A stretch of DNA of 56,224 nucleotides from a virus: the IMG/VR virus record IMGVR_UViG_3300025131_000046, positions 1 to 56,224 of that record; one strand, given 5' to 3'. Position 1 is the stretch's first letter, and every line of letters begins with the position of its first letter. This document shows positions 1 through 56,224 of the stretch, piece by piece. The position numbers and the translations under genes were made by a program. Below the pieces are notes generated by a model. It had not been told where the DNA came from. It did not search any database and saw only the letters and a program-made list of their open reading frames with translations.

Positions 1-170
1 CCAGCACGAATTTTTCAACTGTTATCAAGGGTAACAGGTACTCTTATATAGGCATGTACAACCATTCTTACCGCGCTCTGCCATTCTCTGGGTAAAAATA
101 TACACCTCCCTACAACCATGTAGAGCAGTGTAACTGCTGCCTGCTTTGTGCCTACTTCTTTCTTTTCCCA

Positions 171-390
171 CTATAATTGTACGTGTGGCACAAATGCCGT
201 TCGACAGCCTTTAAATCCAACCCAATCTCCAAACCCAAGCTGTATCATCTGCCCCAGCATTTTTTCTGCCTCTTTTCGACTAGCAGCAAGCTTTGCATCT
301 ACAAGATCAGTAGCCGTCGATTGCTACGACAGTTCTACTTGTGTCTGGTACAGCAACATCAACATTTACCCAATGACTAGATTCAGACAT
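171..390 (-). pseudogene. Frameshifted small gene, function unknown
   Basis: A start codon overlaps the stop of the upstream leftward gene as TAATG and has a GGAG ribosome site 8 bases upstream, so it looks translationally coupled. The first frame reads 27 residues (beginning MSESSHWVNVDVAVPD) and stops at 307. Another frame then continues with coding-like sequence (DLVDAKLAASRKEAEKMLGQ) to a TAG at 171. The second part has no good start of its own before an internal Met. I read it as one ~70-residue gene broken by a single-base indel near 310. A programmed frameshift or a sequencing error is possible. Function not recognised. Confidence 0.45.
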
Positions 391-704
391 TACTTTTCTC
401 CAGAAGAGGACTTGGGTAACTCAAATACACTCTTAAGATATCCACAAGCTGTTATGTAGATTTGATGTCTTGTAGACTCAGAAAGTGGCGTAGCTCCAAT
501 ATTTTCTCTGATTGTCTGTTCCATAGCCACTACAATAGCTGTTGCAGAGCGTACCTTCTCATCTTCAGATACTGTGTTTTGCGAATGTGTATTCCAGCAG
601 TATGTGGGGTACGCAGGTGGCAGCACGCTGTATGGTGTACTATACTCTGAAGGTGTTATTTCTACATTACCTTCGGAGTCATACGTTGGTTGATAATTTG
701 ACAT
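390..704 (-). CDS. Hypothetical protein (104 aa)
   Basis: Soluble-looking protein with a Tyr/Pro/Ser-rich N-terminal third (about residues 1-40) and a helical C-terminal half (AIVVAMEQTIRENIGA). An AGGA site 8 bases before the ATG supports the start. It is the second gene of a leftward run, 18 bases after the 215-residue gene, and its stop overlaps the start of the broken gene downstream. I do not recognise the family. Confidence 0.7.
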   Translation of the reverse strand: MSNYQPTYDSEGNVEITPSEYSTPYSVLPPAYPTYCWNTHSQNTVSEDEKVRSATAIVVAMEQTIRENIGATPLSESTRHQIYITACGYLKSVFELPKSSSGEK

Positions 705-722
705 TACTTTTTTCCTATTTTA

Positions 723-1370
723 TTAGCAACTACATGTGAAGTACTTAGGCTTCACAGCACATGGTTTACCCATGACATTCTCAACATGCTTCCAGAATAT
801 ATCTGGTATATCTCCATGTGCGTCTCTTCCTACAAAGAACAAATTCTCGTTATCCATCCGGTATGCACCTATTCCATAATCAGGGTGATTTTTAACATCC
901 TCTTCTGCTATATAACCAAGGAGATTTTCAACATACTCTCCTGCTATAGCAGCCATCACAATGTCATAACCAGGACAGTCGGCAATACGCAGGAAGGTTC
1001 TCAACCATACTTCTGAGTCTTCTTTTGTACAAACAATACCATCTACTACAAGTGGCGGTTCCTGATCAAACGCTGGATGTGTCCAATGATGCTTCATATC
1101 CGTAATTGTACGTGGGTACAAAAGTAGCCAAAACCTTTCTCCCTTTTCTACTGCTCGTTTAAGAAAGGGATCAACAACTCCTACAGCATGTTTAACCTCA
1201 GCTTCGCTATCTATCCCTCGTCCTTGTCCATCTGAAGTTAAGACAACATCTTCTCCGACAGCCATCGTCTCAGCAGCAACCAAAGGATAGCAAGCTACAT
1301 GTACCGCATCCCTCTTCTGATCTACAGTTGGTGCTACACCAAGTACAACTTCATCTTTTGTCATTGTCAT
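723..1370 (-). CDS. Hypothetical protein (215 aa)
   Basis: Mixed alpha/beta globular protein with no signal peptide or membrane segment. It starts at tandem ATG codons (MTMTKDEVVLG) with GGAG 10 bases upstream. The middle holds an aromatic patch (RFWLLLYPRTITDMKHHW, about residues 79-96), and the C-terminus ends in the short Cys pair CSC. It heads a leftward operon with the 104-residue gene. No family was recognised and no catalytic motif is obvious. Confidence 0.75.
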   Translation of the reverse strand: MTMTKDEVVLGVAPTVDQKRDAVHVACYPLVAAETMAVGEDVVLTSDGQGRGIDSEAEVKHAVGVVDPFLKRAVEKGERFWLLLYPRTITDMKHHWTHPAFDQEPPLVVDGIVCTKEDSEVWLRTFLRIADCPGYDIVMAAIAGEYVENLLGYIAEEDVKNHPDYGIGAYRMDNENLFFVGRDAHGDIPDIFWKHVENVMGKPCAVKPKYFTCSC

Positions 1371-1371
1371 T

Positions 1372-1601
1372 TACTCTACTCCATCTATTTCAACTTCGGA
1401 GATATCAATCCATCTTCAGATTTATACTTCTCTAGCACTGACCCACAAGATGGTTCAACAGTTTTAAGTTAAGATGACAGGCACTGCTGCTATCATCAGC
1501 ATATAATATAATGTTGTTTGTTGTCCGGTTTTGGTTCATTCATTATCATTCTCCGTGTTCTTCTCTGGAGAAAATAGTTAACTTACTTCTTTTACACTGA
1601 A
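1372..1601 (-). other. Probable decayed coding sequence between leftward genes
   Basis: No intact gene longer than about 20 codons is present. On the minus strand a GGAG-preceded ATG at 1549 opens MIMNEPKPDNKQHYIIC, then hits tandem stops at 1496. Beyond them, coding-like sequence resumes in other frames (for example SVLEKYKSEDGLISPKLK before 1385). This looks like a small gene broken by indels rather than pure regulatory DNA. The reading is tentative. Confidence 0.3.
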
Positions 1602-1991
1602 TCATAGATGATCTCCCCAGCCGATGTCGTTTAGCTGGTCTGGGAAGTATTCGTTGATAATTTCCAACGGCAGATCACTTTCGACCATGCCCTCTTCGGG
1701 ATCGTCGCTCTCGCTTTGCCCGATGAAAATAGCTGGACCTTTGATGTAATCGTTGGGAAGCAACGAGCGGTCCAACTTGGCAAGCATACTGACAACAACG
1801 TCAGTGGCTCGCTGATTGCGATGTAAGTTCTTGGAGATACCATCCTCGTCAACATACAGGACGAATTGCTCGCCCACCCGGACGAGTTCAAGCCATCCAT
1901 CATTCAGTTCGGCCTTGATGTCGTTATAACCAGCAAGACTCTTGATTTCGACAGACCCATTGGGCTGCACAACAATTGCTCGGTTATTCAT
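1602..1991 (-). CDS. DUF3846-like protein
   Basis: 129 residues. The layout follows DUF3846 proteins of phages and mobile elements: an N-terminal MNNRAIVVQPNGSVEI strand pair, a central WLELVRVGEQFVLYVDEDG segment (residues about 33-51), a conserved Asn/Arg region (NLHRNQRATDVV), and the GPAIFIGQ strand (about residues 86-93). An acidic tail follows. AAAGGA lies 8 bases before the ATG. The biochemical role of the family is unsettled. Here it sits among small leftward accessory genes, consistent with host take-over or counter-defence, which is inference. Confidence 0.7.
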   Translation of the reverse strand: MNNRAIVVQPNGSVEIKSLAGYNDIKAELNDGWLELVRVGEQFVLYVDEDGISKNLHRNQRATDVVVSMLAKLDRSLLPNDYIKGPAIFIGQSESDDPEEGMVESDLPLEIINEYFPDQLNDIGWGDHL

Positions 1992-2070
1992 GGTTTTCCT
2001 TTCGATTTAGTGTTCGGGCTACGGGTCGTAATCCCGATGTAATATAATCTACTTTGTATTTAGCATGATG

Positions 2071-2148
2071 TTAGGAAAAAGATTCACCGCCCGTATGATC
2101 CGGGGCAACTTCTTTTGCTTCTTCCTCGTTAGCTGCCTCTACTTCCAT
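2071..2148 (-). CDS. Possible 25-aa acidic peptide
   Basis: MEVEAANEEEAKEVAPDHTG opens a very acidic 25-residue frame just downstream of the zinc-ribbon gene on the same strand. No convincing ribosome binding site is visible. Its composition is protein-like and the position fits the run of small leftward genes, but it could be chance. Confidence 0.25.
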   Translation of the reverse strand: MEVEAANEEEAKEVAPDHTGGESFS

Positions 2149-2172
2149 GTCTTGACAGGCGTATCCAATTCT

Positions 2173-2331
2173 TCATTGAACTTTTGTTAATCGACCTTCA
2201 AACTTACAACTGTTCCGATGACATCCCTTTGATGAATCAAAATGGTGGATAGCCCCACATTGTGGGCATTTCCAACGTCCATATTCATCATATATTTTCT
2301 GTCGTGTTGTCTTTGTCTTCTTTAATTCCAT
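2173..2331 (-). CDS. Small zinc-ribbon protein (52 aa)
   Basis: A basic N-terminus (MELKKTKTTRQK) is followed by a compact metal site: CPQCG at about residues 23-27, then HH, then CHRNSC at about 37-42. The CxxC...CxxxxC/H pattern is that of a single zinc ribbon. The start follows the upstream stop after one base (TGAG-ATG), so it is likely coupled to the 28-residue peptide before it. Likely a nucleic-acid or protein-binding adaptor; the exact role is unknown. Confidence 0.7.
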   Translation of the reverse strand: MELKKTKTTRQKIYDEYGRWKCPQCGAIHHFDSSKGCHRNSCKFEGRLTKVQ

Positions 2332-2332
2332 C

Positions 2333-2419
2333 TCAAAACCCTGCTATCAAAAGATCATAGACAGTCTTCTCATACTCTGAAGCAGCTTCATAAGGGGTCA
2401 TCCCCCAAATCCTTTTCAT
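2333..2419 (-). CDS. Possible 28-aa peptide coupled to the zinc-ribbon gene
   Basis: Reads MKRIWGMTPYEAASEYEKTV and ends IAGF, with its stop one base before the next ATG. An amphipathic helix is predicted by eye from AASEYEKTVYDLL. The GGGG before the ATG could act as ribosome site. It is short, so support rests on the coupling geometry and protein-like composition. Confidence 0.4.
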   Translation of the reverse strand: MKRIWGMTPYEAASEYEKTVYDLLIAGF

Positions 2420-2479
2420 CCCCGCATAATAAAAAGAGTAAAATCAACATCATCTCTTTTTACAGGTTGGCCTAACACT

Positions 2480-2668
2480 TCAATGTCCTGCATCGCTAAA
2501 TTCTTTCTTTGTTAATTCAATTAACAGGTGGTCATGCTTGTGCGTAAGAAATAATCTATACTCCGTCTTGCTACGCAATATTCTAGCAACTTCTTTCACT
2601 GTGCTTGCTACAGAATCAGATGGGTAAGACTGTGTTGACCCCAGAACAAAATCAGCATGCTCGCTCAT
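2480..2668 (-). CDS. Hypothetical protein (62 aa)
   Basis: Small soluble protein (MSEHADFVLGSTQSYPSD...) whose middle forms a likely helix (VASTVKEVARILRS) followed by two strands (EYRLFLTHKHDHLLIEL). GGGAG lies 12 bases before the ATG. No known motif. It begins another short leftward cluster upstream of the zinc-ribbon gene. Confidence 0.6.
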   Translation of the reverse strand: MSEHADFVLGSTQSYPSDSVASTVKEVARILRSKTEYRLFLTHKHDHLLIELTKKEFSDAGH

Positions 2669-2712
2669 TGTTTTCTATTTCTCCCTTCTAAGTAAAAACA
2701 CCCGCTCCTATT

Positions 2713-2832
2713 TCATACTTCAAACGGGATACTAAAATGCCGGTCTCTCCCGGCTGTCACCTCGTAACGCACAACCAAGCCATCGTTAAGCTCTTGCCGA
2801 GTTGCCGTCTCGTTGCGTAATTGGATTTGCAT
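2713..2832 (-). CDS. Possible 39-aa protein
   Basis: MQIQLRNETATRQELNDGLV opens a frame ending HFSIPFEV with protein-like alternation of polar and aliphatic residues. The frame stays open further upstream into the tRNA-like gene, but that part reads as noise (Cys/Arg-rich). No clear ribosome site. Another frame over the same stretch is also open, so the call is weak. Confidence 0.25.
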   Translation of the reverse strand: MQIQLRNETATRQELNDGLVVRYEVTAGRDRHFSIPFEV

Positions 2833-2953
2833 CCGAGGTTGAGAGTTCCCAAGTCCACCGCAACTGCGGTCCCGTACATGTCCGACATCGGCACGGGCGA
2901 GATTGCTTTGCCCTTTCGGGTAAGGAGGTCGGAAACCTTGCTCGCCTGAAAAG

Positions 2954-3074
2954 TGGGAGAGGCAGGAATAGAACCTGCAAATAATCAAGCGTGTTGCAAA
3001 CTTGATTGAACTAGCACATGCGGGTTTCAACGTATGTTGTCTTGCTAGCGTGTCTACCATTCCACCACTCTCCC
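2954..3074 (-). tRNA. Atypical tRNA-Leu-like RNA with enlarged anticodon arm
   Basis: Read leftward, a 7-bp acceptor pairs GGGAGAG with CTCTCCC. A class II D-arm (GTGGAATGGTAGACAC) and a perfect 5-bp T-arm (GCAGG-TTCTATT-CCTGC) are present. A long variable-arm hairpin pairs AATCAAG with CTTGATT. At the anticodon position the 5-bp stem CTAGC/GCTAG encloses about 28 bases instead of 7, itself able to fold (ACAT/ATGT), and no orthodox anticodon loop with U33 is visible. Total 121 bases against about 85 for a normal tRNA-Leu. It has its own promoter just upstream. A decoy, non-coding tRNA mimic or decayed tRNA are all possible; the anticodon cannot be assigned. Confidence 0.6.
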
Positions 3075-3087
3075 AATCTTCTCGCAC

Positions 3088-3116
3088 ACTATAGCAGCAT
3101 ACATAACATGGGGCAA
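3088..3116 (-). promoter_or_regulatory. Sigma70-type promoter of the tRNA-like gene
   Basis: On the minus strand TTGCCC and TATAGT are separated by 17 bases, and predicted transcription begins about 6-8 bases before the tRNA acceptor stem. Placement immediately upstream of the structured RNA supports an independent transcription unit. Confidence 0.6.
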
Positions 3117-3137
3117 CCCCCAGATGGCTCAAATTCC

Positions 3138-3163
3138 TTGTACACCCCGTGTACACTGTACAA
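3138..3163. promoter_or_regulatory. Triple TGTACA motif upstream of the tRNA-like promoter
   Basis: Three TGTACA hexamers lie within 25 bases, forming an outer inverted pair TTGTACA/TGTACAA around the inner palindrome GTGTACAC. They sit 22 bases beyond the -35 box of the tRNA-like promoter, in the position of an activator or repressor site. No binder is identified. Confidence 0.35.
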
Positions 3164-3270
3164 AATATATTCCAGAATAGACCTTGCGTAAGCAATACTT
3201 TTCAATTATACTGGCGTGTACGGATGAGTGTTATTTCTTATATATTTATATATAAGGGATAACAGCAATC

Positions 3271-3456
3271 TTGTATAACGTTATGAATCACGTTTCTAAA
3301 CGATCAAGATCGTACGCAGCATTCCTCAAACGCTCCAGTTCGTCTGTAGAGCGTCTTTCTCCCCCGGACGATGAAAATACCGTCTGGCCTGCTTTAAGCT
3401 TCATCTGGGCTATCCTGGAACGCGGAACAGCACCTAAAGAGGACTGCTCTGAGTAA
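3271..3456 (+). CDS. Possible small protein (61 aa)
   Basis: Basic, Ser-rich N-terminus (NHVSKRSRSYAAFLKRSSSS) followed by VWPALSFIWAILERG. Alternative Met at residue 5. No good ribosome site precedes either Met, and it lies alone in a 600-base region between the leftward and rightward blocks. It may be a chance frame. The surrounding DNA holds an AT-rich palindromic stretch near 3240 and an inverted repeat at its 3' end. Confidence 0.3.
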   Translation: MYNVMNHVSKRSRSYAAFLKRSSSSVERLSPPDDENTVWPALSFIWAILERGTAPKEDCSE

Positions 3457-3529
3457 AAACACTCGAAATGCTGTATTTTAGGTCACTTTTTGCTGAATAT
3501 GGCACTATCGGTTCTGAGTGTTTTTACTC
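3451..3529. repeat. 14-bp perfect inverted repeat
   Basis: GAGTAAAAACACTC at 3451-3464 is the exact reverse complement of GAGTGTTTTTACTC at 3516-3529, with a 51-base loop. The arms flank the gap between the leftward block and the first rightward gene. It could be a weak bidirectional terminator or the ends of a small mobile sequence. No gene is inside. Confidence 0.5.
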
Positions 3530-3691
3530 CCAGAGGCACTTTTGAAGCTCGGATTGTCCCAAACCCTAGTATTCCACCCTACCCCCACCATATCTGAAGG
3601 CAATTCTGGCTCATTTTTAGCTCAACTCAGAAACCATTTACATCTGTTCAGGAGATTTCTCCTAATTTGGCTTGACCAGCACTAGAAGCAC

Positions 3692-4204
3692 ATGTATGCT
3701 GATCAGCACCAGTATAACAATTCTGGCGTAATCATGAATTTTGACATTGAGCCATACTGCCCGACATCTCATCGAGATGGTGTGCGACTTGTTGAGCGTC
3801 AAGCTCGGGAACATCCCTGGTCGAACGCTCGTTTAATCATGCTGCTGAACCTAAGAGCCACACGCACATTTGTAGCTTGTGACCAAGGCTTTGTTGCTGG
3901 GTTCGCCATCTCACATATTCACACACGCTCAAATACACTTGAACTAATTACAGTCTGCGTATTATCTGAATTCCGTAGACGAGGAATTGGGACACGCTTA
4001 ATCAATGCCGTGCTTGATTGTGCGGGCGACAATGAATTGGATGTGATCTGTGAGATTAAGGAAAGAAACCTTGATGTGCAGATGACGATGAAAGCTGTTG
4101 GGTTGTTATGTACCAAGATCGTTAGCTTTTCCCCAGAAGAAGACTCGCTGTATGTATTTCAGTTGGAACCTAACGCCAGCGTATTTACGCCATATGATTA
4201 TTGA
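3692..4204 (+). CDS. GNAT-family N-acetyltransferase
   Basis: Single GNAT fold: N-terminal strand/helix pair (ERQAREHPWSNARL), a beta4 strand (TLELITVCVL), and the acetyl-CoA binding motif A with RRRGIGTRLINAVLD (R/Q-x-x-G-x-G/A), followed by a typical AxN-like segment and C-terminal strand (SLYVFQLEP). It resembles RimI-type enzymes that acetylate protein N-termini or small amines; the substrate cannot be told. A second Met at residue 15 (3734) starts MNFDIEPYCP and may be the true start because neither has a strong ribosome site. First gene of the rightward late block. Confidence 0.8.
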   Translation: MYADQHQYNNSGVIMNFDIEPYCPTSHRDGVRLVERQAREHPWSNARLIMLLNLRATRTFVACDQGFVAGFAISHIHTRSNTLELITVCVLSEFRRRGIGTRLINAVLDCAGDNELDVICEIKERNLDVQMTMKAVGLLCTKIVSFSPEEDSLYVFQLEPNASVFTPYDY

Positions 4205-4235
4205 TTTTATGGTCAATGAATGAGGCAGTAAAGTA

Positions 4236-5150
4236 ATGGATTTTCCATGTGCGATTGTTGATTGTTTTGCTCAACATCCTAACTTGTGTCGATTGTCGAT
4301 TGCAAAAAAGACTGTGAAAGGAAAGCCAATTGATCAGGTAGCGGTTAAGTTTGTGATGGCAGAGAAAAAACTTCTTGAGTTTGTACCAGTAGATGAACTT
4401 GTGCCTGACATCTTTCTTGAGGCACCGACTGATGTTGTTCAGGGAAAGCCAGCATACACATTTGAGATTAAAGCTAATCAGGCTGTTGCTTTTCGACCAC
4501 AAGGTAAGGGAATCAATTTACCTCTTGGTCATAGACAAGATACTGATCCTCTTATTGGCGGCATTCAAATTACTGCTGACATGGGACAGAAGGCCGGTAC
4601 ACTCGGAGGTTTTATTCAAGACTCTCATGGTCAGTGGGTAATGCTGACATCTCATGCTGTTGTTCAGTCAACAGTTGAGGGAGTGTATCAAGCCGGGCCA
4701 AAAGGAAGAAAGATTGGAGCATATCGTAATTATCCTGCCGAACTTGGTTTTCCAGTTGCGGTACATATGGAGCCAGATTTAAGGTTTCAGCCACGAGCAA
4801 TTATGGGTATTGATGTACCTGTTTTGCTGGATGAATACACTGTGCCAACATTAGGTATGAAAGTAGTAAAATCTGGCAGAACAACAGGTGTTACAACAGG
4901 TGTTGTATCAGAAGTTAATACTTTTGCTTTCTTGTCTCAGGTAAATGGTGATGAGCACTACTCAGAATTTATGGCTGAGTTGTTTGTTGTTGAGTCTGAC
5001 ACCAAGGCTACATTTGCAACTAATGGTGATGCTGGAGCGTTAATCATTCATGATGGCGGGATTATTGGTATGGTTATTGGGGGTACAGAAAAGGAAACAC
5101 TTTGCTGTACATCAGAAGCAATCTCCGATTGCATTGACCAAACTGATTGA
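4236..5150 (+). CDS. Trypsin-like protease-fold protein lacking the catalytic serine
   Basis: 304 residues with a chymotrypsin-like pattern in the C-terminal two-thirds. A GTLGGFIQDSHGQWVMLTSHAV segment carries the histidine (H140), and a linker TSGVVS-like region (SGRTTGVTTGVVSEV, 213-227) precedes ATNGDAGALIIHDGGIIGMV, where GDSG is expected. Residue 266 is Ala, so the nucleophile is missing. The N-terminal ~115 residues are a separate alpha/beta domain. No signal peptide. A binding or structural pseudoprotease is more likely than an active enzyme. Confidence 0.65.
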   Translation: MDFPCAIVDCFAQHPNLCRLSIAKKTVKGKPIDQVAVKFVMAEKKLLEFVPVDELVPDIFLEAPTDVVQGKPAYTFEIKANQAVAFRPQGKGINLPLGHRQDTDPLIGGIQITADMGQKAGTLGGFIQDSHGQWVMLTSHAVVQSTVEGVYQAGPKGRKIGAYRNYPAELGFPVAVHMEPDLRFQPRAIMGIDVPVLLDEYTVPTLGMKVVKSGRTTGVTTGVVSEVNTFAFLSQVNGDEHYSEFMAELFVVESDTKATFATNGDAGALIIHDGGIIGMVIGGTEKETLCCTSEAISDCIDQTD

Positions 5151-5250
5151 CAGACGACAATAATTTAAGTAGTCTAATTACTGACAAATCAATTCTTTGC
5201 ATGATTACCATCTCATCTCATCATGCGTAATATTTACTTGTTGGAAAGAC

Positions 5251-5544
5251 ATGATGAGTACAAAACAAAAAGAGAATCTGTGGGAGATGTTTAACACAGT
5301 TATTAAGTGGAGCTATCCTCCTATAAGTGGATTAGTTGTATTTCTAGTTGCGGGACACATTAGCCAAGAAATTCGTTTGTCTGAGCTTGAATCGAACCGC
5401 TGGACCGAACGCGAGCAGGCACAGTTTGAAAAAGAACATACACGGGAATTCAATACGCAGATACGGAAAGTCAGAGACGACTTGCATTTGATTCGTGAAT
5501 CGCAAGCTCGGTTGGAAACCAAACTCGAAAATGTAAACAAGTAG
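5251..5544 (+). CDS. Membrane-anchored coiled-coil protein (holin-like candidate)
   Basis: Start taken at the ATG ATG pair after GGAAAG. One transmembrane helix (PPISGLVVFLVAGHI, about residues 21-36) is followed by a highly charged coiled coil (EREQAQFEKEHTREFNTQ to the end). Size (97 aa) and topology resemble phage lysis accessories or spanin/holin-type proteins. It lies next to exported and peptidoglycan-binding-type proteins, which favours a cell-envelope role. The lysis assignment is inferred. Confidence 0.5.
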   Translation: MMSTKQKENLWEMFNTVIKWSYPPISGLVVFLVAGHISQEIRLSELESNRWTEREQAQFEKEHTREFNTQIRKVRDDLHLIRESQARLETKLENVNK

Positions 5545-5553
5545 GGGTAAGCC

Positions 5554-6180
5554 ATGAAGAAGGATGTGGCAGTGTGGTTATTGGTGTGGCTAGTAGCAAT
5601 GGTTGCTTGCTCAGCAGTAGGCTACGCATACACAACGTACGTAGTGCTGAAAACATCCAAGGGGTACTTTGTTGTGGCAGAAGGACCGGATGGTATGCCT
5701 GTTACTACTGAGGCAGCGTTGCAAGACCTCACTGGAAGAGTTCCGCCTGTTGATCCAGACGATGATAATGATGATGGTGATAATGATGATAATGATGATA
5801 ATGATGATGGTGAGGATGGTGAGGACTTGCCAGATGGACGGTTTGGGCTAGCACCACTTACGAGGCAATTGGCAACAACCCTTGTAGAAGACAAGCACCG
5901 TTCAGCGGCTGCAAAACTTACCGACGCTTACGCCATTGTGGTTGAACAAGCATCCGACGACAGCTTCGAGAACGTTCAGCAGATGGTTACCGTCCAAAAG
6001 GGTGTCAACGCGAATGTGCTAAAAATGGAGAATATACCTACCAAATCATGGAAGCCATTTTTCACAGCACTAGGTAAAGCCTTAAGTGATTTGCAACGCA
6101 GCGGGAAGCTGAAAACAACAATCAAGGATCACATCATCGCATGGGAAGAGATAGCGATGGGATTGGATGCGGTCAAATGA
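5554..6180 (+). CDS. Signal-anchored protein with Asp/Asn-rich linker
   Basis: N-terminal signal anchor (VAVWLLVWLVAMVACSAVGY, residues 5-24). After about 45 residues comes a run of some 30 Asp/Asn/Glu/Gly (DDDNDDGDNDDNDD...), encoded by GATGATAAT-type triplets, then a helical C-terminal domain (about 95-208). The acidic linker may bind Ca2+ or act as a spacer outside the membrane. It overlaps the metalloprotease gene by ATGA, so the two are likely co-translated. Confidence 0.65.
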   Translation: MKKDVAVWLLVWLVAMVACSAVGYAYTTYVVLKTSKGYFVVAEGPDGMPVTTEAALQDLTGRVPPVDPDDDNDDGDNDDNDDNDDGEDGEDLPDGRFGLAPLTRQLATTLVEDKHRSAAAKLTDAYAIVVEQASDDSFENVQQMVTVQKGVNANVLKMENIPTKSWKPFFTALGKALSDLQRSGKLKTTIKDHIIAWEEIAMGLDAVK

Positions 6181-6956
6181 CAGATTTTCTGGAGCCCCTA
6201 CCAAAGGCTGACGACGCGATCATTCAGAATCGACTAACATCGTTAGGTTATGTTGGTAAACTCGCTGAGACAATCAAGAAGTTCCAGGCGTTCAACGGAC
6301 TCAAGGATGACGGAGACTGTGGACCTATTACCTCTCAACTCCTGTTGTATGCTCCCCGTTGTGGTTGTGATGACGTTCAACGTTCTGGGCTTTGTCGGTT
6401 TCCTCATAAGGATGTGAGGTGGTGGCATGATATGTCTTTCTCAGGACTGTCGTCTGAGGAAGTGCAACGAGCATATAAGGCAGCATGGAAAGTCTGGAAC
6501 AATGTTTGTGGGCTAGCAGCAATTGAAACGGGTTCAAAATCCCTCGCAAACGTGTACGCACACGCAAGAAGAATTGATGGAGGTGGGGGAACGCTTGCTT
6601 GGTCTTACTTGAGTTGCGGTGCTGACGAAGACACACAATTGGAACAGCGGTACGACACGAGCGAGAGTTGGGGGTATCGTTCATTCCGTCGAGTGGCGAT
6701 CCACGAGATCGGTCACGCTCTCGGATTTGATCATAGTCCAAATCGTTCTTCTATCATGTATGCCTACTCCAACGCAGATGTAAATGAGTTGTCAGCGGAA
6801 GACATCCAGGGAGCAATCAAACGTTATGGAGAAAATACTAATCCAACTCCACCTATACCACCAACGCCTCCTGATAATGGGCCTGTTATCACGGGAGAAA
6901 TCGGAATTGACGGTATACCATACTGGCTTGTGAAGAAAATCGACTACAACCCATGA
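6177..6956 (+). CDS. Matrixin-like metalloprotease with peptidoglycan-binding domain and cysteine-switch motif
   Basis: Residues 10-58 resemble a PG_binding_1 domain (QNRLTSLGYVGKLAETIKKFQ). PRCGCDDV at 60-67 matches the PRCGxPD inhibitory switch of matrix metalloproteases. The catalytic zinc site HEIGHALGFDH (176-186) is complete, with a Met-turn at SSIMYAYS. A Pro-rich linker and a 25-residue tail follow. Start 6177 is preferred because it overlaps the upstream stop as ATGA. No signal peptide is visible, so it would act as a virion component or after lysis. It may digest host surface protein or cell-wall material. Confidence 0.85.
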   Translation: MTDFLEPLPKADDAIIQNRLTSLGYVGKLAETIKKFQAFNGLKDDGDCGPITSQLLLYAPRCGCDDVQRSGLCRFPHKDVRWWHDMSFSGLSSEEVQRAYKAAWKVWNNVCGLAAIETGSKSLANVYAHARRIDGGGGTLAWSYLSCGADEDTQLEQRYDTSESWGYRSFRRVAIHEIGHALGFDHSPNRSSIMYAYSNADVNELSAEDIQGAIKRYGENTNPTPPIPPTPPDNGPVITGEIGIDGIPYWLVKKIDYNP

Positions 6957-6963
6957 GGCTATT

Positions 6964-7548
6964 ATGTGGATGATTCTGGTTGCTGTTTTAGCTAATCCTA
7001 TTGACTATGACATGCTTTCTGCACCAATTGATTATGGTCAGAATGGGGATGTTACTTTTCTCCAGGAAGAGACAAAGCCGGTTGTTAGAATTTATACAGC
7101 ATCATGGCATAAACCATGCAGGGTACTGAAAAGGAATCTTACTTCTATTATTGATGTTAAGATTCAATGGATTGATGAAGTAGATACACCTACTTGGGTA
7201 AGAACACTTCCTACAATTCATTGGGAAAAGACTCCTGGTAATTGGCGTCAGTTGAGTGGGGCAGTTTCTAGGGAACAATTTGATTCTATTGTTTTGGGTA
7301 AGCAGCCTTCTTTTTCTAAATATGTAATTCAGTTCTCAGGGCGACAATGGACTTGGCCTGGAAGTATTCGTAATCATTTACTTGGTGAAATCCATCAGTT
7401 TACAGAAGAAGAATTGAAGGGTTTCAGTGATGCTGAGTTGATTCAGATTCATAACTACGAGCATGAGCATAATTTACCTCGCGCAAAATACCCATTAAAA
7501 ATTGTGCTTGACAAACGTTTTCCAATTAGACAGTATTGTCCCACCTGA
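6964..7548 (+). CDS. Exported thioredoxin-fold protein with degenerate active site
   Basis: Starts at MWMILVAVLA, a short hydrophobic leader. A thioredoxin-like segment VRIYTASWHKPCRVLKRNL (about residues 42-60) carries WHKPC where WCxPC is normal, so the first cysteine is lost. The strand LPTIHW follows as expected. The C-terminal third has FTEEELKGFSDAELIQIHN, a helical motif often seen after this domain in wall-associated bacterial proteins. Disulfide chemistry by a resolving-Cys-only site is doubtful, so binding or a structural role is likely. Seven bases after the protease gene. Confidence 0.6.
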   Translation: MWMILVAVLANPIDYDMLSAPIDYGQNGDVTFLQEETKPVVRIYTASWHKPCRVLKRNLTSIIDVKIQWIDEVDTPTWVRTLPTIHWEKTPGNWRQLSGAVSREQFDSIVLGKQPSFSKYVIQFSGRQWTWPGSIRNHLLGEIHQFTEEELKGFSDAELIQIHNYEHEHNLPRAKYPLKIVLDKRFPIRQYCPT

Positions 7549-7585
7549 CCGGCATAATTGTCTAGCAGTTAGCTAGGAGAAACCA

Positions 7586-7972
7586 ATGACACAGTTAGTA
7601 CAGCAGCTTCAAACACAGGTTGATCAGAATCTTATAGAGCAGGACATTCCTCAAGAATTCCTAACTCCAGAACTTGGCGGAATTCTGATTGAAATTCTGA
7701 TTGAGTTTCTTACGTCTTGTATTGGTCGTCTTGGAAAACAGTCTGTTGCTGAAAGGATGCATGATCCTGGACCTTATCAGAAGATGGCACTGAAGAGAGA
7801 AATCAGACGAGCGGTCTATGATGGATCATGGAGAAAGTATCGTATTGGAGGTGGTAATAAGGTCCGAACTGCTCTTTTGCAAGTTTCTACGCAGTCTACT
7901 CCAGAACAATGTATGGCTTTAATTGAAGAGGTTGAAACTGAAGTTCCGGGTATTGACTATGACATGGGATAA
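7586..7972 (+). CDS. Hypothetical protein (128 aa)
   Basis: Helical N-terminus (QLVQQLQTQVDQNLIEQD), a hydrophobic helix (GGILIEILIEFLTSCIG, about 31-47) that could be a membrane or packing helix, then a basic region (KREIRRAVYDGSWRKYR). A GGAG site 8 bases before the ATG supports the start. Ends with IDYDMG, close to the IDYDM segment at the start of the preceding thioredoxin-like protein, possibly a shared sorting motif. Function unknown. Confidence 0.7.
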   Translation: MTQLVQQLQTQVDQNLIEQDIPQEFLTPELGGILIEILIEFLTSCIGRLGKQSVAERMHDPGPYQKMALKREIRRAVYDGSWRKYRIGGGNKVRTALLQVSTQSTPEQCMALIEEVETEVPGIDYDMG

Positions 7973-7978
7973 ATAGTT

Positions 7979-8482
7979 ATGGCTGATACAATCTCCGCTG
8001 CCTATAATTTGAGTTTGAAGGTTACTGATACTCCAGACTTTAGTCTTGATCTTGGTTCTGGCGGAACTTTAACGCATCAAATTACTGGTGGTGCTGGTAC
8101 ACTGACAGCTAGTAGTGCAGTTCCTGCTACAAAAGCATGGTCTGATCAAGTTCAATTATCTTCAGGGACTCTTACTCTTGATTTAACTGCTTTAAGCCGT
8201 GGTTCAGTATTGTCTGCTGTGGACTTTTCGGGTCTGAAGGTTCAAATTATTAAGTTGAAAGCTCCAACAACCAATACTGCTGATATTACAGTTGATGTTG
8301 GTGCTGCAAATGGTTATGAATTATTTCTTGGTGCTAGCAGTCAACTTGATCTTGGTCCTGGCGATAGTGTTTTGTTTAAACGTACTGACAACTTAGCTGA
8401 TGTTGCTGCTGGTGATAAAGACATTGATCTATCTTCAAGTGATGTAGATGCTTTGTTGGATATTATCTTGGTAGCTGGATAG
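7979..8482 (+). CDS. Beta-rich virion protein candidate (167 aa)
   Basis: Ser/Thr/Gly/Asp-rich sequence of repeated short strands (LDLGSGGTLTHQITGGAGTL; SSGTLTLDLTAL), no helices of note, no signal. The composition resembles head decoration or tail-spike domains of siphoviruses. An equivalent small beta protein group is found next to the capsid gene in this genome (20.9-22.3 kb). Role in the particle is inferred. Confidence 0.6.
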   Translation: MADTISAAYNLSLKVTDTPDFSLDLGSGGTLTHQITGGAGTLTASSAVPATKAWSDQVQLSSGTLTLDLTALSRGSVLSAVDFSGLKVQIIKLKAPTTNTADITVDVGAANGYELFLGASSQLDLGPGDSVLFKRTDNLADVAAGDKDIDLSSSDVDALLDIILVAG

Positions 8483-8563
8483 CTGATATAATTCAATTCT
8501 TAACAGTTCGTGTTTTGTTGGAAAAGGTAAGAAAACAACACACACACAAAGTGAGGAACGCAG

Positions 8564-8875
8564 ATGGCAATCACTGATCCGAGGGCGGTGAAGTTTGCGA
8601 ACGAGAATGCCCGTGTAGCGGCGGACTTGTTCGCACAGGGATACTACAGGGCAAAAGCTGCGGTCGACCAAGTCGATGCACAAGGGCTGGAGGCGTTGTT
8701 CCCCGACGCAGAGACTGTCGAGGACAATAGCGACGTTGACGGTCGGTCTCGTATCACCGGCATGCACGTCAAAGGTGTAATCACCGCGATGAGAGCACTG
8801 GTTGCGGACATGGACGCGAACGGTAGTGCAAAATTGAACGCGATTCTTCAAGTTGCCGTGAATACGAGGGTATGA
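8564..8875 (+). CDS. Hypothetical protein at the left edge of the GC-rich block (103 aa)
   Basis: Helical protein (PRAVKFANENARVAADLFAQGYYRAKAAVDQ) with a central acidic loop and C-terminal helix. GAGG lies 11 bases before the ATG. From this gene on, base composition and third-position usage switch to GC-rich compared with the AT-leaning upstream genes. One base separates its stop from the GTG of the beta-helix gene, so they form one unit. A fibre-assembly partner is a fair guess. Confidence 0.65.
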   Translation: MAITDPRAVKFANENARVAADLFAQGYYRAKAAVDQVDAQGLEALFPDAETVEDNSDVDGRSRITGMHVKGVITAMRALVADMDANGSAKLNAILQVAVNTRV

Positions 8876-8876
8876 C

Positions 8877-10130
8877 GTGACTGCTCCCAGCGGCCCCATC
8901 CTGTTCAACAACCTGACCGGCAGCGACACGACCGATAGCGGGTTGGGTCCAGCCACCTCCGTTAACGGGGCCGGTGCGAGCACAACAGCAAGCTCGGCGG
9001 TTGTGACTGGCATCGATACGACCGGCGTTAGTGCGGGGGATCTGCTCTATGTGGATTCTACGAGTGGTCGCAAGTTTTCAATCATTGCCAGTGTTGATAG
9101 CGCGACTCAAGCGACGTGTGACGACACGTTCGACAACACCGAAGCAAGCCGCAATTGGGGCATCGGCGGGAAGCGTGCGACGCTCGAATCATCCCAAGCG
9201 ATATTTGACGATCCAAAAGGCGGATGGGTTATCGACATCGAAGAAACCGGCACGGATTACCAATTAACGGGGGCGACAATCACAGCGAGCGGCGACACCA
9301 CGAATGGGTATGTAACCTACAAGTCCTCGTCGGCAACGAAGCCTATCATCAGCCTGGAGAATCCGGGGACTGCTGCCTGGATCCTTGGGATCTCGGCGAA
9401 CGCCGTACGGTTTGAGGGACTGGCATTCTCTCACGAGACGAACAATACCGTTGTCAACGGCCTGGTTGCCGGTGCGACCACCACGATAAGCTTTATGGAT
9501 TGTGATTTTACGCAGGTGAACAGCACGCAAAATGATCACGCATTGTGGTTTAGCGTGAATTCGACAGTCTGTGACGTGCGAGTCCAACGCTGCGTCTTCC
9601 ACGATGTTGGGGGCCTGCGTTTTAACTTTACGCAAGCCATAACCGGGATTTTAGTTGAAAACAATCGGTTCGCAGACATGCGTGTAGGCTACTACAGCAC
9701 CAGTGCAATCTATATTGAAGATGTACGTGGGGCCAAAGTCGTCAATAACATCATAGCTGACGCCTCTGGAAACGGTATAGAAATTGTTGGGAAGTCCGAC
9801 GGGGCTATCATTGAAGGGAATGTCGTTGTCGATTCGGGCGGCGATGGAATCGAGATCGGGTGCCAGGCAACGGTAAAGCGGAACATCCTGCAAGGCAACG
9901 GGGCGTATGGTATTCACAATGCGGATACGCACCACGATGACTATTACGTTGCTGATTGGAACGCATTCCGCAATAACACCTCGGGCGAAACATCGGGCAT
10001 AGCAAGCGGCGACAACGACATCACGCTGACGGCTGACCCGTTCGTTGACGCATCCTCGGACGACTTCAACATCAACGACACTGCCGGGGGCGGCACGGTG
10101 CTGCGTGCTGCAACGGTGACGATGCCATGA
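8877..10130 (+). CDS. Right-handed beta-helix tail fibre or spike protein
   Basis: 417 residues from a GTG start one base after the upstream stop. The central part is a run of ~22-residue coils typical of parallel beta-helix proteins (VENNRFADMR, VVNNIIADASGNGIEIVG, IIEGNVVVDSGGDGIEIG, VKRNILQGNGAYGIHN; about residues 245-345), as in NosD/pectate-lyase superfamily proteins. No catalytic set is certain. In phages such folds bind or cleave surface polysaccharide, so a receptor-binding role is likely. GC-rich codon use. Confidence 0.8.
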   Translation: MTAPSGPILFNNLTGSDTTDSGLGPATSVNGAGASTTASSAVVTGIDTTGVSAGDLLYVDSTSGRKFSIIASVDSATQATCDDTFDNTEASRNWGIGGKRATLESSQAIFDDPKGGWVIDIEETGTDYQLTGATITASGDTTNGYVTYKSSSATKPIISLENPGTAAWILGISANAVRFEGLAFSHETNNTVVNGLVAGATTTISFMDCDFTQVNSTQNDHALWFSVNSTVCDVRVQRCVFHDVGGLRFNFTQAITGILVENNRFADMRVGYYSTSAIYIEDVRGAKVVNNIIADASGNGIEIVGKSDGAIIEGNVVVDSGGDGIEIGCQATVKRNILQGNGAYGIHNADTHHDDYYVADWNAFRNNTSGETSGIASGDNDITLTADPFVDASSDDFNINDTAGGGTVLRAATVTMP

Positions 10131-10166
10131 CCACGTTCTACGCTTTGCAAAAGGGATGAAACAAAA

Positions 10167-10610
10167 ATGGACCTCGCAGCATTGGCGGCAGAATTGGCTG
10201 TCGGACACCCGGAAACGGGCAGCTATGATGGCAACGACGCGGCGGCAGCGGATCAGATAAACGCAGTCAACCGCACGCAACTGCGGTCGCTGACGATGGC
10301 CGATCTGCGGGAGTGGGCGGCCCAAAATGCACGCGGCCTCAAGGTGTTTCGCGGCATCACGGACGGTGTCAACGATGACGTCAAGAATCTGTGCTATGTC
10401 GCGGACAGGATGCTCGGATCGGACACCACGACACTGCATCCAGGTGACCCGCTACATGCGTCGCTGATCCAGGGCCTCGTGGTAGGCGGCGTCATCGACT
10501 CTGACGACGCGATGGCTCTGGCTGCACAGGCAACTGACACCGTTAGCCGAGCGGATGAGCTTGGGCTGGGTCGCGTTCGCGTGGGTCATGTATCGGAGGC
10601 AAGAGGCTAA
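10167..10610 (+). CDS. Hypothetical protein in fibre cluster (147 aa)
   Basis: Ala-rich helical protein with segments MDLAALAAELAVGHPETG, DLREWAAQNARGLKVFRG and LIQGLVVGGVIDSDDAMALA. The ATG lies after AAGGGATGAAACAAAA. Its last base is the A of the next ATG (TAATG). Similar small helical proteins accompany fibres in other siphoviruses, perhaps as attachment or chaperone parts. I cannot name the family. Confidence 0.65.
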   Translation: MDLAALAAELAVGHPETGSYDGNDAAAADQINAVNRTQLRSLTMADLREWAAQNARGLKVFRGITDGVNDDVKNLCYVADRMLGSDTTTLHPGDPLHASLIQGLVVGGVIDSDDAMALAAQATDTVSRADELGLGRVRVGHVSEARG

Positions 10611-11194
10611 TGGCACTTCCTGATTCGTTGAAATTCGTTGATGGCACAAGTTTCATTTTCGCTTACGACACGGACTGGCCAGCATCCCCGACGCAGGGCT
10701 GGTCGGCGACGGTCGATGCGGAGATCGATATGGGCTCTCTTGCGGATGCTGCCGGAAGGCAGAGCGCGAAGTGTGACCTGACTGCCAATCGGGATATGGA
10801 ATATAAAGTCGAACTGTCGGTGGAAACGGATGCGGATCCAGAGTCTGGGTCATCTGTTGACGTCTATTGTGGGTACTCCGACAGTGCGACAGCGGGTACG
10901 GGAAACCCTGCACAACTCTCAGGGACCGACGCGGCGTACACAGGCGGCACGGCTGGAACGCTTGCCGAGGGACTGTTGCAATTGGAGTACGTTGGGTCGC
11001 TGACTCTTCAGGTTACGAGCGACGGAGACGGCGAGCCGCAAGTGGGTGTGATCGGTCGAATTCGTCCGCATGCTCGCTACATGATGATCGTCGTCGTGAA
11101 CAACTCAGGGGATACATTAGGTTCGGGCGGGACTGGCCTAGCCGATGAACTCGCTGTTCGCGTTACCGGAATCACTCACCAGATCCAGGACTGA
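10610..11194 (+). CDS. Beta-sandwich virion protein in fibre cluster (194 aa)
   Basis: A single beta-rich domain (SFIFAYDTDW..., YKVELSVETDADPESGSSVD, LQLEYVGSLTLQV, GVIGRIRPHARYMMIVVVNN) of jelly-roll or carbohydrate-binding style. Start overlaps the preceding stop (TAATG), so it is co-translated with it. It sits between helical and lectin-like fibre genes. Carbohydrate binding is plausible but not shown. Confidence 0.7.
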   Translation: MALPDSLKFVDGTSFIFAYDTDWPASPTQGWSATVDAEIDMGSLADAAGRQSAKCDLTANRDMEYKVELSVETDADPESGSSVDVYCGYSDSATAGTGNPAQLSGTDAAYTGGTAGTLAEGLLQLEYVGSLTLQVTSDGDGEPQVGVIGRIRPHARYMMIVVVNNSGDTLGSGGTGLADELAVRVTGITHQIQD

Positions 11195-11196
11195 CC

Positions 11197-12108
11197 GTGT
11201 CTCTGACTCTGTCACAACTCGCACGACCCTCGTACGCTGGCGGCTACGCCCGCAGTGCAGGGGAGAGTGCGTATCCGGATGACTGGAAGAGCCTACAGGG
11301 ACTGTGGGTGCCGAGTCTTGGGGCAACCGGACAGACACTTCGGGACGTAAGCGGTGAGAAAAACCATGGCACGCTCAACAGTGCGACGTGGGTGGCAGGT
11401 GGACTGAACTTCGACGCCATCGACGACTATGTGAGTCTACCCGCATCGATTTCTACAGGTCTCACGAAATGGACGATGCTGCTGTGGATTTGGTCCGACG
11501 CGACGACGCTGCGGTTCTCTCCGTTTGGCGACGACCTGTCAAGTCTCAGTTGTTGCCCGACAGTTCGATACGACAGTTCGGGGCGGTACGAATTCTACGC
11601 GGGAGATGGGGCGGCGTTCTATGTGTCGGCTCGCACGTCATCGGTTGCCGGAGCCACGGGTCGATGGCAGCAAGTCGCGTTCGTGTACGATGGCTCGGCT
11701 GTTGCGAGTATCTATCTGGACGGCAAAAAAGACCAAGACACGGCGGTGACCGGAGGGGCAGCGAACTCTGCCGGTACTGACGTGCGGCTTGGGGGCGGAG
11801 CAAATACCAGCACTAAATCTTGGGGCGGCACGTACGGTAGTGCAAGACTCTACAGTCGGGCACTCACGGATGTCGAGATCGCTAACGATTGGGCCAACCC
11901 GCTCCGCATGCTTCGCCCGGTTCGGCACATGCCGTACGCGACAGGCGAAGCACCACCGGCTGGCACAACACTCTATGTATTTCACGGCCTGATTGCCGCC
12001 AGCGAGACCGGGGATACGGTGCTGTCGGTGTTTGCTCCGTGGTGGGATGCGGATGAGGATGCGGCTGGCACAATTCTCCCGCAAATGATGCACCATCTTT
12101 CAGGATGA
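11197..12108 (+). CDS. LamG/concanavalin-like lectin domain fibre protein
   Basis: GTG start two bases after the upstream stop. Residues about 50-235 fit a laminin-G-3 type jelly roll: LNFDAIDDYVSLPASI, WTMLLWIWSD, GRWQQVAFVYDGSAVASIYLDG (the classic W-x-H/Q-V-A-x-V-Y-D-G-x-x-x-x-L-Y-V-D-G pattern) and GSARLYSRALTDVEI before the end. A ~65-residue tail follows. Such domains bind sugars or proteins on host surfaces. Part of the GC-rich receptor-binding block. Confidence 0.8.
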   Translation: MSLTLSQLARPSYAGGYARSAGESAYPDDWKSLQGLWVPSLGATGQTLRDVSGEKNHGTLNSATWVAGGLNFDAIDDYVSLPASISTGLTKWTMLLWIWSDATTLRFSPFGDDLSSLSCCPTVRYDSSGRYEFYAGDGAAFYVSARTSSVAGATGRWQQVAFVYDGSAVASIYLDGKKDQDTAVTGGAANSAGTDVRLGGGANTSTKSWGGTYGSARLYSRALTDVEIANDWANPLRMLRPVRHMPYATGEAPPAGTTLYVFHGLIAASETGDTVLSVFAPWWDADEDAAGTILPQMMHHLSG

Positions 12109-12116
12109 TGTGATAT

Positions 12117-13322
12117 ATGGCAGCACTACTCGACATCGTCAAAAAAGGCTCGACAGATCGATCGGTGACGATCCGAATTATCGATAGCTCGGACGGTACG
12201 CCCGAAACGGCGGTTGTTTGGAATACGTCGGGGATTGACCTCTGGTATCGACGAGAAGGATCTGCGGTTGTCAGTATCACCGAGGCCACGTTGTCGGCAC
12301 TGACCGACGCACACTCAGACGGCGGCTTCTTGCATGTGTCGCACGGCGAATACCGCTTCGACATTCCAGACGCAGCATTTGCGACGGGAGAGAATCATGT
12401 TGACATCGGCGGCACAGTGACAGACATGGTCGTAATCGGCGGGCGGGTGCGTCTGGTCGATTACGATCCCGAAGACGCGGTCCGCCTGGGACAGACGGCG
12501 TTGCCGAACGCAGCCGCAGACGCGGCGGGTGGGTTGCCGATCAGCGATGCGGGCGGGCTAGATTTGGATACAATTTCAACCGACATCGCAACCGCCAAGA
12601 CGCAGATCGGCACGGCGGGTGATGGCCTCACTGACTTGGGCGGCATGTCGACCGGCATGAAAGCAGAAGTGCAGGCAGAAGCCGACGCATCACTAGCATC
12701 TTACGACGGGCCAACGAACAGCGAACTAGAGGCCCGCACGATTGCGGCGGCGTCTTACTTCGACCCCGCTGCCGATATTGTGGCGAACGTCACGACAGTT
12801 GCGACGACAACGACGAACAGCGACATGCGGGGCACGGATTCGGCAGCAACGGCAACAGCACTGGCAACCGCACAGACGGATCTAGACACGCTAACGGGAT
12901 CGGACGGGGCAACGCTGGCGACGACACAGGGCAACTATGCACCGCTTAAGCCGACAACGGCGGGCAGGACGCTTGACGTTACCTCGGGTGGGGCAGCGGG
13001 CATTGATTGGAGCAACATCGAAAACCCGACGACGTCTGTTGACCTGAGCGGAACCGATATCCAACTGTGCGACACGGTGACAACGAACACCGACGCAATT
13101 ACGGTAGCAGGCATCCTGACGACGCAGATCACGGAAGCGTACGCAGCAGACGGGGCATCGCCTACAGTGGCACAAGCGTTGTGCATGATCCAGCAGCTAT
13201 TGGGCGAATTCGCAATCAGCGGAACAACGCTCACGGTGAAGAAGATCGACGGAAGCACAACAGCGGGCACGTTCACGCTGGACGACGGAACGAGTCCAAC
13301 ATCGATCACGAGGGCAACGTAA
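12117..13322 (+). CDS. Long Ala/Thr-rich tail fibre stalk protein
   Basis: 401 residues. The N-terminal ~120 form a compact beta domain (VTIRIIDSSDGTPETAV, HGEYRFDIPDAAFATGENHVDIGG). A conserved linker VRLGQTALPNAAADAAGGLP and long Ala/Thr/Asp-rich repetitive stretches follow, of the kind found in trimeric fibre stalks (TATALATAQTDLDTLTG). The C-terminus ends in a small beta cap (TLTVKKIDGSTTAGTFTLDD). Similar N-domain-plus-linker fibres occur in many siphoviruses. Its stop overlaps the next ATG (TAATG). Confidence 0.75.
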   Translation: MAALLDIVKKGSTDRSVTIRIIDSSDGTPETAVVWNTSGIDLWYRREGSAVVSITEATLSALTDAHSDGGFLHVSHGEYRFDIPDAAFATGENHVDIGGTVTDMVVIGGRVRLVDYDPEDAVRLGQTALPNAAADAAGGLPISDAGGLDLDTISTDIATAKTQIGTAGDGLTDLGGMSTGMKAEVQAEADASLASYDGPTNSELEARTIAAASYFDPAADIVANVTTVATTTTNSDMRGTDSAATATALATAQTDLDTLTGSDGATLATTQGNYAPLKPTTAGRTLDVTSGGAAGIDWSNIENPTTSVDLSGTDIQLCDTVTTNTDAITVAGILTTQITEAYAADGASPTVAQALCMIQQLLGEFAISGTTLTVKKIDGSTTAGTFTLDDGTSPTSITRAT

Positions 13323-13567
13323 TGGCGATTCGCACTGTCGTCACTCGGGGATTCGGGAACGGGACGTTCAGCGGGACGATCTCATTGGTTGTAGCACGCG
13401 GATATGCGACTGGTGCAGCTATTATATCCCGTACAAAAATGCCTCGGTTACAACAGGCTACTACAAGAATCATTGGTTTAGACACATCCGCAACATCTGT
13501 TATTGGTATGAATACTCTCACAACATCTGTTATTGGTATGAATACTCTGGAACATCAGGAACGATAA
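13322..13567 (+). CDS. Small fibre-cluster protein with three ~10-aa repeats, spanning a composition break
   Basis: 81 residues. The first ~35 (MAIRTVVTRGFGNGTFSGTI...) are in GC-rich DNA. From about 13,425 the DNA becomes AT-leaning, like the head genes. The second half has three repeats of the form TRIIGLDTSA, TSVIGMNTLT, TSVIGMNTLE. The last two are nearly identical in DNA. The break within one gene suggests it is the scar of a module exchange. Function unknown. Confidence 0.6.
   Translation: MAIRTVVTRGFGNGTFSGTISLVVARGYATGAAIISRTKMPRLQQATTRIIGLDTSATSVIGMNTLTTSVIGMNTLEHQER
13491..13548 (+). repeat. 30-bp tandem direct repeat within coding sequence
   Basis: The unit starting CAACATCTGTTATTGGTATG occurs at 13491 and again at 13521 with 28 identical bases, in phase with the reading frame (10 codons). 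A diverged third copy precedes it at about 13,461. Confidence 0.8.
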
Positions 13568-13568
13568 G

Positions 13569-13934
13569 ATGGCACGAGCAACTACATTCTACGGTGAAAT
13601 CTTTGAAGACGGGACTGCTCGTGTCCATGGTCTATTAACCGATGGTGATCTAGATAACACCCCTCTGTTAACCACTGACTTTGGATCAATGGATTACTGG
13701 GTAATCGATTTAGCTACCGACACTACAGTTGTTACTGAAACATCTATAACTGTGGCTAATGTATTGAGTAATACCCTCAATAGCCACGGTAATAACTTTG
13801 ATTTTACTATTCCTAGTACATCATTTGCGGCTGGCACCAGAAAATTTGAACTGCATATCCGTTTTACACTGGGTTCAGGAGACATTGGTCAAGCTTTGAT
13901 TATTCTGGACGCAACTAAAATAACGGCTGCATAA
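13569..13934 (+). CDS. Beta-rich virion protein (121 aa)
   Basis: Short beta-sandwich-like protein (TTFYGEIFEDGTARVHGLL, DYWVIDLATDTTVV, RKFELHIRFTLGSGDIGQALIIL). Starts one base after the repeat protein stop; its last base overlaps the ATG of the HNH gene. It lies at the transition from fibre genes to packaging genes and resembles the N-domain of the long fibre in its pattern, perhaps a short paralogue. Function inferred only from context. Confidence 0.65.
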   Translation: MARATTFYGEIFEDGTARVHGLLTDGDLDNTPLLTTDFGSMDYWVIDLATDTTVVTETSITVANVLSNTLNSHGNNFDFTIPSTSFAAGTRKFELHIRFTLGSGDIGQALIILDATKITAA

Positions 13935-14425
13935 TGCCTAATACGCCCAAGCGGTATTCTCCGTCAAACATGGAAAAACCAACTCGAAAGCCTTGGCAGG
14001 ACAACCATGCTAAGGGTTCTCGACATGAACGTGGGTATGATTATGCTTGGGTTAAATTACGTAACGCATACATAAAGAAGAACCCTCTGTGTGAACCATG
14101 TCAACGATCTGATCATGTCACGCCTGCTACACAGGTAGACCACATTGTTTCCTTCAGAGAAAAACAAGACATACTAAGATTACATCCTTGTAATCTTCAA
14201 TCTATTTGTGACGTGTGTCACACAATAAAAACATCTAATCCTTTTAGGCATTACCAACTAGCCATACCAGAATTTGGTGTAACTAGTTTTCAGCTTTCTC
14301 AGATTCAACAGATTGTAAAGTGTGATCCCTTGATTCGTCGGTATAAATCTAGGGATGTTCGTGACTTGTTAGAGTGGGCAACTCAAATAGCAGGTAGTTT
14401 TGTACTTATACCCGTTGAGAGATAA
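13934..14425 (+). CDS. HNH endonuclease next to terminase
   Basis: Zinc-HNH nuclease. A basic RHERGYDYAWVKLRN helix, first zinc knuckle CEPCQ (about residues 54-58), catalytic VDHIVSFR (H at about 73), and NLQSICDVCHTIKTS with the second CxxC knuckle and final His. The C-terminal ~55 residues are an extra helical part ending in LIPVER. In HK97-like phages such an HNH protein beside TerS/TerL stimulates terminase cutting at cos or headful sites. The tight spacing to terminase genes fits that. Confidence 0.85.
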   Translation: MPNTPKRYSPSNMEKPTRKPWQDNHAKGSRHERGYDYAWVKLRNAYIKKNPLCEPCQRSDHVTPATQVDHIVSFREKQDILRLHPCNLQSICDVCHTIKTSNPFRHYQLAIPEFGVTSFQLSQIQQIVKCDPLIRRYKSRDVRDLLEWATQIAGSFVLIPVER

Positions 14426-14427
14426 AG

Positions 14428-14913
14428 ATGAAAAAGAATGATGGCTCAAATACTGTAACATCAAACAGAGCTAAACTTGGTGGTTACTACGACAACAAGA
14501 AGCATGATACCGTAGATATTCCTTGTAAGATGCCTTCGATGCCAAAAGGCTTATCGCCTAAGTCTAAAGCAGCTTGGAGAGAAGTATCTGTAGTCTTGGA
14601 AGAGTATAATATTGTTTCTCTGCTCGATGGTGTAGCTTTGAGACTGCTGTGTGATTCAATTGCTCTCTACTTGAAAGCTGAAGAAAGCATTGCGGATAAA
14701 GGCTTGATGATTACCTCAATGTCTACTAAGGGAGATATTACAGAGAAATCAAATCCGGCTATTCGGATTCGAGATAATGCTTGGCAACAAATCTTTACGA
14801 TGAGTAGACAGTTTGGGATGACACCACTAAGTCGTAAGCGTAACTACTCACAAGAGAATACCGAGAACAAGTCTCCGATGGATATGTTGATGAGGACTCT
14901 TAACCTGAATTGA
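14428..14913 (+). CDS. terS: Terminase small subunit (P27 family)
   Basis: 161 residues. The core (LSPKSKAAWREVSVVLEEYNIVSLLDGVALRLLCDSIALYLKAEE, about 43-88) is the helical signature of P27-type small terminases, followed by NPAIRIRDNAWQQIFTMSRQFGMTPLSRKR, the conserved C-terminal part. It recognises phage DNA and recruits the large subunit during packaging. Two bases after the HNH stop and 7 bases before terL. Confidence 0.85.
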   Translation: MKKNDGSNTVTSNRAKLGGYYDNKKHDTVDIPCKMPSMPKGLSPKSKAAWREVSVVLEEYNIVSLLDGVALRLLCDSIALYLKAEESIADKGLMITSMSTKGDITEKSNPAIRIRDNAWQQIFTMSRQFGMTPLSRKRNYSQENTENKSPMDMLMRTLNLN

Positions 14914-14920
14914 GCAGGCA

Positions 14921-16675
14921 ATGGTAAGAAAACGTAAAGTACCGTCTGCGATTGATAAACGACTTAAAGCTCTTGACAAGTTACTCAAAGCAGACCGACC
15001 TAAAGGCCAACTTGAAACAAATCAGATACATCGTTGTATGGATGATCTGAAGAACTGTAAAAACAAGGGGTTTGCTTGGGACGAAGATCAGGTAGAGAGA
15101 ACCCTACATCTCTTTACCTTGATGAAGCATTGGAAAGGAAAGTTCGCAAACCAGAAACTAACACTTGCTGATTGGCAGGAGCATTGTATTATTGCTCCGC
15201 TGTTTGGTTGGTATCTAGAAAAAACACGCAGTAAAGGTGGGTATCGCAGATTCCGTACTGCCGGAATTGAGATGCCTAGAAAGAATGGTAAAACTACTTT
15301 AGCTGCTGGTATAGGTCTTCAAGGATTGACAGCAGATGGGGAGCATGGAGCAGAGGTTTATTCAGCAGCTACAAAAAAAGATCAGGCTAACATTGCATTC
15401 AAGGATGCCAAGGGTTTGCTTGGTCCTGAATTAAAGCAGCTTTGCAAGGTCCATAGACATGCAATATCTTTCCTGCCCCTGGCCGGTACTTTTCAATCTT
15501 TATCTTCTGATAGTAATTCGTTGGATGGTCTTAACATCCATCGTTGCATTGTTGATGAACTGCATGCTCATAAGACCCGCGATTTATGGGATGTTCTGTT
15601 AACGGCTACTGGTGCTAGAGATCATCCTTTGATTCTCTGGATTTCTACCGCTGGTTATAACCGCCAATCAATCTGGTATGAACAAAGAGAGTATTGTTGT
15701 AGGATTCTTGACCCAAATGACACATTAACTAATGAATCATATTTTGTTTACATGACAGGTATTGATGATGGGGATGATTGGCTTGATCCTAAAATCTGGT
15801 GGAAGGCCAACCCCAACATGAATATCTCTCTCAATGAAGATTACTTAGTTAATGAGTTTACCAAAGCAGAAGACTCTCCTCAGTATGAGAACAAGGTTCG
15901 TAGGCTACATCTGAATCAGGTTACGGAGCAGGCTGTTAGAGCTATTGTGATGCGTAATTGGGATCGGTGTAATGAAGCTGCTCCTGATACAATCTCAGAT
16001 ACAGAAACTCTTAGGCTGTTTGAGGAACGGCTGAAAGGACAGCCATGCTGGGGTGCGATTGACTTAGCATCTACGAGAGACCTTTGTGCTTGGGCAAGAG
16101 TCTGGAGGCTAGATGGTAAGTTTTATACTCGTGTGCGTTACTATGCTCCTGAAGAAGCATCTAACGTTAGACAAGCCTATGATTTGCAAAGCTATAATAC
16201 TTGGGCACAAAAAGGATTGATTACACTGACTCCTGGGTCAGCTACAGATTACGACAGAATTCTCAGAGATATTGAGAACGACCATCAATTCTCTCCTGTT
16301 TTAACTATTGCTCTAGACCCACATAATTCATCTCAGTTTGCTCAGTCTCTGTTGAAGCTCGGATGGATGGAAGATGATGTTGTGAATTTTCCGCAGTGGG
16401 CAAGATACTATCATGAGCCGTGGACACGATTGGTTGAACTGGTTAACTCTCAGCACCTCCAGCATGGGGGAGATGAAGTTTTAAGATGGATGGCAGCAAA
16501 TACTGTTGCAAAGGAAGACTCAAACGGTTATGTTAAACCCGATAAACAAGCAGGCCAAGATAAAATTGATGGTATAGTTGCTCTAACAATGGCCTTAGCG
16601 ATGTCTCTTAATCAAGATGATGTCTTTGTACCGTTAGGTCGATTCTATGAAGAAAATGATATTGAAGTATTTTAG
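14921..16675 (+). CDS. terL: Terminase large subunit
   Basis: ATPase-nuclease that pumps DNA into the prohead and cuts it. Walker A is PRKNGKTT (119-126) in the GIEMPRKNGKTTLA context typical of HK97/P27-partnered TerL. Walker B with catalytic Glu is CIVDELHAH (209-217), and the coupling motif lies in ILWISTAGYNR. The RNase H-like nuclease begins WGAIDLASTRDLCAW near residue 380, and a later DPHNSSQFA segment carries another acidic ligand. 584 residues is full length. Confidence 0.93.
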   Translation: MVRKRKVPSAIDKRLKALDKLLKADRPKGQLETNQIHRCMDDLKNCKNKGFAWDEDQVERTLHLFTLMKHWKGKFANQKLTLADWQEHCIIAPLFGWYLEKTRSKGGYRRFRTAGIEMPRKNGKTTLAAGIGLQGLTADGEHGAEVYSAATKKDQANIAFKDAKGLLGPELKQLCKVHRHAISFLPLAGTFQSLSSDSNSLDGLNIHRCIVDELHAHKTRDLWDVLLTATGARDHPLILWISTAGYNRQSIWYEQREYCCRILDPNDTLTNESYFVYMTGIDDGDDWLDPKIWWKANPNMNISLNEDYLVNEFTKAEDSPQYENKVRRLHLNQVTEQAVRAIVMRNWDRCNEAAPDTISDTETLRLFEERLKGQPCWGAIDLASTRDLCAWARVWRLDGKFYTRVRYYAPEEASNVRQAYDLQSYNTWAQKGLITLTPGSATDYDRILRDIENDHQFSPVLTIALDPHNSSQFAQSLLKLGWMEDDVVNFPQWARYYHEPWTRLVELVNSQHLQHGGDEVLRWMAANTVAKEDSNGYVKPDKQAGQDKIDGIVALTMALAMSLNQDDVFVPLGRFYEENDIEVF

Positions 16676-16844
16676 TGAATTCATAACAACTGTTGGGTAT
16701 GTAGTTTTCTGTGCGGGACTTTATCGAATTCATTTGCCCACCATGTTACTTTTTGTTGGTGCTTCATTAACAGTATTCGGTATACATCTGGAACTAAAAA
16801 ATGTTCGCAAACGCAATAGCATCAGTGGTCAACGCAAGTCTTGA
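16647..16844 (+). CDS. Small membrane protein overlapping terL and portal genes
   Basis: 65 residues with two hydrophobic helices (FITTVGYVVFCAGLY and TMLLFVGASLTVFGI) and a basic tail (KNVRKRNSISGQRKS). The start overlaps terL by 29 bases and the end overlaps the portal start by 44 bases, in another frame. It fills the only gap between the two. Could be a lysis or superinfection protein. Confidence 0.55.
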   Translation: MKKMILKYFSEFITTVGYVVFCAGLYRIHLPTMLLFVGASLTVFGIHLELKNVRKRNSISGQRKS

Positions 16845-18375
16845 AAATCCAGCAATGTCGTTGACTGACCCCTCAACATGGGATGACATCTTTTCTGGGT
16901 CTGAAGCTGCTTCTGGCGAACGCATCACCCACACATCCTCTTTAAAATCTGCCCCAGTATGGCAAGGTGTGTCTGTTATCAGCGGTGATTTAGCATCTAT
17001 TCCTATTCATATTCGTAGAATAGAGACTGAGGGTGCAAATAAAGGTGATGCTGAGATTGATACTACACATGCTGTAGAGTATCTGATTTCTGTTCAGCCT
17101 AATGACGAGATGTCTGCGGTTGATCTCTGGCGTCGACTCTTTGTCCATGCTCTGTTGTGGAATAACGGCTATTTGTTTATCGAACGTAAAGGTCGTGCTG
17201 CATCAGGTAAGATTCTAAGCTTGGCAAACCTGCTGCCCGACAGAACCTATTCCACCAGAGATGAACATGGTAATCTGTTTTATGTAACAGAAATAGATGG
17301 TCGTCTTGAGCCTCTACTGCCTCATGAAGTGTACCACCTTAAAGGTATCTCTATAGATACATCTGGTGGGCTTGATATGGTAGAGAATGCACGAGATGCT
17401 ATTGGTCTTGCATTAGCTGCTCAGAACTTTGGATCACGATTCTTTGCTAATGGTGCTCAAGCAGGTGGTGTGCTGGAAGTTCCGGCAGACTTCTCAGCTA
17501 AGGCTACACATAACTTGGAAGTAAAATTTGGTAAGCAGTATTCTGGCAGAAACAATTGGTTCAAAACTATTGTGCTACGAGACGGAGCCAAGTTTCATCA
17601 AACCATGCTGGACGCTGAAAAGAGTCAGATGCATGAATTAAGAGAAGATCAAATTAGGGAGATTGCAAGATACTTCAATCTTCCACCTTTCAAGCTTGGT
17701 GCTAAAGAGACAGTTCAGTACAAATCTGTTGAGGATCAACAGCTTGTTTATCATACTGGTACTCTTACTCACTGGTTATCTGCAATTAAAGGTGAGGCCA
17801 CAATCAAGTTCTTGACAAGTCCACAAAAGAAGCGTAGAACACATGGGGTGTGGCATGATGTAAAGACTTTGATTTCTTTGGATGCTAAGACTCAAAACAC
17901 TCTACTTGATACTCAACGTAAAAGTCTTGTAATTACTGGTAACGAGTGGCGTAGAGAGATTGGCAGAAATCGATCTTCTGATCCCTTGGCTGATAAGCTT
18001 ATCAATCCTAATACGCTGTCAAACGATGAGTCTAAACCAGACGATAAAGACGTTCCTGATGACACCAGTGAAGACACAGACGGCACTACTCCTGATCAGG
18101 ATGCTCAGAATATCCGAGAATTGATTATTCAAGATGCTGAATATGCTGCGAATGCTGGTCATGCTGAGTATGGTGGTTGGGTTGATGAACCCTTCTCTCA
18201 GTACTTGATGTTTGAAGATGTTGATTTATCTAGGTACAATCTTCTTAGCGTATATGTAGAAACACTGCATGACCTGTTTCGATCTACACTTGATGCTCCA
18301 TTAGATAGCTTGCTTAGTACAGTAGCGGAAGCTTGCTTAAACGCTCGTAAAATTCCTACCGGATTTGAAGAATAA
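16801..18375 (+). CDS. Portal protein (HK97 family)
   Basis: Dodecameric ring at the head vertex through which DNA passes. The HK97-type portal pattern is clear: SLKSAPVWQGVSVISGDLASIPIHI near residue 50, WRRLFVHALLWNNGYLFIER, EVYHLKGISIDTSGG, ARDAIGLALAAQNFGSRFFANGAQAGGVLEVP, and LREDQIREIARYFNLPPFKLG. The C-terminal ~100 residues are acidic and variable. A second Met at residue 19 (MSLTDPSTW) could be the start. The end overlaps nothing until the prohead protease. Confidence 0.92.
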   Translation: MFANAIASVVNASLENPAMSLTDPSTWDDIFSGSEAASGERITHTSSLKSAPVWQGVSVISGDLASIPIHIRRIETEGANKGDAEIDTTHAVEYLISVQPNDEMSAVDLWRRLFVHALLWNNGYLFIERKGRAASGKILSLANLLPDRTYSTRDEHGNLFYVTEIDGRLEPLLPHEVYHLKGISIDTSGGLDMVENARDAIGLALAAQNFGSRFFANGAQAGGVLEVPADFSAKATHNLEVKFGKQYSGRNNWFKTIVLRDGAKFHQTMLDAEKSQMHELREDQIREIARYFNLPPFKLGAKETVQYKSVEDQQLVYHTGTLTHWLSAIKGEATIKFLTSPQKKRRTHGVWHDVKTLISLDAKTQNTLLDTQRKSLVITGNEWRREIGRNRSSDPLADKLINPNTLSNDESKPDDKDVPDDTSEDTDGTTPDQDAQNIRELIIQDAEYAANAGHAEYGGWVDEPFSQYLMFEDVDLSRYNLLSVYVETLHDLFRSTLDAPLDSLLSTVAEACLNARKIPTGFEE

Positions 18376-18403
18376 CCAAGCTTCCGCTTATAAGGATGTA
18401 ACT

Positions 18404-19165
18404 ATGCCTAAGAAACGACTTTTTAACATTAAGCCTCTGAGTAATGATGTCATTGATAAGGCCGCTTCCCAACAAACCTTTTATCAGGTGTCTCTGTCTA
18501 AAAATAAGGAGACGGAACAAGAAATTGTTGACTTGGTAATCTTTGAACAAATTGGTCATGATCCTTGGACTGGAGAAGGTGTTGGGGCTAAAGATGTTGC
18601 TGCTTTCCTTTCTGAGAATAAAGGTAAAGAAGTAAACGTTCGTATCAATAGTCCTGGTGGCCTGGCCTTTGATGGGATTACTATTCATAACTCGCTTATT
18701 CAACATAGTGGTAACGTGAATGTCACTGTTGAAGGTATTGCTGCTTCAGCCGCTGCTATTATCATGTTAGCTGGTGACAACGTTAGAATGTTTGACAACG
18801 CATCCACCATGTTTCATAGGGCTATGGGCTGGGCCTTTGGGAACAGGGATGAGATGGATGCAATGATTGAAATCCTTGACTCACTTGATGAGCAGATTGC
18901 ACTTACTCTTTCCCAGAGATCGACTCTGGATAAGGAAGAGGCTATGAGTCTTCTAGTTGGTAAGCACGATGGAACTACGTTAACAGCAGAAGAAGCACTA
19001 GAAGTAGGTATCATTGATAGTGTAATTACCCGGCCTAAAAAGCAGAAAAAGCAAGAAGCTGAAGATCGCTCTAAGTCGAGTATTAGTAATATGATGAAGC
19101 GTGAATGTAGCATGAGACTTAGAAGTCTCGAATTAGATAATGACAGCATTCGGTTTGACAGCTAA
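18404..19165 (+). CDS. ClpP-like prohead maturation protease
   Basis: Start at 18404 is chosen for the AAGGA site 8 bases upstream; the frame is open back into the portal gene but lacks a ribosome site there. ClpP/SppA-type serine protease: INSPGGLAFDG (oxyanion region, 81-91), the nucleophile in EGIAASAAAII (Ser115), and the histidine in STMFHRAMG (His138). A Lys/Glu-rich tail follows. It trims capsid precursor and scaffold during head assembly. Lies directly before the capsid gene as in HK97. Confidence 0.9.
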   Translation: MPKKRLFNIKPLSNDVIDKAASQQTFYQVSLSKNKETEQEIVDLVIFEQIGHDPWTGEGVGAKDVAAFLSENKGKEVNVRINSPGGLAFDGITIHNSLIQHSGNVNVTVEGIAASAAAIIMLAGDNVRMFDNASTMFHRAMGWAFGNRDEMDAMIEILDSLDEQIALTLSQRSTLDKEEAMSLLVGKHDGTTLTAEEALEVGIIDSVITRPKKQKKQEAEDRSKSSISNMMKRECSMRLRSLELDNDSIRFDS

Positions 19166-19228
19166 GAAAACCCGTGCTATATTGTTGACTTCGATGATTA
19201 CAAACTTCATCCTTTTAGGAAATATGCT

Positions 19229-20611
19229 ATGGATCGTCTGAAAGAACTTCAGGAACTGCGGCTGAAGCTTCACAATGAGATTAAGGCTCACGCCGATAAG
19301 CTTCCGGCTGACGGTACTGAATCTCCTGAATGGAAGGAAACCTGGGATCAACTGAATAAAGCCTATGACGAAAATATGGTTTCGTTGGATGCTGAAACCA
19401 AGAAGATTGCTGAGTCTCAGGCTGTTCAAAACCGGCTGTCTGCAATTGATACGCAGCTTTCCAGCATGCCGAGGTTTGAGCTTCAGAACTTCAACCAGCC
19501 GCCTCAGAATCCTCTGCCTAATAGTAACCAGCCAGTAACGTTTGAGCAGCAACAGTTGCTGGCTCTCCAAGGCTGGATGATGAACTCTTCATCCGAACAC
19601 AGTCATCGGATTGAGGATCGACATCGTCAAGCTGCTCTTGCTACTGGTAACCGTCTTGACAGTAAAGATTTTGTGTTTGAGTTGAGCACTACTCAAGCCT
19701 TTAATCAATATCGTAGGGATCGTCTCCAGAATGCTCTAACAGGTGGTCAAGGTACAAAAGGTGGATTCATCACTGGTGAATCTTTCGTAGCATCTGTTGA
19801 ACGAGCCATGCTTGATTTTTCTGGTGTTGCTCAAGCTGCCGATATTATTCGTACGAATAACGGTGAACCTATTCACTACCCAACTGTGGATGACACTAGC
19901 AATACTGGTCGATTGGTTGGTGACGGTTCTGCTGTTACAGCAACTGCTGAACCTACTTTTGGTGATGCAATTCTGTCGGCATATACCTTTACCTCTGATG
20001 AGATTAAGGTTGCACGGGCATTGCTGGAAGACTCTATGCTCGATCTGGGTAACTTGGTTGGCTCGCTCTTGGGTGAGCGGCTTGGTCGTATCCAGAATAC
20101 CAACTACACTACGGGTACTGGTGCTGGTGTTGCTCCTCGTGGTGTTGTCACGGCTGCAACGGCTGGTGTAACGGCGGCTTCTACATCTGCCATCGTTTTT
20201 GACGAAGTTATTGATCTGGAGCACTCTCTCAATCCTTCTCGTCGTGTTCCTGGTCAGGGAACAGGCTACATGTTCAACGATGCTATTCTGCAAACTCTCC
20301 GTAAGCTCAAGAATGGTATGGGTGACTATCTGTGGCAATCAGGTGCTAACTCTGGTGCTCCAGATACACTCAACACTTGGCCTTACTGGATTAACCAAGC
20401 CATGGCGTCTACGATTGCAACCACCAACATTACGATGTTGTTTGGTGCATTCCGTAACTATAAAATTCGTCAAGTTCGTTCCATTCGTTTCCAACGTCTA
20501 GTTGAGAGGCATGCTGAAAATGATCAGGATGCTTTCTTGGCCTTTGTTCGTGGTGATGGTAATCTCGTAGATGCTGGGGATGGTGTAGTTCGTAAACTGA
20601 CCCAAGCATAA
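19229..20611 (+). CDS. Major capsid protein (HK97 fold)
   Basis: 460 residues. The N-terminal ~130 residues are a helical delta/scaffold domain (MDRLKELQELRLKLHNEIKAH and beyond), expected to be removed by the upstream protease. The mature part begins near the GTKGGFITGESFVASVERAML segment and continues with typical HK97 elements (EPIHYPTVDDTSNTGRLVGDGS, FTSDEIKVARALLEDSMLDLG, YTTGTGAGVAPRGVVTAAT, YKIRQVRSIRFQRLVERHAEN). AGGA lies 10 bases before the ATG. Forms the icosahedral head. Confidence 0.93.
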   Translation: MDRLKELQELRLKLHNEIKAHADKLPADGTESPEWKETWDQLNKAYDENMVSLDAETKKIAESQAVQNRLSAIDTQLSSMPRFELQNFNQPPQNPLPNSNQPVTFEQQQLLALQGWMMNSSSEHSHRIEDRHRQAALATGNRLDSKDFVFELSTTQAFNQYRRDRLQNALTGGQGTKGGFITGESFVASVERAMLDFSGVAQAADIIRTNNGEPIHYPTVDDTSNTGRLVGDGSAVTATAEPTFGDAILSAYTFTSDEIKVARALLEDSMLDLGNLVGSLLGERLGRIQNTNYTTGTGAGVAPRGVVTAATAGVTAASTSAIVFDEVIDLEHSLNPSRRVPGQGTGYMFNDAILQTLRKLKNGMGDYLWQSGANSGAPDTLNTWPYWINQAMASTIATTNITMLFGAFRNYKIRQVRSIRFQRLVERHAENDQDAFLAFVRGDGNLVDAGDGVVRKLTQA

Positions 20612-20645
20612 GTCATCTTTATAGCTCTTAACAGAAGGTAATGTA

Positions 20646-20843
20646 ATGTCAGAGCAAAAGAAGAAGCCAGAACAGCAAACACTTGTTAAACTTTTGACTT
20701 CTGTGGGATTTCACAAAACGGACACTTGTGGTAGATTGATCGGCATTAGCACTAGACATGCTGGTGACGAGGTTGAATTACCTAAGTCTGAAGCCGAAAC
20801 CTTTGTTGAACGGGGATACGCCGTTTACCCTAAGAAGTCTTAA
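20646..20843 (+). CDS. Hypothetical protein after capsid gene (65 aa)
   Basis: Lys/Gln-rich start (MSEQKKKPEQQTLVKLL) followed by a compact beta region (HAGDEVELPKSEAETFVERGYAVYP). The last motif resembles small SH3-like head proteins of HK97 phages that have a D-E/V-V-x-L-P-x-x-x-A-x-x-L-V-x-x-G-x-A pattern. AGAAGG precedes the ATG. Likely a head accessory. Confidence 0.7.
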   Translation: MSEQKKKPEQQTLVKLLTSVGFHKTDTCGRLIGISTRHAGDEVELPKSEAETFVERGYAVYPKKS

Positions 20844-20864
20844 TTACATACTTTAGGAGGTATT

Positions 20865-21317
20865 ATGTTTGGAACGTCTCTGCTTGAATCGGTTCGTATT
20901 GAGCGACTGATGAATGGTGTTGTTGCTGGCACATCAGACCAAAACGGCAGTTCTGTTGATCTGGGGTCTGACTCTGGATTTGACGGCTGCTTGTTTCTTG
21001 CTCTGTTGGGTACGCTGACCGCCTCACAAGTTACTAGCATGAATATTGAAACGTCATCTGATGATTCAACATTCAATGATCTAGAAGGTGGCAGTAGCGG
21101 TGCTTTGGCAGATTCTGATGACGACCTGATGATTGCCATCGATATTTATCGACCTTTGGAACGCTATCTGAGACCAGTCGTTAATCGTGCTACTGCTAAC
21201 GCAGTCATTGATGGTGTGATTGGCATTCTTTACGGCCCCAATAGTCGAGCAATCTCACAGAGTGCTGATGTAGCTCTGTCTGAGACGCATATTAGTCCTG
21301 CTGAGGGCACTGCGTAA
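20865..21317 (+). CDS. Head-region structural protein (150 aa)
   Basis: AGGAGG precedes the ATG, one of the strongest ribosome sites here, which suggests high output. The sequence is beta-rich (NGSSVDLGSDSGFDGCLFLALLGTLT, MNIETSSDDSTFNDLEGGSS, YLRPVVNRATANAVIDGVIGILYG), matching a common pattern of proteins that follow the capsid gene in siphoviruses. Decoration or tail-tube-like role; not certain. Confidence 0.7.
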   Translation: MFGTSLLESVRIERLMNGVVAGTSDQNGSSVDLGSDSGFDGCLFLALLGTLTASQVTSMNIETSSDDSTFNDLEGGSSGALADSDDDLMIAIDIYRPLERYLRPVVNRATANAVIDGVIGILYGPNSRAISQSADVALSETHISPAEGTA

Positions 21318-21372
21318 TCTGATTTAGTTCTTTTCATCAGAGAAGAACTATAGTACAATTTGCTTGTCCCGG

Positions 21373-21412
21373 TTGGGTCATTCCTGATATCAACTTGGGA
21401 ATGACCCAATTT
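21373..21412 (+). terminator. Hairpin terminator or processing site after head genes
   Basis: TTGGGTCATTCC pairs with GGAATGACCCAA over 12 bp with a 13-base loop, followed by TTTA. A second weaker hairpin (GTTCTT/AAGAAC) lies just upstream. The U-run is short, so it may be a partial terminator or RNase-stabilising stem. Confidence 0.6.
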
Positions 21413-21429
21413 ACTATAGGAGATTTATT

Positions 21430-21897
21430 ATGGCAACGATTGAAGCTGGTCATCATGCCAGTCGTATCGTTATTGGACAAGATGGTAACCTGTGGGTTAA
21501 CGGGGCTGCTATCTATAACACTAACGGTGACGATGTTTCAAGCATGCTTGGTCAAGTTCCAGTTCTGACTAAAGGTGCTGACTATACACTTACCGCAGCA
21601 GACTCTGGTAAGCTCATCATCTCTACGGCTGTAGACCTGACATTCACTCTGCCTTCAACAGCAGATGGGTTGGTCTATACTGTCCTGGCAGGCATTGCTA
21701 GCACAACAACTGGTCTAAGCCTCTCACCGGCTGCTGCCGATCAGATTATTGGTAATGGGTTTACTGCTGCCGACGACAAAGATGCTATCAATACCGCTGG
21801 TACTGATGTGCTTGGCGACCTGTTTCAGGTTGTTGGTGATGGCAGTGCTGGCTGGTATATTACAAACGTTATTGGTACTTGGGCACGCGAAACGTAA
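21430..21897 (+). CDS. Structural protein, capsid decoration candidate (155 aa)
   Basis: AGGAGA is 8 bases before the ATG. Contains a beta domain often found in phage structural proteins: GADYTLTAADSGKLIISTAVDLTFTLPSTADGLVYTVLAG, a pattern used for surface-exposed appendages on heads or fibres. It is flanked on both sides by hairpin terminators, so it forms its own short, probably highly expressed transcript, fitting an abundant virion part. Confidence 0.7.
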   Translation: MATIEAGHHASRIVIGQDGNLWVNGAAIYNTNGDDVSSMLGQVPVLTKGADYTLTAADSGKLIISTAVDLTFTLPSTADGLVYTVLAGIASTTTGLSLSPAAADQIIGNGFTAADDKDAINTAGTDVLGDLFQVVGDGSAGWYITNVIGTWARET

Positions 21898-21909
21898 GCC
21901 ATTGGACCG

Positions 21910-21954
21910 GGACACCCCTATTGTTTGCGTGCAGGACATAGGGGTGTCCTTTTT
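21910..21954 (+). terminator. Rho-independent terminator
   Basis: Perfect 12-bp stem GGACACCCCTAT/ATAGGGGTGTCC with a 16-base loop followed by five T. Strong intrinsic terminator between two virion genes. Confidence 0.9.
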
Positions 21955-21966
21955 GGGAGTAAAAAC

Positions 21967-22338
21967 ATGGGTTACGCTGAAAAGTTCTCCGTTACACCAA
22001 CAACTGATGCCAGTGGAGATGCAACGTCTTACTCTGCTCCGATTACCGGCAGAATTCATTCAATCATCTATACGAAGACTGATTATGCGTCTGGGGTCGA
22101 TTTTGCTATCACTACAGAGAGCACTAATCAAGGATTGTGGACAGAATCTAATGTGGACGCTTCTGCAACTGTTGCTCCTCGACAACCAACTCATGACTTA
22201 GTTGGTGCTGCTAGTCTCTATGCTGCCGCTGGTGAGGGTGTTGAGACCGAAATTGTCTTGGTCAATGAACGGGTAGAAATTGTGATTGCTAGTGGTGGTA
22301 ATACCAAGTCTGGAACCTTCGTCATCAATGTGATTTGA
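21967..22338 (+). CDS. Beta-rich virion protein (123 aa)
   Basis: Start at MGYAEKFSVTPTTDASGD with GGGAG 8 bases upstream; the frame extends upstream through the terminator but that part cannot be coding. Pattern SYSAPITGRIHSIIYTKTDYASGVDFAITTE...GLWTESNVDASATV is typical of small phage proteins found near connectors in siphoviruses. Likely decoration or neck part. Confidence 0.7.
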   Translation: MGYAEKFSVTPTTDASGDATSYSAPITGRIHSIIYTKTDYASGVDFAITTESTNQGLWTESNVDASATVAPRQPTHDLVGAASLYAAAGEGVETEIVLVNERVEIVIASGGNTKSGTFVINVI

Positions 22339-22339
22339 T

Positions 22340-22936
22340 ATGACTTACGAAATAGTTTCGCAAAACTACACAGTTACATCAGCCGCTGCAACAGATGCAG
22401 TAACTATTGCAGATGTAAAGCGTTATCTACGCCTAGATACATCTGACGAAAATCCGCAGATGCTAGCATTGATTCCAGCAGCTACCAACTTTCTTCAGAA
22501 CTTATTGAGCAGGCAGTTTGTTACTGCTACCTATGCTCAATACTTTAATGCTGTTCCTTCTAACCCTGCTGAATTGTTCTTGGCTGTTGCTCCAGTGTCA
22601 TCTATTACATCAGTTGCATATGTTGATGATGATGGGGATACACAAACATGGTCTTCTTCTAGTTACCAAACTGACCTAGTCAGTGAACCTGCAAAGATCA
22701 AACCAGCTTGGGGTGAATCTTGGCCTACAATTAGACAGCAATACGCTGCCATTACCGTAACCTATGTTGCTGGTTATGGTGCTCAGTCTGCTGTTCCGAA
22801 AGATATTAAACAAACTATTGCTCTGCTTGTCTCGCATTGGTACGAGAACCGTGAACCTGTAGGTAAGGGATCAGAACTGCCCTTCTCGCTCCAAAGCATG
22901 ATTAACAGCTTGCGTTGGAATCCTGTAATCTCCTAG
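22340..22936 (+). CDS. Head-tail connector (HK97 gp6-like)
   Basis: Begins one base after the previous stop. VTIADVKRYLRLDTSDENPQMLALIPAATNFLQNLLSRQFVTATY (about residues 20-65) matches the phage_connect_1/gp6 adaptor: K-x-x-L-R-I/L-D, paired helices and an aromatic strand. The C-terminal WYENREPVGKGSELPFSLQSMINSLRW is also typical. Forms the ring below the portal. Confidence 0.87.
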   Translation: MTYEIVSQNYTVTSAAATDAVTIADVKRYLRLDTSDENPQMLALIPAATNFLQNLLSRQFVTATYAQYFNAVPSNPAELFLAVAPVSSITSVAYVDDDGDTQTWSSSSYQTDLVSEPAKIKPAWGESWPTIRQQYAAITVTYVAGYGAQSAVPKDIKQTIALLVSHWYENREPVGKGSELPFSLQSMINSLRWNPVIS

Positions 22937-22961
22937 TTTTCTCCAGAAAAAGACATGGGCT

Positions 22962-23300
22962 ATGGTTAGTCAGTCTGGCAGTATGCGGTTTGTAGGTACT
23001 GTATTGAGAAGAGATGATTCTCAAAAAGATGCTGGTAATAATCCTATCATCTCTTATGATGAAGTTGCTAATCGACGATGCTCGTTGATTCCAAAAAGAG
23101 GGTTTGAGACAGCAGAAGGCAATCAAACATCTGAGATTACCTTTTATCGTATTGAGATGAGAAATGATTCGATTACTCGGGATATTCGTTCTCGGGACCA
23201 GATCAAAATCAATCGTCGCACATTTGAAATTTCAGTAGCTTTGGATTACGGTCTGTACAACTCTGTATATACTCGTTTTGATTGTGCTGAGATACTATAA
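22962..23300 (+). CDS. Head-tail joining protein (Phage_H_T_join-like)
   Basis: 112 residues of beta barrel (GTVLRRDDSQKDAGNNPIISYDEVANRRCSLIPKRGFE..., EITFYRIEMRNDSITRDIRSRDQIKINRRTFEIS). The sequence follows the pattern of SPP1 gp16/HK97 gp9-type stoppers: strands, an R-x-x-D turn, then I-N/D-G-R-x-F/Y-x-I. Its last base overlaps the next ATG. Closes the head and docks the tail. Confidence 0.82.
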   Translation: MVSQSGSMRFVGTVLRRDDSQKDAGNNPIISYDEVANRRCSLIPKRGFETAEGNQTSEITFYRIEMRNDSITRDIRSRDQIKINRRTFEISVALDYGLYNSVYTRFDCAEIL

Positions 23301-23887
23301 TGGCACCAAAACAAACACTTGCTGGACTTCGTATTGATGTTTTGGGTGTAAAAGAAACTCGTGATCAATTGCTAAAGCTGCCCCCAAAGGCTTTAGTTAA
23401 TGCTATGAGTGTTGCTGCATTCTTTGCTATGACGCCATTGAAACGAGTTACAGAGTTAAGAATACCTGTTGGTCTTGGGGAAAACAGTAAAGGAAAAAAG
23501 CGTCCTCATCTACGAGATTCCATTACCAAAATTCGCCGTATTTATCGTAAAGATTTAACAGTTTGGGTTTCGGTTGGTGTTGATCGTAAAGTAGCTCCGC
23601 ATATCAACATGATCGAGTTTGGTATGTCAAGTAAAGGCACCCCTATCAAGAAGCCCAGGGCTGCCGAAGCTCAAATCTTACGTAAGAGTAAAATCTGGTT
23701 ACTTGGGAAGTTACGTGTGGGTCAGGTTATGCCTCACCCTGGTTTGAAGCCTCGTGCTCCTTTGCGTACGGCTTTAGCTTCAACTCGGACGCAGATTGAA
23801 AGACGTTTTATATCTAAGTTCAATCTACAGATTCCCAAGGAAGTTGCTAAACTCAACAATCCTAAGAAATCAGCTAAGCGACCATGA
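23300..23887 (+). CDS. HK97 gp10-like tail completion protein
   Basis: 195 residues. IDVLGVKETRDQLLKLPPKALVNAMSVAAFFAMTPLKRVTELRIPV and VWVSVGVDRKVAPHINMIEFG follow the gp10 pattern (helix with A/A-x-x-V, then G-x-x-x-x-A-x-x-x-E-F-G). Strongly basic throughout, with a Lys/Arg tail. Overlaps the next gene by four bases. Confidence 0.82.
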   Translation: MAPKQTLAGLRIDVLGVKETRDQLLKLPPKALVNAMSVAAFFAMTPLKRVTELRIPVGLGENSKGKKRPHLRDSITKIRRIYRKDLTVWVSVGVDRKVAPHINMIEFGMSSKGTPIKKPRAAEAQILRKSKIWLLGKLRVGQVMPHPGLKPRAPLRTALASTRTQIERRFISKFNLQIPKEVAKLNNPKKSAKRP

Positions 23888-24306
23888 TTATAGATGATGC
23901 TGTTGTAGCTTGGTTAGAGACACAGAAGTCAGTGACAGATTTGCTATCTGATCCTGAAGCTATTTTTACGGATAAGGCCCCAGATGGTACGAGTCGATCA
24001 TTTATTAAGGTTGAACTTGATCGCAATTCAATTGACCATACTATGGCTGGGATGCAGCAACTTAGTGAGGCAGACATCACTCTGCACTGTGAAGGCAGTA
24101 CCAAGGCTGCTGGTTCTGAGATTGCTGAGAAGATTAGGCTGCTGTTTATCGACGGATATCAGGGCTTAATGGGTTTGCTAAACATTCGACATGGAACTAT
24201 AATTGATATCTCAGACCGATATAGCAATACATTTGCAGGCAAAAATGAGGGTCTGCCTGCTCGCTTAGTTTCATTACGGTTACACTACTACATGCCAACC
24301 ACTTAG
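23884..24306 (+). CDS. Tail terminator/completion protein (DUF3168-like)
   Basis: 140 residues of alpha/beta fold: IIDDAVVAWLETQKSVTDLLSD, FIKVELDRNSIDHTMAGMQQLSEADITLHCEGSTKAAGSEIAEKIRLLF, then RLVSLRLHYYMPT. The order (strand with Q/E-A-x-x-x-L-x-C, amphipathic helix) fits DUF3168-like proteins that cap the tail tube. Position after gp10-like gene is the standard one. Confidence 0.8.
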   Translation: MIIDDAVVAWLETQKSVTDLLSDPEAIFTDKAPDGTSRSFIKVELDRNSIDHTMAGMQQLSEADITLHCEGSTKAAGSEIAEKIRLLFIDGYQGLMGLLNIRHGTIIDISDRYSNTFAGKNEGLPARLVSLRLHYYMPTT

Positions 24307-24313
24307 TAATGTT

Positions 24314-24535
24314 ATGAATGACCAAGTTGTTGTAGTTAAGGCCAGAACTCAAGCTGGTATGATTCAAGAGTTTCGATGTCTAGAGATTCTTGAAATCAAT
24401 GGTGTTCCTTACACAAGTTCTGATCAGTCAGAACTTGATATGCAGGCTGTTCAGGGCATGTTCATGTCTCTTGAAGGTCGCTTAATTGCTCTAGAAAACA
24501 TCCTGGGAAGGGGTTTGACAGATGACAACGGCTGA
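24314..24535 (+). CDS. Hypothetical tail-region protein (73 aa)
   Basis: Small mixed fold (QVVVVKARTQAGMIQEFRCLEILEINGVPY) with a C-terminal helix that looks like a short coiled coil (GMFMSLEGRLIALENILG). Its end overlaps the tail-tube gene by 14 bases, so translation of the two is likely coupled. No family recognised. Confidence 0.6.
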   Translation: MNDQVVVVKARTQAGMIQEFRCLEILEINGVPYTSSDQSELDMQAVQGMFMSLEGRLIALENILGRGLTDDNG

Positions 24536-24935
24536 TACATTTTTTGGGGCTACACTTGCCTTTACCACTCAATCCTCACTTGTGTTTGATATCATTAGTG
24601 GTGGTCGATCTGGTCTCACAATTGAGCGGATTGATACAACGCACGCTGGTACTTCTGGTCAACTTAAAACATCTATGGCTGCTGATCTTGCTGACGCAGG
24701 AACATATGAGTTTGAGGTTGTTCATGATCCTAACTTTGATATTGATACCTATATTGGTGTGTCGGACACAATTACAATTACCTATCCTGTACCAGCCGGA
24801 GGTAGTTCAGGAGCAATTAAAGCATTTACAGGTCATGTATCATCTTATGATGAAACATTACCTATTGATGATCGTATGACTGCATCAATTGTGCTCAGTA
24901 TTGACTCTGCAATTTCTCACACATCATCAACGTAA
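24522..24935 (+). CDS. Major tail tube protein
   Basis: 137 residues, beta-rich: FFGATLAFTTQSSLVFDIISGGRSGLTIERIDTTHAG, GTYEFEVVHDPNFDIDTYIG, GAIKAFTGHVSSYDETLPIDDRMTASIVLSID. These are the hallmarks of the lambda gpV/siphoviral tube fold (I-T-H-x-x-T, tube-forming beta strands, D-x-R-M-x-x-x-I/V-x-L-x-x). Short for the family, without an Ig-like extension. Confidence 0.82.
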   Translation: MTTADTFFGATLAFTTQSSLVFDIISGGRSGLTIERIDTTHAGTSGQLKTSMAADLADAGTYEFEVVHDPNFDIDTYIGVSDTITITYPVPAGGSSGAIKAFTGHVSSYDETLPIDDRMTASIVLSIDSAISHTSST

Positions 24936-24967
24936 TTGAGTAAAAACATCTTTAGTAAGGTAGCATA

Positions 24968-25342
24968 ATGAATCTTAAAGAACAGATGCTGGCTGTTGAT
25001 CCAGACATTGTAAAGGCAGGTATTGAAGGATGGCCCGATGATCTTTACATCCGTCAAATCAAAGCTGATGAGATGGACAAGCATCGTGCTATCCTGCACG
25101 AAGATGAAAATGGTAGCTGGGTAATTCGTGCTGCATATTGGATTGCTCTCACTGCCTGCACTAAGGAAGGTGCTCATGTCTTTGTTCGAGATAACAAAGG
25201 TATGATTTTCCAAAAAGATATTGATAGGCTTATGGATATGCCTATGTATCTTGTGCGTAATCTGTCCGACAGAATCTTAGAGTGTAACAAACTGCTTGGC
25301 TCATCCCTTGAGGATTCGGTAAAAAACTCAGAGGAGACCTGA
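24968..25342 (+). CDS. Tail assembly chaperone, unshifted product (gpG-like)
   Basis: 124 residues (LKEQMLAVDPDIVKAGIEGWPDDLYIRQIKADEMDKHR...). All-helical with acidic C-terminus. In lambda-like phages this product, together with the frameshifted longer form, coats the tape measure protein during tail assembly. It sits between tube and tape measure genes as expected, and a slippery heptamer lies 16 bases before the stop. Confidence 0.82.
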   Translation: MNLKEQMLAVDPDIVKAGIEGWPDDLYIRQIKADEMDKHRAILHEDENGSWVIRAAYWIALTACTKEGAHVFVRDNKGMIFQKDIDRLMDMPMYLVRNLSDRILECNKLLGSSLEDSVKNSEET

Positions 25343-25656
25343 CCGAACAATGGTGGCATAAGATTGCCATTCATGCTTTACAATGTACTGTTGGTGAAGC
25401 GAAACGTCGGGTCTCCCTTGCAGAATTTGTTAACTACCAAGCGTACTACAAAATTGAACCTTGGGGGGATGATTGGGAAAGAACTGGAAGAACAATATCT
25501 CACCAGATCAATTGTAGTGTTGGTAAAGAAGTTGTCTCTCCAGATCATTACATCCCTTACCGTAACCCTGAAGATGTAATTTATGCCCGCAGAAAAGATG
25601 CTGTTCGTCGTTTAGACAAAATGCGAACAGAAGAGAAAGTGCGAAAGGTTAAATAA
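24968..25656 (+). CDS. Tail assembly chaperone, frameshifted fusion (gpGT-like)
   Basis: After slipping at 25321-25327 the ribosome reads LRGDLTEQWWHKIAIHALQC, then SLAEFVNYQAYYKIEPWGDD, which is the signature of the T part of gpGT (Y-Y-x-x-E-P-W/F-G-x-x-x). It ends in a Lys-rich tail (EEKVRKVK) immediately before the tape measure ATG. The extra domain has no good start codon of its own, so the shift is the only sensible route to its expression. About 229 residues. Confidence 0.82.
25321..25327 (+). promoter_or_regulatory. -1 ribosomal frameshift site AAAAAAC
   Basis: In the zero frame the codons are GTA AAA AAC, so the heptamer A-AAA-AAC allows both tRNAs to slip back one base. The -1 frame then stays open for 112 codons to the tape measure start. 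Classic location and sequence for a tail chaperone G/GT shift. Confidence 0.85.
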
Positions 25657-27198
25657 ATGGCTGCTGGCGGTCCTGTTCATGGAATTCATATTCCGCTTAC
25701 TACAACATCTAAAACTGCTGTTGCAGGTTTAAACAAAACTGCTAGGGCTGTTGGAGGAGTTGGAAAAGCAGGAAAGAAAGCATCTAAAGCTACTGATTTA
25801 CATACTCGTGCTAGCCGTAGAAATACTATGGCTATGCTTGAGCTATCAAGAGGTGCTGAAGACTTTGCATCTCAAATTGGTACTACGGGTATATCTGGTG
25901 CTTTAAGAGCTTCCGCAAACAATATTTCTCAGTTTGCAACTGTTATGAGTCCAATGGCAGGTGTAATTGTTGGTGCGGGTGTTGCAGCAGCAGCAATGGT
26001 ACCAATGATGCTTCGTATGAATGATGGAGTTAAGAAAAACACAGACAACTTTAACAAGTTAATTGCTAAGGTAAAACAGTTTACAGTTGTAGCTAAGGTT
26101 GCAAAAGATGTTAAAGCATTTGATTTTTCTGTTGCTGGTGCTGATGCTGCTACCGTCACACAATCATTGGCTTCATTGAAAGAAGCTAAAGAAATACGAT
26201 CAATTGAAACCAAAGATGTAGCTGGCCGACTGAAGGATTTGCAAGCAATTCAACGCATAAATCTACAATCAAGAGCTAGGATACAAGGTAAGCCGTATGG
26301 TCAACGCTTTGCTGCTCATCGATTGACACAAATAGGGGCTATTGCTCCTGAGCAAGGCTTGATATCTGATAAAGAGCTTGAGAAGGTTGAAGAGAATATA
26401 AACACACTTCAAAACAAACTGTCTGATCTGAGACTTGAGTCGGAAATAAGTGGTATTAAAATAGCTAAGCTAACAGGTGCTGAAGAGGCAGCTAAACAGC
26501 TTGATGCTCTGAAGATGTCTCGACAACAAGATTTGGATGTTGCTAAGCAGTCAGCAGAACTCCAAAAGAATCTAAACTCGGAAACTGTAGAAGGTATAGA
26601 TAAAGTTATTGCTCAGTCTAGAGAGCGGTTGGATATTTTACGGGCTGAACAACAAAGTCTTGAGACATCTCGTAAAGAGATTCAAAAGACTATAAGTCTT
26701 AATGTGCTTAGTAGAACTGGTGAAGCAACTAGGGCGGCATTACGTAAAGAACAAGAAACACTGGGAAAACGTCATAACGTTGTGCTTGCTGAGCAAAAAC
26801 GGTTAACGAGTGATATAAATACTTTATACACTCAACGAGCATTTATTAAACCTCTAGACGATTCAAAGAAAGAGGAAGAGGCAGCAAAAAGAACACTTGA
26901 TCTTGAGAGTAAAAAACTACGCCTTGCTAAACTAACCCTTTCTATTCGTCAGCGAGAACTTCAGTCTCAAACCAAAGCTGCTCAAGCCTTTGCTCAACGT
27001 GGTCAAGTAGGCATTGCTAAACGAGGATCAATTGAAGCATTTTCAGCTATTGAACAAGCTAAGAGACAAACTGTATTGAGTAAAAATCCTCAGCAGCAAG
27101 AGTTGATCAAGATCAACAACGAAATCAAAGAGATTGAGAAAAAACAACTGGAACTACAAAAGAAGCAACTTACTCGTGAAGTTGCTAGTTTTTCTTAG
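25657..27198 (+). CDS. Tape measure protein
   Basis: 513 residues starting directly after the frameshifted stop. The N-terminal region has AVAGLNKTARAVGGVGKAGKKASKAT. A central hydrophobic segment follows (VMSPMAGVIVGAGVAAAAMVPMML, about residues 90-115), then long alpha-helical coiled coil (KLTGAEEAAKQLDALKMSRQ, EKKQLELQKKQL). At about 0.15 nm per residue this sets a tail of roughly 75 nm. Short for the class, but no other gene in the tail block is coiled-coil of this length. Confidence 0.8.
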   Translation: MAAGGPVHGIHIPLTTTSKTAVAGLNKTARAVGGVGKAGKKASKATDLHTRASRRNTMAMLELSRGAEDFASQIGTTGISGALRASANNISQFATVMSPMAGVIVGAGVAAAAMVPMMLRMNDGVKKNTDNFNKLIAKVKQFTVVAKVAKDVKAFDFSVAGADAATVTQSLASLKEAKEIRSIETKDVAGRLKDLQAIQRINLQSRARIQGKPYGQRFAAHRLTQIGAIAPEQGLISDKELEKVEENINTLQNKLSDLRLESEISGIKIAKLTGAEEAAKQLDALKMSRQQDLDVAKQSAELQKNLNSETVEGIDKVIAQSRERLDILRAEQQSLETSRKEIQKTISLNVLSRTGEATRAALRKEQETLGKRHNVVLAEQKRLTSDINTLYTQRAFIKPLDDSKKEEEAAKRTLDLESKKLRLAKLTLSIRQRELQSQTKAAQAFAQRGQVGIAKRGSIEAFSAIEQAKRQTVLSKNPQQQELIKINNEIKEIEKKQLELQKKQLTREVASFS

Positions 27199-27206
27199 GG
27201 TTATTT

Positions 27207-28118
27207 ATGGCTGTAGTAACTGTTACAGAACGCTGGTATGACCGTAATGGTCTTGCCACGATTGAGGGAGAGAAGGGTGCTGTTCGCACCTTTCAAGTTG
27301 TTACAGACAGTCGTGACGATGATCACTCTGTTGTGTTAGCCAGTGCTCAGTTACCTGCTCCCGGAGCAGCACACCCAAATGACCTCTTACTCTATTGTGA
27401 CAGTGTAGAAGTTGCAGTTGATTCCAGAAATGGTAAAGTCTGGGATGTTGTAGCTACCTACACAAACCGTAATAGTGGCGGTAAAGACCCTGGTGATCCA
27501 ACCAATGATGCTGCTGTTCTAACATGGGGAACTGATTCTTACCAGGAAGTGGTCGAGAAGGCAACTTTTGTAGATCACAACGATAATGATACTCTTGTAC
27601 CAAACAGAGCAGTAGCAAACTCAGCCGGGGATAGATTTGATCCTCCTCTAACAATCAATGCTCCCCGTCCAACTTTGTCGGCGGTTAAGAATGTAACCTC
27701 TGTTGCCTCATTAAGTGCTTGGCTACTTACTTATCGAGGTAGTGTTAATAATTCATCATTTGTTGTAGACGGAATTACTATTGGTCCTCATGTAGCTCTG
27801 TTAGCAAGTGTGGAAATCTCAGGTCATGCTTCCCGTAACTCAGTTTCCTATCGTACAGTCTCTCTGAAATTACAATTCAATCCTGACACATGGGATGAAG
27901 AGATTGCGGATAGGGGTTTTAGGAAGCTTGATGCCAATGACAAGCCGGTCAAAATCACAAGTGATGGGGACAAAGAGCCTATATCAACTCCGGCATTTCT
28001 TGATGGAGAAGGTGGCGTACTAGCTCATCCTGAATGGGCAGCAACACAACATGTGTTTCTCAAATACCGAGCACGAGAAGAAAAGAACTTTAATGTTCTG
28101 CTTCCTCTCTTTCAATAG
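27207..28118 (+). CDS. Tail-tip protein (303 aa)
   Basis: Beta-rich protein immediately after the tape measure gene: VTVTERWYDRNGLATIEGEKGAVRTFQVVTDSRDDD, then TYTNRNSGGKDPGDPTNDAAVLTWGTDSYQEVV and FLKYRAREEKNFNVLLPL. The fold is not identifiable by eye; position is that of a distal tail or baseplate hub component. No enzymatic motif seen. Confidence 0.65.
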   Translation: MAVVTVTERWYDRNGLATIEGEKGAVRTFQVVTDSRDDDHSVVLASAQLPAPGAAHPNDLLLYCDSVEVAVDSRNGKVWDVVATYTNRNSGGKDPGDPTNDAAVLTWGTDSYQEVVEKATFVDHNDNDTLVPNRAVANSAGDRFDPPLTINAPRPTLSAVKNVTSVASLSAWLLTYRGSVNNSSFVVDGITIGPHVALLASVEISGHASRNSVSYRTVSLKLQFNPDTWDEEIADRGFRKLDANDKPVKITSDGDKEPISTPAFLDGEGGVLAHPEWAATQHVFLKYRAREEKNFNVLLPLFQ

Positions 28119-28130
28119 GAGCATATATAG

Positions 28131-28766
28131 ATGACAAATGTAGCCAGATTTGATGGTAATCTTTTTGTAGGCGGCACACTTACTGCTGCTGGTGGTATTG
28201 CCCCCGATATTGCTAGGTCAAACCTTGCTCAGACACCGCTGGCATCAATTGGAATTCCTTTCTACGCTTGGAAAGTATGGAATGCTTGCCATACTAATTT
28301 GTCAGGAACAGCCGCGACTGATGATCTAGAGGTTACTACAGGTGCGTTTGGTACTGCCCCACCATCTATTCAGACAGGCGACGTAAAGGGTGTTAGTCTT
28401 ACCTCTGCTCGGTATGCTCGTACGACTGTACAACTTCCTGAGAACTATGATGATGGAGAAAGTGTAAACTTTCGTTTCAGAGCGGGCATGCTTACAACCA
28501 TCGCAGATGTTTCTGCAACACTTGACCTTGAAGTCTATGAACTTGCAGGGGATAACACTGTTGGTTCTGATCTTTGTACAACTGCTGCTATTGATATTAA
28601 CTCGACTACCTTAGCTAACAGAGATTTTGTGGTGACTGCAACAGGTCTTGTTGCAGGTGATTGGCTTGATATTCGTATTGGTATTATTGCTGATGATGCT
28701 GGAACAGGTACTGCTGTTATTGGTTGTGTGACACAGTCTAGGTTGCTTTGTGATGTTCGGGGCTAG
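28131..28766 (+). CDS. Beta-sandwich tail protein (211 aa)
   Basis: AGGAGC precedes the ATG. Sequence has the pattern NLSGTAATDDLEVTTGAFGTAPPSIQTGDVKG, then ARTTVQLPENYDDGESVNFRFRAGMLTTIADVSATLDLEVYEL, a beta-sandwich known from tail appendage proteins with a Y-x-x-G-x-x-V-x-x-R-x-R/A-G motif. Probably part of the tail tip or side fibre. Confidence 0.65.
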   Translation: MTNVARFDGNLFVGGTLTAAGGIAPDIARSNLAQTPLASIGIPFYAWKVWNACHTNLSGTAATDDLEVTTGAFGTAPPSIQTGDVKGVSLTSARYARTTVQLPENYDDGESVNFRFRAGMLTTIADVSATLDLEVYELAGDNTVGSDLCTTAAIDINSTTLANRDFVVTATGLVAGDWLDIRIGIIADDAGTGTAVIGCVTQSRLLCDVRG

Positions 28767-28768
28767 GC

Positions 28769-29434
28769 ATGGGAACCGACAAACCAGCAGTCTTAGGCTC
28801 GGTGGCTATCGAGCAACTAAGAGAGGTTGTGCATAAAGTTCTGAATGAACAACCTCCAAATATTGTAAATCATCCTTCTGAGCATCGCCCCCAACCTAAT
28901 CGTGTAATTCGTGTAAAGTTGGATGCTGCCCTATCTTCTGGTGCTTCTGCAACTGCTAGTCTTTACGAATATGCATCTGATGCTTGGTCTGACACAGATA
29001 TCAATGTTACAGTTAATGAAGTCCTTGGTAGCTGTGGAGACATTGCTTCAGGGACTTTTTGCTTAGCTACTAGGGTAGTAGGAATTGGTTGGTCTGTTAT
29101 AGCTGCTCAATGTAGCTGTAATGAAATTCAACGAATCATCATAACTGGTATGCCTACGGGTGGTACATACACCCTTACCTTTGATGGACAAACAACTGGC
29201 AATATTGATTACGATGCTGCCGCTGGTAATGTTCAAAATGCTCTAGAAGCCTTGTCTAACATTGGTGCTGGTAATGTAGTCTGCTTTGGCGGTCCTCATC
29301 CCGGCTCATACATTGATGTTGAGTTTGTTGGTGACCTAGCTGATACAGATGTTGCAGAAATGACATCTACTGACAGCCTTACTGGTGGTTCATTGCCAGC
29401 CACTGTTATCACCACGCTTAATGATGGTGGATAA
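28769..29434 (+). CDS. Tail protein with GTYTLTFDGQTT beta module
   Basis: 221 residues. The N-terminal half is a beta domain (VIRVKLDAALSSGASATASLYEY...). The C-terminal half carries GTYTLTFDGQTTGNIDYDAAAGNVQNALEALSNIGAGNVVC with GGPHPGSYIDVEFVGDLA, a repeat-type module that I associate with large surface proteins and phage virion proteins of Planctomycetota. Three Cys in CGDIASGTFC and CSC may form disulfides. Ends overlapping the next ATG (TAATG). Confidence 0.68.
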   Translation: MGTDKPAVLGSVAIEQLREVVHKVLNEQPPNIVNHPSEHRPQPNRVIRVKLDAALSSGASATASLYEYASDAWSDTDINVTVNEVLGSCGDIASGTFCLATRVVGIGWSVIAAQCSCNEIQRIIITGMPTGGTYTLTFDGQTTGNIDYDAAAGNVQNALEALSNIGAGNVVCFGGPHPGSYIDVEFVGDLADTDVAEMTSTDSLTGGSLPATVITTLNDGG

Positions 29435-30609
29435 TGGGTCATTATCTCTATACCCCAGGATGCAATCTTGGCAGATGTTGCACTTCTCCTCAAACAGCCT
29501 TTGATCCTGGTGTGTTTGGTAATCTTCGTAAGTGGGGGCCGGTTAGTAGCGATCCTGGTTTAGGACAATGGGTTAAAGATTATCGCGGTAATCTTTCTCA
29601 GGTTACGTACCCTATTCATGTACCTGCTGGGCAACCTATTCACACTTTAGCATCTGATAATACAGGCGTGTATGTAGGTCTTCTTGGGGCTAGAGAAGAC
29701 CTTCCTGCAACAGCTAAATATGATTTGAATGGGGTTCAATTATGGATGTCGGATAATGACAATGACATGTCTTATGCCGGCATTGGAATTCTTGATCTGG
29801 AAATCAACAATGCTGGTCAATTGATTGAGCATGGATACCGGGATGGCATTAGCGTTGTCAGGAAGTTAAACATTTCAACAGGTGCGGAAATATGGTCAAA
29901 TGAATCTGATGGTAACTACTATACTATGGGGCTAGCCATAGACAGCAGCGATAACATCTATGTCACACAACAAGATGCTGTTCTGAAACTGAGTGATGCA
30001 GATGGATCAATTACCACAACTTATACGTCTGTACGTAATGGTGGGGCTGTAGATATTGCACACAGTGGTGGTAATTTCTATGTTGTTGGTCCATCTGAAA
30101 ATCATCCTGTTAGTGGTACCCGCTCTCTCCAAAAACTCGATAGCTCGTTTACAGAATTGTGGTATGCTGATCCTGATGGGGTTGGACTTTGGAGTGTTGT
30201 GGCAGATGGTACTGTTGTTGCTGCTCTTGGTGCTCCTGCCACTACATCTGACGGCTTAGTTGTGTACAACGATTCTGGCACATTTCAATGGCGGGGAGAC
30301 GGTATCGCATTCGATTGGTTTGGATCAAGTAATCATCTTGCCTTAGATAATAGTAGCAATATATACACAACTGCTATAACAACTCGTGTATTTCCTGATA
30401 CCATAGACCCAAGCACTATCAACTTCATTAACAAATTCAATAGCTCTGGTACCCTACAGTGGTCTAACAGTGTAGGATATGGTGTTGACATAAACTTACC
30501 TCAATACAGTAATGTGGAAGATGTAGTAACGTGTCTATCTGTAAACAACGGTATTCTTTATTCTGGTCAGCATGGTGGGTACTATTCAACATCCCAAGAT
30601 AACCTGTGA
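29434..30609 (+). CDS. PQQ-like beta-propeller tail-tip protein
   Basis: 391 residues. After a Cys-containing N-terminus (PGCNLGRCCTSP) there are six to seven propeller-like blades: TGVYVGLLGAREDLPATAKYDLNGVQLW, GAEIWSN...MGLAIDSSDNIYVTQQ, TELWYADPDGVGLWSVVADG, GTFQWRGDGIAF...LALDNSSNIYTTAI, KFNSSGTLQWSN. Such blades (G-x-x-x-W, D-x-x-x-N-I-Y-V) resemble PQQ/NHL-type repeats. It would provide a wide binding face at the tail end. No catalytic motif. Confidence 0.75.
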   Translation: MGHYLYTPGCNLGRCCTSPQTAFDPGVFGNLRKWGPVSSDPGLGQWVKDYRGNLSQVTYPIHVPAGQPIHTLASDNTGVYVGLLGAREDLPATAKYDLNGVQLWMSDNDNDMSYAGIGILDLEINNAGQLIEHGYRDGISVVRKLNISTGAEIWSNESDGNYYTMGLAIDSSDNIYVTQQDAVLKLSDADGSITTTYTSVRNGGAVDIAHSGGNFYVVGPSENHPVSGTRSLQKLDSSFTELWYADPDGVGLWSVVADGTVVAALGAPATTSDGLVVYNDSGTFQWRGDGIAFDWFGSSNHLALDNSSNIYTTAITTRVFPDTIDPSTINFINKFNSSGTLQWSNSVGYGVDINLPQYSNVEDVVTCLSVNNGILYSGQHGGYYSTSQDNL

Positions 30610-30799
30610 ACATCGTAGTCCGTCTCGTATAGACATACGCAAGAACAATCTCTGTGGTTGCCCTAAAAAGTTCTTCCTCTACGCCTGCACTCTGTATGGT
30701 CAATGCAGTGAGAAAAAGCATCACAGTGAAGTCATCTCCTGCACAGAATGCAAACTGAAACAACAGCTTGCCAATAAAAACACCCCACTAACCAAATAG
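30572..30799 (+). CDS. Cys/His-rich zinc-binding protein (75 aa)
   Basis: Starts inside the propeller gene in another frame and overlaps it by 38 bases. Pattern CEHRSPSRIDIRKNNLCGCP, then FLYACTLYGQC, then ISCTECKL gives eight Cys and two His spaced as paired zinc knuckles. The same C-x-H...C-x-C...C-x-x-x-G-x-C...C-x-x-C order is, from memory, common next to or within planctomycete-type proteins. Last gene of the late block, right before a bidirectional terminator. Confidence 0.65.
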   Translation: MVGTIQHPKITCEHRSPSRIDIRKNNLCGCPKKFFLYACTLYGQCSEKKHHSEVISCTECKLKQQLANKNTPLTK

Positions 30800-30813
30800 G
30801 CTAGTGGGGTGTT
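30779..30813. terminator. Bidirectional terminator between converging blocks
   Basis: 12-bp stem AACACCCCACTA/TAGTGGGGTGTT with an 11-base loop. T-rich on the minus-strand side (TTTTTATTGG), so it stops the leftward ParB-like operon and probably also the rightward late transcript. Confidence 0.88.
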
Positions 30814-30835
30814 CTCGTCTCCGCACATCACTCCT

Positions 30836-31864
30836 TTACACTTCGGTTAATCCTTCACCTTCTTCATCCTCTAGCGTGTCCTCATCTGGCTCAAAGACAT
30901 CATCTTCATCAAACTCTTCCTCTACTTCATCAATAATTTCGACATCGTAACCGCCACACCGGGGCACTTCAAGCTTCTTCAGGACAAGCTTAGCTAAGCT
31001 CATCTTTTCACCATCAATGAAAGCATTCCAAGCTTTCACGCACCAACTAATGATCTGATCCCGTGATGGAGGACTGGGTTTTGCTCGTTCACGATTCAGA
31101 CGCTCTCTCAGAGCATAGGCGGGATCGTCTTTCTTGAGTCCCGTACCTTGAGCAAACGCCAAGACAAACTCTTCTGCCTTGTCCCAAATCTTCCCCTCAC
31201 CGTCTGAGAATCCGAATAAAAACAATAGTCCACTCAAGTACCCCCGTGAAATCATAGCTGAGACAGCCTTGTCGTCATCTTGAGCATAAACAAACTCTGT
31301 TGCGTCTCTCAATTGAGGATGCTCCTCAATAAATTCGATCATCTCAGAATGTGGAAACTTAGGTGCATCTGATACTTTTTTGCCACCCATCCGCATCCAG
31401 ACCAGTCGTGCAGAGACCGCCAAATCCTTTGCTAATCTCTTAACCTCTTTGTCGTCATACTTATCTGCATCAAATTCTTGCCGTCTATACAACACATCGC
31501 CAGCAGTTCGCTTTTGTCCAATATCAATCGTATCTGCAAACTTGTGGTCAACACCATGTACCACGACCATGTCTACGGCGATTTGACCCCGCACACCATA
31601 CTTTTCCCTGTAATACTTCGGTTGTGCCTTCCTGGTGGTCTCAGCCATCACAATTGCCTGTAGACGATGCTGACCATCCAGCAATGTTTGGTCTGACGCA
31701 AAGATGATTGGCTCACCATTTACACGCCACTTGTTCCGCAACAACTCGTCCCTGTAGTTTCTCGCCAGAGAAGGACGTAGAGGACGATTATCTGTGTTCC
31801 TCTTCAACCATTCCTCAGCCATCTCTGCGTTGACATGTGCAACTTCGGATTTAATTGTCGCCAT
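30836..31864 (-). CDS. ParB/Srx-like DGQHR-domain protein
   Basis: 342 residues. N-terminal AEMAEEWLKRNTDNRPLRPSLARNYRDELLRNKWRVNGEPIIFAS leads to LLDGQHRLQAIV (about residues 61-72), the signature of ParB-like nuclease/DGQHR-type domains. The rest is helical, with an acidic tail (EIIDEVEEEFDEDDVFEP). Phage proteins with this motif may bind nucleotides or nick DNA; partition is unlikely without a ParA. AAAGG lies 9-10 bases upstream. Distal gene of the leftward helicase operon. Confidence 0.75.
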   Translation of the reverse strand: MATIKSEVAHVNAEMAEEWLKRNTDNRPLRPSLARNYRDELLRNKWRVNGEPIIFASDQTLLDGQHRLQAIVMAETTRKAQPKYYREKYGVRGQIAVDMVVVHGVDHKFADTIDIGQKRTAGDVLYRRQEFDADKYDDKEVKRLAKDLAVSARLVWMRMGGKKVSDAPKFPHSEMIEFIEEHPQLRDATEFVYAQDDDKAVSAMISRGYLSGLLFLFGFSDGEGKIWDKAEEFVLAFAQGTGLKKDDPAYALRERLNRERAKPSPPSRDQIISWCVKAWNAFIDGEKMSLAKLVLKKLEVPRCGGYDVEIIDEVEEEFDEDDVFEPDEDTLEDEEGEGLTEV

Positions 31865-31913
31865 TACATTACACCTTTCAAAAAGTAGTTACTTTAAACT
31901 CAACACTGTTCGT

Positions 31914-32006
31914 TCATTCGTCTTTGCTGTGCGTAGTTAAATCAATCCACAGCACAATCATCATTGCTACAACTGCAAACGATGCAAGCATCAATACTGC
32001 TTCCAT
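31914..32006 (-). CDS. Small single-pass membrane protein (30 aa)
   Basis: MEAVLMLASFAVVAMMIVLW forms one transmembrane helix followed by a short polar tail (IDLTTHSKDE). GGAG lies 9 bases before the ATG. Between the ParB-like and HTH genes on the same strand. Role unknown; tiny membrane proteins are often inhibitors or regulators in phages. Confidence 0.55.
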   Translation of the reverse strand: MEAVLMLASFAVVAMMIVLWIDLTTHSKDE

Positions 32007-32032
32007 GCTTCGTATCTCCGTTTTTAGTTCCA

Positions 32033-32245
32033 CTAATTGTCGGGTAACTGCCAAGCCGCCAGATCCTTAGCCCGTATACGCCATTGATTCCGCTTGCCAT
32101 TTCGGTTTGTATCGAACGCTTTCAGTTCGCCTGATCGAATCTTGGCACGTATCACCGAATGATCGACACCGCACATTTCGGCAGCTTGTATAACGGTATA
32201 ACAGACCGTCGATACACCAGCTTTTTGTTGTTGTGCTTTCTCCAC
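32033..32245 (-). CDS. Excisionase-like helix-turn-helix protein
   Basis: 70 residues. CYTVIQAAEMCGVDHSVIRAKIRSGELKAFDTNRNGKRNQWRIRAKDL is a MerR/excisionase-type winged HTH (HTH_17): recognition helix in HSVIRAKIRSG and wing with KRNQWRI. No integrase is present in the window, so it is probably a transcription regulator or a recombination-directionality relic. 12 bases after the helicase start side of the operon. Confidence 0.78.
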   Translation of the reverse strand: MEKAQQQKAGVSTVCYTVIQAAEMCGVDHSVIRAKIRSGELKAFDTNRNGKRNQWRIRAKDLAAWQLPDN

Positions 32246-32257
32246 GTCTTTCCCTTT

Positions 32258-33766
32258 CTAAGTTACATAAACCAGTTCATTCTTAGCTCTTGTGATAGCT
32301 ACATATATAAGGTTCTTTTCTTGTTCTTGCTGCCATGCTTTAGTTGCCATTGGATGAGGCATAGGAGCATCCTTGTGCTTGAGAATAAAGACCCTATCTG
32401 ACTCAAGACCTTTTGCCTTATGCACACTGCTGAGAAGCACACCGTTCTTAACAGTGTCGGTAAAAACTTCTTCAATCTCCTTGATTGTGCCTTCGACTGT
32501 CTCCCTGTTGGCAGCAAAGATCAAAATACAGTCGTGACGATCTTGGAGATTAATTAGTCGATTTTCGTTGGGGCTTTTACGGGCACGTTCCTTCGTCTCT
32601 TCTTTCGCTAACCACGTACCAATTTTCTCGACAAGGTCAGTCGTGTCCTCTGCATTAAGTTTTTTGATTGTAGAAATCAGACCTTGTCCGATATCGCGTC
32701 CCTGGATATTTGCTGCTCGACCTTCACGCAGAAACTTAAAGCACTCACTCACAAGTGGAGCGTTCACGCGACACAAAATCATATCGCCAGCTTCAGCGTC
32801 TTCTCTGTAGCTCTTTTGTCCAGAGAAAGGCATGGAGCGTACAAGCCCGTCTGGGTTGTTCTCGTGAGCTTCAAACTCGGGTACATACTTTTGAGCCTCT
32901 TGCACAATAGCCCTACCACAGCGACGTGTAACCGTCAGAGGCAGCACTTGACAACCTCTCGTGGTTTCGGATAGACGATCATACATGTTGTCCATCGATT
33001 CAGCGTCCGCTCCTGCAAAACCATAAATTGCCTGATTCCGATCACCCACCAGAATCAATCGGCTACCTGCTTTCAATGCCAATTCTTGTTGGCACCTATT
33101 TAAGTCCTGGCTCTCGTCAACAATAAGTAATGCATGCTTAAAGACTGGCAAATTTAGAATAATTGGTAACCAAATCATGTCGTTGAAATCAATCTCTCGG
33201 TCTTCCTCAACCTCCTTGCATGCTTCCAATACTTGCGGAACCAATTCAAATACTTCGTCGGAACAACCATTGGTGTCAACGTCATAGTGCGAAGCCATCC
33301 CCGCCAATTCTTCTGTGTCATTTCCGCTGATCAGTGTCATCTTGCATAAACCAACTAACTTTTCTGTAATTCGAGCAATATTTGCTTTGGTCTTGTCTTG
33401 CCGTAATTCTTTAAATTCCATGCCGTACAAGCTACAGATCACATTCATTACTCGCCATTTATTGACTTTGCAGTAACCAACAGATTGCTTAATTGATCGG
33501 AATCCCATCGAGTGCAGCGTCATCGCTTCGCATCCTGCGGGAACCTGTTGCTGTAGTACAGTGGCAATCGATTTATTGAAAGCGACAGCAGCAATCTTCT
33601 TGGCTTTAACTGACAGTGCCATGGTTTCCCAAATCTCAGCCTGTTGAGGAGAGGGAGTAAAAATACTTGCTTTCCCCTTCATGACTTTGAGACCTTCAAC
33701 CATTGACGATGTCTTGCCGGTTCCAGCCAGTGCTTTAACGATCAAATGCTGTGGTTGACTGCTCAT
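32258..33766 (-). CDS. UvrD/Rep-type SF1 helicase
   Basis: Start placed at MSSQPQHLIVKALAGTGKTS because an earlier in-frame Met overlaps the promoter -10 box. Walker A ALAGTGKT (12-19), Walker B LLIVDESQDLN, motif III VGDRNQAIYGFAGAD, motif IV region RRCGRAIV, motif V SSVHKAKGLESDRVF and motif VI YVAITRAKNELVYV are all present. About 502 residues, smaller than UvrD because the 1B/2B subdomains are short. A 3'-5' DNA translocase for phage replication or recombination. Confidence 0.9.
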   Translation of the reverse strand: MSSQPQHLIVKALAGTGKTSSMVEGLKVMKGKASIFTPSPQQAEIWETMALSVKAKKIAAVAFNKSIATVLQQQVPAGCEAMTLHSMGFRSIKQSVGYCKVNKWRVMNVICSLYGMEFKELRQDKTKANIARITEKLVGLCKMTLISGNDTEELAGMASHYDVDTNGCSDEVFELVPQVLEACKEVEEDREIDFNDMIWLPIILNLPVFKHALLIVDESQDLNRCQQELALKAGSRLILVGDRNQAIYGFAGADAESMDNMYDRLSETTRGCQVLPLTVTRRCGRAIVQEAQKYVPEFEAHENNPDGLVRSMPFSGQKSYREDAEAGDMILCRVNAPLVSECFKFLREGRAANIQGRDIGQGLISTIKKLNAEDTTDLVEKIGTWLAKEETKERARKSPNENRLINLQDRHDCILIFAANRETVEGTIKEIEEVFTDTVKNGVLLSSVHKAKGLESDRVFILKHKDAPMPHPMATKAWQQEQEKNLIYVAITRAKNELVYVT

Positions 33767-33824
33767 GCTTTTCGTCTCTCTTCCAAAGTATTTTGTTGTT
33801 TCGTTCCTGCCTGCCATGGCTTCC

Positions 33825-33852
33825 ATTATACCAAACTATACAACGTTGGCAA
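33825..33852 (-). promoter_or_regulatory. Leftward sigma70-type promoter of helicase operon
   Basis: On the minus strand TTGCCA and a perfect TATAAT are 16 bases apart, upstream of the helicase start. It is divergent to the array promoter about 90 bases away. Confidence 0.7.
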
Positions 33853-33939
33853 TCGCAAAGTTGTAAAAAAGTGAGAATCGGGTGCTCAAAATCGTCGTAA
33901 ACTATTTCTACCAAAAGACATAAAACTTCATAACTGGCC

Positions 33940-33968
33940 TTGACCCCATCCTCCAAACCTGCTACAAT
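33940..33968 (+). promoter_or_regulatory. Rightward sigma70-type promoter of the guide-like array
   Basis: TTGACC and TACAAT are separated by exactly 17 bases. Predicted transcription begins near 33975, only about 10 bases before the first array repeat. So the array is the very 5' end of the transcript that goes on to csrA and the Tas-like gene. Confidence 0.75.
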
Positions 33969-33985
33969 GCCCGCCATGAAAGGCA

Positions 33986-34186
33986 GAACGCAGCCATACA
34001 CGCTGATGCAGACAACAACAGGTAGGCAGAACGCAGCCATTGATTTAACCCAAGAACAGCGAACGTAAACGTAGTCTTTCGCTTCGAGCAACCCAAATGG
34101 CAAGAACGCAGCCAATTTTGAAGGTACTTGTACAATCGAAGAACGTAGCCAAGTGAAAAGATAATCCAGAGATTCCAAACGTTGTT
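33986..34186 (+). repeat. Upstream TIGR-like array (six units)
   Basis: A ~10-bp edge repeat occurs at 33986, 34029, 34067, 34104, 34141 and, degenerate, 34177 (GAACGCAGCC three times, GAACGTAGCC, AAACGTAGTC, AAACGTTGTT). Spacing is 43, 38, 37, 37, 36 bases. The 26-33 bases between copies differ from unit to unit, but several carry a second weak motif (AACCCAA or AATCCAG) about 18-23 bases after the edge start. That gives two short variable segments per unit. Period and two-spacer layout match TIGR arrays; a CRISPR is excluded by the short repeat. The last unit touches the csrA ribosome site. Confidence 0.75.
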
Positions 34187-34202
34187 TAATCAGGAGGATT
34201 GT

Positions 34203-34379
34203 ATGCTTGTGCTAACTCGCAAACTAAACGAGGGCATTCTGATCGGGGATGACATTTACATTGTTGTAACAAATCTTTCCTCATCAAAAGTCAACTTAGG
34301 TATCAACGCACCAAATGATGTACCTATTTTACGGGCAGAATTGGTAGAGCAGCAAGAATCTGATAATCACGAAGATTAA
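34203..34379 (+). CDS. csrA: CsrA/RsmA-like translational regulator
   Basis: 58 residues from the ATG after AGGAGG (5-base spacing); an upstream in-frame ATG lacks a ribosome site and lies in the array. MLVLTRKLNEGILIGDDIYI matches CsrA strand 1-2 (M-L-x-L-T-R, G-x-x-I-x-I-G-D), then VNLGINAPNDVPILRAEL with the conserved RNA-binding Arg44. His43 of E. coli CsrA is Leu here. The family binds GGA-containing RNA hairpins and blocks ribosomes. Lies between the array and the Tas-like gene on one transcript; the RBS contains GGA, so autoregulation is possible. Confidence 0.9.
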   Translation: MLVLTRKLNEGILIGDDIYIVVTNLSSSKVNLGINAPNDVPILRAELVEQQESDNHED

Positions 34380-34398
34380 CGAAAGGTCCAGTAGTAAT

Positions 34399-35313
34399 AT
34401 GTCCGAGTCCAAAACGCAAACGCTCGAAGCTGTTGATTATGCGGCTGTTAACTGGGAAGTTATTGACAAACTAACCAAAGAAATGATGGCGTCTGCTCTA
34501 ACTCTTACTCAGAGAGAAGCCCGACATTTAGTAGGCATGTATTACTCAGTACAAAACTTCCGTATTCATGCTGGGAACCACACCTCAGTAAAAACAGGGG
34601 CAGATGCTAATCCTGTCCTGGCTTGGGTGTTTTCTAACTGTCGCCTGATTGAGGAGAATATTAAACGGGCACTTGGCAGGTTTGCAGCAGAATTTACAGT
34701 TGGTCAATGGTTACAGAGTATCTGCGGCATCGGTCCTGTTATCTCGGCTGGCTTCATTGCTCACCTTGATGTTCGAGACCGACCTACCTATGGTCACTTT
34801 CACTCGTTTGCTGGTCTCAGTCCCCATATCAAATGGGAGAAAGGACAAAAAAGACCATTCAACGCTGCTCTTAAAGTCCTCTGTTACAAAGTAGGGGAGA
34901 GCTTTGTCAAAGTCCAGAACAACAAAAAGGACTACTACGGTAAGCTGTATGCTGTACACAAGGCTGGCCTAGTTCTGCGTAATGAAAGGGGTGACTTTGC
35001 TGAAGACTCTGCTCGAATTCTAACCGAAAAGAATTGGGGTAAAGACACTGATGCTTACGGGCATTATTCGGGTGGTAGACTACCGCCCGCTCATGTCCAT
35101 GCTCGTGCTCGTAGATATGTAGCCAAGCTACTTTTGTCACATCTTCATACCGTGATGTATGAAGACTATTACAAAACCAAAGCTCCTATTCCTTACCCAT
35201 TTTCTAAACATGCAAAAGAAGCTGCTATGCCTGATCATCGTCACTTGCTAGAAGTCCCTAACTGGCCGATGTTATCCTTTGGAAAAGACTTAGCCTGCCT
35301 GCTTGATTCCTAG
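34399..35313 (+). CDS. Tas-like Nop-domain protein (IS110 C-terminal-domain-like), no nuclease
   Basis: 304 residues. Residues 1-105 are helical (TLTQREARHLVGMYYSVQNF, LIEENIKRALGRFAAEFT). A helix-hairpin-helix-like core follows: SICGIGPVISAGFIAHLDV (107-125), FHSFAGLSPHIKW (134-146) and GQKRPFNAALKVLCYKVGESF (149-169). This is the Transposase_20 region of IS110 enzymes, structurally akin to the Nop domain of box C/D RNPs. The IS110 N-terminal DEDD/RuvC domain and its catalytic Ser are absent and there is no HNH, so it fits nuclease-free TasA rather than a transposase. Flanked on both sides by the same ~37-bp array. Confidence 0.75.
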   Translation: MSESKTQTLEAVDYAAVNWEVIDKLTKEMMASALTLTQREARHLVGMYYSVQNFRIHAGNHTSVKTGADANPVLAWVFSNCRLIEENIKRALGRFAAEFTVGQWLQSICGIGPVISAGFIAHLDVRDRPTYGHFHSFAGLSPHIKWEKGQKRPFNAALKVLCYKVGESFVKVQNNKKDYYGKLYAVHKAGLVLRNERGDFAEDSARILTEKNWGKDTDAYGHYSGGRLPPAHVHARARRYVAKLLLSHLHTVMYEDYYKTKAPIPYPFSKHAKEAAMPDHRHLLEVPNWPMLSFGKDLACLLDS

Positions 35314-35347
35314 CCATGGTCGCAGATGATGATAATCTAAATAAGGC

Positions 35348-35689
35348 GAACGTAGTCAACAGGAGCAATAACCCAAGTAGAATGAACGTAGTCACACAAC
35401 GCTATAAACCATGCCACACGACCGCAGTTAGTGATTGAGATACTTCGCATACCCCGAGAACGTAGTCAAGGATTACGATACTTCGCACGCCCCGAGAACG
35501 TAGTTGGACTTTACAACAACTCAAATAGTAGGAACGTAGTCAGTGATTACGATACTTCGCATGCCCCGAGAACGTAGTCAATAATCCAGACATACACGTC
35601 TTCAGAACGTAGTCACAACCAGCAATTCCATACGTGTACTTTGAACGTAGTTAAAGACCAACAATAGCCCAGATGCTTTGAACGTCTTA
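35348..35689 (+). repeat. Downstream TIGR-like array (ten units)
   Basis: Edge repeats GAACGTAGTC or close variants lie at 35348, 35384, 35420 (GACCGCAGTT), 35458, 35496, 35532, 35570, 35605, 35643 and 35680 (degenerate). Intervals are 36, 36, 38, 38, 36, 38, 35, 38, 37. Spacers are 25-28 bases. A second weak motif of the form A-A/C-Y-Y-C-A sits about 22 bases after each edge start in many units (AACCCAA, AAACCAT, AACTCAA, AGCCCAG). Three spacers, after 35420, 35458 and 35532, are near-identical copies (GATACTTCGCAYGCCCCGA). The array ends 11 bases before the UDG start codon. Confidence 0.82.
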
Positions 35690-35700
35690 TTGGAGTATGT

Positions 35701-36273
35701 ATGACAATCTATCGACGGATTGTGGATAAGTCTATTTCTCCCGAATTCAGAAAGCTACAGCGGCAATACAAAGACTGTAAAAAATGTGCCTTGTGTAAAA
35801 CTCGTAACCTTGTAATACATTATAGGGGCAATATACCCTGTGATATTGTTTTCCTTGGTGAAGCTCCAGGAGAGTCTGAAGACATTCTGGGTATTCCATT
35901 CATCGGACCAGCAGGTAAAAAACTTGATGAGGCATTAACTGAATTGCTGGCGGACATAACATTCCGGTTTGCAATTACCAACATTGTGTCTTGCATCCCT
36001 CTAGACGAGGACAATCGGATCAGATCACCAACAGCAAAAGAAGCAAAGGCGTGCCGCCCTCGACTCAATCGATTCTTAGCTCTTGCAAAGCCTAAGTTGA
36101 TTGTTACAATGGGCAAAATTGCTCAATCCTTTCTTCCAGAACAGTACAAGGATTATGCAGTGGGCGTTAAGCATCCTAGTGCTATTCTGCGTGCTCACAG
36201 TGCTCGTCAGCCACTAGAATTGCAACGTTTTGTACTGACAGTAAAATCAGCAATTGAGAAAAGAGTAGTATGA
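35701..36273 (+). CDS. Family 4 (iron-sulfur) uracil-DNA glycosylase
   Basis: Removes uracil from DNA or, in phages, may act in replication-linked repair. Iron-sulfur cysteines: C26, C29 or C32, C98 and C118 (CKKCALC, NIVSC, ACRP). Motif A GEAPGESED (53-61) followed by GIPFIGPAGKKLD, and motif B with KHPSAILR (His157). 190 residues is normal for family 4. TTGGAG lies at the end of the array. Its stop overlaps the start of the RuvC-like gene by four bases. Confidence 0.9.
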   Translation: MTIYRRIVDKSISPEFRKLQRQYKDCKKCALCKTRNLVIHYRGNIPCDIVFLGEAPGESEDILGIPFIGPAGKKLDEALTELLADITFRFAITNIVSCIPLDEDNRIRSPTAKEAKACRPRLNRFLALAKPKLIVTMGKIAQSFLPEQYKDYAVGVKHPSAILRAHSARQPLELQRFVLTVKSAIEKRVV

Positions 36274-36743
36274 AAATCCTTGCTCTTGATCCCGCTACAA
36301 AATGTGGCTGGTCTCACACAGACGTAGTAGGTGGCGTCTGGGACTTGTCGGTAAAGCGGGATGAATCATCCGGTATGAGGATGATCAAACTCCGCTCTAA
36401 GCTGTATGACTTGCTAGACGCTGTTGAAATCGATCTGGTGGTGTTTGAAGCTGCTCGTCATGCTGCTCCAAAGATGCAAGGTGCTCTCGTTACTCAAGCC
36501 AAATTACAATCTGTAATTGAGATTTGGGGTGATGACCAAGGAATTCAATACCGTGGTTACTCACCTACCGAAATTAAGAAATTTGCTACTGGTAAAGGTA
36601 ATGCATCCAAAGCGATGATGATAGAAACGGCTCAAGATAAATGGGGAGACATCATCGAGGATGACAATCATGCTGACGCCCTTTGGTTACTGGCGTTAGC
36701 TACCGACCAATATGGTCCTCGAACTAGGAGGTTTGGAAAATGA
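36270..36743 (+). CDS. RuvC-like Holliday junction resolvase
   Basis: 157 residues of RNase H fold. Acidic set: Asp7 in MKILALDPATKCGW, Glu60 in IDLVVFEAA, and His134/Asp136 in DDNHADALWLLALA. Between them a KLQSVIEIWGDD helix and YSPTEIKKFATGKGNASKAMM, typical of phage RuvC proteins. Resolves branched DNA before packaging. Overlaps genes at both ends by ATGA. Confidence 0.87.
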   Translation: MKILALDPATKCGWSHTDVVGGVWDLSVKRDESSGMRMIKLRSKLYDLLDAVEIDLVVFEAARHAAPKMQGALVTQAKLQSVIEIWGDDQGIQYRGYSPTEIKKFATGKGNASKAMMIETAQDKWGDIIEDDNHADALWLLALATDQYGPRTRRFGK

Positions 36744-36997
36744 CCGAAATACATTGGTTCTTTCTTGGGATTGGTATGGGCTGGATTTCTCTATCTGTAC
36801 TCGCTCTCTTGTTTCGTGACCCCAGTTGTTCTCCGCAATCTTCATCCCCAACAACTAGTAGTCTTGTTGTTAAAGGAGCTATGAATCATTATATTCATGA
36901 TTGTAGAGATGATGATAATGATGATGATGATGATGATGATGATGATATCTTGTTGGGGACTGATCCGAGTCAGTGGAGAACATGGGAGATGAACTAA
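36740..36997 (+). CDS. Small membrane protein with poly-Asp tract (85 aa)
   Basis: One transmembrane helix (FFLGIGMGWISLSVLALLF, residues 7-25), Ser/Thr-rich linker, then DDDNDDDDDDDDD encoded by GAT repeats. The repeat is slippage-prone. One base separates it from the next gene. Function unknown; the acidic stretch may mimic DNA or bind cations. Confidence 0.6.
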   Translation: MTEIHWFFLGIGMGWISLSVLALLFRDPSCSPQSSSPTTSSLVVKGAMNHYIHDCRDDDNDDDDDDDDDILLGTDPSQWRTWEMN

Positions 36998-37948
36998 ATG
37001 ACCTGGAACCTGTATAGTGATGGTATGTCCTACTCTTCGTTATGTAAATTCATGGTTTGTCGAGAACGCTTTCGGCTATACAAAGTTGAAGGTCTCCAGG
37101 AAGAACGAGGATTCCAAGCACCTCTTGAGTATGGCAACTTCTTACATGATGCTCTTGAGATTTATGCTCAGACTCGTAACCTGAAAAAAGCACTTGTTGC
37201 AATCGATGATCAACATTGTAAGCTGTCTGATAAGTATCCTCTGAGTCAAGAAACAATCCGAGACTGGTACATGCTGGCTAGGGGGCAGTTTCCTCTCTAT
37301 GTAGACCACTGGAAAAAGTCAGACAGAAAGCGTGAGTACATCTTTTGGGAAGAAGACTTTCAGTATGCCTATAAACTACCTTCGGGTCGTGTAATTCCGT
37401 TGTTTGGTCGATTTGATGCTGGGTTTAGGGTTGGCAAATCAACGTACCTACAAGAGAACAAGACAAAGGGTAATATTGATCACGAAGGTTTGATGCACTC
37501 AGCACACAAAGACCTTCAAGTCATGTACTACACAATCTGTATGAGACGACTCTACCCCAATGTTCGTGGTACGCTCTACAACATTATTAAGAGACCATTA
37601 TCAGATCGCTTCCCTTTACGCCAGAAAAAGACTGAGTCTCGTAAAGAGTTTCATCAGCGTGTCTTAACTGGTATAGATGAAAATCGAGAGCAGCACTTTA
37701 GTCGGTACACTATTCCAACAACCAACCATGACGTGGAAATCTTTAAGCGGCAAACCTTTATCCCTCTGCTTGAAACAGTTGCTGATTGGTGGGATTCAAT
37801 CAAAGACAATCCTCATGATCCTTGGGGTAGTTCTCACCACTGGGTTCGTCCATACGGCGTTTATGATCCAATGACATTGGGCCGACGAGGAGACCTGTTT
37901 GGCTACTTGACAACAGGCTCTCGACAAGGTATAGTAACGTGTGAATAG
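36998..37948 (+). CDS. PD-(D/E)XK exonuclease (RecB/Cas4-like)
   Basis: 316 residues. MSYSSLCKFMVCRERFRLYKVEGLQE is the start typical for RecB/Cas4-family nucleases in phages, GNFLHDALEIYA carries the conserved His, and GRFDAGFRVGKSTYLQENKTKG provides D-x(n)-E-x-K (about residues 138-160). The later QVMYYTICMRRLY matches the Q-x-x-x-Y motif. No four-Cys iron-sulfur cluster is evident, unlike true Cas4. Acts in end resection with the neighbouring Sak4-like ATPase. Confidence 0.85.
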   Translation: MTWNLYSDGMSYSSLCKFMVCRERFRLYKVEGLQEERGFQAPLEYGNFLHDALEIYAQTRNLKKALVAIDDQHCKLSDKYPLSQETIRDWYMLARGQFPLYVDHWKKSDRKREYIFWEEDFQYAYKLPSGRVIPLFGRFDAGFRVGKSTYLQENKTKGNIDHEGLMHSAHKDLQVMYYTICMRRLYPNVRGTLYNIIKRPLSDRFPLRQKKTESRKEFHQRVLTGIDENREQHFSRYTIPTTNHDVEIFKRQTFIPLLETVADWWDSIKDNPHDPWGSSHHWVRPYGVYDPMTLGRRGDLFGYLTTGSRQGIVTCE

Positions 37949-37978
37949 CTTTGTATCCTCTTAGAAAGTAGTAATGTA

Positions 37979-38833
37979 ATGACTGTAAAGAAAAAGCGAC
38001 GTACGAAGAAATCTGTTACTCCTGGCCTTAATCTTCCCGCCAAAAAGTCTACGCTCTCCAAAGAAATGACAGACTTTACCATCTTGGTATATGGTGCAAA
38101 AAAGGTTGGTAAAACCTCTCTGATTGCTCAGTTTCCAGATGTATTCTTTCTCTTCTGCGAGAAGAATGACGCTGTAGAGGTTTTCTGTGCTCAAGACGAT
38201 AGCGGTTGTCCTATCACCCTTAGAGACTGGGATGCTATCGACAAGTGGGTACACGCTGTTGTTGAGTCAGGAAACTATTCTGCAATCTGCATCGACACTC
38301 TCAAGCCCTTCTATGAGGCAGCATTTCGCTATGTCTGCGAAGACAAAGAGATTGATCACCCAAACGAACTAGGCTTTGGTCAAGGGTGGGATGCAATTTC
38401 AAAGCTCTGCATCGGTCTTCTACAGTATATTGAAGACTCTCCTTGTGGTCTCATTATGCTTGCTCATGATAAATGGGACACTCGTGAAGATTATGATGGC
38501 AATGAGATTGAAGTGCTGTCTGTCGGTCTCTCTGGGAAGTTTGGTGAGTATGTCAGTGGTAATGCTTCTCTATGGCTTTACTTCGGTCTCAAAGGTGATG
38601 AGCGTCGTCTATTCATCAGGGGATCACAAACCTTAGAAGCAGGCAGTAGACTCTCAGAGAATTTCCTGGACTCTAAAACATCAGTCCCACTTCGAGACAT
38701 CAGTATGGGAGGATCAGCAAAAGAAGCGTATAAAAACTTGTATGCCGCATTTAACAATAACTATCATGAAGCAAAGGAAATCCCTAAGAAGAAGAAACGT
38801 AAGAAAAAAGCAGGCTTTGGAGACGTATCTTAG
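37979..38833 (+). CDS. Sak4-like RecA-fold ATPase
   Basis: 284 residues. Walker A VYGAKKVGKTSLIAQFPD (about 38-55), Walker B in YSAICIDTLKPF, and LIMLAHDKWDTR-type sensor. The compact core with basic N- and C-terminal tails (KKKRRTKKS; KKKKRKKKAG) is that of Sak4 single-strand annealing or strand-exchange proteins. Works with the nuclease upstream and the SSB-like protein downstream. Confidence 0.83.
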   Translation: MTVKKKRRTKKSVTPGLNLPAKKSTLSKEMTDFTILVYGAKKVGKTSLIAQFPDVFFLFCEKNDAVEVFCAQDDSGCPITLRDWDAIDKWVHAVVESGNYSAICIDTLKPFYEAAFRYVCEDKEIDHPNELGFGQGWDAISKLCIGLLQYIEDSPCGLIMLAHDKWDTREDYDGNEIEVLSVGLSGKFGEYVSGNASLWLYFGLKGDERRLFIRGSQTLEAGSRLSENFLDSKTSVPLRDISMGGSAKEAYKNLYAAFNNNYHEAKEIPKKKKRKKKAGFGDVS

Positions 38834-38854
38834 CTCCCTTATTAGGAATTACGA

Positions 38855-39634
38855 TTGATGGCAAAGAAAAAAGCAGCGGACGGTTTTGATTTCCTCAAGA
38901 AGAAGATTCAGAAGCACTGGGACAAGAGTCGGAAGAAGAAAGACCCCTTTAAGTCATTTGAAGCACCTGATGGTGTTTACATCGCTCGTCTTGCATCAGT
39001 AAAAGCTGGTGCGACTAAGAATGATGATGCCTACCTGTCTTTCCAATTCATTATCAACTCTCCCTCAGAGGTTGAAGATGTTCATACTCAAGGTCTTAGA
39101 CCTTCTGTCATGCATGTCTTCAAAGCATCAGCTAAGATGTCTGAGGAGGATAAGGTAGACCGTGCTGTCTTTGATCTACAGAAACTTGGTGTTGAGACTG
39201 ACGAACTTGATCTGGTAGAAATCAAGGAACTGGCAGGCAGTCTCAAAAGCAATCCTGTTTACGTTAGTCTCAAAGTGGTTAACCGAGATGGGTACTGTAA
39301 CGCCAACATTCTTGGTCTAAAAAAAGACTACGATCCTGATGAAGAGGATGACCTGGATGAGGTTGAAGACGAAGATGATGAGGATAACGAAGAGACCGAG
39401 AATGAGTCTGAAGATGAAGATAACGAAGAGACTGAAGATGAGGATGAGGAGTTTGTACCTGAAAAGAAAGAGGAGTACATGTTCTCTCCTGTTACTGGTG
39501 CAAAGCAGAAGCCTTGTCGTGTAGTTAGTGTTAGCACTCGTAAAAAGACTGTCAGTGTTAAACGTCTGCACGACAATAAAATCTTTAAGGACATTACCTG
39601 GAGCAAACTGGGTGATCCTGTAGAAGAAGAGTAG
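38855..39634 (+). CDS. ssDNA-binding (DUF669-like) protein with acidic region
   Basis: 259 residues. The N-terminus is Lys-rich. The domain at about 35-155 (GVYIARLASVKAGATKNDDAYLSFQFIINS, GYCNANILGLKKDY) matches phage DUF669/SSB-like folds. A run of ~60 Asp/Glu follows (about 155-215) and a basic SH3-like end (GAKQKPCRVVSVSTRKKTVSVKRL). The acidic region may recruit partners as in SSB tails. A strong terminator follows, so it ends this operon. Confidence 0.75.
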   Translation: MMAKKKAADGFDFLKKKIQKHWDKSRKKKDPFKSFEAPDGVYIARLASVKAGATKNDDAYLSFQFIINSPSEVEDVHTQGLRPSVMHVFKASAKMSEEDKVDRAVFDLQKLGVETDELDLVEIKELAGSLKSNPVYVSLKVVNRDGYCNANILGLKKDYDPDEEDDLDEVEDEDDEDNEETENESEDEDNEETEDEDEEFVPEKKEEYMFSPVTGAKQKPCRVVSVSTRKKTVSVKRLHDNKIFKDITWSKLGDPVEEE

Positions 39635-39653
39635 AAGTAGGTAGTATTTTTCA

Positions 39654-39704
39654 CCAAGAGTAGCCAATGAGGTTTCTGGGGTTGCCTGGGCTACTCTTGG
39701 TTTT
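39654..39704 (+). terminator. Rho-independent terminator after recombination operon
   Basis: 12-bp stem CCAAGAGTAGCC/GGCTACTCTTGG followed by TTTTCATTTT. Confidence 0.88.
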
Positions 39705-39727
39705 CATTTTGTATTGAGGAGTAAAGT

Positions 39728-40114
39728 ATGCCTCCATCCCTACCAAATTGGACACTAAACCAAACCTGTGCAATTTCTGCTCTCAACAACTGGGCAGAAC
39801 AAGGTGGATTACGAGACTATACAATCGAGAAAAATCATACCTCTGGGACGTATGACATCTATATGCATGAGGCTCGTTCGCTTGAAAACCAAGTAGCTCG
39901 TAAAGCAGAAAGACACGTAGTAATCAGTCAACCGGAAGAAGAAAAATATGGTGTCTCTTGGTTACTGCTCAATGATGTTCTTAACATGATTCATATGTGG
40001 AACAAAGATGCTTATGCATCTCCTGTGCATCGGTCAGAAGAAAAAAATATAAGTAATGCAAAGACTGAAGACTCAGAAGATACTGAAGGTTCAAAAGATA
40101 CTGAAGACGTGTAG
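39728..40114 (+). CDS. Hypothetical protein (128 aa)
   Basis: GAGGAG lies 8 bases before the ATG. Globular first half (ALNNWAEQGGLRDYTIEKNHTSGTYDIYMHEARSL), then VSWLLLNDVLNMIHMWN helix and an acidic Glu/Asp/Thr tail. Alone between a terminator and a tRNA-like RNA that begins three bases after its stop. Function unknown. Confidence 0.72.
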   Translation: MPPSLPNWTLNQTCAISALNNWAEQGGLRDYTIEKNHTSGTYDIYMHEARSLENQVARKAERHVVISQPEEEKYGVSWLLLNDVLNMIHMWNKDAYASPVHRSEEKNISNAKTEDSEDTEGSKDTEDV

Positions 40115-40116
40115 AT

Positions 40117-40252
40117 TGTTCTGTGGCGGAATTGGCAGACGCTGCCCCAACGAAGGGGCTGATCATAGGGGTTAACCTTGGCTGTTCTAGCGAGACCAGA
40201 GTGTACCACTAAATAATTGTATGTTGTGCAGGTTTGAGTCCTGTCAGAACAA
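40117..40252 (+). tRNA. Atypical tRNA-Leu-like RNA with long insertion
   Basis: Acceptor TGTTCTG pairs with CAGAACA (7 bp), D-arm GCGGAATTGGCAGACGC is of the Leu/class II type, and T-arm GCAGG-TTTGAGT-CCTGT closes. Between D and T arms lie about 84 bases where a normal tRNA-Leu has about 33. This part can form a GCCCC/GGGGC hairpin with a 6-base loop and other stems (GCT/AGC around GTTCT). A TTCTAGC heptamer could be read as an anticodon loop with CTA but its flanks do not pair well. So it may be a tRNA mimic, a decayed tRNA or a tRNA with inserted hairpins. Anticodon not assignable. Confidence 0.55.
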
Positions 40253-40269
40253 TCTGCATTTTGTTATAG

Positions 40270-40392
40270 GCAGGCTTAGCAACAACTAACTATGTGATAC
40301 CTCAAACGGTTTCCTAGTTAAGCATGTAGTGATGCTGTGAGGTTGTTGGCAGTAAGAACTTGTAGTTCCCTGCTTCTCTAAGCCTGCTTTTC
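40270..40392 (+). ncRNA. Candidate structured RNA, multibranch with terminator-like end
   Basis: A perfect 10-bp closing stem GCAGGCTTAG (40270-40279) / CTAAGCCTGC (40378-40387) encloses CAACAAC/GTTGTTG (7 bp), TAACTA/TAGTTA (6 bp), GCAT/ATGC with a 6-base loop, and GCAG/CTGC with inner GAACT/AGTTC. All these helices are compatible with one nested fold. The closing stem is followed by TTTTCTT, so the 3' end looks like an intrinsic terminator. No coding frame fits the region. Family not recognised. Confidence 0.6.
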
Positions 40393-40413
40393 TTATTTCT
40401 CAAGGATGTATCA

Positions 40414-40614
40414 ATGTCAGAGACTCGGATTACACCAGATGCTCAGTCACGATTTAATTATCTACTCAGTCAGAATCCTAGTTTTACAGATTATCTAGGC
40501 AGTAACGATATCAGGCTCACAGAATTCACATGTGCTCGATGTGCTATTGTAGCATCGTGTACGTCAGCCTTTGATACGTACAATCTTCATGGTGATTGTT
40601 TGGAGATGAAATGA
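40414..40614 (+). CDS. Small Cys-containing protein (66 aa)
   Basis: AAGGA lies 9 bases before the ATG. Sequence ends with FTCARCAIVASCTSAFDTYNLHGDCLEMK, giving C-x-x-C...C...C that could bind a metal or form disulfides. The start half is polar (PDAQSRFNYLLSQNPSF). Overlaps the next start (ATGATGA). Function unknown. Confidence 0.6.
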   Translation: MSETRITPDAQSRFNYLLSQNPSFTDYLGSNDIRLTEFTCARCAIVASCTSAFDTYNLHGDCLEMK

Positions 40615-40865
40615 TGAAGCGTAGAGATGCAATCAAGAGCGGTATAGCGGCAACACTAGGCTGTCTAGTTCCCTGGAAAACACCTGTTAAAGAAGCTGCA
40701 TCAATTCCATGTGTAGTAGAAGATGCTCCATCCTTAACTTGGATAAACATCGTAGATGGACACTGGAATGTAACTGTACACAATGGTGATGGCACCAGCA
40801 TTACTAAAACATATCCTGTGGATATTTCACAAAGTTGTACATATGGTAGTTGCTCTCGACTGTGA
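40611..40865 (+). CDS. Exported protein with twin-arginine/lipoprotein-type leader (84 aa)
   Basis: MMKRRDAIKSGIAATLGC has KRR, a hydrophobic core and LGC, resembling a Tat or lipoprotein signal. The mature part is beta-rich (TWINIVDGHWNVTVHNGDGTSITKTYPVD) and ends with a Cys pair (CTYGSC). GGAG lies 7 bases before the ATG. It overlaps the DNA polymerase start by 23 bases. Could modify the host surface, for example superinfection exclusion; that is inference. Confidence 0.6.
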   Translation: MMKRRDAIKSGIAATLGCLVPWKTPVKEAASIPCVVEDAPSLTWINIVDGHWNVTVHNGDGTSITKTYPVDISQSCTYGSCSRL

Positions 40866-42771
40866 AGCGAACGGAGTAGATTTAGTACACGGCTGCAAAC
40901 CTTTCTTTGTAGCCATGTGCAGCGATCAGGGGAACGTCCTATACTGGCAATGGGATGTTGATCCTTTGACTCGTGAGCCTCAAATTTCTAAAGGAGAACT
41001 TGATGAAATCCAAAACGCCATTACGTTATCCTCACCCTCTCAATCCAACGAAAGAATCATCTTCCATAACGCCTTATTTGACATCAGGGCATTGTCTGTT
41101 GTCGGACTTACGCGTCCCGACTGGTTTAACATTCTTGGTGACACACTCCTCAAATCCCATTGCTACAACTCCCTTGAGCCACATGGTCTTAAAGAATTGT
41201 GTATCCGTTACCTCGGAATCCTCGATGACGACCAGCAAAACCTCAGAAACGCAGTCAACCAAGCCAGAACAATAGCATCTAAGAAAGGATGGGACATAGC
41301 AAAGCCCCACCACCCTCACTTTCCTGCTCAGAAAAGAGCACCAAAAGAGGGATGGTGGGTTATGGACATGTGGTTACCGAGAGCAGTAGCTCAAGCTGAG
41401 AACTACGAATCCAATCACCCTTGGTGGTCAATCCTCAAGACTTACGGCATTAGAGATGTTGAACGAACCATACTTCTTAATGAAATGTATGACCAGTTCC
41501 TCTCTGAAGAAAACCTCAAGAATCAATATGAAGAACAAAAAGCACTGCTGGAACCTGTCTACGATATGATGGAGTTTGGAATCTCGTTAGACCTCAGAGC
41601 TATCAAATCTTCTATTGCTGAGTTTAGACAGGAGTCTGAACATCATGCTGCCCAAGCAACTAAGGCTTTGAGAAAAAACATAAATCTCAGTAGCGTACCT
41701 CAGATGCGTAAAGCTCTGTATGAAGACTTGAGAATCCCTTTAGATGGTGTACCGGCTACCAAGACAGGACCATCAACCAAAGCTTCTGTGTTACTCGACT
41801 TGTTAGATAATGACAAGCTTTCCATTAGGCAGCAGAAATTTGTCGGTAATGTCCTCTGCTCTAAAAAGATTGCCAAATCAGGCCAGTATGTTGAGTCCTA
41901 CAATTGGTTCAAGCGTGGTAACAGAGTCCATCCAAACTTTAACATTACTGGTACAGCCACCACCAGACTCTCCAGTTCGGCCCCTAACGGCACCAATATT
42001 GGCAAAGGGGCGGACCCCTTCGCTGATCAATATCCTATTCTGAAGCCTCTGGACGACGTTAACATGTCTCTCCGTAGACTATTTTCCCCAGAAAAAAACA
42101 GGGTTTGGTACGCCATTGATTATGCTCAGCTTCAACTCCGTATTTTTGCTTACGTCTCTGATGAGGTTTCCTTAATAAAAGCATTTGATGATGGTTGGGA
42201 TGCTCATGATTATATGGCTCATAGAATCTTCAAGCTTGCAGACGGCATTACACCAACATCGGGTCAAAGACGCGTTGCAAAAAACGTAAACTTCGGGTTC
42301 ATTTTCGGAGCATCACCATCAAAGATCGAAGCTACTGCTCGTCGTCCTGGCCTTTGGGATGATATTATCAAGATGTTTCCGAACGCTCATGCATTCATCA
42401 GAAAGGTTTCCAAGCAGGTACAAAAGCATGGTTGCGTTTATACCTCATCAGGCTATCGTTTAGAAGTACCCCACAAGGACGGATACAAAGGCGTCAACTA
42501 TATCGTTCAGGGGGATGAAGGAATCATTGTTAAACGGGCTATGGTTACTTGTCATGCCTACCTGAAATCCCTCAAGACAATATCTGCTCACCTCACCCTT
42601 AATGTTCATGATGAGCTTCTGTTCGATTTCCCCAAATACACGCCTCTGAAGTTTGTCCGGTCTCTTAAAATGCGTATGGAAGAGGCAGGAGCATCTATTG
42701 ATATGGATACTCCTGTAGAAGTAAAAAGAATTACAACCAACTGGTCTACAGGAAAGGTCGTCACTTTATGA
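40843..42771 (+). CDS. polA: DNA polymerase I family (family A)
   Basis: Start taken at MVVALDCEANGVDL because the exonuclease domain begins there; the longer frame lies in the upstream gene. 3'-5' exonuclease motifs: D6/E8 in ALDCEANG, IIFHNALFDIRAL, and YGIRDVERT. Polymerase motif A WYAIDYAQLQLRIFAYVS (near 425), motif B RRVAKNVNFGFIFGASPSKIE (near 470) and motif C LNVHDELLFDFP (near 586). About 642 residues, lacking a 5' nuclease, as usual in phages. Overlaps the next start by ATGA. Confidence 0.95.
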   Translation: MVVALDCEANGVDLVHGCKPFFVAMCSDQGNVLYWQWDVDPLTREPQISKGELDEIQNAITLSSPSQSNERIIFHNALFDIRALSVVGLTRPDWFNILGDTLLKSHCYNSLEPHGLKELCIRYLGILDDDQQNLRNAVNQARTIASKKGWDIAKPHHPHFPAQKRAPKEGWWVMDMWLPRAVAQAENYESNHPWWSILKTYGIRDVERTILLNEMYDQFLSEENLKNQYEEQKALLEPVYDMMEFGISLDLRAIKSSIAEFRQESEHHAAQATKALRKNINLSSVPQMRKALYEDLRIPLDGVPATKTGPSTKASVLLDLLDNDKLSIRQQKFVGNVLCSKKIAKSGQYVESYNWFKRGNRVHPNFNITGTATTRLSSSAPNGTNIGKGADPFADQYPILKPLDDVNMSLRRLFSPEKNRVWYAIDYAQLQLRIFAYVSDEVSLIKAFDDGWDAHDYMAHRIFKLADGITPTSGQRRVAKNVNFGFIFGASPSKIEATARRPGLWDDIIKMFPNAHAFIRKVSKQVQKHGCVYTSSGYRLEVPHKDGYKGVNYIVQGDEGIIVKRAMVTCHAYLKSLKTISAHLTLNVHDELLFDFPKYTPLKFVRSLKMRMEEAGASIDMDTPVEVKRITTNWSTGKVVTL

Positions 42772-43262
42772 ATCAACCAGCTAGCCATCGTCCTGTTAGT
42801 TATAGCGGTATCAAGTTCCAAAATAGGCTATCTGCCAAATATGCAGTCCTGTTTGATAATCTAGATATTGAATGGATCTACCGTCCTATCTTTATTAGGG
42901 ATGGATCAGACTCATTTGGCTTCGATTTCCATATTCAGTTTGCAGATAAAAATAAGCATGCTCTGGTAGTTATCAAGCCATCCAATCCTTTTTCGTCTGA
43001 AATTCAGCATGTGCTATCAGGCATTGGTACTGTTCATGACATGTTTGGTGTTGTAGTAGACCCACATACCCATACCGCCGACATTATGTTTTTGTATGGT
43101 TCGTTCCAAGGTTCTCTTAATGCTAGTCGTATTGAGCACAGTTTGGGTGGGCGAATCAATGAAGTTCAGATGCCCCTAATCAATTTCCTTCAGAGCGGTA
43201 AGCATCTTATGGTGAGTCAATTTGATACTGCGGTAGAATCTGTTAACAACTTTAGGATTTAA
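42768..43262 (+). CDS. PD-(D/E)XK-like nuclease-fold protein, degenerate
   Basis: VSYSGIKFQNRLSAKYAVLFDNLDIEWIYRP is the opening of a phage endonuclease family (usual form: F-x-S-x-L-E-A-x-W-A-x-F-F-D-x-L-x-I-x-W-x-Y-E). Next, SFGFDFHIQF and ALVVIKP correspond to the D and E-x-K positions, but the acidic residue before Lys is Ile-flanked (VVIKP), so activity is doubtful. 164 residues. Between polymerase and primase genes. Confidence 0.62.
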   Translation: MNQPASHRPVSYSGIKFQNRLSAKYAVLFDNLDIEWIYRPIFIRDGSDSFGFDFHIQFADKNKHALVVIKPSNPFSSEIQHVLSGIGTVHDMFGVVVDPHTHTADIMFLYGSFQGSLNASRIEHSLGGRINEVQMPLINFLQSGKHLMVSQFDTAVESVNNFRI

Positions 43263-43263
43263 G

Positions 43264-43440
43264 ATGTACAAGATTGCCTACTGGCTTGCTAGGTCAGATA
43301 TCCGGTACACATCAACCATTACCTCTAGCAGTGTTCTAGTTCACGAATCAGAATCTGTTGGTGACTGCCTTTTACGTATCAGCAAAGAACTTGAAGAAGC
43401 TGGCTACACAACTAAAATTATGGATGCTTCACATGCTTAG
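43264..43440 (+). CDS. Hypothetical protein (58 aa)
   Basis: Reads MYKIAYWLARSDIRYTSTIT with a likely helix near the end (VGDCLLRISKELEEAGYTT). Starts one base after the preceding stop and overlaps the next gene by 8 bases, so the spacing fits a real member of this compact operon. No family recognised. Confidence 0.6.
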   Translation: MYKIAYWLARSDIRYTSTITSSSVLVHESESVGDCLLRISKELEEAGYTTKIMDASHA

Positions 43441-43645
43441 CTACGTATGTATGTTTGTAAAATTAAATAGCCTGTTGCTGTGTATCTACATTGGGAAGAA
43501 CTATGTAGACTGGGTCATTCCTTGGGCACTAGTGCTGTTCCTGTTTGCAGTTGTTGATGTCTACGCTAGTCGTCTTAACTTAAATAGCTTCATTGCTGAA
43601 CTTAACGCCAAGATTGAAAGTGAGATCAAAAATGACCGGCTGTAA
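43433..43645 (+). CDS. Small two-pass membrane protein (70 aa)
   Basis: MLSYVCMFVKLNSLLLCIYI and VDWVIPWALVLFLFAVVDVY are two transmembrane helices, followed by a charged coiled tail (FIAELNAKIESEIKNDRL). An earlier in-frame ATG exists inside the 58-residue gene but adds unlikely sequence. Ends overlapping the next start. Could anchor replication proteins; this is speculation. Confidence 0.55.
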   Translation: MLSYVCMFVKLNSLLLCIYIGKNYVDWVIPWALVLFLFAVVDVYASRLNLNSFIAELNAKIESEIKNDRL

Positions 43646-43874
43646 ATACTGCTCGTCTTGGGATGATGCTTGTGGCACCTGTAAGGGGTGCGGTAGGAAC
43701 CTACTCTATAAAGCATCTCCTATTGCTGAAGTCATCTACTCAGAATACTCGCCTAGTGATGATCAACACTTTGCTAGCTGTGTTGAGCAAGGTGAAGACA
43801 TTATTAAAGTCCTGTACGATCTGCTAATGCACCTCGGCATGCACAGAACAATTAAGGCCCTCCAGTCAAAGTAA
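43632..43874 (+). CDS. Small Cys-rich zinc-ribbon protein (80 aa)
   Basis: Starts MTGCKYCSSWDDACGTCKGCGRN: six Cys in C-x-x-C...C-x-x-C-x-x-C spacing at residues 4-21, so one or two zinc knuckles. The rest is helical (DIIKVLYDLLMHLGMHRTIKAL). Overlaps the membrane protein gene by 14 bases and precedes the primase by 6 bases. Possibly a replication accessory. Confidence 0.62.
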   Translation: MTGCKYCSSWDDACGTCKGCGRNLLYKASPIAEVIYSEYSPSDDQHFASCVEQGEDIIKVLYDLLMHLGMHRTIKALQSK

Positions 43875-43880
43875 GAATCA

Positions 43881-45998
43881 ATGGCTAAAAAACCAATTGA
43901 CTACGCAAAGACGTTTGACTTCTACGGCGTTCCACTAACAGCAACTCATGGTGATCATACAGGCCAATGTCCCTTTTGTGATAAGGAAGATCACCTAGGA
44001 GTTATCCAATCCACAGGTCAGTGGCAATGCGTAAAATGCGGCGAATCAGGCAATATCTATTCTTTTCTCAGAAAGATACATGAGCAGTGTTTAGAGACTA
44101 CTATAGATGCTGAGAGAGAGCACCTGTCATCACACAGGGGCATCAGTGTTATCACTCTTAAACGTTTTGGTGTGGTCTTCTATCCTCGGTTAGATCGTTG
44201 GCTTGTTCCTGTCTACAACCAGAAAGGAAACATTACCAATCTCTATGTATGGTTTGATGGTTTAATTTCTGGTGCTGGTCTCAAGGCAGGTCTATTCAAT
44301 CTTCAATCTCTAAAGAAACAGAAGACTGTCTATATCTGTGAGGGGGAATGGGACTGCATGGCTTGGGATAAAGTCATACGTGGTTTAAAAATGGCTAAGG
44401 ATGTTGCTGTTCTCGGGGTACACGGTGCTCGTAATTTCAATAAGACCTACACCAAGCTTCTAGCTGGTCGAGATGTTATTCTGCTGTTAGATAATGATGC
44501 TGATGGCATGGAAGGTCAGATACGAGCCAATAGAATTATGGCTGCTGGTCTTAAAAGGCCAGCATCAGTACAAGCAATCGAATGGAATGGTGATTATCCT
44601 GAAGGCTTTGACATTAAAGACCTTGTTGCTGATAAGGGAGTCAAAAAGTCTTACAGCTATGTCAACAAACATCTTATTCTTGGATCAAAGTCCAAGGTCA
44701 AAGTCTTTCATACTGACTACGGTGAGTACGAGGATAACCCCTGTACAACATTTGATGATCTAGAAGAATATTTCTCTTCTAGTCTACATTGGACTGAACC
44801 CCTGCATGACACTTTAGCTGTTATGCTGGCTACTACCCTTGGTGTGCATATGGGTGGAGATGGTCTCTGGCTTTACGTAGTCGGTCCTCCATCATCAGGT
44901 AAGACAACCCTTGCAGAATGCATCTATGCTCACAAGGAGCACACCTACGCTCTCTCATCTCTGACAGGAATTGTTTCTGGGTACAAAGATGAGAATGGTG
45001 AGACTGTCTCTCTGTTGAAAGACTTTCAAGGCAAGACAGTTGTTATCAAAGACCTCACCTTGTTACTGTCTCAAGCTGCAATCATGAAGGATCGTGTTTA
45101 CGGTGAGCTAAGAGATGCTTACGATGGTCACTTCTCGGCACGTTATCGTAACAGCAGTGAAGATCAAGTTTATGAAGGCGTTAATTTTGGTCTGCTAGCA
45201 TGCGTAACAGACGAGATTAGAGCAGAAGGACGTAGCACATTAGGGGAACGTTTTGTAGCTGTTGAAATCTTTGACGAAGAGACAGACACTAACAAACAAA
45301 TTGATGCATCTATGCATAATGTGGTCTCTGAAATTACAGCACGTATATCATCAGCATCAAACAATGATGTCACAGAGTTCAAAGCTGTTGAAGCAGATGA
45401 GGCTAGCCGGTCCTCTGTTAAGAAAGCTCAACGTAAACAAGCCACGGCTTCATTTATTGACCACAAGATCAATCAGGTTATGATTGGTGATGTTACTGTG
45501 CCAGCAATCAATAATCTTGCTCTGGGTAAAATTAACGCTCTGTCACAGATAGCAGCCTTTGCAAGAGCAAATGTAACAAAAAACAAGGATGGCTCGCCTA
45601 CCTACAGACCTCGTGTTGAAGTAGGTAGTCGTCTTGCATCACAGCTAGTAAAGCTAAGCCTTGCACTAGGACTTGTCTTTGACAAGCCTGTTGTTGACAA
45701 AGCCATCCTTAGAATAATCTCTAAGGTAGCCTTTGATACATGTCGTGGTATCAATCTTGAACTACTCCAATGTCTTGCAGATGAGAAGGAGTACTCTATT
45801 GATCAGATAGCGGCCTCTCTGAATATCTCACGATCTGCGACAATCATTAGACTAAAAGACCTCCAACTCCTGAATGCTGTTGAACACGGTAAACGAGCCA
45901 ACAATTCAGGATTTGGAGGTCGAGACCTACATATCTGGAGACTGACTGAACCTTTAGAAGAAGCCTTCAATCTTGTTGAGCATCACGATGAAGATTAA
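43881..45998 (+). CDS. Bifunctional primase-helicase with TOPRIM and C-terminal winged helix
   Basis: 705 residues. CHC2-like zinc finger C30-x2-C33...C50-x2-C53. TOPRIM region around 150-205 with YICEGEWDC and VILLLDNDADGMEGQ. Helicase/ATPase domain with Walker A VVGPPSSGKTTLAE (about 333-346) and VVIKDLTLLL as Walker B-like strand. The C-terminal ~80 residues are a winged HTH (YSIDQIAASLNISRSATIIRLKDLQLLN). It primes and unwinds DNA for the family A polymerase encoded upstream. The layout is closer to phage DUF-type primase-ATPases than to T7 gp4. Confidence 0.88.
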   Translation: MAKKPIDYAKTFDFYGVPLTATHGDHTGQCPFCDKEDHLGVIQSTGQWQCVKCGESGNIYSFLRKIHEQCLETTIDAEREHLSSHRGISVITLKRFGVVFYPRLDRWLVPVYNQKGNITNLYVWFDGLISGAGLKAGLFNLQSLKKQKTVYICEGEWDCMAWDKVIRGLKMAKDVAVLGVHGARNFNKTYTKLLAGRDVILLLDNDADGMEGQIRANRIMAAGLKRPASVQAIEWNGDYPEGFDIKDLVADKGVKKSYSYVNKHLILGSKSKVKVFHTDYGEYEDNPCTTFDDLEEYFSSSLHWTEPLHDTLAVMLATTLGVHMGGDGLWLYVVGPPSSGKTTLAECIYAHKEHTYALSSLTGIVSGYKDENGETVSLLKDFQGKTVVIKDLTLLLSQAAIMKDRVYGELRDAYDGHFSARYRNSSEDQVYEGVNFGLLACVTDEIRAEGRSTLGERFVAVEIFDEETDTNKQIDASMHNVVSEITARISSASNNDVTEFKAVEADEASRSSVKKAQRKQATASFIDHKINQVMIGDVTVPAINNLALGKINALSQIAAFARANVTKNKDGSPTYRPRVEVGSRLASQLVKLSLALGLVFDKPVVDKAILRIISKVAFDTCRGINLELLQCLADEKEYSIDQIAASLNISRSATIIRLKDLQLLNAVEHGKRANNSGFGGRDLHIWRLTEPLEEAFNLVEHHDED

Positions 45999-46003
45999 GT
46001 GAT

Positions 46004-46162
46004 TCATCCCCAGAACCATCCCCACCAAAGAAGCATAATAAACATAAACATTACAAGTGTTGAGACTGCAAGCCCAAACAGAGTCTTACTGTTTGTTGCC
46101 TGTTTCAAGTCTGTCTTGCACCAATCATTCAAGATATCGGAACTGGTGTATGCCTCCCACAC
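46004..46162 (-). CDS. Possible antisense membrane protein (52 aa)
   Basis: On the minus strand an open frame reads WEAYTSSDILNDWCKTDLKQ and then ATNSKTLFGLAVSTLVMFMF with a Trp-rich end, a convincing single transmembrane helix. Only GTG or TTG starts exist and ribosome-site support is weak. It would be an isolated leftward gene within a rightward block. The plus-strand frame over the same bases looks like noise. Confidence 0.3.
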   Translation of the reverse strand: MWEAYTSSDILNDWCKTDLKQATNSKTLFGLAVSTLVMFMFIMLLWWGWFWG

Positions 46163-46243
46163 TGCCAATGGTCGGAACTGACGTTCTGATTAGATGAGTC
46201 GATAATTTGGTACAACTCGTATTCACATTTAGGAAAAGATCCC

Positions 46244-46636
46244 ATGCAAACACTATCTTTCTTTTTTCTCATCGTGTCCACAACAACTGTCTTCGCTGAT
46301 TATCCCACTGAGATCCAGTGGGAAAAACGCGAGGCTAATTGGTCTCGCTATGTCGATGATATCGAACATGTAGAAGTCAAATTGTGGGATGATACTCGCT
46401 GCGATTATGTCTCTAAGACACATGCCATTGAAATTGATTGGGCATCCAGCAGCAAGGTCTTTGAGGCGGTAGGACAAGCGGAGTATTATTCAATCGTTCT
46501 CGATAAGAAGCCGGGGATTATTTTGCTTGTTAAAGAGACTGAACGAGAAACTTCGAGAAAGTACGTTTTCCGCTGCCAGACAGTATGTGCGAAGCTTGGG
46601 ATCAAGCTCTGGGTGGAGATTGTTAAAGACGAATAG
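46244..46636 (+). CDS. Exported nuclease-fold-like protein (130 aa)
   Basis: Signal peptide MQTLSFFFLIVSTTTVFADY with cleavage after FA. The mature part, NWSRYVDDIEHVEVKLWDDTRCDYVSKTHAIEIDWASSSKVFEAVGQAEYYSIVLDKKPGIILLV, matches a conserved secreted protein type with a restriction-endonuclease-like core (E-x-D...A-x-G-Q-x-x-Y/H-Y...KKPG). Catalytic activity is unproven. AGGAAA lies 10 bases before the ATG. May degrade DNA or RNA outside the cytoplasm. Confidence 0.6.
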   Translation: MQTLSFFFLIVSTTTVFADYPTEIQWEKREANWSRYVDDIEHVEVKLWDDTRCDYVSKTHAIEIDWASSSKVFEAVGQAEYYSIVLDKKPGIILLVKETERETSRKYVFRCQTVCAKLGIKLWVEIVKDE

Positions 46637-46759
46637 AGAAAGGTGGGCCTGGATGTTCGGTGACGAATCAGTCTGCAAACGGGGCACAGCAGCAGTTCGT
46701 CATTCATTGTCTTGCTCCTTCTGCAAACACCTTATTTCCGTGCTCCAACCATACAACCT

Positions 46760-47149
46760 TCATATCTTCTCTCTCCATGCAGAACCTAAATGTTCTAACC
46801 CGTTAATACTTCTGTTCCAAATGTAGCAGTACACATTACATATTTCATACTCCCGTTTTGTAAACATCTCTGCTTCCAATAGCTGCCTGCCAAACATTAG
46901 TCCTCCCCCTTCGTATATGTCAATCTCCTCAAGTCTCTCTTTGGGTACTTCATACACCTCACCAACCACTACATCAGATCCCTCTAAGCCCTCAATTCCT
47001 GCTGATAAGACTGCTACAGGAAACCCACCAGCATCAAACAATGTATGCTCCCGAATGATTGCTTTACCTAAGTATTTATCACCAGAGAGATACTTGTTAT
47101 GCTGTCTACAGCCTCTCATCAGGTAGCCGTAAACAAATAGATACGCCAT
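46760..47149 (-). CDS. Gamma-glutamylcyclotransferase/AIG2-like protein
   Basis: 129 residues. MAYLFVYGYLMRGCRQHNKYL matches the YGxLmxG glycine loop, VVVGEVYEV the middle strand, and IDIYEGGGLMF the catalytic Glu region (about residue 79). The family converts gamma-glutamyl amines to 5-oxoproline. Phage versions are rare enough that the substrate is unknown; glutathione or modified nucleobase-linked glutamate are possible. Distal gene of the leftward small operon. Confidence 0.8.
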   Translation of the reverse strand: MAYLFVYGYLMRGCRQHNKYLSGDKYLGKAIIREHTLFDAGGFPVAVLSAGIEGLEGSDVVVGEVYEVPKERLEEIDIYEGGGLMFGRQLLEAEMFTKREYEICNVYCYIWNRSINGLEHLGSAWREKI

Positions 47150-47411
47150 GTTTCTTTTCCTACCAAATGCTTCTTTTTGTAAAGCTGGGATGGACTTGTT
47201 TTGATGCTTACCCCAGATGTGCTTTTTTCGTATTCCTCTAAATATAGCAAGAAAACCCTGTAAATATAGGATATTTCTGCGTATATACTTTTTTACGTTT
47301 GGTCTTTTTGATCATCCCTTAATTCAAAATCTCCGCATCCGTCAAATTGATCACCGCTTGTTACACTCTGTCAGCACCCTTTTTCATCTTCTGGCGTCAG
47401 ATAGCATCCTC
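47150..47411. other. Gap with no supported gene
   Basis: AT-rich. On the minus strand only short frames are present (a 25-codon Lys-rich one from about 47,310 has AAGGG directly before its ATG). No hairpin terminator or repeated motif was seen. Probably transcribed spacer of the leftward operon. Confidence 0.4.
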
Positions 47412-47507
47412 TTAATATAACTCTCGGGTGTGTAGTACAGGAGCATGTTGTTTGCACGTATTTAGGTACGCAAAAAATCTACATTCTCCACATGATGTGC
47501 TATTCAT
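47412..47507 (-). CDS. Small Cys/His protein (31 aa)
   Basis: MNSTSCGECRFFAYLNTCKQ then HAPVLHTRELY: two CxxC-like pairs plus His could form one zinc site. Its ATG overlaps the region just before the preceding stop (4-base gap), with GGGA upstream. Small size, but metal-site spacing is persuasive. Confidence 0.5.
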   Translation of the reverse strand: MNSTSCGECRFFAYLNTCKQHAPVLHTRELY

Positions 47508-47511
47508 GAAG

Positions 47512-47667
47512 TTATTCCCAATTTCCCAATCCACCACAGATACCGCACTCAAGCTTACCGCCCCCACAACATTGATAACACTCTACTAACCCACTTCCTT
47601 TGCATTCTTCGCATTCTTTGTATTTTTCACATTCTTCGCACTCTGAGTCTGTGTTAAATACTAATTC
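47512..47667 (-). pseudogene. DnaJ-type Cys-rich zinc finger reading frame without start codon
   Basis: Reads SECEECEKYKECEECKGSGL, then VECYQCCGGGKLECGICGGLG, with repeated CxxC(x)GxG knuckles like the central domain of DnaJ. The frame begins directly after the TAG stop of the preceding gene, in phase with it, and contains no ATG, GTG or TTG before the first Cys. It can therefore only be expressed by reading through that UAG, or it is a gene cut off by a nonsense mutation. Confidence 0.5.
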
Positions 47668-47811
47668 CTAAGCTTCTTCAATTATGCTTTGTAACTTAAT
47701 ACTGCATGTAGCATCCTTCCTAGCCTTACTCAGTAATGTAAATAAGTCTTTCATCACCCACTTCGGAATTTCTATGGTGGCTTTCTTCTGTGCTTTTCTT
47801 TGCTTTGACAT
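47668..47811 (-). CDS. Small basic protein (47 aa), possible N-part of zinc-finger fusion
   Basis: MSKQRKAQKKATIEIPKWVM continues with KDLFTLLSKARKDATCSIKL and ends IIEEA-stop. The shape (IEIPKWV, helix, helix) resembles a ribbon-helix-helix DNA-binding fold. AGGAG lies 5 bases before the ATG, inside the end of the previous gene. The UAG at 47668-47670 is followed in phase by a DnaJ-like zinc finger frame. Confidence 0.65.
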   Translation of the reverse strand: MSKQRKAQKKATIEIPKWVMKDLFTLLSKARKDATCSIKLQSIIEEA

Positions 47812-47813
47812 CT

Positions 47814-48266
47814 TTACTCCTCATTTAATGTGTGTCGGCACTTTGGATAATTTGTACATCCCCAAAACGTACCAAACTTTCCCTCTACTCGTCGCATGAT
47901 TGCACTGCATGATGGGCATGTGTGTCCGGGAAAAAGCATTGCAAAGTCTCTTAATCTCTTACCTAGATTCTTTTTCCATGTTTTGATCCTGTTGACCCTA
48001 CCACAACCACACACTCTCAATATGGTTCCTTGTTCTGTTCTGGTGAAAAGCATCACCCTAACAGCGTCAGCACCACACTCCCTACTTTCGTCTGTACCGG
48101 CATCAATTCCAGTAAAAACACGTAGGGACAATTGATGTCCTTTTACATCAACTCTCTTGGCAAAGACAATCTCGTACGTCCGCTCTACCTCTATCTGCGT
48201 AAACCCTTTGGGTTCCAAAAAGAACGTCATCTCAGCTAGTGTAATATTGTGGAATTGGTTATTCAT
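47814..48266 (-). CDS. Topoisomerase-type zinc finger protein (150 aa)
   Basis: The C-terminal ~40 residues CPSCSAIMRRVEGKFGTFWGCTNYPKCRHT are a classical topoisomerase I C4 zinc finger (C-P-x-C-x12-G-x-F-x-x-C-x-x-Y/F-P-x-C). The N-terminal ~100 residues form an unknown domain with VKGHQLSLRVFTGID and a CGCG turn. Likely binds single-stranded DNA. Two bases before the 47-residue gene. Confidence 0.72.
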   Translation of the reverse strand: MNNQFHNITLAEMTFFLEPKGFTQIEVERTYEIVFAKRVDVKGHQLSLRVFTGIDAGTDESRECGADAVRVMLFTRTEQGTILRVCGCGRVNRIKTWKKNLGKRLRDFAMLFPGHTCPSCSAIMRRVEGKFGTFWGCTNYPKCRHTLNEE

Positions 48267-48521
48267 TCAGTTTTGCTCTGCTTTTAAGGTTATTGCCAGA
48301 TGCATCAGCTTAGCTTGTAGTTCCATCATTCTTTTGTCTGATCCTTCTGGGAGGCAATGAGTTATTTCTGCTGCTAACGCTGATAACACTTCCGGCCCTA
48401 GATACTTGGTTAACAAAGCTACAACAGTGAAGTCAATTGAATAAAGAAACGCTATATCTTCAGGTGGTGACTTTAGTATAGCTACCTCAATTAGCCGCCT
48501 CTTGTGTTCCCAATCAATCAT
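48267..48521 (-). CDS. Hypothetical helical protein (84 aa)
   Basis: MIDWEHKRRLIEVAILKSPP then LYSIDFTVVALLTKYLGPEVLSALAAEI and a final helix (MMELQAKLMHLAITLKAEQ). Soluble helical bundle. Overlaps the upstream gene by 8 bases and ends where the zinc finger gene starts. No family recognised. Confidence 0.68.
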   Translation of the reverse strand: MIDWEHKRRLIEVAILKSPPEDIAFLYSIDFTVVALLTKYLGPEVLSALAAEITHCLPEGSDKRMMELQAKLMHLAITLKAEQN

Positions 48522-48723
48522 TCTTATTCCTTTCTTGTTCTGTAATCCTGTCTAGGGTTGTCATGCATTCTCGAATTGTCTGAATCAAGGTTGGCACCCG
48601 AGCATGCCAAGTAACCGTGTTGCTTTTGTTCTGGTTGTCTAACTGCACAAGTTCGTCATACGCTTCATACAGCCTGCCCCTGGCTTGAAGCAGCCTACGC
48701 ACCCTAGTTTCGTTTACCACCAC
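48514..48723 (-). CDS. Hypothetical helical protein (69 aa)
   Basis: GTG start chosen (VVVNETRVRRLLQARGRLYE) since GGAG lies 7 bases before it; an upstream in-frame ATG has no ribosome site and sits close to the promoter start point. Two long helices (ETRVRRLLQARGRLYEAYDE; VPTLIQTIRECMTTLDRI). First gene after the leftward consensus promoter. Confidence 0.65.
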   Translation of the reverse strand: MVVNETRVRRLLQARGRLYEAYDELVQLDNQNKSNTVTWHARVPTLIQTIRECMTTLDRITEQERNKND

Positions 48724-48761
48724 TATTTTTCTCCAGGAAGAAACCCATATCATTTTGTCCC

Positions 48762-48789
48762 ATTATACTAGCCTACATAAACTTGTCAA
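48762..48789 (-). promoter_or_regulatory. Consensus leftward sigma70 promoter
   Basis: On the minus strand TTGACA and TATAAT, both perfect consensus hexamers, with a 16-base spacer. Drives the small-gene operon down to the GGCT-like gene. Divergent from the next rightward promoter 40 bases away, forming an early control region. Confidence 0.85.
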
Positions 48790-48829
48790 CCCTAGAATCT
48801 AGAAAATATCCAGAATCTTGTATTATCTC

Positions 48830-48857
48830 TTGACAGACCCACTATAGCTGGTATGAT
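48830..48857 (+). promoter_or_regulatory. Rightward sigma70 promoter
   Basis: TTGACA followed after 16 bases by TATGAT. Transcription would begin near 48864, about 55 bases before the Lys-rich protein start. Confidence 0.75.
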
Positions 48858-48918
48858 TATACCTGTAGATGCACAAAACATCGTGCTCGTAACTTTTTTA
48901 GTACAGGAGAGTAGACAG

Positions 48919-49152
48919 ATGGCGAAGAAAAAGAAGGCTGCAAAGAAAACCGCAAAGAGCAGGACTACTACAAAGCTTCAGCATGCTCAGTATCGTCAAG
49001 GCTACCTTGATGATGTAGTAAAGCCATTCCTAACAAAAGAAGCTGTCTCATGGAGTGACCTTGTTCGTATTGGCGTAGCATCTGTAATTAAGAAAGGTAA
49101 GATTACTGTTACAGACCGCAAGCTGAGCACAGAGATTCGGGATTATACATAG
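48919..49152 (+). CDS. Small Lys-rich DNA-binding-like protein (77 aa)
   Basis: Start by AGGAG 9 bases upstream, reading MAKKKKAAKKTAKSRTTTKL; a longer frame overlaps the promoter leader. The basic tail is followed by a compact helical domain (DDVVKPFLTKEAVSWSDLVRIGVASVIKKG). Sole rightward gene from the strong promoter before the repeat-rich region, so a histone-like or early regulatory role is reasonable. Confidence 0.65.
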   Translation: MAKKKKAAKKTAKSRTTTKLQHAQYRQGYLDDVVKPFLTKEAVSWSDLVRIGVASVIKKGKITVTDRKLSTEIRDYT

Positions 49153-49202
49153 TCAAGTCAACCCTCCGTGCAATTTGGGTATTAACCTCGGCAAGATCGT
49201 TC

Positions 49203-49425
49203 AATCGATTTTGTCGGGGTTTCTTTATGGGTAGAAACCCCGGTAGATTTTGTTATCTGCTGGGGTTTCTTTACGTACCTGCCCCAATCGATTTTGTCGG
49301 GGGTATGTTCAATCGATTTTGTCGAGGATCACCAATCGATTTTCTTGGGGATGCAATCGATTTTGTCGGGGGTATTACCAATCGATTTTGTCGGGGGTAT
49401 TACCAATCGATTTTGTCGGGGGCCT
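49203..49425 (+). repeat. Cluster 1 of AATCGATTTT motifs (seven copies)
   Basis: AATCGATTTTGTCGGGGG or close variants begin at 49203, 49286, 49311, 49334, 49355, 49380 and 49405; the last five intervals are 21-25 bases. Each has ATCGAT, a T-run and a G-run (4-5 G). No gene is here. The regular helical-turn spacing suggests binding sites of a phage protein, or an origin. A hairpin set overlaps the first copies. Confidence 0.8.
49216..49270 (+). promoter_or_regulatory. Alternative hairpins (attenuator-like)
   Basis: GGGGTTTCT occurs at 49216-49224 and 49262-49270, and its complement AGAAACCCC lies between at 49233-49241. The middle segment can pair with either copy, so two mutually exclusive stems are possible, downstream of the Lys-rich protein gene. 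Terminator or anti-terminator behaviour is possible; no clean U-run follows. Confidence 0.45.
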
Positions 49426-49471
49426 TAGTAAACAATATTCACCCCTCTTAATGCTATACGTACACTAGCCT

Positions 49472-49506
49472 CTATATAAGACCTTAGTATACAATGTTCA
49501 GTAGGT
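49472..49506 (+). repeat. 35-bp promoter-like block, copy 1
   Basis: Sequence starting CTATATAAGACCTTAGTATA is repeated exactly at 52849-52883. A related version (TCTATATAAG preceded by GTACACTA) stands near 56150-56180. Located downstream of the motif clusters in two cases. The TACAAT within could be a -10 element. Confidence 0.75.
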
Positions 49507-49536
49507 ATACCCTATATGGTATATTGTATCATCGGT

Positions 49537-49647
49537 GGTCAAAATCTGACATTGGTCAATTCTTGATCACTTGTTATAAGTCTATGTAGCATAACAAGTT
49601 ACGTCTACAAAACAGCATATTCTCGCTTTGGTGGTCAATCCTTGACC
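49537..49647. promoter_or_regulatory. Palindromic GGTCAA(N3)TTGACC operators (three copies)
   Basis: GGTCAAAATCTGACA at 49537 (weaker), GGTCAATTCTTGATC at 49554 and GGTCAATCCTTGACC at 49633. The 15-bp dyad half-site GGTCAA is spaced by three bases. Two more copies in the far-right noncoding region. Sits upstream of the overlapping small-gene operon starting at 49839, so it is a probable repressor or activator site. Confidence 0.65.
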
Positions 49648-49838
49648 GGACGATATATCATATCTTTCTGATTGTTGCATAATGCTACACATCATTGCAT
49701 AACGTAAACCGTTACTACATAACGACTTATAGCAATATCTAAAATTATATCCAGAATCCTAACTTTTGGCATGCAATTTGCTAATACTTTTGGTGACGTT
49801 GGTCGATATCCTTAACATTAGATTGGAGAATTGAGTCT

Positions 49839-49997
49839 ATGGAATATACCATTGAAGTTGAGACTGTACAAAATAGTCTAAATATGGATGTTGTAATATA
49901 TCTTGTACGTGGTGATGATATCACGTTTGCAGAAACAAGATATATAGACATTGCTCACATGATTGTTGACGCACTACAAACGAAGGATAAAGCATGA
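49839..49997 (+). CDS. Hypothetical protein (52 aa)
   Basis: MEYTIEVETVQNSLNMDVVI continues with strand-rich sequence (YLVRGDDITFAETRYI) and a helix (IAHMIVDALQT). GGAG precedes the ATG at some distance. The stop overlaps the next start as ATGA. First gene of the right-hand accessory operon and thus close to the operators. Function unknown. Confidence 0.65.
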   Translation: MEYTIEVETVQNSLNMDVVIYLVRGDDITFAETRYIDIAHMIVDALQTKDKA

Positions 49998-50512
49998 CAT
50001 ACAGAGTTGAAATTGAAAGCAGATTAAATCGACAACCGTGTAGGAGAGAAAATCCAATGAATGAAACGTACAACGGTATTGACTATGGTATGGGACGGAC
50101 AAACATCGATCAGACAACCGGTATCAGATATGGAGTCATCTCGCAACACGATTTGCCAGAATGGTTTTTCGATGATGTAGAGATGATCTATCCTGAACCA
50201 GAACACGTAGACGATTGCGACAACTATGGTACAGATGATTTTGATCACTGTTTTTGCAACGATTGTCTTGAACCGATTGGATGGCATTATGAGTCTGGTG
50301 GGGTTTGCTTAGCAGATTGTCTTGACTCTGATGCTTTCATCTTTGCATCAACACACACCACAACCGGAACGTACTGTTCGCCATGCGTCCCTGGTGCAGT
50401 CAGTGTAGGCACGGATGGCGATATCGTTTGTTACGGACTGCCGCCAGAATGGTACGATGGAAGCTACGTCAAGCAAAACCACATCTCTATCCCTATCGCA
50501 AAGGAAAGCTAA
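49994..50512 (+). CDS. Phage accessory protein with YGMGRTNID motif (172 aa)
   Basis: Two starts compete: 49994 (ATGA overlap, AAGGA before it) and 50057 (MNETYNGIDYGM with a strong AGGAG upstream). The domain GMGRTNIDQTTGIRYGVISQHDLPEWFFDDVEMIYPEPE is, from memory, common in large-phage accessory regions. A Cys-rich part (CDNYGTDDFDHCFCNDCLEP...) looks zinc-binding. The 50057 start would remove a leader of 21 residues. Role unknown. Confidence 0.72.
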   Translation: MTYRVEIESRLNRQPCRRENPMNETYNGIDYGMGRTNIDQTTGIRYGVISQHDLPEWFFDDVEMIYPEPEHVDDCDNYGTDDFDHCFCNDCLEPIGWHYESGGVCLADCLDSDAFIFASTHTTTGTYCSPCVPGAVSVGTDGDIVCYGLPPEWYDGSYVKQNHISIPIAKES

Positions 50513-50513
50513 C

Positions 50514-51293
50514 ATGTTGCTCATGCCTACCGAATACCAGAACATCATAGATAATGCTGGTATCTCGCCAGCATATCTATCAGACGATCATAGATACACG
50601 CTGGACGACGTACACAAGCTGATTGAGTATATGATCCAGACCGAACATGACGACGCAATAGAGGAGCTACAGGAGCTCCGTGTAGCGTTGATTGACAAGA
50701 CATTAACCAGCATGATGGAATCTCATGTTGAGTATGAGGAATCACATCAAGATGCTGGTGACAACTATGCTCATATGCCACAAGAGTCTGCAAACCATAT
50801 GTGTTCTACACGTTGTCAAGAATTGATTGACTATTGCGACGATTACATTTCTCGCTTTGACACTGCTGGCTATCGCCCAACAGACAAACGATTTGCATCT
50901 GATGTGTTGAGTGAACTGCTGGAAACATTTAATATGGTTGCTGGCAACAGATTTCTATCATCTGTTTCTGGTTTCGTCTTAGACTCGTACTGCGTCGGAG
51001 AAGTAGAAACTCAAATCGAGTTACAGACAATCGCACATGATTCTGGTATCGACAGAGACGTAGTGGAGTCAATCCTACGCAGTGATCCTAGTATCGGTAA
51101 TCAATTCTGTATCACCTATAGCAAACATGACACTGATTGCTTGCTAGCCTATCAATCATCTGACGTAGTCTGGTATGCAGTATCTGACGATGAACAGATA
51201 CGTGAAGCAATCACCAAAGTCTGTATTGATCGATGTGAACGTCAAGATAAGAATCGAAAGGATAAAATCAATGACACTGATCGTAACAATTGA
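50514..51293 (+). CDS. Hypothetical acidic protein (259 aa)
   Basis: Start by AAAGGAAAG 5 bases before ATG, one base after the preceding stop; a longer frame upstream lies in the previous gene. Contains helix-rich sequence (HKLIEYMIQTEHDDAIEELQELRVALIDKTLTSMMESHVEYEES), a Met/Cys/His patch (ANHMCSTRCQELIDYC) and VVWYAVSDDEQIREAIT. Strong net negative charge in the first half. No family recognised; possibly a DNA mimic, which is speculative. Confidence 0.65.
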   Translation: MLLMPTEYQNIIDNAGISPAYLSDDHRYTLDDVHKLIEYMIQTEHDDAIEELQELRVALIDKTLTSMMESHVEYEESHQDAGDNYAHMPQESANHMCSTRCQELIDYCDDYISRFDTAGYRPTDKRFASDVLSELLETFNMVAGNRFLSSVSGFVLDSYCVGEVETQIELQTIAHDSGIDRDVVESILRSDPSIGNQFCITYSKHDTDCLLAYQSSDVVWYAVSDDEQIREAITKVCIDRCERQDKNRKDKINDTDRNN

Positions 51294-51477
51294 GACCGAT
51301 GATTGTGCTCACATGGACAATCCATGTGATTGGGGCGGATTCATCGGTAGCGACCATGTTGCAGACGCAATCAGAGATGCAGTCAAGGAGTGTAGGGAAT
51401 CACCAGCAGAAGAAGTTATCGTACGTGGAACGTGTTCCTGGATTCTAGAAGACGAGTATGAGAGGACAGAATCATGA
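51271..51477 (+). CDS. Hypothetical protein (68 aa)
   Basis: MTLIVTIETDDCAHMDNPCD begins beta-strand, then helix (VADAIRDAVKECRESPAEE) and strand (VIVRGTCSWILED): a small ferredoxin-like alpha/beta fold. AAAGGA 8 bases upstream; overlaps the upstream gene by 23 bases. Ends overlapping the next start. Confidence 0.65.
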   Translation: MTLIVTIETDDCAHMDNPCDWGGFIGSDHVADAIRDAVKECRESPAEEVIVRGTCSWILEDEYERTES

Positions 51478-51578
51478 TCAGAATCGTGAGAGATGCTGTC
51501 GTCGGCACGCTGACTGGAACTATCGTTGTTGTTGCTGTCTGGTTCGCGTTGAACGTCGTTCGTACAATCCTCTATTAA
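51474..51578 (+). CDS. Small single-pass membrane protein (34 aa)
   Basis: MIRIVRDAVVGTLTGTIVVV, then AVWFALNVVRTILY: one hydrophobic helix with basic flanks. Starts in ATGA overlap with the preceding gene. Overlap and composition make it likely real. Confidence 0.55.
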   Translation: MIRIVRDAVVGTLTGTIVVVAVWFALNVVRTILY

Positions 51579-51587
51579 AGGTATCAA

Positions 51588-51701
51588 TTGACACAACAAG
51601 ACAAAGACAATGAGAAAGCTACTGTCGATGCTTTCACTATCCTATTTGTCATAGTGATTGCTGCTGAAGTTGTAGGATCAATGTTAACCATAGGAGACTA
51701 G
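51588..51701 (+). CDS. Small membrane protein with TTG start (37 aa)
   Basis: AAAGG lies 7 bases before TTG; frame reads TQQDKDNEKATVDAF then TILFVIVIAAEVVGSMLTIG, a single transmembrane helix. The next gene starts two bases after its stop. The non-ATG start lowers confidence. Confidence 0.5.
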   Translation: MTQQDKDNEKATVDAFTILFVIVIAAEVVGSMLTIGD

Positions 51702-51703
51702 TC

Positions 51704-51880
51704 ATGTTGAGTTTTGTACACGCTACAGATATTGCTGTTGATGAACTGATTCAATCAATCAAGGAAATCGATGACAGTGTAACACGATATGACATTGCAG
51801 AACGTGTTGCCGAATTGCTGGTGGAGCTAGACGGTACTGATCCTATCGATTTTATCCATCGTTGTGGAGTGAACGCATGA
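51704..51880 (+). CDS. Hypothetical protein (58 aa)
   Basis: AGGAGA is 7 bases upstream. MLSFVHATDIAVDELIQSIK then a DDSVTRYDIAERVAELLVELDG helix, ending FIHRCGVNA. Helical, acidic, soluble. Its stop overlaps the next ATG (ATGA). Function unknown. Confidence 0.65.
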   Translation: MLSFVHATDIAVDELIQSIKEIDDSVTRYDIAERVAELLVELDGTDPIDFIHRCGVNA

Positions 51881-52083
51881 GAATAGGACCAAAAATGAAA
51901 CTTGCAGCATGGTATGTTGCCAGAAATCCCAATTGTGCAATCTTACCTATTGCTCGCTTGGTAGGGCCACATAATAGCACGTTTTACGGATACCAGATTG
52001 TACATCGTGCAATCAATGCTGGTTTAATTCATGCTACGTATGCGTCTGGACGCTACACACTAACCGTACCAACAGATGAGTAA
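51877..52083 (+). CDS. Small HTH-like protein (68 aa)
   Basis: MRIGPKMKLAAWYVARNPNCAILPIARLVGPHNSTFYGYQIVHRAINAGLI looks like a winged helix: helix (AAWYVARNP), helix (IARLVG), recognition helix (GYQIVHRAINAGLI) and wing (YASGRYTLTVP). Such proteins act as transcription regulators or modifiers. ATGA overlap with the preceding gene supports the start. Confidence 0.65.
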   Translation: MRIGPKMKLAAWYVARNPNCAILPIARLVGPHNSTFYGYQIVHRAINAGLIHATYASGRYTLTVPTDE

Positions 52084-52387
52084 AAATATGATGACTCGAA
52101 AGCATTACAACCAGATTGCCGAAACGATTGCTGGCATGCCAAGGTCAGACCTAGACGATATCGCCAGAAACAAACTAGTAGCTAGGTTGTCTCTCATGCT
52201 GGCGTCTGACAATCCACGATTTGACTACGTCAAGTTTGCAACAGCATGCAAACCAGACGAACCACCAAAACGTCCGTCACACTGTACACGTAAACGTGTG
52301 AAACCATTCATGGATGATTGCGGATGCGAGTACTGCAATTGGCTGGACGATCACATCATGGAATCAATGGGAGCATCAGAACCGTGA
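52076..52387 (+). CDS. MTRKHYxxIAE-type phage protein (103 aa)
   Basis: Core MTRKHYNQIAETIAGMPRSDLDDIARNKLVARLSLMLASDNPRFDYVKFATAC is a motif known from many phage and plasmid proteins (R-K-H-Y...F-D...F-x-x-A). The second half has zinc-like CGCEYCNWLDDH. A start at 52091 (MTRKHY) fits the family better, though 52076 gives a plausible overlap. Function of the family is unknown. Confidence 0.72.
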   Translation: MSKNMMTRKHYNQIAETIAGMPRSDLDDIARNKLVARLSLMLASDNPRFDYVKFATACKPDEPPKRPSHCTRKRVKPFMDDCGCEYCNWLDDHIMESMGASEP

Positions 52388-52563
52388 AACATCTCCTACG
52401 TAGATTGATCATGTGGGCGTTGGATATCAAAGTTGTTGTGGCCAATCATCGCGTAGGCGGATGCGAGACTGAGTACGTGATCATCACAATGTGGAACGCT
52501 GAGATATACGCATCCCAAAGTTGGCGTCCAGGAACATTCAAAGGACCGAGAACCACAGACTGA
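52384..52563 (+). CDS. Hypothetical protein (59 aa)
   Basis: GTG start in GTGA overlap with the preceding stop. VKHLLRRLIMWALDIKVVVA and then strand-rich YVIITMWNAEIYASQSW. Short beta/alpha fold. A rho-independent terminator follows about 20 bases downstream, ending the operon. Confidence 0.6.
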   Translation: MKHLLRRLIMWALDIKVVVANHRVGGCETEYVIITMWNAEIYASQSWRPGTFKGPRTTD

Positions 52564-52583
52564 TTGTTAGCTAGGTCTCAATG

Positions 52584-52617
52584 CCCGCAGTGTCTAATCG
52601 ATGCTGCGGGTATTTTT
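52584..52617 (+). terminator. Rho-independent terminator of right accessory operon
   Basis: CCCGCAG/CTGCGGG 7-bp stem with a 13-base loop followed by TATTTTT. Confidence 0.85.
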
Positions 52618-52649
52618 ACGTACTTATCTCTATGTCTTATTAACCTATC

Positions 52650-52801
52650 AATCGATTTTACCGCGGTCGATTTTATTGAGGGTTAGCAATCGATTTTACT
52701 AAGGGTCTATATAAGCTATCAATCGATTTTGCTGGGGTCGATTTTACTAAGGGTTAGTGATCGATTTTATCGAGGGTCTTACTAATCGATTTTGCTGGGG
52801 G
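52650..52801 (+). repeat. Cluster 2 of AATCGATTTT motifs (seven copies)
   Basis: Copies begin at 52650, 52666, 52688, 52721, 52737, 52759 and 52784, spaced 16, 22, 33, 16, 22, 25. The core R-T-C-G-A-T-T-T-T is always followed after 3-4 bases by GGG or GGGG (GCTGGGG, ACTAAGGG, ATCGAGGG, ACCGCGG). Upstream is a terminator and downstream the promoter-like block. No gene in this stretch. Confidence 0.75.
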
Positions 52802-52848
52802 TCTTAATAAGACCTGAATGCCTCTTACTAAGAGGGTCTGACTAAGAC

Positions 52849-52883
52849 CTATATAAGACCTTAGTATACAATGTTCAGTAGGT
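52849..52883 (+). repeat. 35-bp promoter-like block, copy 2
   Basis: Exact copy of the block at 49472-49506, followed by GGTCTATATAAGG which repeats its own start. Lies 39 bases before the ATG of the membrane protein, a position suitable for a promoter. Confidence 0.7.
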
Positions 52884-52921
52884 CTATATAAGGTATTAGT
52901 CTTGCCTATTAGAACATCGTC

Positions 52922-53095
52922 ATGCTGTCGGTTGCAATCGTCGCAGTGTCGACCACAATCGTCATGCTGTGCGTCTGGACGACAGCTTATCGGCAACGAA
53001 TCAACAGACGCCTCAGATTCACGTCTAACGTGTTCAATTCTGGAATAGGTAGTTTACCACCAGAGAAGAACAACGGACGTTACAGACGATCCTAG
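52922..53095 (+). CDS. Small membrane protein with basic tail (57 aa)
   Basis: MLSVAIVAVSTTIVMLCVWT is one transmembrane helix, then RQRINRRLRFTSN and a polar tail ending NNGRYRRS. It is the sole gene between the repeat cluster and a convergent terminator. The ribosome site is weak, but topology and stop placement before the terminator support it. Confidence 0.5.
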   Translation: MLSVAIVAVSTTIVMLCVWTTAYRQRINRRLRFTSNVFNSGIGSLPPEKNNGRYRRS

Positions 53096-53197
53096 AACGT
53101 CTGAGGATAGGATCACATCTGTTCATGCTTTGAGCATGCCTATCGTTAATCGTTAACAATCTATATTAAATGATATATCATTGCATGGTATACAAAG

Positions 53198-53227
53198 AAA
53201 GCCGGTCACCATTTGGCGACCGGCTTT
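53198..53227. terminator. Bidirectional terminator
   Basis: AAAGCCGGTC/GACCGGCTTT 10-bp stem with a 10-base loop between converging genes; A/T runs on both flanks are short. Confidence 0.8.
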
Positions 53228-53245
53228 GGTTGTTGCTGTCGGCTG

Positions 53246-53518
53246 TCAGACTAGGCATCCGGTTTGTTCGTTCCACAGTCGCTGAAACGTCTCTGCGTCT
53301 ACTCGCTTACTATGATCGTCATCTATCCAATTAAGATGCTTCCCTGTAGTTTGGCCCCAACTGTTGTAACGAATAACTAACTCATTGCCTAGTACGCGAA
53401 ACGCTACTGGAGTCTGGTAGCTATACCAGACTGTAAGGTCACCGATATCAACACGCAACGTGTTGACTCCGTAGTTGTTTGACCGATAGTGTCCGTAACT
53501 TGAGATTGATGGTAACAT
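53246..53518 (-). CDS. Conserved phage accessory protein (90 aa)
   Basis: YGHYRSNNYGVNTLRVDIGDLTVWYSYQTPVAFRVLGNELVIRYNSWGQTTGKHLNWID is a single beta-rich domain (about residues 8-67) found, as I recall, in many phage and plasmid accessory regions, always with Y-S-Y-x-T-x-V-A-F and G-K-H-L-N. Function not established. Last gene of the leftward set; followed by the bidirectional terminator. Confidence 0.75.
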   Translation of the reverse strand: MLPSISSYGHYRSNNYGVNTLRVDIGDLTVWYSYQTPVAFRVLGNELVIRYNSWGQTTGKHLNWIDDDHSKRVDAETFQRLWNEQTGCLV

Positions 53519-53523
53519 GTTTA

Positions 53524-53937
53524 CTACTCACTTTCATCAATTAGGTTAGGTGTTTCTTCTAACTCATAAGCTAACATTGACAACTCATCTTGATTGTCAG
53601 CACACCACTGTGCGATAGCTTCCGGGAATAGGTCCGCATTCTCTGACTCCCTGCCCGTACGTTCCTGATACTCGTACGACTCTCCACAAGCCGATAGGAA
53701 CGACAGCAGAGACTCCAGTCCCTCTTGTAAGCTTCCGCCTTGGCAACCTGATTGCAAGTCATCTCCGATGTACTCTAAGCCGTCTGGAGACACGAAGCAA
53801 TCAATGTAAAACTTGTAGCGTGTTCGTCCGTTGTTTCCAGGATAGTCAGCATAGGTGATCGATACCATAGCGTGATCACCAACGCGAACGGCGGGAAACA
53901 ATCGAGACGAGATGCAAATGGGGTTTGTAAGTTTCAT
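53524..53937 (-). CDS. Hypothetical phage protein (137 aa)
   Basis: Beta-rich N-terminal half (ISSRLFPAVRVGDHAMVSITY, RYKFYIDCFVSPDGLEYIGD) with DLQSGCQGGSLQEGLESLLSFLSACGESYEY in the middle, a motif I associate with phage and plasmid accessory genes. The C-terminal acidic region ends LIDESE. Possibly functions with the 90-residue neighbour five bases downstream. Confidence 0.72.
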   Translation of the reverse strand: MKLTNPICISSRLFPAVRVGDHAMVSITYADYPGNNGRTRYKFYIDCFVSPDGLEYIGDDLQSGCQGGSLQEGLESLLSFLSACGESYEYQERTGRESENADLFPEAIAQWCADNQDELSMLAYELEETPNLIDESE

Positions 53938-53951
53938 GGTTCAATCTCCCC

Positions 53952-54296
53952 TCAGAGGTTACGAATTGCTCTGGTTAACCGGTCACCAATTGCTTCACAT
54001 ATATCGTCAATATCATGAGCATCAATGTTATCTAGTCTCTGTTCTAAGTCATCAATAGAAGCTTCTCTCTTATACATACTTGAATCAAGTGTGTCTATAC
54101 TTGAATCTAATGTGTCTATGTTGTCTTGCATATCTTCGATAGCTTGTTGTTGTTTGTTCACTACCTCTGTTAAGTCACTCAATAGATTCTCAAACGTGCC
54201 TACAGTTTGCATTACAACATGCGTATCAGTTAATCCTAGCTTACGCAGAATGTACGATTTGACAGTAGCTTTAATCTTAACAATACTGAGTTTCAT
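53952..54296 (-). CDS. Coiled-coil protein (114 aa)
   Basis: Residues 40-95 form a long heptad coiled coil (LTEVVNKQQQAIEDMQDNID, then TLDSSIDTLDSSMYKREASI). Tandem DTLDSS repeats are present. The start MKLSIVKIK resembles that of its neighbour (MKLTNP). Probably oligomeric; role unknown. Confidence 0.65.
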   Translation of the reverse strand: MKLSIVKIKATVKSYILRKLGLTDTHVVMQTVGTFENLLSDLTEVVNKQQQAIEDMQDNIDTLDSSIDTLDSSMYKREASIDDLEQRLDNIDAHDIDDICEAIGDRLTRAIRNL

Positions 54297-54300
54297 GGTT

Positions 54301-54555
54301 CTAATCCTCTATATAAGGGTATGGTTCAACATCATAATCAAAGTCTGCTGTTGTCGTACTGTGCAATCGTTCACATCGTCTATCAATAGCCTCAATCTTC
54401 CGTTTCGCTCCCAATACTAGGTGAGTTTCGTACCCTGAATTCCATGCACGTAGTCCCCCTACGATGTTAAGGTAATCTGATTCAATACTTTCGATTGCTT
54501 CGTCACAATCATCACATGTGAGTAGTGAACGCAATCGCACATCGGTGTGTTTCAT
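54301..54555 (-). CDS. Hypothetical protein (84 aa)
   Basis: Reads MKHTDVRLRSLLTCDDCDEA with a CDDCD site and later CERLHS; a metal site is possible. Acidic C-terminus (DFDYDVEPYPYIED). The gene is 4 bases from the coiled-coil gene and 3 from its upstream neighbour. No family recognised. Confidence 0.65.
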   Translation of the reverse strand: MKHTDVRLRSLLTCDDCDEAIESIESDYLNIVGGLRAWNSGYETHLVLGAKRKIEAIDRRCERLHSTTTADFDYDVEPYPYIED

Positions 54556-54558
54556 AGC

Positions 54559-54831
54559 TCAAACCCTTGCGTCAAGAATAATACAATCGTCCCATGGTTT
54601 GATATCGTTTGACACTTCATAAACCTGTATAGCAACATGTACGATTTGACAGTAGTGTCGTTTGACTTTTGATATTGCCCATGCACGATTTTGCACATGA
54701 TGTACAATTCCACACTCAATATCCCAACCCGCTTCACCAGTTTGAGGATTACAAGTGTATACCTCAAAATGATACGTCCGGTTTTGTGGTTTACCGGATA
54801 CTTTTAACGGCCTACTTGCTTTGTCTTTCAT
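54559..54831 (-). CDS. Hypothetical protein (90 aa)
   Basis: Basic opening (MKDKASRPLKVSGKPQNRTY) followed by beta-rich HFEVYTCNPQTGEAGWDIECGIVHHV. Three bases separate it from the upstream gene. Two Cys may pair. Function unknown. Confidence 0.62.
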   Translation of the reverse strand: MKDKASRPLKVSGKPQNRTYHFEVYTCNPQTGEAGWDIECGIVHHVQNRAWAISKVKRHYCQIVHVAIQVYEVSNDIKPWDDCIILDARV

Positions 54832-54834
54832 AGC

Positions 54835-55047
54835 TCAATTCCTTTCTCGTGGTGTCCAGTGTAACCGAACTGACTGCGTCTCCCCAAACGTACCTAATGA
54901 GATACCCAAATAACAGCACACCATACCAGCCGGTAGCCAGACTCCGTTCATCTGGTTAAGCCTGTAAGAATCTGCTGACTTGTTGGTGTACTCGTATCTC
55001 AAGCCGGAGATAACTTCAATCTCAACTGTGCATCCAAATTCTCTCAT
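54835..55047 (-). CDS. Hypothetical protein (70 aa)
   Basis: MREFGCTVEIEVISGLRYEY then a SADSYRLNQMNGVWLPAGMVCCYLGISLG region; small beta-barrel-like, ends basic (HWTPRERN). The upstream frame-broken gene stops 14 bases before its start. Function unknown. Confidence 0.62.
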   Translation of the reverse strand: MREFGCTVEIEVISGLRYEYTNKSADSYRLNQMNGVWLPAGMVCCYLGISLGTFGETQSVRLHWTPRERN

Positions 55048-55060
55048 CGTTCAAACCCTT

Positions 55061-55232
55061 TCAATCGAGGTACTCAGTAACGTCTAACGGCTTGTCGTCA
55101 AGCCTACGCCACAGTAATAGCCCATTGTTTACTGGCCAGCAGATAAGGCCAACAGACAACGTATCCCATTCGCATTAGTCTAGCTCTGCACGCCCAAGCT
55201 TGTGATTCTGTTGCAAACGTGTAGTCTGTCAC
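55061..55232 (-). pseudogene. Small gene broken by a 13-base insertion, or bypassed by ribosomes
   Basis: GTG start with GGGAGA 5 bases upstream; first frame gives MTDYTFATESQAWACRARLM and continues to GYVVCWPYLLASK then stop at 55104. Another frame continues through VNNGLLLWRRLDDKPLDVTE and ends YLD at 55061. Removing 13 bases between two TGGCC copies (near 55,139-55,155) joins CWP directly to VNNGLLLWRR in frame. So an intact ~52-residue gene seems to carry a short duplication-type insertion. Matching take-off and landing TGG codons also permit, in principle, ribosome hopping. Confidence 0.55.
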
Positions 55233-55284
55233 TTCAATCTCCCGTTTCGTTGTGTTGTGTTGTCTCCTTTAATTGTGGTTGTGC

Positions 55285-55419
55285 CTATTCCTCCTCCCGT
55301 AGAATCGCCTCCGCCAGCCAGAGAATCGCCTCCGCTTCTTCAATGGCAGCTTCCAAGTCAGACTCAAGAGCGACTCTCGAAGCGTCTAGGTCGGCAATAA
55401 AGTCGTCAACCGATGACAT
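55285..55419 (-). CDS. Small acidic helical protein (44 aa)
   Basis: Start from AGGAGG 8 bases before ATG: MSSVDDFIADLDASRVALES, then EEAEAILWLAEAILREEE. Strongly acidic amphipathic helix, with the end duplicated (EAILxxxEAIL from a 14-base direct repeat). Longer frame upstream is unlikely. First gene of the leftward accessory operon. Confidence 0.62.
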   Translation of the reverse strand: MSSVDDFIADLDASRVALESDLEAAIEEAEAILWLAEAILREEE

Positions 55420-55612
55420 TGCAGTTTCCTCCTTTAATTGTGGTACAGGATAGTGTCGTTCACTGCTTACTTTTAGTTGCGATTTTCGTACCATTCGCTC
55501 CAGAATCCAAAATAAAAGTAGAAATAGTTATAAGTCTATATGCATCAACATGTTACGTTAACGGTATCCCATCAGAGAATTCTGATGTGAAGCATGATAT
55601 GATATACCGCAT

Positions 55613-55723
55613 GGTCAGGTATTGACCACATTTGCGGGATTGTGCCAATATCTTGACGTAACATGTTGCTATATATAACGTTATGGCAAGTGGTCAAGGA
55701 TTGATCAACGTCAAGAATTGACC
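55613..55723. promoter_or_regulatory. Palindromic GGTCAA(N3)TTGACC operators (right-end copies)
   Basis: GGTCAGGTATTGACC at 55613, GGTCAAGGATTGATC at 55692 and CGTCAAGAATTGACC at 55709. These are the same 15-bp dyad as near 49.6 kb. They lie upstream of the leftward acidic-protein operon, so both accessory operons may share one regulator. Confidence 0.62.
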
Positions 55724-55739
55724 ACCCATCCATAGCATG

Positions 55740-56090
55740 ACATAATGGCATACCATAAGTGTATGCTGATGTGTTGATATGTCATAATGGCATACCATAA
55801 ACATATGCTGATATCTACATATGCTGATACGTTGTAGCAGTGTAACGTATTAAGATATGTAGATATGATAATATCAAAGCATGATGATATGTTGATGTGT
55901 TGATATGATTGCATCAATGCATGTTGATATTAACATATGATGATGTGTTGATATGTTGGTACAATCATATCAGAATATGTTGATATGTTAATGTGTTGAT
56001 ACGTTGAATTGATATGATATATCAACGTATGCTTATATGATAACATGTTAATGCGTTGATGTGTTACCAATAATGATATATCATCAATGG
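55740..56090. repeat. AT-rich tract of interspersed TGATATG/TTGATATG repeats
   Basis: About 350 bases of near-repeats such as GCATACCATAA, CATATGCTGATAT, TTGATATGTTGATGTG, spaced irregularly, with no gene. Strand-asymmetric (GT-rich above, AT throughout). This could be a replication origin or DNA unwinding element, or a recombination end. It is the longest low-complexity stretch in the window. Confidence 0.65.
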
Positions 56091-56095
56091 TATAC

Positions 56096-56124
56096 AATCG
56101 ATTTTATGGTGATCGATTTTATGG
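56096..56124 (+). repeat. Cluster 3 of the RTCGATTTT motif (two copies)
   Basis: AATCGATTTTATGG and GATCGATTTTATGG at 56096 and 56111, followed by a related promoter-like block (CTATATAAGAGG at about 56174). This repeats the motif-then-block order of the two earlier control regions. Confidence 0.65.
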
Positions 56125-56224
56125 TAGGGAATACCCGCTAAATGTACTACGTACACTAAGGCTTGGCTAGGTCTATATAAGAGGGGGGAGGGGCTGTTTT
56201 AGTGAACAGGTGTTATATAGGGAC

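Follow-up and report, generated by a model that had tools for sequence, protein, structure and literature searches.

A matrixin-like zymogen with a conserved cysteine switch, predicted from the genome of a tailed phage and its viral relatives

Animal matrix metalloproteases (MMPs) are, in the textbook account, controlled by a cysteine switch, and a phage gene now raises the question of whether the same device operates in a viral setting, without the structural zinc, and to what end. The gene (6177..6956, plus strand; coding 6177-6953, stop to 6956) lies in the window analyzed here, the whole of IMG/VR record IMGVR_UViG_3300025131_000046 (56,224 bases). The record is that of an environmental tailed phage, with genes for small and large terminase, portal, ClpP-like head protease and HK97-type major head protein at 14.4-20.6 kb, more structural genes after these, and DNA polymerase, primase, helicase and RuvC-like genes beyond 32 kb. 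An IS110/IS116-type transposase-like gene (34399-35313; PF02371, phrog_4285) is found within the replication region, and a gamma-glutamyl cyclotransferase-like gene (phrog_2520, 1.7e-12) occupies the minus strand at 46760-47149.

The predicted product is an M10 matrixin-like protein of 259 amino acids. A prodomain resembling PG_binding_1 (residues 16-56, 6222..6344; Pfam and AlphaFold2 model) is followed by the motif PRCGCDD (residues 60-66, 6354..6374), which directly precedes, as in M10A enzymes, a Peptidase_M10 catalytic domain (PF00413; residues 85-218, 6429..6830) scoring 63 bits against a Pfam cut-off of 24. Sequence and alignment place the catalytic zinc site, HEIGHALGFDH, at residues 176-186 (6702..6734) and the sequence gives a Met-turn, IMY, at residues 193-195 (6753..6761), in agreement with the HExGHxxGxxH and Met-turn of M10A; a proline-rich linker and, in the model, a short C-terminal beta hairpin (strands 241-244 and 247-250) complete the protein (6837..6953). 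The best match by sequence among solved structures is full-length human proMMP-1 (1su3, E 7.8e-18; phmmer), with PRCG aligned on PRCG. The PG_binding_1 match lies just above its threshold (24.9 bits against a cut-off of 23) and human MMP prodomains share the fold; it may reflect the prodomain fold only and need not mean peptidoglycan binding. By inspection, the N-terminus (MTDFLEPLPKADDAIIQNRL) has no hydrophobic leader where M10A enzymes have a signal peptide. We favor the ATG at 6177 over an alternative in-frame ATG at 6141 because it overlaps the stop codon of the upstream gene (ATGA, 6177-6180); since the next gene also starts 8 bases past the zymogen stop, the zymogen gene sits in a tight cassette.

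An earlier note on this DNA had read the motif as a match to the PRCGxPD switch. The PRCG and the final aspartate are indeed retained, whereas the second proline is replaced by Asp65 and an extra cysteine, Cys64, is present. Absence of the second switch proline in tobacco NtMMP1 has been suggested to weaken the switch (PMC2715019), and by that comparison the substitution would count against a zymogen.

An AlphaFold2 model built on an alignment of 48 sequences (pLDDT 89.8, pTM 0.83) predicts a prodomain of three helices (13-22, 29-39 and 50-58) docked on the active site, as in M10A precursors. Its top structural match is latent proMMP-1 (VIA-align Z 26.4, 2.0 A over 203 residues, model 14-225); on proMMP-3 it superposes at 2.1 A over 202 residues. 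These are comparisons of a zinc-free model, from a method whose training set included human proMMPs. Because both domains superpose together on the latent enzymes, the switch segment would fill the cleft as it does in latent proMMPs, and Cys62 should lie where the proMMP switch cysteine plugs the zinc. The test that the earlier note had proposed, prediction of Cys62 relative to the zinc site, was thus passed indirectly, through the overlay of a docked-prodomain model at 2.0-2.1 A over about 200 residues. As modeled, the fold of the protein and its inhibition by a cysteine plug should be nearly identical to those of human MMP precursors.

The likeness to human proMMP-1, -3, -9 and -2 (collagenase, stromelysin and gelatinases; MEROPS M10A) comprises the three-helix prodomain resembling a peptidoglycan-binding (PGB) domain, a PRCGxxD switch, HExGHxxGxxH, the Met-turn and the docked-prodomain fold. 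The window protein differs from these enzymes in having no signal peptide that we could see and no hemopexin domain, in the changed proline and added cysteine of its switch, in its short beta-hairpin tail, and in the loss of structural-zinc ligands. In MMP-1 these ligands are His168, Asp170, His183 and His196. The positions of His183 and His196 are W142 and R158 in the window protein, and neither is histidine in any of 45 viral sequences outside L052 (45/45), the first being mostly Trp and the second mostly Met, Arg or Lys in the viral branch. Both histidines are kept in L052 and in the cellular prokaryotic relatives L002 (an archaeal Nitrososphaerales metagenome-assembled genome) and L003 (Arthrobacter), which share the PGB - RCGxPD - M10 order with the window protein and differ from it also in their extended C-terminal domains. 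Such proteins are rare in Actinomycetota, where the profile, prodomain part included, is matched over most of its length in 2 of 296 genomes. The description of the protein as built like a vertebrate MMP therefore stands for the domain order, and fails as a marker of vertebrates, for that order also occurs in an archaeon and in Arthrobacter and the viral branch is without the vertebrate structural-zinc ligands. MMPs have been described with a structural zinc besides the catalytic one (PMC12587646, PMC7290392). Because that feature and a visible signal peptide are missing, we do not file the protein as a canonical MMP; judged by its sequences, the viral branch is a variant within Peptidase_M10 that lacks the structural-zinc histidines MMPs keep. 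Karilysin, an MMP of Tannerella forsythia whose latency uses an aspartate, shares the M10 catalytic fold (4r3v, Z 21.2 over 158 residues), whereas its propeptide form aligns to the window model only from residue 59 and is without the PGB-like prodomain.

Is the motif a chance resemblance in one protein? A single-sequence protein search returned no relatives from viral contigs or INPHARED, an alignment with MMP-1 likewise found none in viral contigs, and PHROGs holds no family for the zymogen, its matches being confined to the PGB-like part (PHROG 1493, 2649); annotation by PHROGs and INPHARED misses this family. It was found only via a DNA pattern for the zinc site, which gave at least 120 matching stretches in viral contigs, and then by alignment of viral sequences. 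Sixteen ORFs from the pattern set carry an RCG-type motif at the right distance; these loci were selected for RCG, and the unbiased sets are that of the alignment search and an independent pattern set. An alignment of RCG-bearing ORFs (A3) detected at least 205 encoding stretches in viral contigs (IMG/VR), 80 of the 205 being kept. The patterns behind relatives L124-L203 did not include the switch; RCGxPD occurs in 74 of 81 loci (L124-L204), 120-129 residues before the zinc motif and as RCGLPDF in 66 of the 74, and in the remaining seven a cysteine survives within a shifted motif, PRFCAYPD for example. After grouping at 90% identity, the family loci form 43 groups.

In a further alignment (A4), Cys62 is present in 48/48 sequences, Arg61 in 47/48, Asp66 in 45/48, and the three zinc histidines and the glutamate in 48/48. 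The 48 relatives are only 21-37% identical to the window protein, and invariance of Cys62 across this distance argues that the motif did not arise by chance. The cysteine-switch zymogen architecture put forward in the earlier note is thus borne out by Pfam domain order, by alignment with proMMP-1, by Cys62 and by the model overlay. The domain order of the cellular relatives and the departure of the window motif from consensus at one proline might still reflect the ordinary, recent capture of a host gene that is in decay or serves no phage function, its switch-like motif being inherited baggage. We regard this as very improbable, given that more than 200 viral contigs encode the family, that Cys62 and all catalytic residues are invariant, and that the viral branch has a signature of its own (structural-zinc ligands lost, W142) and conserved cassettes. 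The literature searched, of which coverage was incomplete, nowhere describes a phage matrixin with a cysteine switch, in keeping with the earlier remark that the arrangement is seldom noted there; bacterial MMPs are known and widespread, and the main text describing them is silent on phages, viruses and cysteine (PMC12587646).

The genes around the zymogen, all on the plus strand in the window, bear on where it acts. Upstream lie a trypsin-like serine protease of the Nal1/S64 type (4236..5150; phrog_20754 'protease', E 1.8e-18), a small protein that has a single hydrophobic segment and whose tail resembles a coiled coil (5197..5544), and the immediate partner of the zymogen (5554..6180; cluster 36), which has an N-terminal hydrophobic anchor, an acidic linker and a helical C-terminus. 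This partner also carries a long Asp/Asn-rich acidic repeat (DDDNDDGDNDDNDDNDDGEDGED). Downstream are a putative exported thioredoxin-fold protein with a degenerate active site, WHKPC (6964..7548), a small protein (7586..7972; cluster 43) and, beyond the cassette, a right-handed beta-helix protein resembling a tail spike (8877..10130). The zymogen directly follows its cluster-36 partner in the window, L131, L154, L181 and L194, and cluster-43 homologues lie downstream in the same four relatives as in the window; cluster-36 homologues also adjoin the zymogen in L132 and L134 and are three genes off in L198. The hydrolase slot before the zymogen varies, being filled by the Nal1-type protease in the window, by Lipase_3 in L181 and by another protein in L131 and L154. 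Cys73 and Cys147 come and go jointly (of 48 sequences, 32 have both, 14 neither and 2 one), the pattern that a disulfide formed outside the cytosol would leave, and this hints that the protein works there despite the lack of a visible leader.

Phage endolysins with peptidoglycan-binding domains (PHROG 1493, 2649) resemble the zymogen in joining a PGB-like domain to an enzyme domain; they differ in that the window catalytic domain is an M10 protein endopeptidase fold with a zymogen switch and is no known peptidoglycan-cleaving fold. One PG_binding_1 match per record was found in 11 of 12 records searched, and 17 records, several near 200 kb and some possibly fragments, gave no above-cut-off match to Amidase_2, Phage_lysozyme, SLT, M15_3, M23, NLPC_P60 or Glucosaminidase. 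M23 matches in the large contigs were rejected as sub-threshold, one set of ORFs of about 1470-1490 amino acids having the length of the downstream RNA polymerase subunit gene and others being ORFs of 391-671 amino acids. The zymogen is in consequence the only recognized candidate for the endolysin role in the records searched, where endolysins of other types could exist. Against that role, a matrixin is expected to cut protein, and the bonds known from peptidoglycan are not among matrixin targets. The analysis identified no clear holin; the protein at 5197..5544 looks like an i-spanin or holin by eye only, with a weak LysB/Rz-like NCBIfam match (E 0.034).

A precedent for a proteolytic contribution to lysis is the Listeria phage-derived metzincin Mtz, which raises sensitivity to phage lysis; it differs from the window protein in its Sec-dependent secretion and in having a TIMP-like lipoprotein, Tim, as its partner, and the paper names no cysteine switch (PMC8235301). 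On the strength of this precedent, of a zymogen that has no leader, of partners that are exported and of the lack of a recognized endolysin, we favor, tentatively and at a little under an even chance, a latent envelope protease used more probably at exit than at entry. Computation supplies the domain order, conservation of the switch, a zymogen-like predicted structure, gene context and the absence of recognized endolysin domains, whereas its latency, activation, compartment, timing and substrate are inferred. The protein would be a latent zinc endopeptidase working like a proMMP, its three-helix prodomain laying PRCGCDD across the active-site cleft with Cys62 as the fourth ligand of the catalytic zinc. 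Having no leader, it would be made inactive in the host cytosol, sparing the phage factory, and would act at the envelope of the cell, most likely when the phage leaves, with the neighboring anchored and exported proteins forming a lysis or envelope-breaching cassette. Once the switch had been removed or oxidized, whether by self-cleavage, by redox chemistry or by another protease (for example the serine protease encoded upstream), the zinc would be accessible and the enzyme would cut envelope proteins. A family of this kind would point to an unrecognized protease-based route through bacterial envelopes and would supply small leaderless zymogens for studies of latency.

In six relatives (L050, L064, L111, L112, L008 and L037) a baseplate wedge/Baseplate_J gene (PHROG_6, 4.4e-19; PF04865, 6.7e-13) comes immediately before the zymogen gene, and this adjacency favors a role in the virion over exit. 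The earlier note had suggested a latent protease that is carried in the virion and could be activated on contact; the protease would then be a baseplate or tail part, kept latent by the switch during assembly and unmasked at adsorption, when it cuts surface or envelope proteins for DNA entry. A leaderless, latent protein suits packaging, a beta-helix or tail-spike-like gene follows the cassette in the window and in L181, and the short beta-hairpin tail that recurs in many relatives could be a docking tag. Lysis genes, however, also adjoin tail genes in many phages, and the immediate neighbors of the window zymogen are exported or anchored proteins rather than baseplate genes, a position within a cassette of exported proteins that makes exit at least as likely as entry. 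The C-terminal tail, examined as a shared virion tag, had no matches in other proteins of the relatives' contigs. We consider a virion-borne protease possible, and less probable than the envelope protease deployed at exit.

Part of the family appears to take another path. In the independent pattern set, ORFs strongly matching the family profile mostly have the switch, and strong matches without it are contig-end fragments or members of a subgroup that, by eye, has a Tat-like leader and no PGB domain (L035 13451-14092; L114 11205-11849; L049 296-943; L100 5783-6394; L089 1972-2571). Within the Tat-signal subgroup the motif decays, to RCPIRS in L049 and to cysteines without a switch motif in L083 and L089. 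Small numbers are thus suggestive of a switch that is strict where the enzyme is leaderless and looser where it is exported directly. In seven loci (L013, L031, L075, L077, L139, L193 and L201) an exported CxxCH cytochrome-c-like gene lies within 2.1 kb of the zymogen (among them L013 5928-6599; L031 2740-3309; L075 3455-3946; L139 12045-12896), and no locus with an unrelated metzincin has such a gene within that distance. Leaders in L035, L114, L049 and L100, neighboring cytochromes that recall a periplasmic accessory module, and the proposal that bacterial MMPs digest external protein (PMC12587646) would fit an auxiliary protease, exported or released to alter the host surface or surroundings during infection (nutrient release, exclusion of competing phages, degradation of secreted defense proteins) and dispensable for entry and exit. 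This we think rather unlikely, as the window protein and the members bearing PG_binding_1 are leaderless and conserved neighborhoods adjoin tail genes in unrelated phages.

It is unusual for a phage to encode c-type cytochromes. A large protein family that matches nothing in Pfam or PHROG is found repeatedly next to the zymogen and cytochrome genes (L031 3322-4785; L013 6590-8302), with homologues in L008, L037, L044, L075, L077, L139, L193, L199 and L201; a homologue on a Neorhizobium plasmid (26% identity) is annotated as a c-type cytochrome.

A thioredoxin-like exported protein lies near the zymogen in the window, L181, L194 and L198. The window protein is without the first cysteine, whereas the other three keep CxxC; as it was modeled at low confidence (pLDDT 49.5), assignment of the fold rests on Pfam matches of the homologues in L181 and, weakly, L198. 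Recurrence of secreted thioredoxin-like or cytochrome-c genes beside the zymogen, in these four loci and in the seven with cytochromes, makes redox gating worth considering. A redox-gated matrixin zymogen may have replaced the classical endolysin, remaining latent in the reducing cytosol and unlocked by envelope oxidation, with its timing set by the adjacent thioredoxin-like or cytochrome-c proteins and, in a subset, with a CGC dithiol as the switch; its hosts would have protein-rich walls and possibly be Planctomycetota. We hold this elaboration to be improbable. A DUF1501 gene (PF07394, 4.3e-71) lies directly beside the zymogen gene in L100 (6462-7712), and L139 gave a sub-threshold match to 'Planctomycete cytochrome C'; these are leads that suggest Planctomycetota hosts for some members.

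In a large clade, many of whose contigs are near 200 kb, a Volactin-type actin gene is encoded upstream of the zymogen and, downstream of it, a gene in which RNA polymerase beta and beta' are fused. Judged by RNA polymerase, the annotated phages closest to this clade are Salmonella phage Arash and Vibrio phage D69; a comparison of synteny with these two found no endolysin in the matching place and told us little. L124 of this clade, whose contigs reach about 205 kb, encodes a Volactin-family actin-like protein (3722-4729; PF25216, 1.4e-62) and a single ORF of 1466 amino acids with both Rpb2 (beta) and Rpb1 (beta') domains (15696-20093).
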